DNA from: Bacteroidota bacterium
GTDB taxonomy: Bacteria; Bacteroidota; Bacteroidia; Bacteroidales; JABHKC01
Direction: 5' to 3'
Assembly (NCBI GenBank): GCA_018692315.1
Contig: JABHKC010000057.1
Location: forward strand, 1-45,969
Length of the DNA: 45,969 nucleotides
The notes beneath the pieces are model-generated. The model saw nothing but the letters and a program-made list of their open reading frames with translations. It was not told the origin of the DNA and searched no databases. The translations under genes and the position numbers were made by a program. Positions within the stretch are counted from its first letter, which is position 1. Each line of letters opens with the position of its first letter. Below are positions 1-45,969 of the stretch, piece after piece.

Positions 1-131
1 GGGTCAACATGCTCCGTTTCTCGAAAGCCGCCGCCGCAAAAAAGGGGTCAACATCTGCCGGAATGACAGACAAATTTCACTCAGAAAAACAACATTTTTT
101 TTATCGCTCGGAGGGGGTCAGCTTGCTCCGG
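1..131. repeat. Three copies of a GGGGTCAAC-type short motif
   Basis: A motif of the form GGGGTCArCwTSyKCCGG occurs three times: at 1-16 (first G cut off by the window edge), 44-61 and 114-131. The copies differ at a few positions and are separated by unrelated sequence, including a GC-rich GCCGCCGCCGC stretch around 27-37. The patch is clearly richer in G and C than the AT-rich DNA around it. It sits downstream of the stop codon of the PKD protein gene. It looks like the edge of an intergenic repeat family, but only genome-wide copy number would show that. Confidence 0.5.
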
Positions 132-181
132 TATATCCAACAATAAAGAATATGAATTTTAAAAACCCTATGAAACAAAAA

Positions 182-3100
182 CTACTGAACAAGCAATTTC
201 CCAGTTTTCAGGACACTGTTTTGAGATTTTATTTTAAATAAATATGTGCCGCTTGACAAATTTCCTCTATTGATTTCAATTTTATTTTCGTAAATCGAAT
301 AGTCAATTTTTTGATTTTTCCCGATTATATCGTAAATATCGAAACTTATTTCTTCAAAATTCTGCATATTTTTTAGGAATATAAATGCCTTGGTTTTTAT
401 GGGATTCGGATATATTACACAAAAATCTGAAGTATTTATTGCTGAAACTGAAGTATTAAAAATTATTACATTTTCGCAATAGGGCAAACTTGATCCATCG
501 GGGTTTGTTGCAGTCAGGCAAACATTATAAGTGCCGTCACCAATGAAACCATGAATTGGATTTTGCTCAACACTTACTGAATCATCTCCAAAACTCCACT
601 GCCATTCATCAGGATTGTTTGTTGATAGGTCTGTAAATTTCACCAAAGTGTCGTTCAAATATTCGTAACTAAAAATTGCATATGGGTTTGGATTTGTATT
701 TATATCGACATTCTGACAAAAAATATGGCTCCCGAGATAATTGCTCGCTGTGAGGCAAACTTCAAAAATTCCATTTGTAGAAAATGAATGTGTTGGATTT
801 TCGGTATTCGAAGAATTCCCATCTCCAAAATCCCAAAGCCACTCATCAGGAATTCCTGTTGATTGATCGCTAAAAATAACATTTGGCGAACTGCCAAGAT
901 TATATGCAAAATCGGCAACAGGTACAGAATATGCATCAATTTCAATTGTCTGACACAGAGTATCGTCGCCATATGAATTTTCTACAATCAAGCATACCTC
1001 ATAATTTCCATTTGTAGAATATGTATAAATAGGATTTAAGTCGTTCGAGGAGTTTCCATCTCCAAAATTCCAAGTCCATGAGTCGGGTATATTAATTATT
1101 GAATCGCTTGATTGGTCAAAAAATTCAATTTCCGGCGAATTTGAATTATTGTATGAAAAATCGGCAATAGGAAAGGTATAACAATTTATGACTACTGAAT
1201 TTGTTACGCATAGATTGTCGCTACCTTCAGAGTTTGTTACAGTTACACAAACATTATATGTTCCATTTTGAGAGTAAGTATGCAATGGATTTTCTTCAAT
1301 TCCAGTGTTGCCATCACCAAAATCCCAAAGCCAGGATGTTGGTATTCCTTGCGACATATCTGTAAATTGCACAATTGGACAATTGCTAGTATTATTTGTA
1401 AAATTTGCAGCCGGGACAGAGTAAATATTAATTTGTATAGTATCGCAAAAAGTATCGCTTCCTTCCATATTTGCCGAAGTCAGACAAACTATAAAAGTGC
1501 CATTTGTTAGAAATGTGTGAACAGGATCTTGTATATTGCTCGTTGTACCATCTCCAAAATCCCAAGTCCACTGTGTTGGCGAATTTGTAATGGAATCGCT
1601 CGACTCATCATAAAATTCGATGGTTGGCGAATTTGTTGAAATGTAAGAGAATCCGGCAGTTGGGGGAATATAACAATCAATAATTATGGTATCGCAAAAT
1701 GTGTTGGCACCAATTTGGTTATCGGCAGTTAAGCATACAATAAAAGTATCATTTTGGGTAAAAACATGTCCAGGATTCATAAAATAGCTTGTAATTCCAT
1801 CGCCAAAATCCCAAATCCATGAGTCTGCCGAATTTATTGTAGAATTAGAAATTTCGTTAACAAAATAGATGGCTGGCATACTGCTTGCATCGTAGGCAAA
1901 ATGCGCAATAGGTGCAGTATAAATATCTACAACAATGGTATCGCAAAATGAGGAAGAACCAAAATTATTGTAAACAAAAAGACAAACAGTATAACTTCCA
2001 TTAGTGCTGTAGGTGTGAACAGGATTTATCTCCGTACTTGTTGTGCCATCGCCAAAATTCCAACTCCATGTTAATGGATAATCAGTTGATAAATCGGTAA
2101 AAGAAATTGTTGGAGTAGAGTTTGTATCAATAGAAAATAAAGCTGTGGGTGGAGTATTTCCAACAATACTAACTGTACTATAAGCAGTATCGCTTCCAAT
2201 TCCATTTGAAGCAACCAATTGAACATTAAAATTTCCATTGGTGCTAAAGTGATGTATGGGATTTTGCTCGTAGCTGTATGTTCCATCATCGAAAACCCAT
2301 TCCCAATAAGTTGGGTTATCAATTGAAGTATCAGTAAAACTTACAATTGGATCGTTAATAGGATCGAAAATAAATCCTGCTGTGGGTACAACACAATTGT
2401 TTACTGTAACTATTTTGCAAATTGTATTGTCGCCGGCAAAATTTCCTGATGTCATGCAAACATTAAACGTTCCGTTGAAAGGAAAAACATGATTTGGATT
2501 TTGATCAGTGCTTGTAAATCCATCATCGAAATCCCAGAACCAGCTTGTTGGAACTGCCGAAGAGGCATCGGTAAAATTGATTATAGGATCGTTGTTCGAA
2601 AGGAAGGAAAAATCGGCTATAGGCGCTCCAGCAACTTGCGATGTTACAACTCTGAAATGAAAATCATCGTTTACAAGCATCCAGGCACTCGGAAAGAAAA
2701 AACTTCCGTAAATATATGAACGGTTTGCAATTCCTGGAGTTGTCTGGTTTAGCCAAACTTCTTGAGGAAAAGTATCTACTTCGAATCCAACAAAAATATC
2801 TCCTGAAATTCCTGCTAAAGAATCTGAAAATGGCCTTAAGTCAATTGTAGTAATTTGGTGAGGAAATTCTAAACTTGCAGCTGGAAAAACTTTAATTGGT
2901 TCAATCAAATCGGCTCCTGGAATTCCCGCATTTTCTGCCCAAATATGAACAATCATTGTGTCATTTGGCCGGTTTATATCGGTATAATTTCTAATTAGAG
3001 CATTAACCAAATCTGTGCTTCCGTTTAAAGAAAATCTCACAGCTGCCTTTTTTTCGGCTGATGTGGGAGCATAACCTACTGATGTAACAAAATCGACTTC

Positions 3101-3940
3101 GGCATTGTCATAACCAATATAATTTCCTGCAATATATTCGAAAACTTCAGAGGTATCCGTATTCAAACTATCTGTATTGTCGGTTGCAACAATTCTGTAA
3201 TCGACATAAGCTCCGGGCGTTTGTTGTGGAACTGTGTATAAATAATTGTCTCCGTTGGTATTTATTCCTTGAACAGTTTGGGCTGCAGGAACTCCATCTA
3301 CCGAATAAAATAAATATGTGTTAAACACTCCAGAAATATCAATGATTTCTGCTACAACAGTATGGTCGTACAATGAGCCTTCGTAATGAGCTTGAGGTTG
3401 ATGAATAATAAATGGTGCTGTCATATCCATCGGGTAGCTTGTAATCTTTAGCTCATCGATATACATACCGTCTGTGAAATATCCCTGGTCGGAAACAAAA
3501 CGAAAACGAACTTTCACATCCGAATTTCCAACAAATCCGGCAAGCGAAAATGTATATTTTACCCAAACTGTATCAACACCATTAAATGTAGTTACGACAT
3601 CCCATGATTGTCCATCGTCTGACGATGCTTCGAGATACATAAAATCGAAACCTAATTCAATATCGTATCGTGCATAAAACTCAATTAAACAATCGAATGC
3701 TCCATCCAAATCGAAACTATTTGCTAAAGTTGCTGTTGTAGAAACTAAATTTTGGTAGTTGCCATTCGGACTTTCACTCATAGAATATTGTGGCGAAATA
3801 AAATTCATTGTTGACAAACCCCAATCGCCTGTAAAAACCCAATTCGATGAATTATCGAAACTGTCGTATAATAATTGTGTTTGTGAGTATGAGCTATAGA
3901 TGCTTACAAAGATGCCTACTATCACTATTAACTTTTTCAT
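182..3940 (-). CDS. Secreted multi-PKD-domain protein with T9SS type A sorting domain
   Basis: A 1252-residue exported protein. It starts with a signal peptide (MKKLIVIVGIFVSIYSSYSQ). Residues about 24-170 look like a MAM/jelly-roll module, 175-275 like an Ig-type fold, and 276-435 are not recognised. Nine PKD repeats of about 80 residues follow (about 437-1160), each with a WxWxFGDG or WxWDFDDG core and a NPxHxF/Y segment. The last ~78 residues (from YPNPIKTK) form a typical T9SS type A C-terminal domain ending in GTYLFKIKSQNSVLKTGKLL. PKD proteins of this kind are normally carried across the outer membrane and anchored or released; an adhesive or glycan-binding role is inferred. No catalytic domain is visible. 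The stop is TAG at 182-184, and the neighbouring upstream gene is 263 nt away, so it is probably transcribed alone. Confidence 0.9.
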   Translation of the reverse strand: MKKLIVIVGIFVSIYSSYSQTQLLYDSFDNSSNWVFTGDWGLSTMNFISPQYSMSESPNGNYQNLVSTTATLANSFDLDGAFDCLIEFYARYDIELGFDFMYLEASSDDGQSWDVVTTFNGVDTVWVKYTFSLAGFVGNSDVKVRFRFVSDQGYFTDGMYIDELKITSYPMDMTAPFIIHQPQAHYEGSLYDHTVVAEIIDISGVFNTYLFYSVDGVPAAQTVQGINTNGDNYLYTVPQQTPGAYVDYRIVATDNTDSLNTDTSEVFEYIAGNYIGYDNAEVDFVTSVGYAPTSAEKKAAVRFSLNGSTDLVNALIRNYTDINRPNDTMIVHIWAENAGIPGADLIEPIKVFPAASLEFPHQITTIDLRPFSDSLAGISGDIFVGFEVDTFPQEVWLNQTTPGIANRSYIYGSFFFPSAWMLVNDDFHFRVVTSQVAGAPIADFSFLSNNDPIINFTDASSAVPTSWFWDFDDGFTSTDQNPNHVFPFNGTFNVCMTSGNFAGDNTICKIVTVNNCVVPTAGFIFDPINDPIVSFTDTSIDNPTYWEWVFDDGTYSYEQNPIHHFSTNGNFNVQLVASNGIGSDTAYSTVSIVGNTPPTALFSIDTNSTPTISFTDLSTDYPLTWSWNFGDGTTSTEINPVHTYSTNGSYTVCLFVYNNFGSSSFCDTIVVDIYTAPIAHFAYDASSMPAIYFVNEISNSTINSADSWIWDFGDGITSYFMNPGHVFTQNDTFIVCLTADNQIGANTFCDTIIIDCYIPPTAGFSYISTNSPTIEFYDESSDSITNSPTQWTWDFGDGTTSNIQDPVHTFLTNGTFIVCLTSANMEGSDTFCDTIQINIYSVPAANFTNNTSNCPIVQFTDMSQGIPTSWLWDFGDGNTGIEENPLHTYSQNGTYNVCVTVTNSEGSDNLCVTNSVVINCYTFPIADFSYNNSNSPEIEFFDQSSDSIINIPDSWTWNFGDGNSSNDLNPIYTYSTNGNYEVCLIVENSYGDDTLCQTIEIDAYSVPVADFAYNLGSSPNVIFSDQSTGIPDEWLWDFGDGNSSNTENPTHSFSTNGIFEVCLTASNYLGSHIFCQNVDINTNPNPYAIFSYEYLNDTLVKFTDLSTNNPDEWQWSFGDDSVSVEQNPIHGFIGDGTYNVCLTATNPDGSSLPYCENVIIFNTSVSAINTSDFCVIYPNPIKTKAFIFLKNMQNFEEISFDIYDIIGKNQKIDYSIYENKIEINRGNLSSGTYLFKIKSQNSVLKTGKLLVQ

Positions 3941-4203
3941 TTTTTCTCAATAATTAAATCAATATTAGTGCTATAAATATAGGACGATTTTTTTTAACGA
4001 CAAACTTGAGCTAAATTCAGGAAGTTGCAAAAATGAAATTTGCTGTAGATTTCTATATTTATAATCAAATTAAATGTGTGATAATCATAGTAATCTGTAT
4101 CAGAGTTTTTGAAAAATTCAAGTTTAAGCTTTCAAAATATACCAAAATTTTTGATAACAACAATTGACTATTCTTATAGTTACAATTTACGAAAAATCGA
4201 AAA

Positions 4204-4983
4204 TTATCCCGAAACCTGAACTTCAATATTTAATAATCGAACCATTTCGGCTATTTGGTTCAATTTTTCAATGGGGACTTTTTCGAGCCCTGAGCTTGGC
4301 GTGTCTCTATGGATGGTATAAATCATGACTCGTTTAGGTTTAATATCTTTAATAATATCTATCCAAGCCGCTATTTCTTTTTCTGTAGTATTGTCAACTA
4401 TTCGATTTTCATAAGTTCCGTGAAGAAACATGGTTTGAATAGTTAAATTCTTCTTGAATGTTTTGAGGTTCGATATGTGATTTTTTAAATCGAATTTCCG
4501 CAATGGATTATTAAACAATAGGTTAGTTTCCTGAAATGCACTATCTATTTTCAGAATATTGTCATCGACTTTGTGCAGAGCATCGTAAACTTTTTGGTTT
4601 TTTATCATTGTTGCATTCGAGAGTACAGCAATTCTTGCATTCGGAAAATGTTGGTTTCGCTCTTCGATAGTATCGTCAATTATTTCAGCAAAATCAGGAT
4701 GAATTGTTGGTTCGCCATTGCCGGCAAAAGTTATAACATCAAGATTGTTTTGATTTTGCTTCATGTCAGCTAGCTTTTTGCTTAGCTCAAGTTTTACTTT
4801 TTCTCGTGAAGGTAAGTTTTTTTTGAATTTGTCTTGAGAATTTGTCCAACCGCATTCGCAATAAATGCAATTATAATTACAAAATTTAGAATCGTTTGGC
4901 AATAAATTTATGCCTAGCGAAACTCCTAATCTTCTGCTAATTACTGGACCAAAAACTGTTTTATCAAATAGAAATGTTGCCAT
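4204..4983 (-). CDS. Radical SAM protein, COG0731/TYW1-like family
   Basis: A 259-residue radical SAM enzyme. The iron-sulfur and SAM-binding motif CxxxCxxC is at Cys35, Cys39 and Cys42 (FCNYNCIYCECGW), preceded by the N-terminal signature FGPVISRRLGVSLGINLLP that is typical of small COG0731 proteins. A GNGEPTIHPDF segment near residue 90 matches the GGEP-like SAM-contact motif. Relatives include the wyosine-forming TYW1 branch, but the bacterial short members have no agreed substrate, so no reaction is assigned. The start lies 16 nt after the stop of an MBL hydrolase on the same strand, so it is probably the last gene of a three-gene transcript. The ATG at 4981-4983 fits the family's N terminus. 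Confidence 0.8.
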   Translation of the reverse strand: MATFLFDKTVFGPVISRRLGVSLGINLLPNDSKFCNYNCIYCECGWTNSQDKFKKNLPSREKVKLELSKKLADMKQNQNNLDVITFAGNGEPTIHPDFAEIIDDTIEERNQHFPNARIAVLSNATMIKNQKVYDALHKVDDNILKIDSAFQETNLLFNNPLRKFDLKNHISNLKTFKKNLTIQTMFLHGTYENRIVDNTTEKEIAAWIDIIKDIKPKRVMIYTIHRDTPSSGLEKVPIEKLNQIAEMVRLLNIEVQVSG

Positions 4984-4999
4984 TGAAAAATTGTGTTAT

Positions 5000-6061
5000 T
5001 TAATTGTTAAGTTTGAAAATATGACCAATGTTAGGAACAAAAAACTTAGATTTTATTCTATATAATTTTGCTTCTTCTATTGTCCATTTTAATAAATCGT
5101 CTTCACCCAAAACTTCCTGATTATAGTTTTTCATATCTTCATTTCCACTATAATGAATGAGCATAGTGTTTTCAATTCTCAACTCTTGCAAAAATTCAAA
5201 AACACTCATAAAGACATTTGTTTTAATAATATTTTCTTTAAGAAATGATTCGAAAAACGAATATGTTTCAGAATCAAATTTTCTTTTTAAGTGAGGCGAA
5301 ATTAGACGAGTATAGGATAAATCCTTTTTATAATCGCTTAACTTTTTAGAAATATCTTTGCTATTTGGTTCGTTTGAAGTTATGCTCCAATGATTTGTTT
5401 GAATACTCGGAAAACGGTTGTTAGAATCGACATAAATAACTTTTGCATCTGACAAAAAATCTATATCTATATTTCGGAGAATAGGGCACAAAAGGTCTCC
5501 TGAAAAAATTGCCTTATGCTTATCATTTTTTTTGTCTTCTATCTCAACAACGAGCATTGCCGAACCAAGCACATTGTCGCCATGATATACAGGAAATGCA
5601 GTAAGTTTCATATTCTCAATTTCCGAAACCGAAGTTTCAATACCTGGTTTTAGTTCATGAAATTCAACCATATCTTCAAGATGCGAAAAAGACCTTAAAG
5701 TAAATTCCCAACATAATTTTGTAGCGTAAACAGGGAATTTCTTCTTGTTATATCTGTAGTAAGATTGAACTATCCAGTCGGTAGAAATTGTATGATCGAT
5801 ATGTGGATGAGTAAGAAAAAGAGCTTCAGGAATGCGATTATTCTCTTTAATTAAGTATTGAATTATTCCATGTCCTGCATCTATCAGAACCTCCCAATTT
5901 ATTTTTTCGCTTTCATTTTCTTCTCCATTTTGAGAAATTATTGAAAAGGAAGAATTTGCAATTTCTTCAAATTGGTTTTGATTATAAAAAGCATGTTCTT
6001 TGCCAAGAGGAATGGGCCAGGCATTTCCTCTCCCATTTGTTCTGATATTTATATTTTCCAT
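5000..6061 (-). CDS. MBL-fold metallo-hydrolase (cytoplasmic)
   Basis: A 353-residue metallo-beta-lactamase-fold protein without a signal peptide. The metal-binding motif HxHxDH is present as THPHIDH (His85, His87, Asp89, His90). Further likely ligands are His160 in FPVYHGDN, Asp189 in FSGDLL and a C-terminal His in PNIGH. That ligand set is the one used by dinuclear zinc hydrolases such as tRNase Z, PhnP or cyclic-nucleotide phosphodiesterases. The rest of the protein does not resemble any of these closely enough to name a substrate. It lies 3 nt downstream of another MBL gene and 16 nt upstream of a radical SAM gene, all on the minus strand, which indicates one operon. The catalytic fold is certain; the function is unknown. 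Confidence 0.75.
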   Translation of the reverse strand: MENINIRTNGRGNAWPIPLGKEHAFYNQNQFEEIANSSFSIISQNGEENESEKINWEVLIDAGHGIIQYLIKENNRIPEALFLTHPHIDHTISTDWIVQSYYRYNKKKFPVYATKLCWEFTLRSFSHLEDMVEFHELKPGIETSVSEIENMKLTAFPVYHGDNVLGSAMLVVEIEDKKNDKHKAIFSGDLLCPILRNIDIDFLSDAKVIYVDSNNRFPSIQTNHWSITSNEPNSKDISKKLSDYKKDLSYTRLISPHLKRKFDSETYSFFESFLKENIIKTNVFMSVFEFLQELRIENTMLIHYSGNEDMKNYNQEVLGEDDLLKWTIEEAKLYRIKSKFFVPNIGHIFKLNN

Positions 6062-6064
6062 TAT

Positions 6065-6940
6065 TTATTCATTTGAAGGTTTCAAAAATATTTCTTTATA
6101 GTTTTTTACAGCAGTAATTCCTTTGTATTCATACACATTTTTCTGATGACCAAAAAATTCGATTTGACTATGTGCTTTGAAACTATCTGTTTGAAAATGA
6201 ATTATTGCATCAAAAGCTCTGCTCAATCGTTTATATCGCATCTCTGGTTTGCCATGGGCTCCAAAAATTTTGAAATCCGGATTAGTTTTTTCTATCAAAA
6301 TTTTCAGGCTGTTTTCGTATTCGTTTATATCATCTATCAGCAACAGTCCATTGTATAACAAATCTCCGGTAAACAAATATTTTCTGTCATTGTCAATTAT
6401 TGAAATTGATTCGGCAGAATGACCGGGGGTATGAATTATTTCAATAATTCTGCTTCCTAAATCGATTTTTTCATTTACCGGCAGCCATTTGCTCAATTTA
6501 ACTTTCTTTGGAAAATCAGACAATACTTCAGAAAAAGAAAAATGATATATGCTATCGTTTGAAATTTTGTTTTTCAAAATTTCAAGATCAGGAAAAGCTA
6601 TTTTATCAAATTCATGAATATTTTGTGTGTGATCGAAATGAAAATGCGATAGAAGCAGGTCTATTGGTACATTTGTCAATTTTCTAACAAGCTCAGATAT
6701 TTTTAGGCTGTCGTGTGAAATATTCTCGCCAGTGCCCGAATCAAACAGAATTGCCTTATCGCTTCCAACAATTAAATAGCTAACATTTTGTTGAGAACTT
6801 TTGCTTTCGAAAATTATGAAGGTTTCATTATCAATTTTTTCTACAGAGAACCAATCTGCTTCATTTTTACATCTGTTGTTCATAGTACAAAAAAAAATCA
6901 GACTGCTTAAGAAAACTATTTTTTTTAATTTATAATTCAA
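6065..6940 (-). CDS. Exported MBL-fold metallo-hydrolase
   Basis: A 291-residue metallo-beta-lactamase-fold enzyme of the glyoxalase II/AHL-lactonase-like type. The complete ligand set is visible: His99, His101, Asp103, His104 (SHFHFDHTQN), His174 (HTPGHS), Asp193 (FTGDLL) and His229 (GAHGKPEM). The start is a TTG (6938-6940); no in-frame ATG lies upstream before a TAA, and the first internal ATG (codon 20) would remove the basic and hydrophobic leader LKKIVFLSSLIFF. The TTG start therefore restores a signal sequence. Cysteines at 18 and 24 make a lipoprotein possible, but neither sits in a good lipobox. It is the first gene of the MBL-MBL-radical SAM run. The substrate is unknown. Confidence 0.75.
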   Translation of the reverse strand: MNYKLKKIVFLSSLIFFCTMNNRCKNEADWFSVEKIDNETFIIFESKSSQQNVSYLIVGSDKAILFDSGTGENISHDSLKISELVRKLTNVPIDLLLSHFHFDHTQNIHEFDKIAFPDLEILKNKISNDSIYHFSFSEVLSDFPKKVKLSKWLPVNEKIDLGSRIIEIIHTPGHSAESISIIDNDRKYLFTGDLLYNGLLLIDDINEYENSLKILIEKTNPDFKIFGAHGKPEMRYKRLSRAFDAIIHFQTDSFKAHSQIEFFGHQKNVYEYKGITAVKNYKEIFLKPSNE

Positions 6941-7000
6941 AGTGTTAATGTTTTATACTTGATTTTATAACCTTTTTTTAGTTTACTTGGAGCTTTGTAT

Positions 7001-7008
7001 CAAAACTA
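7001..7008 (-). promoter_or_regulatory. Candidate -7 element of the MBL operon
   Basis: On the minus strand the sequence TAGTTTTG matches the Bacteroidota -7 consensus TAnnTTTG. It would place transcription start roughly 55 nt before the TTG start at 6940. No convincing TTTG lies at the -33 position, so this is weak. Confidence 0.25.
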
Positions 7009-7043
7009 AAAAAAATTACATCAAGCACATTGATATGCTTAAT

Positions 7044-7721
7044 TTACAGATTTCCATTTGTTCTTATCTTTCTTTCTGCTGTTTGAGAAAACATTTTATA
7101 CAAACCTATATCAAAGTATAAATTATCAATTTCTTCTAAAACTATTTGCTCATTTTTAAATACACTAATCCAAATTGAATAATGGCCATTTAGTGAGGTT
7201 TTTGCAATTTGTTTTGCCATTTGCAGTATTGGTGCTTCTTTCCAATCGTTGTAACTTAATCTTGCTAAATTCCATGTCATTTGTCGCGAACGCCATCGAG
7301 TATCAGATTCCGTAGGGCTATTTTCTCCACCTGGAAGGCGGTCAAGTCCCATTAATTTAATTGAATTTTTAGTCAAAGTTTTTAGTGCATGAGATATGGA
7401 ATGCTTCGGTTTTATTTCTTTTGTTTCTGAATAGCTAAATGCTAAATCTGTGTTATCTATATCAGGCCACAAATAGTCAGATAGATTATCATTATGGTCG
7501 TTTTTTATGGTATTACAATATTTGCATGAAAGAAGAAAATTATTCCAATCGAGCACTTCCCCGCCTCTATTTCTTGGTAAAATGTGTTCAACTTCAATAC
7601 TATTCATTACTTTCATCTCGCAATAAGAGCAGTAATAACCAATTTTTTTAGCTAAGTCGTGCCTTGCCTCACCATATTTGGAATAAACTTTTGGTGCCTT
7701 ACCTTTATCTACCGGTCTCAT
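7044..7721 (-). CDS. ptuB: PtuB-like HNH endonuclease (Septu-type defence)
   Basis: A 225-residue HNH nuclease of the family found in Septu and in the retron Ec78 effector pair (TIGR02646-like). Two zinc CxxC pairs are visible at Cys31/Cys34 (YYCSYCE) and Cys66/Cys69 (LSCKYCN). Between them lie the catalytic EHILPR (His46) and the WNNFLLSC segment, completing the HNH core. The rest is helical with no other recognisable domain. Its ATG overlaps the TGA of the upstream ATPase gene by 4 nt (7718-7721), so the two are translationally coupled. In characterised Septu systems PtuB is the nuclease arm held by the PtuA ATPase and cleaves nucleic acid during phage infection. Pairing, order and motifs all support that assignment; activity is inferred. 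Confidence 0.85.
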   Translation of the reverse strand: MRPVDKGKAPKVYSKYGEARHDLAKKIGYYCSYCEMKVMNSIEVEHILPRNRGGEVLDWNNFLLSCKYCNTIKNDHNDNLSDYLWPDIDNTDLAFSYSETKEIKPKHSISHALKTLTKNSIKLMGLDRLPGGENSPTESDTRWRSRQMTWNLARLSYNDWKEAPILQMAKQIAKTSLNGHYSIWISVFKNEQIVLEEIDNLYFDIGLYKMFSQTAERKIRTNGNL

Positions 7722-9004
7722 TCTATAATGTTTTTACGCTCTTTTTTTATTTTTAATTGCTCTATTATACTATAAAATGCAGTATCATTTGCAAAAGGAA
7801 GCATTACTTCATCTAACTTATCCTTCATTTCATCTGTGTCAGTTCCCTCATTTACAGCTTTATAATATTCGCCGGCTACTTCAAACATTTTTTGTCTGGT
7901 TTTACTCCATTGAGGATTTTCTACATATTGTATTTCTTCTGCAATATCTTCGATACTCAAATTTATTGCACTCCCAATTTTTTCGACTGAATTATCTTTT
8001 AGCATAATTAATTGGTTTATACCTGTTTCTTGTATTAAAAAAGGGGAATGACTTGTTACGATAAATTGAATATTTGGGAAAGTATTTCTTAGAGAATGTA
8101 TAATTCTTTGTTGCCAGTCAGGGTGAAGATGTAGGTCTAACTCATCAATCAAAACTATTCCTCTTGTTTTTAACAGAGCATTATTTTTTAAATGAGGGTT
8201 TAATGTTACACATTTATAAGATATATCACCAATTATTGCCAAAAAATTTCTAGTTCCATCACTTAAGGAGTGAAAAGGAAGAATTCTTTTGTCTGCTAAT
8301 TGAATTTTTAGACCTTGTTGCCTATCAGGGTCAATTTCGTAAAAAATATTTACGCAATTAGGAACATTTGAAATAATTGCTTCTTTTACAAGCTCGAAGT
8401 TAATGTCATCTTTTCCTTTTTGATTTTTAGACAACTCTTTACCTTTGAACCATTTGAGAAATATTTTATAAGTAGATTTTGCTTCAAGACATCTGTTATA
8501 TGCTCTAAACCGTGATGCAATGTGGGTTTTTCCTTGCTTTTCTTCTTTATCACCGACTTCATCAAAAAGTCTTCCTGTGGTATAATAAACAAGTAAGGGT
8601 AAATATATTTCTGCGCCTTCTCTTATTTGATTATCAATGTCCTGAGCAAAACGTTTTATATCTTTGGCTTTTATAGAAGTTGTTTTATTTTTTAAGCCGT
8701 TTAGTTCTCTTGTCCATTTTAGTTTTTGATGATTTATTTCTCCCTCAGCTTCTATTATTACCGGAAAAAGATGTTCTTCATTGTATTCAAAATTATGAAT
8801 ATGAATGTCTTTGTTCAAAATATGTCGGGAATTCACATTTCTAATACCCAAAAAGAATGAACCAATTGCAACTGTAAGAGCTTCTAAAACAGCAGTTTTA
8901 CCACTTCCATTATTGCCTATTATAAGATTGAAATTTTTGTTAAAATCTAATTTCAAGTCTTTGTAACCTCTAAAATTTTTTAATCTAATATTTTTAATAT
9001 CCAT
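7718..9004 (-). CDS. ptuA: PtuA-like AAA/ABC-type ATPase (Septu-type defence)
   Basis: A 428-residue ATPase of the SMC/ABC-like AAA_21 class. Seen in order: RLKNFRGYKDLKLDF N-terminal strand typical of RecF/OLD-like ATPases; Walker A GNNGSGKT (30-37); an ABC-type signature LSDGTR (247-252); Walker B IVLIDELD with Glu288; and a switch His319 in TSHSP. There is no TOPRIM domain, which separates it from OLD nucleases. A C-terminal ~80-residue helical tail follows. It is directly followed by, and overlaps, the HNH gene ptuB. PtuA family members sense phage or nucleotide depletion and control PtuB. No reverse transcriptase or retron RNA is present nearby, so this is stand-alone Septu and not a retron. 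The ATG at 9002-9004 is directly followed by the conserved N terminus. Confidence 0.85.
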   Translation of the reverse strand: MDIKNIRLKNFRGYKDLKLDFNKNFNLIIGNNGSGKTAVLEALTVAIGSFFLGIRNVNSRHILNKDIHIHNFEYNEEHLFPVIIEAEGEINHQKLKWTRELNGLKNKTTSIKAKDIKRFAQDIDNQIREGAEIYLPLLVYYTTGRLFDEVGDKEEKQGKTHIASRFRAYNRCLEAKSTYKIFLKWFKGKELSKNQKGKDDINFELVKEAIISNVPNCVNIFYEIDPDRQQGLKIQLADKRILPFHSLSDGTRNFLAIIGDISYKCVTLNPHLKNNALLKTRGIVLIDELDLHLHPDWQQRIIHSLRNTFPNIQFIVTSHSPFLIQETGINQLIMLKDNSVEKIGSAINLSIEDIAEEIQYVENPQWSKTRQKMFEVAGEYYKAVNEGTDTDEMKDKLDEVMLPFANDTAFYSIIEQLKIKKERKNIIE

Positions 9005-9042
9005 TATTTCATGTTTTTAGCATATTATTTTAAAGTTATTTA

Positions 9043-9050
9043 CAAAAATA
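9043..9050 (-). promoter_or_regulatory. Candidate -7 element upstream of ptuA
   Basis: The minus strand reads TATTTTTG, matching TAnnTTTG, about 39 nt before the ptuA start. A matching -33 TTTG is not evident in this AT-rich gap, so the call is tentative. Confidence 0.25.
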
Positions 9051-9113
9051 TTGAAAATTTTAAAATTGATTTGTTTTAGAGGCTGTAATACAATATATTC
9101 TAATTAAATATCC

Positions 9114-11270
9114 TTATTTCACAATAGTCATTTCTTCAATCAGATGTTTGGCTCCGGCAAATTTATCGATTATGAAAAGAGCATATCGAATATCTAATGT
9201 AATGTTTCGGCATTGGTCGGGGTCGTACATTATGTCGCTCATTGTTCCTTCCCAGTTTCTGTCGAAATTTACGCCTATCAATTCGCCATTTCCATTTAAA
9301 ACCGGACTACCGGAATTGCCGCCTGTAGTATGGTTCGAGGCTGTAAAACAAACATGAATTTTACCATTTTCGGCATATTGTCCATAATCTTTTTCGGCGT
9401 ATAATTCTTTAAGTTTTTGCGGAACTTTATAGTCATAAATATCGGGATTATCTTTTTCGATAATTCCACTTAGGGTTGTAAAATAATCGTAATGAACTCC
9501 ATCTCGTGGATTATAATCGTCAACTTTGCCATAAGTAATTCGAAGCGTAGCATTTGCATCAGGATAAAACGTTTTGCTGGTTTGCATTTCCCGCAGTCCT
9601 GCTACATAAATCCTATTCATCTCCGAGATTTTTTGATTTAATTCAGTAAATTTTGCGTTAACTCCCAAATATGCACTTACAACACTTTTGTAAATTTTAT
9701 ATACAGGATCTTTTTCTATTTTTTTGAGGCTCGATTTTGAAATATTTTCCAATAATTTATTTACTCTTAGCTCATCTGCCATAAACGATTTTGCAAATAA
9801 ATGTTCAGTAAATTCAGAATAGTTTCCTTTATACTTTTTTTCGATTTTATTGAAAAAATCCGGTTGAAACTTCTTATCCACATTTTCGGAAAACATTTTC
9901 AGAAATACTTTTGAAAACAATTTTTTGTCGGTTGGTTGATTATAATTTTTGAACATACTTTTTGAGTATGATTTCAATTTTTTCACTTCTATTTTCATTC
10001 TTTCTTCAGAAAAATTGCTTTTCAGCTTCACTATTTCATTACATCTCATTGCAAACAATAATAATTCGCTTCTGAATGCTGTTTCGTGAAAGTAATCTAT
10101 AGCTTGGCTATACTCTTCAATTTCTGAATAAATTTTTTCATATTCCGAAATCAGACTTCCATATTTTTCTTTTCTGGCTGGATTTGAATTTGCCCAATCT
10201 ACAAACTGTTTTTCAAGCTCCTGCTTTTTATCTATTGCATTTAATTTTCGCAAACCTCTGTTTTCGCCTATCCATTTTTTCCAGGCATTACTAACTCCCG
10301 CATATTTCGATGAGTATTGAATACGAACTTTATCGCTCTCATCCATATCGGTTTTCATAATATCTAAAATATTCCCTCTTATTTCTATTCTGTTTGGGTT
10401 GTTCACCTTGGTTTTAAGTTCCACGGCAAATGATGTCAAAAACTGGGTTGTTGTGTAAGGATAGCCATAAACCATTGTAAAATCGCCTTTTTTTACACCT
10501 TTCAACGAAATTGGAAAATGTTTTTTTGGTTGGTACGGTACATTATCTTTCGAGTATTCTGCAGGTTCGTTATTTTTATTTGCATAAATTCTAAACAACG
10601 AAAAATCGCCGGTGTGACGAGGCCACATCCAATTATCGGTATCGCCACCAAATTTGCCAATTGCCGATGGTGGAGCTCCAACAAATCGCACATCTTTATA
10701 AACTTCCGACACAAATAAATAATATTCATTTCCATAATAAAATGATTTGATTTCGGCTTTATAATTTGTTCCTTCTGTGCTTTGTTTTGAAATTTCTTCA
10801 ATTGCTTCGGAAATTGATTTTTGTCGATCGGTTTCGTTCATTTCAGCAGTTACATTTTTTAATACTTTTTCTGAAACATCTTCCATTCTAACTAAAAAAG
10901 TAACTGTAAGTCCCGGATTGATTAATTCTTCTTTTGGCGACATTGCCCAAAAACCATTGGTCAGATAATCGTTTTCAACCGAACTATGTGATTGGATTTG
11001 TCCATATCCGCAATGATGATTTGTAATCAGCAATCCTTTGTCAGAAATTAATTCGCCAGTGCAACCTCGTCCGAAAATTACTATTGCATCTTTTAAACAT
11101 GCTTGATTTATACTATAAATATCTTCTGGGCTAAGTTTCAAGCCTTTGGCTTTCATGTCGGCATAATTATATTTTTCGAGAAGAATTGGTATCCACATTC
11201 CCTCATCGGCTCTAATATGAGAAATTATGCCAAAAAGAGCTATCAAAATTATTAAAGTAAATTTTCTCAT
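9114..11270 (-). CDS. S46 family dipeptidyl-peptidase, DPP11-like
   Basis: A 718-residue periplasmic serine peptidase of family S46, full length for the family. A signal peptide covers about residues 1-21. The chymotrypsin-like fold is split by a helical domain: the catalytic His is in LITNHHCGYG (85/86), the Asp region is in DTDNWMWPRHTGDFSLFR, and the nucleophile Ser653 is in TGGNSGSP. Residue 671, eighteen after the serine, is Arg (FDRNWEG). In Porphyromonas gingivalis the equivalent position (673) is Arg in DPP11, which prefers Asp/Glu at P1, and Gly in DPP7. This points to acidic-residue dipeptide release. It follows moaA after 49 nt on the same strand and may be co-transcribed, although the functions are unrelated. 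Its role is peptide nutrition in the periplasm. Confidence 0.9.
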   Translation of the reverse strand: MRKFTLIILIALFGIISHIRADEGMWIPILLEKYNYADMKAKGLKLSPEDIYSINQACLKDAIVIFGRGCTGELISDKGLLITNHHCGYGQIQSHSSVENDYLTNGFWAMSPKEELINPGLTVTFLVRMEDVSEKVLKNVTAEMNETDRQKSISEAIEEISKQSTEGTNYKAEIKSFYYGNEYYLFVSEVYKDVRFVGAPPSAIGKFGGDTDNWMWPRHTGDFSLFRIYANKNNEPAEYSKDNVPYQPKKHFPISLKGVKKGDFTMVYGYPYTTTQFLTSFAVELKTKVNNPNRIEIRGNILDIMKTDMDESDKVRIQYSSKYAGVSNAWKKWIGENRGLRKLNAIDKKQELEKQFVDWANSNPARKEKYGSLISEYEKIYSEIEEYSQAIDYFHETAFRSELLLFAMRCNEIVKLKSNFSEERMKIEVKKLKSYSKSMFKNYNQPTDKKLFSKVFLKMFSENVDKKFQPDFFNKIEKKYKGNYSEFTEHLFAKSFMADELRVNKLLENISKSSLKKIEKDPVYKIYKSVVSAYLGVNAKFTELNQKISEMNRIYVAGLREMQTSKTFYPDANATLRITYGKVDDYNPRDGVHYDYFTTLSGIIEKDNPDIYDYKVPQKLKELYAEKDYGQYAENGKIHVCFTASNHTTGGNSGSPVLNGNGELIGVNFDRNWEGTMSDIMYDPDQCRNITLDIRYALFIIDKFAGAKHLIEEMTIVK

Positions 11271-11319
11271 TGAACTAAGTTTTTATTATTATTTATTTTT
11301 CATTGTTGCTATTTACAAT

Positions 11320-12120
11320 TTATCCTCCAATGTTATGGAATTTATTATGTTTGTTTTTTGTTCCTGATTTTGGTTTGTTATCCACTGCAAGTTCTAAAGC
11401 TTTTTCAGCTCCAAGCTCTCTTACACTATATTCTATTTCGCTAAAAAGGCAAGGTTTTATCATTCCTTTGGCTGTGAGTCGCAAGCGGTTGCATACGCCA
11501 CAATCGCCACCTGTTCCTCCTTCCACAACAGAAAATTCACCAGTGAATAAATTCATTTGATGAATAAATCGAAATTGTAGGTCGTTTTCCAAACAATATT
11601 TTTTTATCATTTGTGCATCCTTTTCGCCCGAAGATTTCAGAACTACACAGTTAATTTTAACCGGTGATAAACCAACTTTTTTTGCGGCTTCAATTCCTTT
11701 GAAAACTTTTTCGATATCGCCACCTCTGGTAATTTTTTTAAACCCGTCAGGATCAACTGTATCCAGACTTATATTTACTCTTTGCAAACCTGCATGTTTT
11801 AAATCTTCGGCATATTTTTCCAATAAAATTCCGTTGGTTGTTAAACTTAGGTCTTTTACTCCTTCAACATTCCAAATCATTGAAATAAGCGAAACAATTC
11901 CTTTTCGAACTAATGGTTCGCCACCTGTTATTCTGATTTTATCAATTCCGTGTTTTACGCTTTCTTTCACTACTTCAACAATTTCGTCGTAGCTTAAAAT
12001 ATCGTTGTGCGAAAGCAAATCAATGCCTTCTTCAGGCATGCAATATGTGCATCGCAAGTTACAGCGGTCTGTAACTGAAATTCTTAGGTAGTTTATTCTT
12101 CTGTCAAATTTGTCTAACAT
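11320..12120 (-). CDS. moaA: GTP 3',8-cyclase MoaA (compact form)
   Basis: Radical SAM enzyme for the first step of molybdenum cofactor synthesis, converting GTP to 3',8-cyclo-GTP. The N-terminal cluster motif is CNLRCTYC (Cys20, Cys24, Cys27), with GGEP at 66-69. The C-terminal second cluster motif CxxCx13C is Cys207, Cys210, Cys224 in GDCGVCNRLRLTAKGMIKPC, and the protein ends in the conserved Gly-Gly tail (HNIGG) that MoaA needs for catalysis. At 266 residues it is shorter than the usual ~320-340: the segment between the RFI strand and the second cluster is reduced to a short loop. Since both clusters and the tail are intact, this looks like a natural compact variant and not a broken gene. 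Its start overlaps the end of moeA by 17 nt. Confidence 0.88.
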   Translation of the reverse strand: MLDKFDRRINYLRISVTDRCNLRCTYCMPEEGIDLLSHNDILSYDEIVEVVKESVKHGIDKIRITGGEPLVRKGIVSLISMIWNVEGVKDLSLTTNGILLEKYAEDLKHAGLQRVNISLDTVDPDGFKKITRGGDIEKVFKGIEAAKKVGLSPVKINCVVLKSSGEKDAQMIKKYCLENDLQFRFIHQMNLFTGEFSVVEGGTGGDCGVCNRLRLTAKGMIKPCLFSEIEYSVRELGAEKALELAVDNKPKSGTKNKHNKFHNIGG

Positions 12121-13279
12121 TTACAAAATCTCCTTTTTTTAATGAAGTTTTTCCAACAGGAACATTTATTAAACCGTCTGCATATGTCAGAGCATTTATG
12201 TGTGCCGAACCATGATATTTTAAGGGAATAATATCGGAGTTTTCGTTTATACTAATTGGGATCCAAGACATTCGTTTTTTGTTTTTTCTCGAATAATCTT
12301 CACCCATTTTCAAACTTATGTTTGTTGCTTCGAAATTATATCCCATCATTTTATAAAGAAATGGTTTTACGAGAAGTTCGAACTGAACAAACGATGAAAC
12401 AGGATTTCCGGGCAAACCAAAAACATATTTGTTCTGTCGGGTGCCAAAAGTTGTGGGCCTGCCAGGCTGAACTGCAATGCTATCGAAATGAATTTTTATG
12501 TTCAATTTCTTTAAAATTTTAGGCACAAAATCGAAATCGCCCATAGAAACTCCGCCTGTTAGCAAAACTACATCGTTTTGCTCAAGGGCTTTTGAAATAT
12601 TATCATAGGTCGATTTTTCTGTATCTTCAACAATTCCCATATAATTTCCATTAATTCTAAGGCTGTCGAGTTGCGAAATTATTTGATAGGCATTGCTGTT
12701 TCTAATTTTCGAAATTTCTGGCTTTTCATATGGTTCAACAAGCTCATCGCCAGTAGATAGAACTGCAATTTTTGGTTGTTTGTAAACTTTGAGGTTTGTG
12801 TTTCCGGTTGTTGCCAACACTGCAATATGCTGAGGTTTTATAAATGTTCCTTTTGGTAAAATTTGTTCGTTTTGTTTTATGTCTTCGGCTTTGAAACAAA
12901 TATTGTTTCGAGTTTCTTTATGCAAATATTTAATTTTATTATCTCCCGTTTCTTCAACATTTTCAACAATAATAACACAATCGCTGCCTTCTGGCATCAT
13001 TGCACCGGTCATTATTTTTGAGCATTCGTTTTTGCCAATATTTTTTTGTGGTATCACTCCTGCCGGAATAATTTCTATCACTTTTAATTCGTTTTGAATG
13101 TCTTGATTTTTGCAGGCATATCCGTCCATTGCCGATTTGTTGAAGGGAGGCATTTCGATGTCTGAATAAACACTTTCGGCAAGTACTCTATTTATAGATT
13201 TTTTGAAATCAATTTTTTCTGTTTCCATCAAAATAATTGATTCCTCAATTTTTTTTATTGCTTCACTAAATAATATCAT
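12104..13279 (-). CDS. moeA: Molybdopterin molybdenumtransferase MoeA
   Basis: A 391-residue MoeA, normal length. It inserts molybdate into adenylated molybdopterin in the last common step of Moco synthesis. Family features are clear: MPPFNKSAMDGYA near residue 45, the TGGVSMGDFDFVP segment of the MogA-like domain, and GLPGNPVSSFVQFE. Domain IV follows at the C terminus. It is the first gene of a moeA-moaA pair, overlapping moaA by 17 nt. Other Moco genes (moaC, moaE, moaD, mog, mobA) are not in the window. The 249 nt upstream hold the rpmE2 terminator; no clear promoter was recognised. Confidence 0.95.
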   Translation of the reverse strand: MILFSEAIKKIEESIILMETEKIDFKKSINRVLAESVYSDIEMPPFNKSAMDGYACKNQDIQNELKVIEIIPAGVIPQKNIGKNECSKIMTGAMMPEGSDCVIIVENVEETGDNKIKYLHKETRNNICFKAEDIKQNEQILPKGTFIKPQHIAVLATTGNTNLKVYKQPKIAVLSTGDELVEPYEKPEISKIRNSNAYQIISQLDSLRINGNYMGIVEDTEKSTYDNISKALEQNDVVLLTGGVSMGDFDFVPKILKKLNIKIHFDSIAVQPGRPTTFGTRQNKYVFGLPGNPVSSFVQFELLVKPFLYKMMGYNFEATNISLKMGEDYSRKNKKRMSWIPISINENSDIIPLKYHGSAHINALTYADGLINVPVGKTSLKKGDFVNVRQI

Positions 13280-13376
13280 CTTACTTCATTTTTTTGCAAA
13301 AGTGCGAATTTCTTTTTGAATTTATTGTGTAAGTAATGTATTGTTTTCAAAAACAGTGCTTTAAATAATTAATAAC

Positions 13377-13412
13377 AAAAAAGGGTAGCACAAACTGTAC
13401 TACCCTTTTTTT
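13377..13412 (-). terminator. Rho-independent terminator of rpmE2 (bidirectional form)
   Basis: The inverted repeat GGGTAGCAC / GTACTACCC (13383-13391 and 13397-13405, one mismatch, loop AAACT) is flanked by A6 on the left and T7 on the right. On the minus strand it ends in a U-run downstream of the bL31 gene, about 120 nt after its stop codon. The T-run on the plus strand would also work for the opposite direction. Confidence 0.8.
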
Positions 13413-13528
13413 CAGAAAAATTTCATTTTTCAAACTCATTAATTTGTTTAAAGACTCTATTAGATAGAATCTTGAAAACAATTTTACTAAAATTAAGTTG
13501 TTGAATTTTTAGCTCAACGTTCTATGTT

Positions 13529-13807
13529 TTAGTTGCTTTGAGCTGGAGCTTTTCTTTTGTCTAAATGCTTTTGATATTTATTCATAAACTTATCAACACG
13601 TCCTGCAGTATCAACAAGTTTCATTTTACCAGTATAAAATGGATGAGAAGTATTAGAAATCTCTAATTTAAATAGTGGATATTCAACACCATCTACTTCA
13701 ATATTTTCTTTTGTTTTGGCTGTCGATTTTGTAATAAAAGTATATCCGTTCGATATATCTTTAAAAGCTACAAGTCTATAATTTTTTGGATGAATTCCTT
13801 TTTTCAT
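13529..13807 (-). CDS. rpmE2: Large ribosomal subunit protein bL31, type B
   Basis: A 92-residue bL31 protein beginning [11 protein letters not shown] and containing [24 protein letters not shown], the signature of the 50S protein that bridges the two subunits. The CxxC zinc pair of type A bL31 is absent, so it is the zinc-independent type B form, which many Bacteroidota carry as their only copy. A short basic C-terminal tail follows. A well-placed promoter lies upstream (13847-13876) and a terminator downstream, so it is probably a single-gene unit. Confidence 0.95.
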
Positions 13808-13846
13808 TTTAATTATTTCTTAAATTTCAATTTTCAAAACGGCTTG

Positions 13847-13876
13847 CAAAATTATAAAAAATTTCTTACAAGCAAA
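13847..13876 (-). promoter_or_regulatory. Promoter of rpmE2, Bacteroidota type
   Basis: On the minus strand TTTG (13873-13876) is followed after 18 nt by TAATTTTG (13847-13854), close to the -33/-7 consensus TTTG-N19-TAnnTTTG. The predicted transcript would have a leader of about 35 nt before the ATG at 13807. This is the best promoter match in the window. Confidence 0.5.
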
Positions 13877-13934
13877 TTATTTATTAATTATTTTTTACTA
13901 AGTGTGTTCAAATCAGCGAATTTCAGTTTCATAT

Positions 13935-14498
13935 TCATTTTTTATTATACAAATTCATTGTTCTTTCTATGCCAATTGAAGCAAAACTTAATATGATTTT
14001 TTTTGCTATATCAATTTTTTCGGGCAATTTTTCGGCTTCTTCTTCTAACCAATTTCCAAGAACATAATCTACCTGACTGCCTTGTGTAAATTCGTTGCTT
14101 ATTCCAAATCGTAGTCGTGCATAGTTTTGATGCCCTAACATTTCATTAATGTTTTTCAATCCATTGTGACCGGCATCGCCACCTTTCATTCGCAAACGAA
14201 GTTTTCCAAATTTTAAAGCCAAATCGTCTGAAACAACAAGAAGTCTGTCGTCGCTAAGTTTTTCTTTTTTAAGCCAATAGACTATTGCTTTACCGCTCAA
14301 ATTTACATATGTAGATGGCTTGAGTAATATTAGCTTTCTGCCTCTATGTTTTATTTCAGCAATATCGCCATATCTCGCCGATTGAAATTTTACATCCGAT
14401 TGTTTCGAGATTTGTTCTAAAATATCGAATCCAATATTATGGCGAGTATTTTGATAATCAATGCCAATATTTCCTAAACCTACAATTAGGTATTTCAA
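13935..14498 (-). CDS. pth: Peptidyl-tRNA hydrolase Pth
   Basis: A 187-residue Pth that releases stalled peptides from tRNA. The conserved N terminus MKYLIVGLGNIG, the catalytic DYQNTRHNIGFD (His21), LKPSTYVNLSG and the KGGDAGHNGLKN motif are all present. The start codon is TTG (14496-14498): the conserved N terminus leaves no room for an internal start and no in-frame ATG lies just upstream. It lies between bL25 (112 nt upstream) and bL31, the common pairing of bL25/ctc with pth. Confidence 0.95.
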   Translation of the reverse strand: MKYLIVGLGNIGIDYQNTRHNIGFDILEQISKQSDVKFQSARYGDIAEIKHRGRKLILLKPSTYVNLSGKAIVYWLKKEKLSDDRLLVVSDDLALKFGKLRLRMKGGDAGHNGLKNINEMLGHQNYARLRFGISNEFTQGSQVDYVLGNWLEEEAEKLPEKIDIAKKIILSFASIGIERTMNLYNKK

Positions 14499-14609
14499 AA
14501 TATAAATTATTATAACAAATCGAAATTTGTATATTTGGACTTATGAAATATTACTAAAAACTATTGATTTATAACAAAAATTGCAAATATGAATTGTCGA
14601 TTTAGAATT

Positions 14610-15230
14610 TTATTCTTCTGTAGTAGCTTCTTCAGTTTCTTCACCTTCAGTTTCTTCACCTTCAGTTTCTTCATCTAAGCTTTTTGCTACCCTTGTAAGT
14701 TTAACAGAACAAACTACAGAATTCTTGAAATCTAATAATTCAAGATCTTCAAATGAAAGATCGCCAACTTTAATAGTTTTTCCTAATTTCAATTCTGTTA
14801 CATCCACATTAAGTATATCTGGTAAATTCTTAGGTAATGCTTTAACTCGCAATTTACGAGTTTCTAATGCTAATTTACCACCCTCTTTTACTCCTATCGA
14901 AAGACCATTTAATTTTACCGGAATTTTGATAATTACTTCTTTACCTACAAATATCTCATAAAAATCTATATGAAGAATTTCGTCGGTAACCGGATGATAT
15001 TGAATATCTTGCATAATTGCACGGCATTCTTTTCCATCAATTTTTAAATTTACTAAGTACACATTTGGTGTATAAACTAAGTGCCGAAAATCATTTTTAT
15101 GTGCATAAAAGTGAGTTACTTTCTCGCCGCCATAAATTACGCATGGTACGTTTCCTTCTTTTCTTAGTTTTTTGGTTTCTTTTTTCCCGAGAGATTTTCT
15201 TTCGGTAGTAACAATTTCTATTGTTTTCAT
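14610..15230 (-). CDS. rplY: Large ribosomal subunit protein bL25/general stress protein Ctc
   Basis: A 206-residue two-domain bL25 (TL5/Ctc type), which binds 5S rRNA. The N-terminal beta-barrel domain includes RKEGNVPCVIYGG and QDIQYHPVTDEILHIDFYE; the C-terminal domain runs from about residue 95 to 183. The protein ends in a strongly acidic tail of repeated GEETE units. It is followed by pth in the same direction, the usual neighbour. The ribose-phosphate pyrophosphokinase gene that often precedes it in Bacteroidota is not here; a histidine kinase gene diverges instead. Confidence 0.93.
   Translation of the reverse strand: MKTIEIVTTERKSLGKKETKKLRKEGNVPCVIYGGEKVTHFYAHKNDFRHLVYTPNVYLVNLKIDGKECRAIMQDIQYHPVTDEILHIDFYEIFVGKEVIIKIPVKLNGLSIGVKEGGKLALETRKLRVKALPKNLPDILNVDVTELKLGKTIKVGDLSFEDLELLDFKNSVVCSVKLTRVAKSLDEETEGEETEGEETEEATTEE
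14631..14675. repeat. Three tandem 15-bp units in the bL25 acidic tail
   Basis: The 15-nt unit TTCAGTTTCTTCACC occurs at 14631-14645 and 14646-14660 and once more with one change at 14661-14675. It encodes the repeated Glu-Thr-Glu-Gly-Glu block on the minus strand. The near identity suggests recent slippage, so length may vary among strains. Confidence 0.85.
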
Positions 15231-15524
15231 TTACTAAACATTGTGCGCTACTTCAAACTACAGTGTAATTCGCCATCACGCGATTATTAAAATTATTTAA
15301 AAAAGTTTGCAAATATATATAAAAATTAAAACTAAAATATATTTACATAAAATATTATCTTAAGTATAATGCTCTCTATTATAATCAATTATATTATGCA
15401 AATTGATAAAAATCAATATTACTATACAAAATTTAAAGATTTAGACTTAATAAAAACAATAAAATTTAATATTATTTGTAATATTGTCAATTGTTTTTTT
15501 TGAATTTAGTTAAACTATTGAGTA
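15231..15524. other. Divergent intergenic region with bL25 leader
   Basis: This 294-nt gap separates bL25 (minus) from the histidine kinase (plus). A GC-richer patch at about 15242-15287 lies just before the bL25 start and stands out from the AT-rich remainder, as expected for a structured ribosomal-protein leader. TATATTTG on the minus strand (15310-15317) fits a -7 element and would give a leader of roughly 70 nt. No gene and no clear promoter were seen for the kinase. Confidence 0.35.
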
Positions 15525-15527
15525 TTG

Positions 15528-17930
15528 ATGATGAAACCTAAAGTACTAATTGTAGATGATAAGGTTGAGAATATTGTATTATTAAGAAATACTCTTAAAG
15601 CATTAGATATTGAGATAATTGAAGCTATGTCTGGCTTTGAGGCATTAAAACATGACATTGATGATAGTTTTGCTGTTGCAATTTTCGATGTTCAAATGCC
15701 TGAGATGTCAGGATATGAACTACTTGAAAAATTTCGAATATATGAAAGAACAAAGCATTTACCAATAATTTTTCTTTCAGCATTTTACACCAAAGAAGAA
15801 TATGTAATAAAGGGCATAGAAAGTGGTGCTGTCGATTTCATAATAAAGCCCATTAATAGCTCAATTTTATTAGGAAAAATAAAAGTATTTCTTGAGATTT
15901 TTGTACAAAAACAAGAGTTAAAATCATTGATACAAGAAAAGGAAAAAAGCAATATACAATATGCAAAAACTATAGCTGAACTTCAAATATCGCAACAAAA
16001 TGTAACAGAGAGTAAAGAAATCTTTAAAGGAATCACTTCTGCTGCAAACGAAAGCATAATTTTACTTACCAGTTGTGGAAAAATAAAATTCTGGAACAAA
16101 GCATCAGAACATATTTTTAAGTATAAGAAAAATGAAATAATCGGAAAAGATATTAATAATCTATTGGTACATAATGATGATTATCAGAGTTTTAAAATAG
16201 CATTTGAAAAATTTCAATCATTAGGAACAAACAAATATATTGGAAAAGACCGCGAACTTCTTGCAATTGATAAATACAAAAAACAATTCTATATTAATAT
16301 TTCATTTTCTTCATTGAAATTGAAAAACGACTTAAATGTTCTTGGTATTATCCGCGATATTTCGGAACAAAAAGAGAGCAACGAAAAAATTCAAATCAGC
16401 GAGCAAAAATATCGTACAATTTTTTCTCAGGCAAACGATTCAATTTTTGTAATGGATAAAGACCATTTCATTGACTGTAACGATAAGACATTAGATATGT
16501 TTGGTTGCCGAAGAGAAGATATTATCGGGAAACAACCACATATTTTCTCGCCTGAAAAACAACCAGACGGAGAAAGTTCATTGCTTAAAGCCGAAAAAAA
16601 AATTACTGCAGCACTAAACGAAAAATCTCAGTTCTTTTATTGGAAACACATAAAATTGGACAAAACTCCCTTCGATGCAGAAATTAGTTTAAAAGTGATA
16701 GAAACCAATTCAAATAAATACATTCTTGCAATTGTAAGAGATATTACCGAAAGAAAAAAATCTGAAGAAAAGCTAAAGGCTGCAAAAGACAAAGCAGAGA
16801 AAGCAACTAAATCAAAATCGGCTTTTCTTGCAAATATGAGCCATGAAATTCGCACTCCAATGAATGGAATTATTGGAACAGCAAATTTGATGAAGCAAAC
16901 AAGCTTAAACAAAGAACAAAAGGAATTGGTTAATATAATTGACTATTCTGCAAATAATTTGTTAACAATAATTAACGATATATTAGATATTTCTAAAATT
17001 GAATCGGGGCAGATAGAATTAGAAGACATAGATTTCAGTCTTCATAATGTTGTGAACGAATCAATTAAACTCCTATATTTGAAAGCAAAACAAAAAGGAG
17101 TTGAACTAAAGCTCGAACTTGCCAAAAACATTCCTCTGTATGGCAAAGGCGACCCGGTAAGATTAAAACAAATCATCATAAATTTATTGAATAATGCAAT
17201 AAAATTTACAGAAAAGGGATGTGTAAAACTTTCTGTAGAAAAGATTAAAAATATTAATGAAGATCATTATATAAAATTCAATATTGTTGATACAGGAATA
17301 GGTATTTCGAAGGAAGGACAAAAAAAACTATTCAAAGAGTTTTCTCAGGCAGACACTACCATTACGCGAAAATTTGGAGGAACAGGCCTCGGTTTGATGA
17401 TTTCCAAACGGCTATCGGAAATGATGGACGGCGAAATTGGACTTGAAAGCAAATTAGGTAAAGGCTCAACATTTTGGTTTACCGTAAAAATAAAAAAAGG
17501 TAAAGTTCCACCATACGAATTGGACAAAACCGTAAACAAAGAACAAACCTCTATCGGAAAACAACTTTCTATTCTTCTTGCTGAAGACAATCTGGTAAAT
17601 CAGCAAGTTGCAATTTTTGTACTGAAACAATTAGGACACAAAATTGAAGTTGCCGAAAACGGAAAATTAGCTTTAGAAAAATTTAAAAATAATAAATATG
17701 ATGTGATTTTAATGGACGTTCAAATGCCAGAAATGGACGGACTTGAAGCAACAAGCTGCATCAGAAAAATAGAAAAAGAAAATAATGTCAAAAAAGGCAT
17801 AAAAATTATTGCAATGACAGCAAATGCAATGAAAGAAGATGCGGATAAATGCTTCGAAGTAGGTATGGATGAATACATTAGCAAGCCTTTCAAACCAGTA
17901 GAATTGGCAAGTGCTTTAGATAGAATATAG
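15528..17930 (+). CDS. Soluble hybrid histidine kinase REC-PAS-PAS-HisKA-HATPase-REC
   Basis: An 800-residue hybrid sensor kinase. Domains in order: receiver 1 (about 5-125, acceptor Asp54, Lys107), a coiled linker, PAS 1 (165-282), PAS 2 with PAC motif ending IVRDITERKKSEE (293-409), HisKA with His439 in MSHEIRTPMNG, HATPase with N box NLLNNAIKF and G boxes DTGIGIS and GGTGLGL (545-655), and receiver 2 (682-800, Asp730 in LMDVQMPEMDG). No membrane segment is present, so it senses a cytoplasmic signal and also takes input through its leading receiver. No response regulator or partner gene is adjacent. Tandem ATGs at 15528 and 15531 are both possible starts. Confidence 0.93.
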   Translation: MMKPKVLIVDDKVENIVLLRNTLKALDIEIIEAMSGFEALKHDIDDSFAVAIFDVQMPEMSGYELLEKFRIYERTKHLPIIFLSAFYTKEEYVIKGIESGAVDFIIKPINSSILLGKIKVFLEIFVQKQELKSLIQEKEKSNIQYAKTIAELQISQQNVTESKEIFKGITSAANESIILLTSCGKIKFWNKASEHIFKYKKNEIIGKDINNLLVHNDDYQSFKIAFEKFQSLGTNKYIGKDRELLAIDKYKKQFYINISFSSLKLKNDLNVLGIIRDISEQKESNEKIQISEQKYRTIFSQANDSIFVMDKDHFIDCNDKTLDMFGCRREDIIGKQPHIFSPEKQPDGESSLLKAEKKITAALNEKSQFFYWKHIKLDKTPFDAEISLKVIETNSNKYILAIVRDITERKKSEEKLKAAKDKAEKATKSKSAFLANMSHEIRTPMNGIIGTANLMKQTSLNKEQKELVNIIDYSANNLLTIINDILDISKIESGQIELEDIDFSLHNVVNESIKLLYLKAKQKGVELKLELAKNIPLYGKGDPVRLKQIIINLLNNAIKFTEKGCVKLSVEKIKNINEDHYIKFNIVDTGIGISKEGQKKLFKEFSQADTTITRKFGGTGLGLMISKRLSEMMDGEIGLESKLGKGSTFWFTVKIKKGKVPPYELDKTVNKEQTSIGKQLSILLAEDNLVNQQVAIFVLKQLGHKIEVAENGKLALEKFKNNKYDVILMDVQMPEMDGLEATSCIRKIEKENNVKKGIKIIAMTANAMKEDADKCFEVGMDEYISKPFKPVELASALDRI

Positions 17931-18063
17931 TTCGTTATTTCAAGAAACCCTAAAGAATTACTTACATTTATATTGATCATTATTAATATACTATTTCAAA
18001 AGTTAATGAGTTTTCACAGAAAAACACAATTGTTTGAAAATAAATAAACTATAAGATATTCAA

Positions 18064-20508
18064 ATGAAAAAATCAATAATTAAACCCCTACTCCCATTTC
18101 TAATTTCGATAATCATATTTCTGTTGATTTCAGTAATATATTTCAATCCTATTTTGCAAGGAAAAAGGCTGAAACAAGGCGATATTGTAAATTGGCAAGG
18201 TGCTGCACAAGAAATTGTTGAACATAGAAACGAAACGGGTGAAGAGCCCCTTTGGACAAATTCAATGTTCGGAGGAATGCCATCTTTCCAAATCTCTACA
18301 CTTTACCCTTCAAATCTTGTGAAATACGTCGATAGGTTTGTTTTTCGTCTAAACCTTCCTCGCCCAGCCGACTATATTTTTTTATACTTTATAGGTTTTT
18401 TTATAATGCTAATATTGCTGCGGGTAAATCCGTGGTTAAGTTTTGTAGGAGCACTTGCATTTGCATTTTCTTCATACTTTTTTATAATTATCGAAGCCGG
18501 ACACAATTCAAAAGCTCATGCAATTGGCTATTTTGCACCAGTTATTGGTAGCATTATTTATACCTACAGAGGAAAATATCTGCTCGGAGGAGTTCTTACG
18601 GCATTGTTTTTATCTCTCGAAATTCAAACAAATCACTTACAAATAACTTATTATCTTCTACTTACAGTTATTATTTACGGTATTTCTGAATTAATTTTTC
18701 AGATTAGAGAAAAACAAATTGCAAATTTTATAAAAGCAACATTTGTATTGGTAGCCGCAGCGCTTCTTGCAGTGGGTCCAAACATTTCAAATTTGCTTGT
18801 AACTCAGGAATATGGAAAATATTCTACCAGAGGAAAATCTGAATTGACTTCCGATAAAGAAAATAAAACCTCAGGATTAGACCGCGATTATGTTACAGGC
18901 TGGAGCTATGGAATTGCCGAAACCGGAACTTTTATAATACCAAATTTTATGGGAGGTTCGTCTCACGAAGAGCTAAGCCAAAAATCTGCAACCTACAATC
19001 TTCTAAAACAAAACAATGTCCCAAATGCAAAGAAAATAATTAAACAAATGCCATTGTATTGGGGAGATCAACCATTTACATCAGGTCCGGTTTATGTTGG
19101 AGCTTTCATATTTTTCTTTTTTGTTTTAGGATTATTTATTGTGAACGGCAGATACAAATGGTGGATACTTGCTGCAACAGTTCTATCATTATTTCTTGGA
19201 TGGGGGCATAATTTTATGGCTTTCACCAATTTTTTTCTCGACTATATTCCAGGCTATAACAAGTTTCGTTCGGTAACGATGATATTGATAATTGCAGAAT
19301 TCACGATTCCGCTTCTTGCAATTTTTGCAATAAAAGAATTGTTTGAGCTGCATAAAAACAAAAAAGAATTGTTTAAAAAAATACAATTGGCATTTTTTAT
19401 ATCAGGAGGAATTAGTTTTATTTTCATTGTAATTCCGGGGGTATTTTTCGATTTCAGCGGAAACAACGATTCGCAACTCCCCGATTGGCTTATTGATGCA
19501 TTCCGTTCCGACAGAGAATCAGCCCTTAGAATGGATGCTCTGCGTTCGTTCTTTTTTATAACAATTGCCGGTTTGATTAGTTGGGTTATTATCAATAAAA
19601 AACTAAAAACACAATATATCTATTTAATAATTATTGCAGCAGTAATGATTGATATGGTACCGATTGACTGGCGATATTTAGATCATTCAAATTTTACATC
19701 TCCTAAAAAAGTAGCTACACCTTATCAAGCAACCCAGGCAGATGTTGCAATTCTTCAAGATACCGACCCAAATTTTAGAGTTTTTAATCTTGCAGTAAAT
19801 ACTTTTAACGATGGCAGTTGTTCTTATTTTCACAAATCAATTGGTGGCTACCATGGAGCTAAACTTAAGAAATATCAGGAATTAATTGAGTTTCAAATAA
19901 GCAAGCAAAATATGTCAGTTTTGAATATGCTAAACACAAAATACTTTATAGTTGCCGATAAAAAAACAAAACAGCCTACTGCTCAACGAAATCCAGGAGC
20001 ACTCGGGAATGCCTGGTTTGTTCAGCAAATAAAATTTGTTGCAAATGCCGACAAAGAAATGGCTGCTTTGAACGATTTTAATCCTTCGTATATGGCAATT
20101 GTTGATGTTCGTTACAAAAATCAAATTCAAGATTTTAAACCTGAATTAGATGCAAACGCTACTATAAAATTAACAGACTATAAGCCAAACTATTTAGTTT
20201 ATGAATCGAAAACAAGTAGCGAGCAATTTGCAGTATTTTCGGAAATATATTACGACAAAGGTTGGAATGTGTACATAGATGAAGCTCCTGCTGAATATAT
20301 AAGAAGCAATTATCTTTTGCGAGCTATGAAAATTCCTGAAGGAAATCACAAAATTGAATTCAAGTTTGAACCAAAATCATATTTTATTGGCGAAAAAATT
20401 GCCTTGATTAGTTCATTGGTTTTATTTCTGGCAGTTGTTGCGGGCTTGTTGTTTGAGATTAGAAAGTATTTGAAATCAGAAGAAGCATCAGTTTCAAACT
20501 TCAAATGA
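18064..20508 (+). CDS. YfhO-family multi-spanning membrane protein
   Basis: An 814-residue integral membrane protein with about a dozen hydrophobic segments: one at residues 8-28, a cluster through about 90-270, more at 340-545, and a last one near 785-805. The soluble C-terminal part (about 570-780) contains the Bacteroidota YfhO signatures GGYHGAKLKKYQELI and LNMLNTKYFIV. YfhO proteins have a GT-C-like fold; the Gram-positive member is needed for glycosylating cell-wall polymers, and the Bacteroidota versions have no proven substrate. It overlaps the next gene, a GT4 glycosyltransferase, by 4 nt (ATGA at 20505-20508), so both probably act in one surface glycan pathway. Confidence 0.85.
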   Translation: MKKSIIKPLLPFLISIIIFLLISVIYFNPILQGKRLKQGDIVNWQGAAQEIVEHRNETGEEPLWTNSMFGGMPSFQISTLYPSNLVKYVDRFVFRLNLPRPADYIFLYFIGFFIMLILLRVNPWLSFVGALAFAFSSYFFIIIEAGHNSKAHAIGYFAPVIGSIIYTYRGKYLLGGVLTALFLSLEIQTNHLQITYYLLLTVIIYGISELIFQIREKQIANFIKATFVLVAAALLAVGPNISNLLVTQEYGKYSTRGKSELTSDKENKTSGLDRDYVTGWSYGIAETGTFIIPNFMGGSSHEELSQKSATYNLLKQNNVPNAKKIIKQMPLYWGDQPFTSGPVYVGAFIFFFFVLGLFIVNGRYKWWILAATVLSLFLGWGHNFMAFTNFFLDYIPGYNKFRSVTMILIIAEFTIPLLAIFAIKELFELHKNKKELFKKIQLAFFISGGISFIFIVIPGVFFDFSGNNDSQLPDWLIDAFRSDRESALRMDALRSFFFITIAGLISWVIINKKLKTQYIYLIIIAAVMIDMVPIDWRYLDHSNFTSPKKVATPYQATQADVAILQDTDPNFRVFNLAVNTFNDGSCSYFHKSIGGYHGAKLKKYQELIEFQISKQNMSVLNMLNTKYFIVADKKTKQPTAQRNPGALGNAWFVQQIKFVANADKEMAALNDFNPSYMAIVDVRYKNQIQDFKPELDANATIKLTDYKPNYLVYESKTSSEQFAVFSEIYYDKGWNVYIDEAPAEYIRSNYLLRAMKIPEGNHKIEFKFEPKSYFIGEKIALISSLVLFLAVVAGLLFEIRKYLKSEEASVSNFK

Positions 20509-21803
20509 AAAAAGTCCTAATAATTTCATACTATTGGCCTCCAAGTGGAGGAGCAGGAGTTCAGCGTTGGTTGAAGTTTGTAAAATACCTTAGCCATTTC
20601 GGCTGGAAACCAATAATTTATACACCCAAAAATCCTGAATATCCCTCTGTAGATAATTCTTTGCAGAAAGATGTTCCCAAAAATATTGAGATTTTAACAA
20701 AAGAAATATTTGAGCCTTATTCAGCCTACAAAAAATTTCTTGGGAAAAGTAAAGATGAAAAAATAAACGCCGGTTTTCTTTCCGAAGAAAAAAAAAACAA
20801 GACAAGCGAAAATATTGCAGTTTGGATTAGAGGAAATTTTTTTATTCCAGATGCAAGAATGTTTTGGATAAAACCTTCTGTGAAGTTTTTGTCGGAATAT
20901 TTACAAAAAAATCATATTGATGCAATTGTTTCAACTGGTCCCCCTCATAGTATGCACATGATTGCCAATGAGATAAAAAAGAAGTTTAACATTCCCTGGC
21001 TTGCCGATTTTCGCGATCCATGGACAAATATCGATTTCTATAAAGACCTTAAACTTACGAAATGGGCAGACAGAAAACATCACCGGCTTGAGCAAAAAGT
21101 TTTGAAAAATGCAAACCGTATAGTTGTAATTAGCAATTATATGGCTCAAGATATGAACTTTCTACACAACAGGAATTACAATGTAGTTACCAATGGTTTC
21201 GATTTTGACGATGTATCGAAAATACCGGAACTACCGGACAAAAAGTTCTCAATTTCGCATATAGGTTCTATGGTTAGAACCCGCAATCCAGAAATATTAT
21301 GGAAAGCACTTGAGTCGCTTGTTAGCGAAAATCTGATTTCGAAATCGCATTTAGAGATTAAACTTGTTGGCAAAGTCGATTTTTCGATTATCGAAGATTT
21401 AAAGAAATATAATTTATTCGATTTTTTAAACAGAATAGATTATCTGCCACATCAGGAAGTAGGAAAAGTTCAGCAACAGTCGCAGGTACTTTTGCTCGTT
21501 GTGAACAAAACCCCAAATGCAAAAATGATACTTACCGGAAAATTTTTCGAATATCTTTCGGCCAAACGTCCAATATTGTGTATTGGACCCGAAGATGGGG
21601 AAGTAGCCAAAATCCTTGAAGAGACTAATTCTGGAATTTTATGTGATTATGAAGATTTTGAAAAAACCAGAAAGAGCATCTTGCATTTCTACAAACTGTA
21701 TTTAAAAAACAATCTTAAATCAGAAAGTAAAGCTATAGACCAGTTTTCGAGAAAAGAGTTATGCAAATCTATTTGCAATATACTGGATGAAATGATAAAC
21801 TAA
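20505..21803 (+). CDS. GT4-like glycosyltransferase
   Basis: A 432-residue GT-B fold glycosyltransferase. The N terminus MKKVLIISYYWPPSGGAGVQ is the glycine-rich acceptor-side motif of the family. STGPPHSMHM and ADFRDPWTN mark the end of the N domain, SISHIGSMVRTRNPE opens the C domain, and KFFEYLSAKRPIL with GPEDGEVAKILEE forms the donor-binding E(x7)E-like region. The sugar and acceptor cannot be read from sequence. It is translationally coupled to the YfhO-family gene before it. Its TAA overlaps the TAG of the opposing kdsC gene (21800-21803). Confidence 0.85.
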   Translation: MKKVLIISYYWPPSGGAGVQRWLKFVKYLSHFGWKPIIYTPKNPEYPSVDNSLQKDVPKNIEILTKEIFEPYSAYKKFLGKSKDEKINAGFLSEEKKNKTSENIAVWIRGNFFIPDARMFWIKPSVKFLSEYLQKNHIDAIVSTGPPHSMHMIANEIKKKFNIPWLADFRDPWTNIDFYKDLKLTKWADRKHHRLEQKVLKNANRIVVISNYMAQDMNFLHNRNYNVVTNGFDFDDVSKIPELPDKKFSISHIGSMVRTRNPEILWKALESLVSENLISKSHLEIKLVGKVDFSIIEDLKKYNLFDFLNRIDYLPHQEVGKVQQQSQVLLLVVNKTPNAKMILTGKFFEYLSAKRPILCIGPEDGEVAKILEETNSGILCDYEDFEKTRKSILHFYKLYLKNNLKSESKAIDQFSRKELCKSICNILDEMIN

Positions 21804-22294
21804 ACAGTTTTTACCCATTTTCCCTGCTCTTTCAAAACCATTTCTAAAACTTCTCTAACGCAAGCATTGCCTCCCTCTTTCTGCGAAATGTATTTTGACA
21901 CAGCCTTTATTTCTGCTACCGCATCGGCAGGGCAAACTGCAAAACCTACAGTTTTCATTACTTCCAAATCGGGAATATCGTCGCCCATATATAATATTTC
22001 GCTGTCTTTCAAACTATATTTGTGTTTGAAATCTTCATAATCGTCCATCTTGTTTTCAGACTTGATGTAAACATCATTTATTCCAAGATTATTAAATCTA
22101 ATCCTCACCGATTCTGAAAATCCGCCGGTGATTATAGCAATTGGAAATCCTTGTTCCGATGCATATTTCAAGGCAAATCCATCTTTCACACTCATTGTTC
22201 TCATCATTTCGCCACTTGGGTGAAGATAAACATTGTTGGTCGAGAAAACTCCATCTACATCAAATACTAATGCTTTTACGTTTTTAAATTCCAT
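21800..22294 (-). CDS. kdsC: 3-deoxy-D-manno-octulosonate 8-phosphate phosphatase KdsC
   Basis: A 164-residue HAD phosphatase without a cap domain, the right size for KdsC, which releases Kdo from Kdo 8-phosphate for lipopolysaccharide. Motif I is FDVDGVF (Asp12, Asp14), motif II is IITGG, and motif IV is MGDDIPDLEVM. The VKDGFALKYASEQG segment is typical of KdsC. Its start overlaps the upstream DUF2520 gene by 11 nt, a common Bacteroidota pairing. Its stop codon overlaps that of the convergent glycosyltransferase gene. A KdsC-like phosphatase of different specificity cannot be excluded, but the match is good. Confidence 0.88.
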   Translation of the reverse strand: MEFKNVKALVFDVDGVFSTNNVYLHPSGEMMRTMSVKDGFALKYASEQGFPIAIITGGFSESVRIRFNNLGINDVYIKSENKMDDYEDFKHKYSLKDSEILYMGDDIPDLEVMKTVGFAVCPADAVAEIKAVSKYISQKEGGNACVREVLEMVLKEQGKWVKTV

Positions 22295-23060
22295 TTTTTT
22301 GATTTATAATTTTTTCTGACAAAAACTTGTATGTTTCGTAATACTCAGGAAATTTTTTAAGAATTTGAAGATGACTATTTATAGTTTTTTCATCACCTCT
22401 AAAAGCCGGACCTGTCTGCATTTTAGTCGGACTTTCGTTTTCAATTTTCGAAACAGTTTCGCGAATAAGTGGTTTCAAAATATCGAAATTTAAGTTGCTG
22501 CAATTCAGAATGCTTTCGGAAACTACAAACATATGATTCGCAAAATTGCATACAAAAACTGCTGCAAGGTGTATTTTTTTTCTTTCTTCCGAAGAAATAT
22601 ATTTTACATTTTCTGAAATTTTGCTTGCAATATCCCACAGCAAGTTTTTGATTTCTGTGGAATTTGCTTCAATACAAATTGGTATTTCCCCAAAATTCGG
22701 TCTTTTGTTTTTAGCAAAAGTCTGTAGCGGATAAAAAACTCCATAATCATTTGCAAACCCGTTGAAAATATCAATTCCGACACTTCCGGCAGTATGCACC
22801 AAGATTTTATTTTTAAAAGGCAATTTCTCTAAAATTGTGGCTATAGCATCGTCAGCAACTGCAAAAAAATACAAGTCGGCCGAATTATCAATTTTTTCAA
22901 TTTCGGTGGTGAAATTTGTTTCTAATTTTTCTGCCAAAGTTTTTGCCGACATTTCGCTTCGGCTAACAACCTGCACAATTTCGTAAGCTGCTTCCTGAAG
23001 TCTCAGCGAAAGCTGGCTTGCGAGATTCCCGGCACCTATTAAAACAATTTTATTTTTCAT
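22284..23060 (-). CDS. DUF2520 Rossmann-fold oxidoreductase
   Basis: A 258-residue protein with an N-terminal NAD(P)-binding Rossmann fold (KNKIVLIGAGNLASQL) and a helical C-terminal DUF2520 domain, similar in layout to ProC or ketopantoate reductase. The central region contains VHTAGSVGIDIF, and FYPLQTF is the family hallmark. The substrate is not known. The ATG at 23058-23060 is preferred over one seven codons upstream (23079-23081), because the Rossmann motif starts directly after it and a TAnnTTTG element at 23083-23090 would start transcription after the upstream ATG. It overlaps kdsC by 11 nt, so the two form an operon. Confidence 0.8.
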   Translation of the reverse strand: MKNKIVLIGAGNLASQLSLRLQEAAYEIVQVVSRSEMSAKTLAEKLETNFTTEIEKIDNSADLYFFAVADDAIATILEKLPFKNKILVHTAGSVGIDIFNGFANDYGVFYPLQTFAKNKRPNFGEIPICIEANSTEIKNLLWDIASKISENVKYISSEERKKIHLAAVFVCNFANHMFVVSESILNCSNLNFDILKPLIRETVSKIENESPTKMQTGPAFRGDEKTINSHLQILKKFPEYYETYKFLSEKIINQKNGI

Positions 23061-23082
23061 TATTTTTGAAATTCTTTTCATA

Positions 23083-23090
23083 CAAAACTA
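23083..23090 (-). promoter_or_regulatory. Candidate -7 element for the DUF2520-kdsC operon
   Basis: The minus strand reads TAGTTTTG, matching TAnnTTTG, and would place transcription start near 23076, between the two possible ATGs. The -33 element is not obvious. Confidence 0.3.
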
Positions 23091-23204
23091 AAAAATTATA
23101 GTGAATGCTTTGATAAAAATAAAATCAACATAAATAAAATCAGGTATATTCTACAAAGTCGTCTGCTAACAAATTTTTGTAATTTTGCTGAAAAATAATT
23201 TTAA

Positions 23205-24560
23205 ATGAAAAAACAAAAAACCTCCTTTTTCTGTCAAAATTGTGGAGTAGAATCTCTAAAATGGGTTGGGAAATGTCCATCGTGCAACGAGTGGAATACA
23301 TTTATTGAAGAAAAAGTTATAAAAGAAAAAACGCAATCGAATTCGAAAAATACAAAGACAAAACCAGAATTAATTTCAAATATTAGCTCTTTGGGCGAAG
23401 AAAGAATTGATACCAAAATAAACGAACTAAATTTAATTTTGGGAGGAGGTCTCGTCTCCGGTTCTTTGGTTTTGATTGGAGGAGAACCCGGAATTGGGAA
23501 ATCTACTTTGGTCCTCCAACTTGCGTTGAGCATGAAAGAACATAAAATACTCTACGTTTCTGGCGAAGAAAGCCCGAATCAAATAAAACTTCGTGCTGAT
23601 AGATTGAATATCCCGAATGAGAATTGTTTTATCCTTGCCGAAACATTTTTAGATAATATTTTCTCTCATATACAAAATCTTGAACCTCAAATAATTATAG
23701 TAGATTCTATTCAAACAATATACTCGAGCAAACTCGAATCTTCGCCTGGCAGTGTTTCTCAAATTCGTGAATGCACGGCCGAAATTCTCGAATTTGCAAA
23801 AAAATCTAATACTCCGGTTTTGCTCGTTGGGCATATTACTAAAGATGGAGCCATTGCCGGACCAAAAGTTTTAGAGCATATTGTCGATACTGTTTTGCAA
23901 TTTGAAGGCGACCATAACAATCTGTACAGAATTCTGCGAGCCACGAAAAACCGATTTGGCTCTACTTCTGAATTAGGGATTTTTGAGATGCAAAATTCTG
24001 GTTTGCGAGAAGTATCTAATCCTTCGGAAATGCTGCTTTCGCAAAATTCCGAAAAACTTAGCGGAACAGCTATAGCTTCTTCAATTGAGGGAATCAGACC
24101 TTTTCTAATTGAAATTCAGGCATTGGTGAGTACGGCAGCCTATGGTACACCTCAACGTTCTTCTACCGGTTTCGATTTGCGAAGACTAAATATGCTACTT
24201 GCTGTTCTCGAAAAAAGGGCAGGATTCAGACTTTCGTCAAAAGACGTGTTTTTGAATATTGCCGGTGGACTAAAAGTAAATGATCCGGCAAACGATTTGG
24301 CTGTGATTGTTGCAATTATGTCATCGAACCTCGATATTCCTATCGAAAAAGATATTTGTTTTGCCGCCGAAATTGGTTTAACCGGCGAAATTAGGCCAGT
24401 AAGCCGAATTGATCAAAGAATTGCTGAAGCAGAAAAATTGGGATTCAAAAAAATATTTATTTCAAAATACAATGAAAAAAACATCGCATCCGCTAAATAC
24501 AAAATCCAAACTATTTTTGTTGGGAAGGTTGAGGATGTTTTTAAGCAATTGTATAGTTAA
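23205..24560 (+). CDS. radA: DNA repair protein RadA
   Basis: A 451-residue RadA/Sms, a branch-migration helicase acting with RecA in recombination and repair. The N-terminal zinc finger is Cys10, Cys13, Cys24, Cys27. The RecA-like ATPase has Walker A GEPGIGKST (93-101), Walker B IIIVDS (163-168) and the diagnostic KNRFG motif (248-252). The C-terminal Lon-protease-like domain, without the protease's catalytic function, runs from about 285 to the end. It has the usual length. It stands alone on the plus strand between a minus-strand operon and a pseudogene. TAATTTTG about 18 nt before the ATG could be a -7 element with a very short leader. Confidence 0.97.
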   Translation: MKKQKTSFFCQNCGVESLKWVGKCPSCNEWNTFIEEKVIKEKTQSNSKNTKTKPELISNISSLGEERIDTKINELNLILGGGLVSGSLVLIGGEPGIGKSTLVLQLALSMKEHKILYVSGEESPNQIKLRADRLNIPNENCFILAETFLDNIFSHIQNLEPQIIIVDSIQTIYSSKLESSPGSVSQIRECTAEILEFAKKSNTPVLLVGHITKDGAIAGPKVLEHIVDTVLQFEGDHNNLYRILRATKNRFGSTSELGIFEMQNSGLREVSNPSEMLLSQNSEKLSGTAIASSIEGIRPFLIEIQALVSTAAYGTPQRSSTGFDLRRLNMLLAVLEKRAGFRLSSKDVFLNIAGGLKVNDPANDLAVIVAIMSSNLDIPIEKDICFAAEIGLTGEIRPVSRIDQRIAEAEKLGFKKIFISKYNEKNIASAKYKIQTIFVGKVEDVFKQLYS

Positions 24561-24578
24561 TGGCTTTACTCAACCATA

Positions 24579-24594
24579 AATCTGCAAGCAGATT
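24579..24594 (+). terminator. Weak hairpin after radA
   Basis: The inverted repeat AATCTG / CAGATT with loop CAAG is followed by CTTCTT, 19 nt after the radA stop. The stem is only 6 bp and the T-run is interrupted, so it is at best a weak terminator. Confidence 0.3.
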
Positions 24595-24742
24595 CTTCTT
24601 ATCCACGAATTACGCAAATTTCACTAATTTTTATTCACTTTATTGAGTTGTGATAAAATGTCTATTTTTCTGATTTATTAGCACTAATATATACCCTTGC
24701 GGATTTTAGGCTCAAAATAATATTTTTATAAATGACGGCATT

Positions 24743-25867
24743 ATGAAATATTTAGTAAGAAAATCTTCGCAAAATATAATGAAAAAAATACAAGCAAACA
24801 ATAGTTTTGGGTGCACGTAGGGTGGGAAAAACAGTTTTAATAAAAATATATTATCACAAATAAACGAGCGGGTTTTAATCCTTAATGGAGAAGATATTAA
24901 TGTACACGACAAACTTTCCGTTTGAACTGTAGAAAATTACAAACAAATTTTAGGCTCGCATAAACTTTTGTATATAGATGAAGCACAAAAAATACCGGAT
25001 ATTTGTCAGAAACTAAAATTAATGATTGATGAAATTGATGGTTTAAAAATTATTGTATCCGGTTCATCTTCGTTCGACATAAACAAAGATGTGGGTGAAC
25101 CACTTACCGGCAGAAAATATTCGTTCCATCTCTATGCACTTTCTGAAGCAGAATACAATCAAACGGAAAGTAATATTTCTAAAATTGATAAAACAAAAGA
25201 AAGGCTCGTTTTTGGAAACTATCCCGAACTTTTGCATATTCCTTATAGAGAAGAAAAGAAAGATTATTTGAACGAAATGGTGAGTAGCTATCTGTTGAAA
25301 GACATTTTAGTTTATGAGAACATAAAAAATTCACAAAAAATATTTAATTTGTTACGATTGATTGCATTTCAGATTGGGGGAGAAGTTTCTATGCAAGAAA
25401 TAGGGAAACAACTTGGAATAAGTAAAAATACTGTCGAAAAATATTTAGATTTGTTGAGCAAAGTTTTTATTCTTCATAAAGTTGAAGGATATAGTCGCAA
25501 TCTTCGAAAAGAAATTACAAAATATTCGAGATGGTATTTTTTAGACAATGGAATAAGAAATGCTGTGATTGCAAATTTTAACTCAATTGTTTCGAGAAAT
25601 GATATTGGTCAATTGTGGGAAAACTATATGATTATCGAAAGAATAAAATTCCAAAACAATAACAGGATTTCTTCAAATAATTATTTTTGGCTTACATACG
25701 ATCAACAAGAAATTGATTGGGTTGAAGAGCGTGATGGGCAATTATTTGGCTATGAATTTAAATGGAATGAAACAAAGGTTAAAACTCCATAGCAATGGAA
25801 AAGTGCATATCCGGAAGCAACATTTGAAGTGATAAATTCAAATAATTTTGAAAACTGGCTCAAATAA
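24743..25867 (+). pseudogene. Decayed AAA_14/DUF4143 family ATPase
   Basis: Remnant of a ~375-residue ATPase of the AAA_14-DUF4143 (COG1373) family. The reading frame begins MKYLVRKSSQNIMKK at 24743. It shifts near 24791, so that Walker A (GARRVGKT, 24810-24833) is in another frame, and returns to the first frame near 24845. A TGA interrupts it at 24923-24925 and a TAG at 25790-25792; homologous reading continues after both to a final TAA at 25865. Walker B (LLYIDEAQKIPD), the arginine/sensor segment IIVSGSS and the DUF4143 part (YLLKDILVYENIKN, then YFLDNGIRNAVI) are well preserved. With two frameshifts and two nonsense codons it cannot make the normal protein. Neighbours are unrelated. Confidence 0.9.
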
Positions 25868-25878
25868 TTTTAGAACTA

Positions 25879-27831
25879 TTATTTTGATTTAACTAAATCT
25901 TGAATCTGATTAATATAACTATCCTCAATTTTTCTACCAAGTTTTCTTGATTGAAGTGCCTGATCTAACGCTTTTTCATAGTTTTTCAATCGCAAATTGC
26001 ACACCGACATATTATAATATGCCCCAGCATGTTTCGGGTTTAGCTTTAAAACAATTTCAAAATTTTTATTGGCTTCGTCAAATTCGTTTTTTTGAAAATA
26101 TGCAAATCCTTTGTTCAAGTATAAATTTATATCATTCGGATTTACTCTTATCATAATATCGAAATCGGTAATTGCCTTATCGAATTCACCACTATATAAA
26201 TATGCAAATGCACGATTTCCAGCAACTTTATCGATACGAGCTCCTCGCTCCAAAGCATTTTCAAAATCGACAAAAGCATCGTCATATTTTTTTAAAATCG
26301 AATTTATAATTCCTCTGTTTATGTGAGCGTTGATTTCATGAGGGCCCATTTTCACAGCCTTATCGTAACACTCGAAAGCATCTTCGTATTTTTCCTGCAT
26401 TCGATAAATATTTCCCAGATTTCCCCATGTTTCGTCGTCCATCTGATTGTTTGTCATTAAAACCTGGTAATCTTTCATTGCAAGATCTGGCCTGTCGGTT
26501 TTACCATAATAATTTCCACGATTTCTATATGCCATATCTGCATCGGGATAATTTTTCAAAACATCGGTCCATAATGTTTCGCTGTTTTCCCAAACTTTAA
26601 TTCTTTGGTGTGTCAGGGCAATAATAAAAACTGCATATATAATACCAATTAATACTAAAATTGATTTCATCACTTTAGCTTTTTTGCCAGTAGCAAAATC
26701 GTTTGCAGCATAAGCAATTATAAAAAATATACCTAAATATGGAATATATGTATATCTGTCGGCTATAAGTGCCTTTCCTACAGATAGAAATTGTAATACA
26801 ATTGAAATTGTTGCGGCATAAAACAAAAATCCAAAAATAATTACCCGAGCATATTTTTTCGACTTAAATACAATGAGTCCTAACAAGGAAACTACAATTA
26901 ATGATATAATAGGTGCCAAATAAAAAATAGTGGGTAGATAGCCACCAATTTCATCGTAGCGGGGATATGGATAAAATGTGGATAGTTCTGTTGGTACAAA
27001 AATTCGATATATATAAATATTCAAACCATAAAACCCAACTAGGAATTTTTCTACATACGAAACGGCTCCTTCTTTTGCGATAGCACCTTCCTGAATTATT
27101 ATCGCAATTATTCCGAATAATAATGCTAAAACGAAAAATGGAACTTTTTCTAAAACTAATTTTGTATTGAATTTTCTTTTATAAAAATAATCGAGAAGAA
27201 CTAAAACAACCGGCAATGTTACGGCCATTGGTTTCGATAATAATGATAATATGAACAAAACTATTGTGAAAATATACCATTTTGTATTTTTGTTTTCAAT
27301 AAATTTCACATAAGTGATTAACGAGCCCAGAAAAAAGAGTGCATAAAGTACATCTTTTCGTTCGGCAACCCAGGCAACACTCTCGACGTGCATTGGGTGA
27401 AGTGCAAACAAAAAAGCTACGGTTGATGGTATTATTAAATTTCGTTTTGATATGAAATAAAACAAAATAAAAACTAGTACGATATTTAATAAATGAAATA
27501 TATAATTTGTTGTATGATAGACTTTTGGATTAATTTTATCGTAGTTGTATTCCAGGGCATACGACAAAATTGTTAATGGATGATAATTCATAAAGTAGGG
27601 CTCGCTAAAAATCTTTATAATATTTTCGAACGACAAATCCTGAATTATTTCGCTTTCGGTAACATATCTTGGGTCGTCCCAGTTTGTAAATCCATTTTTT
27701 AATGAAGGATAAAAAACTATTGCTGAAATAATTACAATAATTGCAACAATTATAAAATGTTTATAATTTTGTTTGGTTCGAGTTTTCTTTAGCTGCGAAG
27801 GTTTTTTTAATTGCTTTTTTGCTTTTTTCAT
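25879..27831 (-). CDS. GT-C fold membrane protein with TPR repeats (TMTC-like)
   Basis: A 650-residue membrane protein. After a very basic N terminus (KKAKKQLKKPSQLKK) come about ten to eleven hydrophobic segments (to about residue 410). The first periplasmic loop carries NGFTNWDDPRYV, and FALHPMHVESVAWVAERKD follows; both are hallmarks of the TMTC-type GT-C proteins related to protein O-mannosyltransferases. About six TPR units follow (430-640), with FDKAITDFDIMIRVNPND and similar pairs of helices. The paired acidic residues WDD fit a lipid-linked sugar donor site, but the acceptor is unknown. It converges with the pseudogene, 11 nt away. A methyltransferase gene lies upstream on the same strand after 43 nt and probably shares its transcript. 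Confidence 0.85.
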   Translation of the reverse strand: MKKAKKQLKKPSQLKKTRTKQNYKHFIIVAIIVIISAIVFYPSLKNGFTNWDDPRYVTESEIIQDLSFENIIKIFSEPYFMNYHPLTILSYALEYNYDKINPKVYHTTNYIFHLLNIVLVFILFYFISKRNLIIPSTVAFLFALHPMHVESVAWVAERKDVLYALFFLGSLITYVKFIENKNTKWYIFTIVLFILSLLSKPMAVTLPVVLVLLDYFYKRKFNTKLVLEKVPFFVLALLFGIIAIIIQEGAIAKEGAVSYVEKFLVGFYGLNIYIYRIFVPTELSTFYPYPRYDEIGGYLPTIFYLAPIISLIVVSLLGLIVFKSKKYARVIIFGFLFYAATISIVLQFLSVGKALIADRYTYIPYLGIFFIIAYAANDFATGKKAKVMKSILVLIGIIYAVFIIALTHQRIKVWENSETLWTDVLKNYPDADMAYRNRGNYYGKTDRPDLAMKDYQVLMTNNQMDDETWGNLGNIYRMQEKYEDAFECYDKAVKMGPHEINAHINRGIINSILKKYDDAFVDFENALERGARIDKVAGNRAFAYLYSGEFDKAITDFDIMIRVNPNDINLYLNKGFAYFQKNEFDEANKNFEIVLKLNPKHAGAYYNMSVCNLRLKNYEKALDQALQSRKLGRKIEDSYINQIQDLVKSK

Positions 27832-27874
27832 TTTTATTATTTTCTACAAATACTGAAATTCAATATCAAAAATT

Positions 27875-28843
27875 TCAATCAATTTTCCTAAAAGTAAATT
27901 CAACAGTAGCTCCTTTTTTCATCCAACTCATAAAAATATCTGTTACAATAAAAACCGGAAAGCTTACAGCAAAAAATAGTTTTTGCATTAAAATACTGAA
28001 TTTTGAATATTCTTTTGCATAATCGGTATTTCCTTTTAAAAGCTCGAACAAAACCTCTCGCTTTTTCAGAAATTTGTTTAATAAACTTTGAGTCATTCCA
28101 TATGGATTTTGCTCCGACGATAGATAATTTTCGCTTACTATTTCGAAACCATATTCTTTTAAAAGCTTGATGAAATCTGTTGGTTCGAAAAACAACAAAT
28201 GTCGTGGAGGATCTAAATGCAGCCAATCTCCCTTAAATTTTCTACTTTGGTAGCTGTCGATATTTGGGAAAGAAATCAGAAGAATTCCATCCTTTTTTAA
28301 TAATTCAGAAATAGTTTCTAAAGTTTCTTTTGGATTCGATAAATGTTCGAAAACATGAAATAATGTAACCGCATCTAAACTATTTTTATCGAAATCTGAT
28401 TTTTCCAAAAAGCCAATTTTCAAATTAATTTCGGAATGTTTGGCTGCACGCTTTGCAGAGTTGCCATCTAATTCGGTACCATTGAGCCTATATTTTCCAT
28501 ATTTCTGCAAATACAACAAAAATCTACCATTTCCGCAACCAATGTCTAAAACATTTGCTCCCTCTTTCAAATATTTGCTCAATTTTTTAGCCCGTTTTTT
28601 TCTAAAAAAATCTAATACATTTTCTACCGAAGACGATTCGAATTTTTCGTCCTTTTCGCCATAGTACGAATCGTCATAAGCTCTTGCCAACTGTTCGTTG
28701 GTAGGTTGTGGCGACAAAAAATATGCTTTGCATTTTCTACATTTATGAATATGAAATGTATCTTCAAATATGTCTTTTGTGCTATAAAGTTTTTCAGAAT
28801 TCTGGCTTTTACAATATACGCAAATACTATGATTTTCTACCAT
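27875..28843 (-). CDS. Class I SAM-dependent methyltransferase with zinc ribbon
   Basis: A 322-residue methyltransferase. The N-terminal ribbon has CVYC and CRKC pairs followed by YFLSPQPTNEQL, then motif I VLDIGCGNGRFL binds SAM, DAVTLFHVFEHL is motif II, and LLKKDGILLISFPN is motif III. DWLHLDPPRHLLFF is typical of the family found in surface-polysaccharide clusters. A hydrophobic stretch near the C terminus (LFFAVSFPVFIVTDIFMSW) may touch the membrane. A TTG further upstream (28885) would add 14 residues, but the ATG at 28841-28843 sits directly before the zinc ribbon and after a likely promoter, so it is preferred. Substrate unknown; linkage to the TMTC-like gene suggests glycan or glycoprotein modification. 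Confidence 0.82.
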   Translation of the reverse strand: MVENHSICVYCKSQNSEKLYSTKDIFEDTFHIHKCRKCKAYFLSPQPTNEQLARAYDDSYYGEKDEKFESSSVENVLDFFRKKRAKKLSKYLKEGANVLDIGCGNGRFLLYLQKYGKYRLNGTELDGNSAKRAAKHSEINLKIGFLEKSDFDKNSLDAVTLFHVFEHLSNPKETLETISELLKKDGILLISFPNIDSYQSRKFKGDWLHLDPPRHLLFFEPTDFIKLLKEYGFEIVSENYLSSEQNPYGMTQSLLNKFLKKREVLFELLKGNTDYAKEYSKFSILMQKLFFAVSFPVFIVTDIFMSWMKKGATVEFTFRKID

Positions 28844-28882
28844 GAAATATTTTGATTTTATTATCAATTTCAATTTATTTGG

Positions 28883-28890
28883 CAAAAATA
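28883..28890 (-). promoter_or_regulatory. Candidate -7 element of the methyltransferase gene
   Basis: Minus-strand TATTTTTG matches TAnnTTTG about 40 nt before the ATG at 28843, giving a leader of roughly 33 nt. It overlaps the alternative TTG start, which argues against that start. No clear -33 element. Confidence 0.3.
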
Positions 28891-28993
28891 TATATTTTTA
28901 TGAATATAGAAATACTGTTTAAATTAGAGTATTTTTACATTTTTTATTGCAATAAGCAAAGTTAAAAATTGGTTTTTCTGTTGTAGTTCTAAA

Positions 28994-30226
28994 ATGGCAC
29001 TAAATTATATCTGGATATTCTTTTTTGTAGTAGCATTTATTACTGGCTTGATAAAACTTATATTTTTTGGAGATGTAAATGTATTTCCGGAAATGGTAAG
29101 CAGTACTTTCGATATGGCAAAAACCGGATTCGAAATATCATTATTTCTTACCGGTGTATTATCATTATGGCTTGGGCTAATGAAACTTGGAGAAAAAGGA
29201 GGAATCGTAAAAATATTCTCGAAGGTTATCGGACCATTTTTTCAAAAATTGTTTCCTGAAATTCCAAAAAATCATCCTGCAACTGGTTCGATTATGATGA
29301 ATATTGCAGCTAACATGCTCGGTCTCGACAATGCTGCAACTCCTATTGGCTTAAAAGCCATGAAAGAAATGCAGGAAATAAATCCTAATAAAGATACAGC
29401 TTCGAATGCTCAAATTATGTTTTTGGTTCTCAATACCTCTGGTTTAACCTTGATCCCTATAAGTATAATGGTTTACAGAACCCAACTTGGAGCTGTAGAT
29501 CCCTCAGATATTTTTATACCTATTCTGCTTGCTACATATTTTTCTACTCTTGCCGGCTTAATTAGCGTTTCTATTTATCAGAAAATAAATCTTTTCAACA
29601 AAACAATTTTACTTTATCTCGGAATTCTTACGAGTATAATTGCTGGTATTATTTACTATTTTTCAAATTTACCTAAGGAAAAAATTACTGAAATTTCATC
29701 GGTCGTCAGTAATGTTTTTTTATTCTCAATAATTATGATTTTCATATTTCTGGCATTCCGGAAAAGAGTGAATGTTTACGAAACATTTATTGAGGGAGCG
29801 AAAGACGGATTCAAAATTGCTGTAACAATTATTCCATATTTAATAGCAATTTTAGTGGCAATAGGAGTTTTTAGAGCTTCGGGAGCAATGAATATTTTTA
29901 TTGATGGAGTTTCCGCAGTTTTTAGTTTTTTTGGAATTAATACCGATTTTATTGCTGCTCTGCCAACCGCTCTTATGAAACCTCTTAGCGGCAGCGGAGC
30001 ACGTGGAATGATGGTTGATGCAATGAACACATACGGAGCAGATTCATTCGTTGGTAGAGTAGCATCAACAGTTCAAGGAGCAACCGACACAACATTTTAT
30101 ATTATTGCAGTTTATTTCGGTTCTGTCGGGATAAAAAAAACCAGATATGCAATTACTTGTGGTTTGATTGCAGATTTTACAGGAATAATTGCAGCAATTA
30201 TTATCGCATATTTATTTTTCCATTAA
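28994..30226 (+). CDS. Nucleoside-recognition (Gate) domain protein, SpmA-SpmB fusion type
   Basis: A 410-residue polytopic membrane protein with two Gate domains. The first half matches SpmA (LSLWLGLMKLGEKGGIVKIF and NMLGLDNAATPIGLKAM). The second half matches SpmB (AKDGFKIAVTIIPYLIAILVA, LMKPLSGSGARGM and STVQGATDTTFYI). In spore formers SpmA and SpmB are separate proteins needed for core dehydration; in non-sporulating Bacteroidota the fused form is common and its transported substrate is unknown. About ten membrane spans are visible. The spermidine synthase gene begins 10 nt after its stop, so the two are almost certainly co-transcribed. Confidence 0.85.
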   Translation: MALNYIWIFFFVVAFITGLIKLIFFGDVNVFPEMVSSTFDMAKTGFEISLFLTGVLSLWLGLMKLGEKGGIVKIFSKVIGPFFQKLFPEIPKNHPATGSIMMNIAANMLGLDNAATPIGLKAMKEMQEINPNKDTASNAQIMFLVLNTSGLTLIPISIMVYRTQLGAVDPSDIFIPILLATYFSTLAGLISVSIYQKINLFNKTILLYLGILTSIIAGIIYYFSNLPKEKITEISSVVSNVFLFSIIMIFIFLAFRKRVNVYETFIEGAKDGFKIAVTIIPYLIAILVAIGVFRASGAMNIFIDGVSAVFSFFGINTDFIAALPTALMKPLSGSGARGMMVDAMNTYGADSFVGRVASTVQGATDTTFYIIAVYFGSVGIKKTRYAITCGLIADFTGIIAAIIIAYLFFH

Positions 30227-30235
30227 AATCAAATT

Positions 30236-31771
30236 TTGAAATTAAAATCAAATATTCTCAAATTTTCTCTTTTTGCAACCGGTTTGTCTGGAATTGTTGC
30301 AGAGTATATTTTGTCAACCTTGGCAACTTATTTTCTTGGAGATTCTGTTTTTCAATGGACAATGATAGTTTCTATAATGCTATTTTCTATGGGATTAGGA
30401 AGTCGTATTTCTAAGTACTTTAAAACTAATTTGTTAAGAAGTTTTTTATATATCGAATTTCTATTATCAGTTTTAGTATCATTTTCATCACTTTTTGTCT
30501 ATTCTGCCTCAGCATTTTCTATTTATACAGGACTTATAATTTATACTTTAAGTATAAGTATAGGTATTTTGATAGGTATGGAAATCCCAATCGTAGTTAG
30601 ATTAAACGATGAATTTGAAACCCTACGCATCAATGTTTCTTCAGTAATGGAAAAAGACTATTATGGTGCATTAGTAGGAGGATTGTTTTTTGCATTTTTT
30701 GGCTTACCATATCTTGGGCTAACTTATACTCCTTTTGTTCTTGGAATTGTAAATTTCACAGTTGCCCTCTTACTTTATTTTTTGCTTTGGAAGCAAATTC
30801 AGAAAAAAATACTAATAAATTTTCTTGCAATTTCTATTGGTTTATTGATAGTTATTGGAATATATTTCTCGCAACCTGTAATTTTATGGGGAGAACAGGT
30901 AAAATATAAAGACAAAGTAGTTTATTCCGAACAATCGAAATATCAAAAAATTGTAATTACACAATGGCAAGATAATTATTGGTTATTTCTAAATGGAAAT
31001 CAACAATTTTGCACTCTTGATGAAGTAATGTATCACGAACCATTGGTTCATCCTGCTATGAAACTTTTAGTTGAGCCAAGCCATGTTTTAATTCTTGGAG
31101 GTGGCGATGGTTGTGCTGTAAGAGAAGTCCTAAAATATAATTCTGTAAAAAACATAAAATTGGTAGATTTAGATCCATCTATGACGGAACTTTCATTAAA
31201 TCATCATGTTTTACTTAAGGCAAACGATTCTTCTTTACACAGCCCAAAAGTTCAGGTTTTGAACAATGATGCTTACAATTTTTTAGAAAATAATACCGAA
31301 TTTTTCGACATAATAATTATTGACCTACCAGACCCAAGAACTGTTGAACTAAACAGACTTTATACATTTGAATTTTATAAAAAATGCTATAAATATCTTC
31401 GTCCTAATGGTGTTATTGTAACACAAGCCGGAAGCCCATATTATGCAACTAAAGCTTATAAATGCATTGAAAAAACTCTTCAATATTCTGGATTTTCTAC
31501 TGTTCCTATTCACAATCAAATATTAACTCTCGGAGAATGGGGCTGGATAATTGGACAAAAAATAGAATCAGATAATAATATAAAAAATCATTTGCAAAAT
31601 ATTAGTTTTGAAGATGTTGAAACAAAATGGCTAAACAAAGAAGCAATGAAACTAATGACATCGTTTGGAAAAGATATTTTCTCAAATTCTATTGATTCTA
31701 TAGAAATAAACAAAATACATAATCCTGTTCTATATAAATATTATTTGAAAGGAAATTGGAGTATTTATTAA
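30236..31771 (+). CDS. Membrane-bound polyamine aminopropyltransferase (spermidine synthase-like)
   Basis: A 511-residue protein with an N-terminal domain of about seven membrane spans (residues 8-212) fused to a spermidine synthase catalytic domain (about 220-490). The SAM-type nucleotide site is LILGGGDGCAVREV (GGGDG at 288-292), followed by LVDLDPSM and IIIDLPDPR, the polyamine synthase active-site loop. It should transfer an aminopropyl group from decarboxylated SAM to putrescine or a related amine. The start is a TTG at 30236: the span beginning KFSLFATGLSGIVAEYILS is needed and no in-frame ATG lies between it and the upstream TAA. It sits 10 nt after a gate-domain membrane protein gene. 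Confidence 0.87.
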   Translation: MKLKSNILKFSLFATGLSGIVAEYILSTLATYFLGDSVFQWTMIVSIMLFSMGLGSRISKYFKTNLLRSFLYIEFLLSVLVSFSSLFVYSASAFSIYTGLIIYTLSISIGILIGMEIPIVVRLNDEFETLRINVSSVMEKDYYGALVGGLFFAFFGLPYLGLTYTPFVLGIVNFTVALLLYFLLWKQIQKKILINFLAISIGLLIVIGIYFSQPVILWGEQVKYKDKVVYSEQSKYQKIVITQWQDNYWLFLNGNQQFCTLDEVMYHEPLVHPAMKLLVEPSHVLILGGGDGCAVREVLKYNSVKNIKLVDLDPSMTELSLNHHVLLKANDSSLHSPKVQVLNNDAYNFLENNTEFFDIIIIDLPDPRTVELNRLYTFEFYKKCYKYLRPNGVIVTQAGSPYYATKAYKCIEKTLQYSGFSTVPIHNQILTLGEWGWIIGQKIESDNNIKNHLQNISFEDVETKWLNKEAMKLMTSFGKDIFSNSIDSIEINKIHNPVLYKYYLKGNWSIY

Positions 31772-32228
31772 TTTTGCAAAAATAAAATATTAACATATAA
31801 TTCTATAAATAAATGAATTATAAGAATAAACTATTTATTAACAATTTGTTTCAAATCTTGTTAATTACTTTTATAAATAAAATGAAAAATAAATTTTGAT
31901 ATTAATATTTCAATTTTGTTTATTAATTAAATATTTTGAACCAAATTTATTTATTAAAACTTAAAATAATTTTCACACATCATTTACACATTTAATGCAA
32001 CAAAAATTTCAAAAAAGATATTACAAGTTTTATACTAACAAGGTGTTAAAAACTACGATATATAATTCTAATTCAAATATATACAAAATGACAATTTGTT
32101 AACATCATGTTTCAAATTCTTAATAAAATAAAAAACAATATTTTTGCAACAAAAATATTAACAGTACTAACAGTATAATAGTATTAGTAGTTTTATATAT
32201 TTTTAAAATTTTAAATTAATTAAATATT
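31772..32228. other. Long AT-rich intergenic region before nadA
   Basis: This 457-nt gap contains no reading frame worth reporting and no RNA gene that I recognise. It is extremely AT-rich. It holds a 12-nt direct repeat TGCAACAAAAAT (31996-32007 and 32145-32156), related AACAATTTGTT/TTTCAAAT words at about 31839-31858 and 32089-32118, and two inverted repeats close to nadA that are listed separately. The length and repeats suggest a regulatory region for the nadA transcript. Confidence 0.5.
32137..32188. promoter_or_regulatory. Two inverted repeats upstream of nadA
   Basis: At 32137-32159 the sequence AATATTTTTG CAA CAAAAATATT is a perfect 10-bp inverted repeat. Its left arm includes TATTTTTG, a match to the -7 consensus. 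At 32166-32188 an imperfect dyad ACTAACAGTATAATAGTA-TTAGT pairs at 9 of 11 positions. Both lie within 100 nt of the nadA ATG, a plausible place for an operator. Chance palindromes are common in such AT-rich DNA, so this is tentative. Confidence 0.3.
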
Positions 32229-33230
32229 ATGAATGTTAATAAAGTCGAAATTCAAAAAAAAGGGTTTTTGGAAATTGATATAGATAAAAGTCTGAATTTA
32301 GTCTCCGAGATAAAAAAAATGAAAGAGGAGAAAAATGCTGTAATTTTGGCTCATTATTATCAAATCCCTGAAATTCAAGACATTGCAGACTTTGTTGGAG
32401 ATAGTCTTGCACTTTCACAAAAAGCTGCAGAAACCTATGCAGATATAATTGTTTTCGCCGGCGTTCATTTCATGGCTGAAACTGCAAAAAGTCTTTCACC
32501 TGAAAAAATGGTTTTAATCCCGGATTCTAAAGCGGGTTGTTCATTAGCCGATTCTTGTCCACCAAAAGAATTTAAGGAATTTAAAGAAAAATTTCCTGAG
32601 TATAAAGTAGTTTCATATGTAAATACAACATCTGAAATAAAAGCATTGACAGATGTTGTTTGCACTTCTACAAATGCAAAACTCATAATTGATAGTTTTC
32701 CTTTGGATGAAAAAATAATTTTTGCACCAGATAGAAATCTTGGTAATTATTTGAATAGTATTACAGGACGAAATATGAAACTTTGGGATGGAGCATGCCA
32801 CGTACATGAAGAATTCTCGCTTGAGAAAATTTTGGATATTAAACAAGAATATCCAAATGCTAAAATAATTGCTCATCCTGAATGTCAAAAGCAAATATTG
32901 ATTGTTGCCGATTATATAGGTTCAACTTCAGGATTATTAAAATTTATTGAAAATGATGATTGCGATACATTTATAGTGGTTACAGAATCTGGTATTCTTC
33001 ATCAAATGCAGAAAAGCAGACCAAACAAAAATTTTATTCCGGCTCCTCCAAACGATTCTACTTGTGCTTGCAACGATTGTAAATATATGAGATTACATAC
33101 AATAGAAAAATTATATACATGCTTGAAATACGAAATTCCGGAAGTTACACTTGACGAAGAGCTTAGAAAAAAAGCTGTTAGACCAATTATTAAAATGCTT
33201 GAAATTTCAAAAAAGCAGAACAAAATATAA
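32229..33230 (+). CDS. nadA: Quinolinate synthase NadA
   Basis: A 333-residue NadA, the iron-sulfur enzyme that condenses iminoaspartate with dihydroxyacetone phosphate to quinolinate in NAD synthesis. It shows AHYYQIPEIQDIADFVGDS, PDSKAGCSLADSC (cluster Cys near 104), WDGACHVHEEF (Cys190), HPEC, and the C-terminal CACNDCKYM group that supplies the third ligand. Length is normal. nadB and nadC are not in the window. The 3'-5' exonuclease gene follows after 20 nt and probably shares the transcript. An unusually long AT-rich leader region precedes it. Confidence 0.97.
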   Translation: MNVNKVEIQKKGFLEIDIDKSLNLVSEIKKMKEEKNAVILAHYYQIPEIQDIADFVGDSLALSQKAAETYADIIVFAGVHFMAETAKSLSPEKMVLIPDSKAGCSLADSCPPKEFKEFKEKFPEYKVVSYVNTTSEIKALTDVVCTSTNAKLIIDSFPLDEKIIFAPDRNLGNYLNSITGRNMKLWDGACHVHEEFSLEKILDIKQEYPNAKIIAHPECQKQILIVADYIGSTSGLLKFIENDDCDTFIVVTESGILHQMQKSRPNKNFIPAPPNDSTCACNDCKYMRLHTIEKLYTCLKYEIPEVTLDEELRKKAVRPIIKMLEISKKQNKI

Positions 33231-33250
33231 TTTTAAAAAAACTGAAAAAA

Positions 33251-33859
33251 GTGTATTTAAGCAATATTTCAAATAGCGAAATAGATAAATTGGAAATATT
33301 AAAATTTGAGGGACAAATAGATGTAATTGATAATAATGAAAAATTATCAAAATCTCTGCAAGAATTAAAAAAATGCAAAATTCTTGGTTTTGATACCGAA
33401 ACTAAACCAAATTTCAAAAAGGGGATAAAAAACAGAAATCATATTTCTTTAATTCAGTTGGCAAATGATAAAAAGGCATATTTGATTAGAATTAACAAAA
33501 TTGGTTTTCCAAATTCGCTTTTACAAATATTGGCAGATCCAAAAATACTGAAAGTAGGGATCGGATTAAAAGATGATTTGAAAGGATTATTAGAAGTCTG
33601 TAAATTGAACAATGGTTCATCAAAAAATTGTTATATAAATTCTGATTCTTTTTTAGATATACAAAATATTGCTTGCAATTTTGGAATAGAAGCTTTAAGC
33701 CTTAAAAAGTTGAGTGCTATAGTTTTAGATTATAAAATTTCTAAATCTGCACAATTGTCTAATTGGGAAAACACTATTCTGACCAAAAAGCAACAACAAT
33801 ATGCAGCAATTGACGCTTTTGTTTGTTTGAAAATATATTATAAATTGTTTGATAATTAA
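33251..33859 (+). CDS. 3'-5' exonuclease, DEDDy family
   Basis: A 202-residue stand-alone exonuclease domain of the RNase D/WRN type. The catalytic residues are visible: Asp48 and Glu50 in GFDTETKP, Asp108 in GIGLKDDLKGL, and the DEDDy Tyr184 and Asp188 in QYAAIDAFVCLKIY. There is no HRDC or helicase domain. The start is GTG at 33251; the frame contains no ATG at all near its 5' end, and the N-terminal strand requires this region. It follows nadA after 20 nt and precedes mnmG after 44 nt. Whether it degrades DNA or RNA cannot be told from the sequence. Confidence 0.85.
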   Translation: MYLSNISNSEIDKLEILKFEGQIDVIDNNEKLSKSLQELKKCKILGFDTETKPNFKKGIKNRNHISLIQLANDKKAYLIRINKIGFPNSLLQILADPKILKVGIGLKDDLKGLLEVCKLNNGSSKNCYINSDSFLDIQNIACNFGIEALSLKKLSAIVLDYKISKSAQLSNWENTILTKKQQQYAAIDAFVCLKIYYKLFDN

Positions 33860-33903
33860 GTTGTTACGAGTAAAATTATTTTATGCAAGAATTAAATATT
33901 TAG

Positions 33904-35778
33904 ATGTTGTTAAAGTATGATATTATAGTTGTAGGAGCTGGACATGCTGGTTGTGAAGCAGCTGCAGCAAGTGCAAATTTAGGTTCCAAAGTATTGTTGA
34001 TAACCATGGATTTAAGCAAAATTGCTCAAATGTCTTGTAATCCTGCTATTGGTGGAATAGCTAAAGGACAGATAGTTAGAGAGATAGATGCCCTTGGTGG
34101 ATATACAGGAATTGTAACTGACGATACTATGATACAATTCCGTATGCTAAATAAATCGAAAGGTCCTGCAATGTGGAGTCCAAGAGCTCAAAGTGATAGG
34201 CACGAATTTTCTAAAAAATGGAGAATTGAATTAGAAGGGATTCGGAATATCGATTTTTGGCAAGATATGGTTGATAGTTTGATTTTTGATAACAATACAA
34301 TTTCTGGAGTTAAAACTCGACAAGGTGTAAAGTTTTATTCAAAAGCTGTAATACTTACTAACGGAACATTTTTGAATGGATTGATGCATATTGGGAAAAA
34401 TAGAGTTATTGGTGGAAGAGATTCAGAAAATTCATCTATCGGAATTAGTGAACAATTGGCGGAATATGGGATTGAATCAGGTAAAATGAAAACCGGAACT
34501 CCAGCGAGAATTGATGGTAGAACAATAGATTTTTCAAAAATGCTTGAACAAAAAGGTGATGAAGAACCATCAAAATTTTCTTTTTTGAATGACACTAAAA
34601 ATATTGCTAAGCAAGAGAGCTGTTACATTACTTATACCAATGAAAATGTTCATGATATTTTAAGAGAAGGGTTTGAAGATTCTCCGCTATATAATGGAAC
34701 TATACAAGGGATAGGACCACGTTATTGCCCTAGCATAGAAGACAAAATTGTTACTTTTGCTGATAGAAATAAACATCAGTTGTTTTTAGAACCGGAAGGA
34801 CGAAAAACGATTGAATACTATATAAATGGATTTTCATCTTCATTGGCCTGGGATATTCAAATAAAAGCAATTAATAAAATTTATGGATTAGAGAATGCTA
34901 AAATATTTCGTCCTGGTTATGCAATTGAATACGATTATTTTTCACCAACTCAACTAAAAAGTACATTAGAAAGTAAATTCATTTCTAATTTGTTTTTTGC
35001 AGGTCAAATTAATGGTACTACTGGATATGAAGAAGCGGGAGCTCAGGGATTGATGGCCGGCATAAATGCTCATTTGTTGATAAATGAAAAAAAGGAATTT
35101 GTTTTGAAAAGAGACGAAGCCTACATAGGTGTCCTTATAGACGATTTAGTTACGAAAGGAGTTGATGAACCATACAGAATGTTCACTTCAAGAGCAGAGT
35201 ATAGAATTCTTTTGAGGCAAGACAACGCTGATATTAGGCTTACCGAAAAATCTTATAAATTAGGCTTAGCAACTGAAAAGAGGTATGATATTTTAGAAAA
35301 GAAAACTAAATCAATAAATGAAATAATTGCGATTTTTAATTCATTCAGTGTAAAACCTGAAGAAATAAATAAAAAATTGAAGGAATTAAAAACTTCTGAA
35401 ATTAAACAAAAAGTAAAATTAAGTAATATTATTTTGCGGCCTCAGGTTTCAATTTTAGATATTGCAAGTGTTATTTCTCCTATTCAAGAAATGATAACAA
35501 AATTGAAATCCAACTCTAATGAATATATTGAAGCTGCGGAAATATTAATGAAGTATTCAGGATATATTGATAGAGAAAGAAAAATTGCCGATAAACTAAA
35601 AAGACTTGAACATATTGAAATATCAGAGAATTTTGATTACAATAGAATATATTCTTTATCAACCGAGGCAAGGCAAAAATTAACAAAAATATTGCCAAGA
35701 ACAATTGGGCAGGCAAGTAGAATTTCTGGAGTATCACCATCTGACATAAATGTGCTTTTAGTCTTTCTTGGAAGATAA
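33904..35778 (+). CDS. mnmG: tRNA uridine-5-carboxymethylaminomethyl modification enzyme MnmG (GidA)
   Basis: A 624-residue FAD protein that, with MnmE, modifies U34 of certain tRNAs. The N-terminal FAD motif is VVGAGHAGCEAAAASANLG; the family signatures CNPAIGGIAKGQIVREIDALGG, GTFLNGLMHIG and GPRYCPSIEDKI (Cys for the nucleophile) follow, then AGQINGTTGYEEAGAQGL and the helical MnmE/tRNA-binding C terminus (about 545-624). Full length. A parS-type palindrome starts 6 nt after the stop codon. In many bacteria gidA lies close to the chromosomal origin and the par locus. Confidence 0.98.
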   Translation: MLLKYDIIVVGAGHAGCEAAAASANLGSKVLLITMDLSKIAQMSCNPAIGGIAKGQIVREIDALGGYTGIVTDDTMIQFRMLNKSKGPAMWSPRAQSDRHEFSKKWRIELEGIRNIDFWQDMVDSLIFDNNTISGVKTRQGVKFYSKAVILTNGTFLNGLMHIGKNRVIGGRDSENSSIGISEQLAEYGIESGKMKTGTPARIDGRTIDFSKMLEQKGDEEPSKFSFLNDTKNIAKQESCYITYTNENVHDILREGFEDSPLYNGTIQGIGPRYCPSIEDKIVTFADRNKHQLFLEPEGRKTIEYYINGFSSSLAWDIQIKAINKIYGLENAKIFRPGYAIEYDYFSPTQLKSTLESKFISNLFFAGQINGTTGYEEAGAQGLMAGINAHLLINEKKEFVLKRDEAYIGVLIDDLVTKGVDEPYRMFTSRAEYRILLRQDNADIRLTEKSYKLGLATEKRYDILEKKTKSINEIIAIFNSFSVKPEEINKKLKELKTSEIKQKVKLSNIILRPQVSILDIASVISPIQEMITKLKSNSNEYIEAAEILMKYSGYIDRERKIADKLKRLEHIEISENFDYNRIYSLSTEARQKLTKILPRTIGQASRISGVSPSDINVLLVFLGR

Positions 35779-35783
35779 ACAAA

Positions 35784-35801
35784 ATGTTCCACGTGGAACA
35801 T
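35784..35801. promoter_or_regulatory. parS: parS centromere-like site (ParB binding)
   Basis: ATGTTCCACGTGGAACAT is a perfect 18-bp palindrome whose 16-bp core TGTTCCACGTGGAACA agrees with the bacterial parS consensus TGTTnCACGTGnAACA. It lies in the gap between mnmG and the adenine deaminase gene. ParB/Spo0J binds such sites, spreads and loads SMC. Chance occurrence of this exact sequence in AT-rich DNA is very unlikely. No parA or parB gene is in the window, and I saw no second copy. Confidence 0.9.
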
Positions 35802-35852
35802 AGGTTCAAATAATTATATATGTAATAGTTAACAAAAAAACATACTGAAATT

Positions 35853-37496
35853 ATGAAAAATATTGAAACAATTATTTCAGGAAATATAGTTGATATTGTA
35901 AAACGAGAAATTTATAAAGGCAAAGTTTTTATTAAAAATGATAAAATAGAAAAGATAATAAAATGCGAAGTAGTTGAGAATGTCTATTTGCTACCTGGCT
36001 TAGTAGATTCTCATGTTCACATCGAAAGTTCAATGCTTACGCCGACAGAATTTGCTAAAATTGCTGTAAAACACGGAACAGTTGCAACAATTTCTGATCC
36101 TCACGAAATTGCAAATGTATTGGGAATTCAAGGTATAAATTTCATGATAGATGACATTAAGGATGTTCCATTCAAAATGTTTTTTGGAGCTCCATCGTGT
36201 GTTCCAGCAACTGATTTTGAAACTTCTGGATATAAATTGAATGATACTGATATAGACAAATTATTGTCAAGAAATGACATTTATTATTTATCTGAAATGA
36301 TGAATTTTCCGGGTGTTATTTATAATGACAAAAGCGTGATTAGTAAAATTGAAAGTGCAAAAAAATATAATAAAAAAATTGATGGACATGCTCCAATGCT
36401 TTCAGGCAAAGATTTGGAAAAATATATTTATGCAGGAATAAGTACAGATCACGAATGTTCAACAATTATTGAAGCCGAAGAAAAATTGAAACTTGGAATG
36501 AAAATCCAAATTCGGGAGGGTAGTGCTGCCAAAAATTTTGAGAATCTTCATAAACTAATTGATAAGTTTCCTAATGAAATTATGCTTTGCAGTGATGATA
36601 TTCATCCTGACAATTTGGTAGAGGGTCACATAAATAAATTAATAAAAAAGGGAATTGATAAGAAAATCGACATTTTTAATTTACTTCAATCGGCTACATT
36701 AAATCCAATAAAACATTACAATTTAAATATAGGATTGCTTCAGGAAGGAAATTCTGCCGATTTAATAATGATTGATAATTTGGATTCATTCTATGTTTTG
36801 AAAACTATCATTAATGGCAATATAGTTTACGAAAACGGACATTCTAAGATTGAATCGAAAAATAAAATTTCTATCAATAATTTTAATTCAAAAACTATAT
36901 CGGAAGAAGATATTATCGTAGCTGCAAAATCAAAAAAAATTAGAGTAATTGAAGCAATTGACGGAGACTTATTTTCAAACGAAAAAATTTGTGAGGCAAA
37001 AATTGAAAATGAATGTGTAGTTCCAGACATAAATAATGATATACTTAAAGTTGTAGTACTTAACAGATACAAAATAGAAAAACCTATTGTAGGATTTATT
37101 TATGGATTCGGATTAAATCATGGAGCTATTGCAAGCAGTATTGCACACGATAGCCATAATATTATCGCTGTTGGAGCAGATGATACTAGTATTGTAAGAG
37201 CAATAAATACAATTGTCAATTCCAAAGGCGGAATTGTTGTTATAGATAAGAATGAAGAATTTGTGCTTCAATTGGAAATTGCCGGATTAATGTCTGCAAA
37301 AAATGGAAATGAAGTGGCTGAGAAGTATAAAAACATTGACAAAAAAGCCAAGAATTTAGGAAGCAAATTGTCCGCACCATTTATGACTTTATCGTTCATG
37401 TCATTATTGGTTATACCTAAACTAAAAATTGGAGACAAAGGATTGTTCGATGGAACTAAGTTTCAATTCACCAATATTTTTGTTGATGATGACTAA
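35853..37496 (+). CDS. ade: Adenine deaminase
   Basis: A 547-residue adenine deaminase of the amidohydrolase superfamily, which converts adenine to hypoxanthine for purine salvage. The metal-binding DSHVHIESS (52-60), the SDPHEIANVLG segment, DGHAPMLSGKDL, STDHEC and LCSDDIHPDNL with its catalytic Asp are all present. The C-terminal ade-specific domain contains GFGLNHGAIASSIAHDSHNI. Full length and intact. uvrC starts within its last codons (11-nt overlap), so the two are co-transcribed despite unrelated roles. Confidence 0.95.
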   Translation: MKNIETIISGNIVDIVKREIYKGKVFIKNDKIEKIIKCEVVENVYLLPGLVDSHVHIESSMLTPTEFAKIAVKHGTVATISDPHEIANVLGIQGINFMIDDIKDVPFKMFFGAPSCVPATDFETSGYKLNDTDIDKLLSRNDIYYLSEMMNFPGVIYNDKSVISKIESAKKYNKKIDGHAPMLSGKDLEKYIYAGISTDHECSTIIEAEEKLKLGMKIQIREGSAAKNFENLHKLIDKFPNEIMLCSDDIHPDNLVEGHINKLIKKGIDKKIDIFNLLQSATLNPIKHYNLNIGLLQEGNSADLIMIDNLDSFYVLKTIINGNIVYENGHSKIESKNKISINNFNSKTISEEDIIVAAKSKKIRVIEAIDGDLFSNEKICEAKIENECVVPDINNDILKVVVLNRYKIEKPIVGFIYGFGLNHGAIASSIAHDSHNIIAVGADDTSIVRAINTIVNSKGGIVVIDKNEEFVLQLEIAGLMSAKNGNEVAEKYKNIDKKAKNLGSKLSAPFMTLSFMSLLVIPKLKIGDKGLFDGTKFQFTNIFVDDD

Positions 37497-39306
37497 CCGA
37501 AAAGCTCTTCATAAATTTAAAAATACAATACAATTCTTACCAGAAAAGCCTGGCGTTTATCAATATCTAAATAACAAATCGGAAATTATTTATATTGGGA
37601 AAGCTAAGAATTTAAAAAAGCGAGTATCCTCATATTTCAATAGAAATTCAGAAAATACTAAAACAGAAATTCTTGTTTCAAAGATATTTGAAATTAAGCA
37701 TATTGTTGTAGAAACTGAGCAAGATGCCTTGTTATTAGAAAATAGTTTAATCAAAAAGTATCAGCCAAGATACAATGTTTTGCTAAAAGATGGTAAAACA
37801 TTCCCATGGATTTGTATTAAAAATGAAAGATTTCCACGAGTTTTTAGTACTAGAAATTACACTAAGGATGGCTCTATTTATTTTGGTCCATACACTTCAG
37901 GAAGGTTAGTAAAAATCATTCTTGAATTATTCAAACAAATGTACAAATTGCGAAATTGTAGGTTCGATTTGTCGAAAAAAAATATTGAAGAAAAGAAGAT
38001 AAAAGTTTGTTTAGAGTTTCATATAGGAAATTGTTATGCTCCTTGCATAGCAAAACAAAGCGAAGAAACTTATCTTTCTAATATTGATGAAATTAAAAAC
38101 ATTCTTAAGGGAAATATTTCGTCTGTAATAAAAGATTTGAAGAAAAAAATGATAATTCTTGCAGGTGAATTTGAGTTTGAATTAGCACAGGATATTAAGG
38201 AAAAAGTTAAACTCTTAGAAAATTATCAGAGCAAATCTACAGTAGTAAATCCAAATATTGATAATGTCGATGTTTTTTCAATAGTAGAAAAAGAAAATTA
38301 TGCATATGTAAATTTTCTAAAAGTATTGAATGGTTCAATCATTCAGGCACATACAATTGAGTTGAAAAAAAAGCTTGATGAAACGGAAAAAGAGTTGCTA
38401 TTGCTGGCCATTACTGATATAAGAAATAGGCTTTTTAGTAATTCAAAAGAAATAATCGCTCCTTTCAATTTAGATTTTTCTATTGAGAATGTGAATGTTG
38501 TAGTTCCAAAAATTGGTGATAAAAAAAAACTTTTAGATCTTTCAACTAGAAATGCTAAATATTTTTTGCATGAGAAGCAACAACAGCTTCTGGTATCAAA
38601 GCATAAATCAAGCAAGAATAGAATTCTTGAAACAATAAAAAAGGATCTTCATTTATCAGAAATTCCTGAGCAGATTGAGTGTTTTGATAATTCAAATATA
38701 TCTGGCGAAAATCCTGTTGCAGCTTGCGTTGTGTTTAAAGATGCCAAACCTGCAAAAAGCGAATACCGACACTTCAATATTAAAACTGTAGAAGGAATAA
38801 ATGATTTTGCCTCTATGCAAGAAATTGTTTATCGGCGCTATAAAAGATTATTGGACGAAAAGAAAAAATTACCGCAGCTCATTGTAATTGATGGCGGAAA
38901 AGGGCAGTTAAATGCTGCTTTAAACAGTCTTAGAAAATTGAACCTGCAAAATATAATTCCGGTTATTGGAATTGCGAAAAGACTTGAAGAAATATTTTTT
39001 CCAGACGATCCTATTCCATTATACTTGGATAAAACTTCTGAAACATTAAAAATTATTCAACAATTAAGAAATGAGGCTCATAGATTTGGCATTGAATTTC
39101 ATAGGCAAAAACGCTCCAATAATTTCATACAGTCAGAATTATCTAATATTCAAGGAATTGGACCAAAAACTATACAAAAACTTTTGTCTAAATTTGGTTC
39201 AGTTGAAAGAATTATTAATGCAGAACCTGCTGATATTAAAGAGATTATAGGAAAGGATAAATTTGATAAGCTGGAGTTTTATTTTAAAAATAAGAAAATA
39301 GAATAA
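37486..39306 (+). CDS. uvrC: Excinuclease ABC subunit C (UvrC)
   Basis: A 606-residue UvrC, the dual-incision nuclease of nucleotide excision repair. Domains in order: GIY-YIG nuclease (PGVYQYLNNKSEIIYIGKAK), a cysteine-containing segment (CLEFHIGNCYAPC), the UVR motif that meets UvrB (near residue 205-240), the RNase H-like second nuclease (IECFDNSNISGENPVAACV, and LIVIDGGKGQLNAA), and helix-hairpin-helix repeats at the end (IQGIGPKTIQKLLSKFGS). An in-frame TTG further upstream would add 19 residues deep inside ade; the tandem ATGs at 37486/37489 give the normal N terminus and are preferred. Two strong hairpins follow the stop. Confidence 0.95.
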   Translation: MMTNRKALHKFKNTIQFLPEKPGVYQYLNNKSEIIYIGKAKNLKKRVSSYFNRNSENTKTEILVSKIFEIKHIVVETEQDALLLENSLIKKYQPRYNVLLKDGKTFPWICIKNERFPRVFSTRNYTKDGSIYFGPYTSGRLVKIILELFKQMYKLRNCRFDLSKKNIEEKKIKVCLEFHIGNCYAPCIAKQSEETYLSNIDEIKNILKGNISSVIKDLKKKMIILAGEFEFELAQDIKEKVKLLENYQSKSTVVNPNIDNVDVFSIVEKENYAYVNFLKVLNGSIIQAHTIELKKKLDETEKELLLLAITDIRNRLFSNSKEIIAPFNLDFSIENVNVVVPKIGDKKKLLDLSTRNAKYFLHEKQQQLLVSKHKSSKNRILETIKKDLHLSEIPEQIECFDNSNISGENPVAACVVFKDAKPAKSEYRHFNIKTVEGINDFASMQEIVYRRYKRLLDEKKKLPQLIVIDGGKGQLNAALNSLRKLNLQNIIPVIGIAKRLEEIFFPDDPIPLYLDKTSETLKIIQQLRNEAHRFGIEFHRQKRSNNFIQSELSNIQGIGPKTIQKLLSKFGSVERIINAEPADIKEIIGKDKFDKLEFYFKNKKIE

Positions 39307-39310
39307 AAAC

Positions 39311-39352
39311 AATTGTAATATATTGACAATTAATATATTACAATTTTGTTTT
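39311..39352 (+). terminator. Terminator hairpin after uvrC, first copy
   Basis: A perfect 14-bp stem, AATTGTAATATATT (39311-39324) with AATATATTACAATT (39332-39345), has a 7-nt loop and is followed by TTGTTTT. It begins 5 nt after the uvrC stop. The stem is AT-only except for one pair. Confidence 0.6.
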
Positions 39353-39355
39353 AAA

Positions 39356-39389
39356 AAAGATTTCATCATTATGATGGAATCTTTTGTTT
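39356..39389 (+). terminator. Terminator hairpin after uvrC, second copy
   Basis: A 13-bp stem with one G-T pair, AAAGATTTCATCA (39356-39368) with TGATGGAATCTTT (39372-39384), has a TTA loop, an A-run before it and TGTTT after it. This has the shape of an intrinsic terminator and backs up the one just upstream. Confidence 0.75.
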
Positions 39390-39621
39390 ATAACATAGTT
39401 ATTAAAGTGAAACAAAATTAGCTATATTAACAACTTATGAACAATTATTGAAATGTATTTATCAGGAAACTAATTAGTTAAAAAATATTCTAAATAAATG
39501 AAAAGATATATTTTGTAAGTTTGTTTTTTCTTACATATATTTACTCGCTAATTAAAATTGTAGATTTAAGTTAAATGTTTTCGGATGTTTAATGATAGTA
39601 AAGTACTGGTAAATAATATAT
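39390..39621. other. Gap before the giant repeat protein gene
   Basis: Together with the two terminators this makes a 315-nt stretch without a gene. The only signal seen is TAAGTTTG at 39516-39523, a match to the -7 consensus TAnnTTTG about 100 nt before the next ATG, without a clear -33 element. Confidence 0.35.
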
Positions 39622-42600
39622 ATGGTGAAATTTTTACTTAAAATTTTATTGATTATTTCTTTAGTTCTATATGCTAATTTTATGTGTATTGGTCAAATTC
39701 CTGTACATGTTTCAGTTTATTATGGAATTGATGCTAGTGAATGTTCATGGAACATTTGGAACAATTCTGATAGCACTATCGTTTTAAGCGACAATGGTTC
39801 AGCAATCAACAATTCATTTTCTTTCAATGACACAATAAATTTAGCACCTGGCGAATACACTTTCAATGCCTACGATTCGTATGGAGATGGCTGGAATGGA
39901 GGAGGTTGGTATCAAATTTCACCACTTTTTGGAACTTCCACAAACCAAGTGTATTTTTCAAATGGAAATATTCAGAATACCGTATTTTCAGTTTTTCCTA
40001 TGACTGTGATTGACATGGGAATAGTTGCGTGGAATTCCCCTATATCGGGAATTTCTTTAGATTCAAATGAAACAGTTACAGTTCAGATACAAAATTTTGG
40101 ACTTGCTACCCAATCGAATTTTACTCTATCTTATTCCATCGACAATGGCAATTCTTTTCAAATCGAGAATGTAAATCAAAACATAGAATTTGGAGAATCA
40201 TATATTTTTTCGTTTCAACAAACCGCCCATTTTTCAACATATGGATCATATAATTGCATAGTAGCAATAAGTGCAAGTGGAGATTCTAATAGTTCAAATG
40301 ATACTTTAAATATTGAAATATCGAATTTCGAAATAATATCAAATTTTCCATGGGCAGAGAATTTTAGTAATGGAATTAGTTTTGGTTGGAGAAATGAAGG
40401 AATAGAAAATTGGATTATTGAGAATGATTACTTGTATTGTGATTTTTGGAATTGGGCAAATTCTGAAAATGCTACACTTATTTCTCCTCCGCTACAAATT
40501 GGTAATTCTAGTGTCTTAAGTTTCGATTGGTCGAGTTCCAGTTTTTCGATATACGATTTAAGCGAATTTAATATTTATATTTCGACAGACACTTGTAGTT
40601 CGTGGCAAATGGTTTGGGAGAAATCCGGAACAGATTTGAACTCCAATGATGGAGCAACAAATACTACACCTGGAAGTTTCATTTCAGAAGTTATTGATTT
40701 AACAAACTATATAAATAATCTCATTTTTATTAAATTTGAGGGAGTCTCTGGCTGGGGTCCAAATTTGTATCTCGACAATATTTCAATAGAAGAATACGAT
40801 CAAGTAGATTTATCAATTGAAGAAATAATTTCTCCACAATCCGGATGCGGATTAAGCGATCAAGAGGAAATTTCTATTTTGATAAAAAATAGCGGTTTAT
40901 TTGAAATATCAGATTTTGAAGTTTCATTTAGCATTAATAATGGAAATAGTTTTATTACAGAAATAGTAACAGATACAATTTTTGCTGGAGATAGTCTCCA
41001 ATATTCATTTAATCAAACTATTGATATTTCTTTATCTGGAGAATATCAAGCAATATCGGGTGTTTCGTTTATCTATGATTTTAATTCTCAAAATAATTTA
41101 ATTCACGATACAATTGTGTCTGTAGAAAGCTTAAGTTTTTCGGGCTTAGAAATTGGATTGGGCTTAGTTCCGGTTTATGTTCAGGTATTTTATGATGCGA
41201 ATTGGTCATTCGAAAATTCTTGGGAAATATTAAACGAAAATGGTGACACAATTTTATTTTCCACAACCGGAACAAATTTATCAAACGATTTTTCATATAA
41301 TGATACAATAAACTTACCAATTGGGAATTACACTTTTGTAGCTCACGATTTGTATGGAGACGGTTGGGGAGGTGCAAATAGTCAGAGTTGGTACGAAATT
41401 TCATCTTCCTATGGAAATTCAACAGGTTATCAAACATTTAATCAAGGAAACATACAAACATCAACATTTTCAGTTGGAGGAGTAATTCCATTTTGCGATA
41501 ATGCTGAACCTGTTGTTTTAATCGGAAATCTGCAATCTGCAATTTTCTCCGGTAGCGGAATATCCGATAATACATTTTATCCTTCAAATGCTGGATTTGG
41601 CTATCATACAATTTTGTATTCTTTCGTTAACAACGAAGTTAGTTGTATCGATTCTCAATCAGTAATTATTGCCGAAGCTCCAACTTTAGAATTGGGTTTA
41701 AATCAAAATTTATGTGAAGATGAAAGCTTAACTATTGATGCCGGAATAAGTGATTATTATTTGTGGAGCGATGGTTCAACCAACCAATTAATAAATATTG
41801 GCACGAGCGGAACCTATTCAGTTACTATCTCATTAGAAAACGATTGTGAAGCAAGCGATCAAATTGAAGTTGAATTTTCTCCACTACCTTCTATAAATTT
41901 AGGAAACAACCAGGAGATTTGTGATGGAGATACTTTAATTCTAAACGCCGGGAATGATTTGTCTTATTTTTGGAATACAGGATCAATCAATCAGTATATT
42001 AACATCAATCAACAAGGGACATTTGCAGTTACTGTTACCGATTCAGCAGGCTGCGAAAACTTTGATACTATTATTGTTTCAGTAAATCCAATACCAAATG
42101 TATTTTTAGGATATGATATAAGCATATGTGGAAACGAAATTGTAACAATTGTAGCTGATTCGGGATATTCATATTTATGGAACACAGGATCAAACAATCA
42201 ATCAATTTCTGTTGTTGAGAGCAACACATATTCAGTTACTGTTTCTGATTCTAATTTGTGCCAGAACCACGATGAAATAAATGTTTCATTCAATCCAATA
42301 CCAACCATAAATTTGGGAAATGATACCTCAGTTTGTGATAATGACTCTTTACAAATATCTATTAGTGGATTTAGCAGTTATTTGTGGAACACTGGGACAT
42401 CAAATCAAACTATCGATATAAACCAAACTGGCAACTATTCTTTGACAATAACCGATATTTATAATTGTGTAGCTACTGATAGTATTTATGTTACATTTCT
42501 AAATACTCCAATAGTCGATTTGGGCGAAAATCTCACTTTTTGTGAAAATGAAATTTGTATTCTGACTGCTGACAGCGGAGACACATATATTTGGAATACG

Positions 42601-44982
42601 AATTCTATAAATCAAAATATAATAGTTTTTGAATCTGGAAATTATTCAGTTACAGTTTCGAATAACAATGGATGCTCTGATTTCGATGAAATAAATGTTG
42701 TATTCAATCCTTTACCAATAATAGATTTAGGAGAAAATCAAACGATTTGTGATGGTGATAGCATTATTTTAGATGTTGGTTTTTTTAGTGAATATCTTTG
42801 GACGAATAATGTTTGGACCGACACAAATCAAACTATTTCAATATCAGAAAATGATTTTATATATGTTACTGTTATTGATAATAATAATTGTCAGGCAAAT
42901 GATGAAATTGAAATAAATGTCCAAATTTTACCTTCAGTTGAATTAGGTTCAGATACATTTTTGTGTGCGGGAAATACAGTATCGCTAAATGCGGAAGGTT
43001 CACACAATTATTTTTGGAATACAGGTGAAACAACTCAAGTCATTCATGCACTAAATTCAGGTGTTTATAGTGTGATTATTTCAGATTCAGTTGGTTGCGA
43101 ATCAATTGATAGTATAAATGTTTTGTTTTATACCTTGCCTAATTTAGAACTTGGAGACAATCAATTAATCTGTAATAATTCTTCATATGAAATTGAAGCG
43201 GGAGATTTTTCTTCATATTTATGGAATAATGGAACCATCGGTCAAAGTCTTATAGTAGCACAAAATGGAATTTATTCTGTTTTAGTTACAGACTCTAACA
43301 ATTGCCAAATGACTGATACCATAAGCATTTTATTTGGCCAAAATCCAATTATATATTTAGGAGCAGACCAAACAGTTTGCGAGGAAGACAGTTTTGTTAT
43401 TGATGCAGGTACAGGTTTCACTTATTTATGGAACAATACTTACACATCTCAAATTATAGATATTTCTCAAACAGGAATTTATTCCGTTACTATTACTGAT
43501 TCTATTGGATGTGAAGCCTCAGATACAATTTCAATTATTGTAAATCTTTCACCAATACTTGATTTAGGTGCCGATCAAGGAGCTTGCCAAGGCACTGCAA
43601 TTGGTTTAAATGCTGGATTCCATGATGCTTATTTTTGGAACACCGGGCAAACTACACAAACAATATCAGTTTTTGCAACAGGATTGTATGAAGTTACTGT
43701 ATCAAACTCTTTTGGCTGTCAGGCATCTGATGAAATTAATATTACAATAAATCCTTATCCTGTAATTGATCTTGGACCAAATCTTGTTGGATGCGAAGGT
43801 TCGTATATAACTCTTGATCCTGGTGGGTCCGGATATTTGTTTTATTGGAGTAATGGAATTATTGCACCAACACTTAACGTAACTGAGCCAGGATTATATT
43901 CAGTGATTGCAACAGATATGTATGGATGTATGGCAACAGACTACATCTATGTTTCATTTGTTACTTCTCCAACTGTCGATTTGGGAACAAGTCAAATAAT
44001 TTGTGAGGGTATCTCTACGATTATAAGTCCGGGAAATTTTGTTTCTTACTTATGGAATAACGGAGAAACAAGTGATTCATTGGAGATATTTATAGCTGGA
44101 GAATATTCTGTTTCTGTAACCGACATTAATGGATGTTTAGGAGCCGACACCTTAACACTTACAGTAAATCCATCACCAAATGTTGATTTAGGGATCGATT
44201 TATCTATTGACACAACACAAAGTATTGTTATAGATGCTGGCTCAGGATTTAATTCATATTTGTGGAGTAATTTTTCAAGCAATCAAACAATTTCTATTCA
44301 AGGCAATTTGCTTTCTATAGGAAACTATACATATTCAGTTGTGGTAGCAAACAATTTTGGATGTTTTGGATACGATACTATTAATATTTCTGTATTGCCT
44401 CCTGTTTCATCTCAAATAATCGTATTACCACAGGGCTGGAGCATGTTTTCTACATACATTGATCCAAATTTGCCTGATATTGCTGATGTTTTGAGTACTA
44501 TAAGTTCTGAAATCGTTTTAGTGAAAAGCGACATGGGCTTACTATTTTGGCCAAGCTTTGGAATAAACCAAATTGGCAATTTAACTATTGGTAATGCATA
44601 TTTAATCAAAGTCAATATTAGTCAGGCCTTTAGCGTAGATGGAATAGCCCTAATTCCTGAAAGCACACCTGTTAACATTCCTCAAGGATGGAGCATGCTG
44701 GGATATCTTAGACAGAGTGTAGCTCCAATAAGCACTATGTTAAATTCAATAGAACCCAGTATTTATTTAGTAAAAAATTCTATGGGATTGCTCTATTGGC
44801 CTCAATATGGAATTAATACTATTGGTACAATGGTTCCGGGAGAAGGTTACCAAATTAATCTTTATAATAGTGAAATATTTTCATACCCTGCAAATAATCA
44901 AAATAATTACAAAACTGGAAGTTTAAATCAAAATAATATAATAAAATTTAGAAATATAACAAATACAAACAAAAAAATCTAA
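39622..44982 (+). CDS. Giant secreted protein with thirteen ~69-residue repeats
   Basis: A 1786-residue exported protein. A signal peptide (about 1-25) precedes a beta domain PVHVSVYYG...YDSYGDGWNGGGWYQIS (28-115) that occurs a second time at about 515-605 (DLYGDGWGG). Between them are two CARDB-like domains (about 133-237 and 393-505) flanking a MAM-like module (about 240-390). Residues 688-1593 are thirteen tandem repeats. The C terminus has two copies of a QGWSM...LLxWPxxGIN-IG domain (about 1605-1745). Unlike the PKD protein at the left of the window, no T9SS C-terminal domain is visible; the protein ends in an Asn-rich, basic tail. Function is probably adhesion or surface structure; no enzyme domain was found. 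Confidence 0.88.
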   Translation: MVKFLLKILLIISLVLYANFMCIGQIPVHVSVYYGIDASECSWNIWNNSDSTIVLSDNGSAINNSFSFNDTINLAPGEYTFNAYDSYGDGWNGGGWYQISPLFGTSTNQVYFSNGNIQNTVFSVFPMTVIDMGIVAWNSPISGISLDSNETVTVQIQNFGLATQSNFTLSYSIDNGNSFQIENVNQNIEFGESYIFSFQQTAHFSTYGSYNCIVAISASGDSNSSNDTLNIEISNFEIISNFPWAENFSNGISFGWRNEGIENWIIENDYLYCDFWNWANSENATLISPPLQIGNSSVLSFDWSSSSFSIYDLSEFNIYISTDTCSSWQMVWEKSGTDLNSNDGATNTTPGSFISEVIDLTNYINNLIFIKFEGVSGWGPNLYLDNISIEEYDQVDLSIEEIISPQSGCGLSDQEEISILIKNSGLFEISDFEVSFSINNGNSFITEIVTDTIFAGDSLQYSFNQTIDISLSGEYQAISGVSFIYDFNSQNNLIHDTIVSVESLSFSGLEIGLGLVPVYVQVFYDANWSFENSWEILNENGDTILFSTTGTNLSNDFSYNDTINLPIGNYTFVAHDLYGDGWGGANSQSWYEISSSYGNSTGYQTFNQGNIQTSTFSVGGVIPFCDNAEPVVLIGNLQSAIFSGSGISDNTFYPSNAGFGYHTILYSFVNNEVSCIDSQSVIIAEAPTLELGLNQNLCEDESLTIDAGISDYYLWSDGSTNQLINIGTSGTYSVTISLENDCEASDQIEVEFSPLPSINLGNNQEICDGDTLILNAGNDLSYFWNTGSINQYININQQGTFAVTVTDSAGCENFDTIIVSVNPIPNVFLGYDISICGNEIVTIVADSGYSYLWNTGSNNQSISVVESNTYSVTVSDSNLCQNHDEINVSFNPIPTINLGNDTSVCDNDSLQISISGFSSYLWNTGTSNQTIDINQTGNYSLTITDIYNCVATDSIYVTFLNTPIVDLGENLTFCENEICILTADSGDTYIWNTNSINQNIIVFESGNYSVTVSNNNGCSDFDEINVVFNPLPIIDLGENQTICDGDSIILDVGFFSEYLWTNNVWTDTNQTISISENDFIYVTVIDNNNCQANDEIEINVQILPSVELGSDTFLCAGNTVSLNAEGSHNYFWNTGETTQVIHALNSGVYSVIISDSVGCESIDSINVLFYTLPNLELGDNQLICNNSSYEIEAGDFSSYLWNNGTIGQSLIVAQNGIYSVLVTDSNNCQMTDTISILFGQNPIIYLGADQTVCEEDSFVIDAGTGFTYLWNNTYTSQIIDISQTGIYSVTITDSIGCEASDTISIIVNLSPILDLGADQGACQGTAIGLNAGFHDAYFWNTGQTTQTISVFATGLYEVTVSNSFGCQASDEINITINPYPVIDLGPNLVGCEGSYITLDPGGSGYLFYWSNGIIAPTLNVTEPGLYSVIATDMYGCMATDYIYVSFVTSPTVDLGTSQIICEGISTIISPGNFVSYLWNNGETSDSLEIFIAGEYSVSVTDINGCLGADTLTLTVNPSPNVDLGIDLSIDTTQSIVIDAGSGFNSYLWSNFSSNQTISIQGNLLSIGNYTYSVVVANNFGCFGYDTINISVLPPVSSQIIVLPQGWSMFSTYIDPNLPDIADVLSTISSEIVLVKSDMGLLFWPSFGINQIGNLTIGNAYLIKVNISQAFSVDGIALIPESTPVNIPQGWSMLGYLRQSVAPISTMLNSIEPSIYLVKNSMGLLYWPQYGINTIGTMVPGEGYQINLYNSEIFSYPANNQNNYKTGSLNQNNIIKFRNITNTNKKI
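41683..44403 (+). repeat. Thirteen tandem ~207-nt units encoding Ig-like repeats
   Basis: Within the giant protein each unit encodes about 69 residues with the pattern xLGxxQxxCxGDxxxLxAG...YLWNTGxxxQxIxVxxxGxYSVTVTDxxGCxxxDxIxVxxNPxP. Units differ at the DNA level, so this is an old protein repeat and not a recent DNA amplification. Each unit has two cysteines except the last, which lacks the first. Unit 6 carries a short insertion and unit 13 a longer one. Confidence 0.9.
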
Positions 44983-44983
44983 A

Positions 44984-45107
44984 ATGAAAAAAGACATAAA
45001 AATAGTGTTTTACAAGCTTCGATATTCACCATAATCTTGGTGTGATTGGAATTCAAAAATTTAAACAAAAAAATTAAATATTAATTAATAAACTAAAAAT
45101 TATTCTT
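44984..45107 (+). other. Spacer with a possible frameshifted signal-peptide relic
   Basis: An ATG at 44984 opens a 16-codon frame (MKKDIKIVFYKLRYSP). The following bases read in another frame as QASIFTIILV, so together they resemble a start plus hydrophobic leader broken by a shift. There is no recognisable gene body after it. This could also be chance. Confidence 0.2.
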
Positions 45108-45969
45108 ATGAAGAAAAATTTATTACTTAAAAGCGTATTTATGTTTATCATTATGGTGGTCATAAATGCAGACTTGTATGCTCAACCCGGATGGACATAT
45201 AATATTACTTCCGGTAATCATACCATTTTATTACAGCCAGGCACTATCACAATTAATGGCCAGGCTATTGCATCAGGCGATTATATTGGTGTTTTCTATG
45301 ATCAATCAGGCGTATTAGCTTGTGGTGGATATATTGAATGGGCAGGCACTAATACAGCAGTAACCGCTTGGGGCGCTGAAGCAGGATATGATGATGGTTT
45401 CCAGGCTAATGAAGCATTTTCGTGGAAAATATGGCGAGCTTCAGACCAACAAGTATTTGATGCTACTGCAACTTATATGGCTATGCCTAATCAAGGTACA
45501 TTTGCGGTAAACGGTATAAGTGGACTTGCTTCTCTTGCTGCAACTGGTTCTGGACCTGACCCGGTTGTTTTAAGCTACACTTCCGTAAATGTTTTATGTA
45601 ATGGTGGAGCCACTGGTTCAATTGACCTTACAGCGTCTGGAGGAGTTGCTCCATATACATTTATTTGGTCAAATAGTGCTATTTCTGAAGATTTAAATGG
45701 ATTAATCGCAGATACATATTTAGTTACTGTTACTGATGATGTTGGTACAACAGCTAATGAAAGCATTACTATTTCTCAGACAGCTAATGCTCTTGGTGTT
45801 ACTGGCGTAGTAAGTGATGCAACAACTACAGGCGGCAGCGATGGTTCCATAGACCTATCCGTAACCGGCGGCACTGCCCCTTACACATATTTATGGTCTA
45901 ATTCTTCGGTAAGTGAAGATATAAATGGTTTAATCGCCGGCACTTATTCAGTCATTGTCAGTGATAATA
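45108..45969 (+). CDS. Secreted SprB-repeat protein, 3' end beyond the window
   Basis: At least 287 codons, open to the right edge. The start ATG (45108-45110) is followed by a clear signal peptide, KKNLLLKSVFMFIIMVVINADLYAQ. Residues about 28-140 form a module with GDYIGVFYDQSGVLACGGYI and AFSWKIWRASDQQVFDA, often found in Bacteroidota secreted proteins. SprB repeats follow: VLCNGGATGSIDLTASGG-VAPYTFIWSNS and then GSDGSIDLSVTGGTAPYTYLWSNSS. SprB is the mobile gliding adhesin of flavobacteria, and such repeats are shared by many T9SS-exported surface proteins. Whether a T9SS C-terminal domain exists cannot be seen. It lies 125 nt after the giant repeat protein gene and may form a surface-protein pair with it. 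Confidence 0.88.
   Translation, partial: MKKNLLLKSVFMFIIMVVINADLYAQPGWTYNITSGNHTILLQPGTITINGQAIASGDYIGVFYDQSGVLACGGYIEWAGTNTAVTAWGAEAGYDDGFQANEAFSWKIWRASDQQVFDATATYMAMPNQGTFAVNGISGLASLAATGSGPDPVVLSYTSVNVLCNGGATGSIDLTASGGVAPYTFIWSNSAISEDLNGLIADTYLVTVTDDVGTTANESITISQTANALGVTGVVSDATTTGGSDGSIDLSVTGGTAPYTYLWSNSSVSEDINGLIAGTYSVIVSDN

Follow-up and report, generated by a model that had tools for sequence, protein, structure and literature searches.

What is the palindrome that directly follows mnmG in this Bacteroidota genome, and does it mark the part of the chromosome where replication starts? The window, by which we mean the whole stretch of 45,969 nucleotides analysed here, carries it in the gene order spermidine-synthase-like gene, nadA, 3'-5' exonuclease gene, mnmG, ade and uvrC. 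The features that matter for the question are the following.

33904 to 35778, plus strand: mnmG (gidA), subunit of a tRNA-modification enzyme (Pfam GIDA 4e-163, SAM_GIDA_C, GIDA_C_1st)
35784 to 35801, no strand assigned: parS, predicted ParB loading site; 18-bp perfect palindrome ATGTTCCACGTGGAACAT with a 16-bp core at 35785 to 35800
35853 to 37496, plus strand: adenine deaminase gene (ade), the downstream neighbour (Pfam Adenine_deam_C 7.9e-59)
37429 to 39306, plus strand: uvrC, next downstream after ade (Pfam UvrC_RNaseH_dom 3e-56); a mechanical open reading frame with a TTG start

The mechanical reading frames of ade and uvrC share 68 nt, and the real start of uvrC is probably later than the listed TTG. 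Elsewhere in the window, the minus strand at 7044-9004 holds a Septu-type pair made of a PtuB-like HNH nuclease (7044-7721, 1.9e-65) and a PtuA-like ATPase (7718-9004, 1.4e-130). Two large PKD-domain proteins are encoded at 182-3940 on the minus strand and at 39622-44982 on the plus strand; the former ends in a Por_Secre_tail sorting domain, which suggests type IX secretion.

An earlier sequence-only reading had described a perfect 18-bp palindrome with an exact parS core, placed 6 nt past the mnmG stop, with no second copy in sight. The palindrome is indeed identical to its own reverse complement, and with A on both flanks it is not extendable. The inner 16-mer TGTTCCACGTGGAACA matches the parS consensus TGTTNCACGTGNAACA with no mismatch. 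The stop codon TAA of mnmG occupies 35776-35778 and is followed by the five-base spacer ACAAA, so that the palindrome starts on the sixth base past the stop. This is the only exact parS match in the window and also the only one in the assembly (4,979,366 bases in 248 contigs), where a reversed-pattern control gave none. The earlier remark on the missing second copy thus extends to all 248 contigs, and instead of sites scattered evenly around the chromosome we found a single exact one. On base composition, the expectation for an exact match is 1.3e-4 per window and 0.014 per 4.98 Mb.

Looser matches add little. A scan of the window with up to 3 mismatches gave one further match, with 3 mismatches, at 32492; since at least two such matches also occurred in 50 of 100 shuffles of the window, only the exact match is meaningful. 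In the assembly, 23 sites with at most 2 mismatches were counted, the exact one included, as compared with 14 for the reversed control, which is near background. A single parS-like site with one mismatch was found, TGTTGCACGTGCATCA at C2:20299, with G and C at positions 5 and 12. It was rejected as a second parS: it does not fit the refined motif TGTTYCACGTGRAACA, and G and C at these positions occur in 0 of 194 tabulated mnmG-linked sites. The only other perfect 16-bp palindrome in the window, at 28884, consists of A and T alone. As far as the letters tell, the site is probably the single parS copy of this genome.

The genome encodes the protein partners as well. It has one ParB_N protein, with the domains ParB_N, HTH_ParB and ParB_C and the motifs GERRxRA and ENIQR; its gene lies on contig C24. 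The same contig carries ParA (C24:41659-42189, 1.5e-68, in a 263-aa open reading frame). Two genes stand between parA and parB at this place (L378:1656-6586), one for an SMEK-domain protein (328 aa) and one for a DUF2326 protein (571 aa) that matches PADLOC PDC-M68B at 6e-66. The two inserted genes form a candidate defence module. Elsewhere in the order, the gap between ParA and the ParB match measures 6-173 nt at the 29 further ParB loci that were examined. Judged by their sequences, all parts of a ParABS system are present in the genome.

Could the site instead belong to a Noc-like member of the ParB family, or to an unrelated regulator? The ParB of this genome scores as close to Noc as to ParB when compared with PDB chains, a near tie of 4.9e-48 for Noc and 7.3e-48 for ParB/Spo0J. 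The Noc-binding site (NBS) differs from the CACGTG core of parS, and it is the latter that the palindrome contains. Because the two scores are almost equal, it is the residues and not the score that tell ParB from Noc. R173 and G201 are described as absolutely conserved in ParB, parS-specific and changed in Noc in the sections of PMC7383237 used here. In a sequence alignment, through which this numbering was transferred, the equivalent residues are R and G in our protein, and Q and R in the Noc chain. With these specificity residues the Noc-binding site was rejected, and with only one ParB_N protein encoded, we consider a Noc-like or foreign regulator very improbable.

The position of the site proved to be as telling as its letters. 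Among the 148 genomes of the order to which the window belongs, a MnmG match was obtained in 141 and not in 7, and 130 mnmG loci were read; those left out (G003, G008, G020, G046, G072, G088, G100, G114, G124, G133 and G142) were mostly partial or low-ranked matches. We defined a near zone of 300 nt on the upstream and 700 nt on the downstream side of mnmG, in which a site may overlap the stop codon, and the gene starts in these counts were extrapolated from tblastn. A parS-like site with at most 2 mismatches was present in the near zone of 122 of the 130 loci, exact in 84, with one mismatch in 31 and with two in 7; an exact site anywhere in the retrieved stretch was present in 86. When only sequence outside the gene was scanned, 11 of the 44 loci that had no exact site showed more than 2 mismatches; once overlap with the stop codon was allowed, 8 of 130 loci were without a site. 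In L085, L086 and L119 the best site shares two bases with the stop of mnmG. The near zones, 130,557 nt in total, contained 195 sites; the more distant sequence (338,635 nt) had 8 and the mnmG genes themselves (242,236 nt) had none. A chance palindrome or functionless relic, expected 0.014 times per genome, would hardly be kept at the same place by 122 of 130 relatives, and the probability of this explanation is next to nil.

The site stays with mnmG and not with the gene that happens to follow it. Where 1.4 kb or more of downstream sequence was available (122 loci), it was found in 38/38 with ade, in 35/35 with uvrC only and in 43/49 with neither; being present with each neighbour and mostly with none, it tracks mnmG. 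The linkage extends beyond the order. Among mnmG loci of named Bacteroidota in GTDB (the best 80 of 584 candidates), the near zone held an exact site in 50 and a site with at most one mismatch in 65, leaving 15 that had none; the loci with a site include records of Bacteroidales, Flavobacteriales, Cytophagales, Sphingobacteriales and Chitinophaga. A reverse search that started from the sites found mnmG within 1.5 kb in 23 of 29 loci of the wider class.

Exact sites as such are common and few per genome. They occur in 94 of the 148 genomes of the order (reversed control, 1/148), at 0 to 3 per genome, and in the form with Y and R they occur in 221 of 296 genomes of a phylum sample (reversed control, 1/296). 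Relatives with at least two sites have them mostly within about 2 kb of one another, among the places listed; the sites are clustered rather than scattered. A single exact site, the genes for ParA and ParB and the recurrence of the site beside mnmG in relatives all give strong support to the parS identity claimed by the sequence-only reading. We put the probability that the palindrome is an ordinary chromosomal parS, i.e. the centromere of a ParABS segregation system, at about 0.9.

A site that hugs a gene so closely raises another explanation, namely that the palindrome serves mnmG as a regulatory or RNA element, such as a terminator, a hairpin or an operator, and merely resembles parS. Sites lie downstream of mnmG in 117 of the 130 genomes and upstream in 38; 26 sites with at most one mismatch begin on the base directly after the stop, and among the 38 upstream sites listed, 31 end no more than 20 nt before the gene's start. 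The palindrome can also fold into a 7-bp stem with a 4-nt loop at -8.4 kcal/mol. Against this, the fold is no better than that of shuffled sequences (z -0.71, 44 of 200 as good), and the sole terminator-like match is on the minus strand, which is the wrong one for mnmG. An intrinsic terminator of mnmG was rejected, with no plus-strand stem-loop and T-run and with a fold at this z value. No Rfam match was found in the window. Sites flank the gene on both sides in 33 of the 130 genomes, and sometimes sites lie away from mnmG.

The pattern of variation among the sites speaks in the same sense. The near-zone sites give the motif TGTT[CT]CACGTG[AG]AACA. Positions 5 and 12, which were unconstrained in the scan, are solely C or T and G or A, respectively, in 194/194 tabulated sites; the remaining columns of the motif are biased by the mismatch limit. 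These two positions need not pair, as 31 of the 195 sites combine C with A and 35 combine T with G, and the central CACGTG, where an RNA hairpin would have its loop, is almost constant. With pairing at 5 and 12 unneeded and the would-be loop hardly varying, a protein dimer that reads two DNA half-sites fits better than an RNA hairpin. An element of mnmG that only looks like parS is thus unlikely in the extreme, if a little less so than the Noc-like alternative, and the reading as parS is retained.

The 8 loci that had no near-zone site (G070, G051, G141, G082, G078, G001, G108 and G064) were followed up. A ParB match was missing in 3 of these 8 genomes (G051, G070 and G082) as compared with 3 of the 122 that have a near site (G029, G030 and G128), giving a Fisher p of 0.003 in a post hoc test on draft genomes; on this post hoc test, absence of the site and absence of ParB are associated. 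The ParB matches, taken at 1e-25, include fragments (G117 and G125) and one weak match that is maybe not an orthologue (G120). A genome-wide scan with at most one mismatch recovered two sites on one contig in G064, one site 94 kb from mnmG in G078 and one doubtful site each in G082 and G070, and none in G108, G141, G001 and G051. Three of these genomes (G108, G141 and G001) have a ParB match and no such site anywhere; G113 also has a ParB match and no such site, with a 2-mismatch site at mnmG. In G001 a palindrome-like sequence with 4 mismatches, GTTTTCACGTGAAAAG, adjoins the start of mnmG (L170). Because G001 and G108 are of one genus and keep the ParB match, we suspect that parS may have drifted in them.

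The site itself is an ordinary parS, and it is its anchoring to mnmG that is of interest. In the literature searched, outside which the parS survey of Livny (2007) falls, we found no mention of a link between parS and mnmG/gidA; that survey, the main one, may already note the linkage, and we claim no priority. We further considered whether the linkage is functional and ancient in Bacteroidota, the sites lying flush at both ends of mnmG either since ParB occupancy affects mnmG expression or since mnmG is a privileged platform for ParB landing and spreading. We hold this to be a doubtful proposition, with odds well on the side against it. If true, it would couple a tRNA-modification gene to chromosome segregation in a lineage that lacks Smc-ScpAB loading and has dnaA elsewhere.

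Does the site then lie near the origin, as the sequence-only reading had concluded from the habit of parS sites to cluster there? In the genome itself, parS is on C57, parAB on C24 and dnaA on C217 among the 248 contigs. Too fragmented for a skew test, it leaves the matter to its relatives, from which we infer that origin proximity of this window is likely. parAB and dnaA, to which the earlier reading had looked for landmarks, were thus both located, but they serve poorly as such here. In chromosomes with both loci on one long contig, taking the shorter way round where it is known, the distance from parS/mnmG to dnaA is about 0.75 Mb in G203, 1.0 Mb in G316 and G352, 1.2 Mb in G119, 1.4 Mb in G264 and G413, 1.7 Mb in G280 and 2.5 Mb in G143, whose contig covers 5.26 of 5.6 Mb. 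Neither parAB nor dnaA was close to parS in the chromosomes examined, the exception being a parB 54 kb from mnmG in G119. In G119 and G144 several extra weak matches to the DnaA domain (PF00308), about 250 aa long and with identical scores, are repeated around the genome and perhaps stem from a mobile element.

The skew origin was determined from spaced 20-kb samples of GC skew with a two-arm model, at a resolution of 200-300 kb. The fitted origin lies 126-366 kb from parS/mnmG and 2139-2379 kb from dnaA in G143, 74-254 and 953-1133 kb in G119, 7-187 and 562-782 kb in G203, and 117-377 and 999-1259 kb in G264, respectively. It is therefore closer to parS/mnmG than to dnaA in all four fully sampled chromosomes, of which G119 and G264 have weak fits; shuffled samples reached the fit in 0, 4, 0 and 8 of 100 for G143, G119, G203 and G264, respectively. 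The product of the four chance probabilities, taken at the largest distances, is 3e-4. In two of the four the best skew origin is offset from parS, with a score of 1.294 as compared with 1.070 at parS in G143 and 0.697 as compared with 0.569 in G264. The partly sampled G280 fits less well, with a sign change of skew at 935-1210 kb, that is 0.38-0.65 Mb from parS.

At short range, the signs of an origin were missing. No consistent flip of skew on the 9-kb scale was seen at mnmG, with downstream skew exceeding upstream skew in 26 of 58 named-relative loci. No cluster of DnaA boxes was found in the window when scanned with the DnaA-box consensus: the densest 500 nt has 4 boxes with at most one mismatch, and shuffles (mononucleotide, within 200-nt blocks) average 4.35. 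Over the whole window, GC skew goes from below to above zero in the region of about 14 to 32 kb; this turn was set aside because gene strand changes there too.

These data bear on a further alternative, in which the palindrome is a genuine parS and the window is not especially near the origin, the site staying with mnmG as rearrangements move the pair away. The fragmentation into 248 contigs, the lack of a consistent local flip, the skew origins that lie 0.1-0.65 Mb off parS in some relatives and the sites away from mnmG in G064 and G078 all leave room for it. The four skew fits, with their product of 3e-4, oppose it, and so does published work. An oriC at mnmG was predicted by Ori-Finder together with GC skew in two Flavobacteriaceae, Mariniflexile litorale (PMC11278836) and Algorimicrobium bowmanii (PMC12843772), and dnaA misfits the skew plot of the former, according to the parts of these papers considered here; in PMC11278836 the legend of Figure 3 labels oriC and ter opposite to its text. 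The sections of PMC10197239 used here combine parS clusters with skew to locate the origin of 12 gut strains, among them two Bacteroidetes, and report that dnaA is not always at the origin. We regard a window far from the origin as unlikely, while granting it somewhat more weight than a functional tie between parS and mnmG. The origin-proximal placement proposed by the sequence-only reading is likely to stand on the relatives' skew (4/4) and the two oriC papers; a tight placement does not, given the local skew (26/58) and the missing DnaA-box cluster. Bacteroidota keep the site at the side of mnmG, close to where GC skew places the origin and at a long distance from dnaA, with origin proximity being approximate and drawn from sampled relatives.

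How would such a site act? As described in PMC7333895, in the part consulted, ParB nucleates at parS and spreads, and ParA moves the complex. By analogy with the family, a dimer of the ParB encoded on C24 would read the half-sites TGTTYCAC and GTGRAACA, close as a CTP clamp and slide into the flanking DNA. The partition complex would be built over mnmG and neighbouring genes, and its movement by ParA would separate the two newly copied regions. The site would be the sole nucleation point, as the assembly contains no other exact parS. A search for the kleisin ScpA was positive in 0 of 10 genomes (this genome and nine relatives) as compared with 9 of 14 control genomes, so that Smc-ScpAB loading at the site is not expected. 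Most of the same ten genomes have ParB and parS, yet no ScpA was found in any of them. As ScpA was found in none of the ten, in line with the sections of PMC10197239 used here, we propose an action that does without the usual condensin: in the lineages tested, parS would work through ParA and ParB alone or with an unknown condensin.

A parS as such is to be expected in a genome of this kind. A centromere at the side of mnmG in most of the sampled Bacteroidota provides a simple marker of the segregation centre, and probably of the origin, which is useful where dnaA misleads, in draft genomes and metagenome bins alike. Two questions can now be put to the test: why parS accompanies mnmG and not dnaA or parAB, and what role ParB-parS has where the usual condensin was not found (ScpA, 0/10; PMC10197239, in the sections used).

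Compared with ParB-parS of Caulobacter and Spo0J/ParB-parS of Bacillus, the system described here shares the pattern of the 16-bp palindromic core, the N-terminal, HTH and C-terminal dimerisation domains of ParB, and ParA; the origin-proximal position is a probable further likeness. It differs in having a single exact site hugging mnmG, in parA and parB that lie on another contig and are split by a two-gene insertion, in dnaA that is far from parS in the relatives examined, and in ScpA, which was not found. The parS clusters of Bacteroides caecimuris and Muribaculum intestinale, studied by Hi-C (PMC10197239), also resemble it: in the sections used here, parS and skew mark the origin, dnaA is not always there and no known condensin was found, as is the case here; those sections draw no link between the clusters and mnmG, unlike our analysis. 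Conversely, for Mariniflexile litorale and Algorimicrobium bowmanii the parts considered of PMC11278836 and PMC12843772 place oriC at mnmG and do not mention ParB sites, unlike the present case. The ancestral origin gene set, given in the consulted portion of PMC2099444 as dnaA-dnaN, rnpA-rpmH, yidC-yidD, gidA-gidB and parA-parB, makes gidA (mnmG) a classical companion of the origin; here parS stays with mnmG, and parAB and dnaA are elsewhere.
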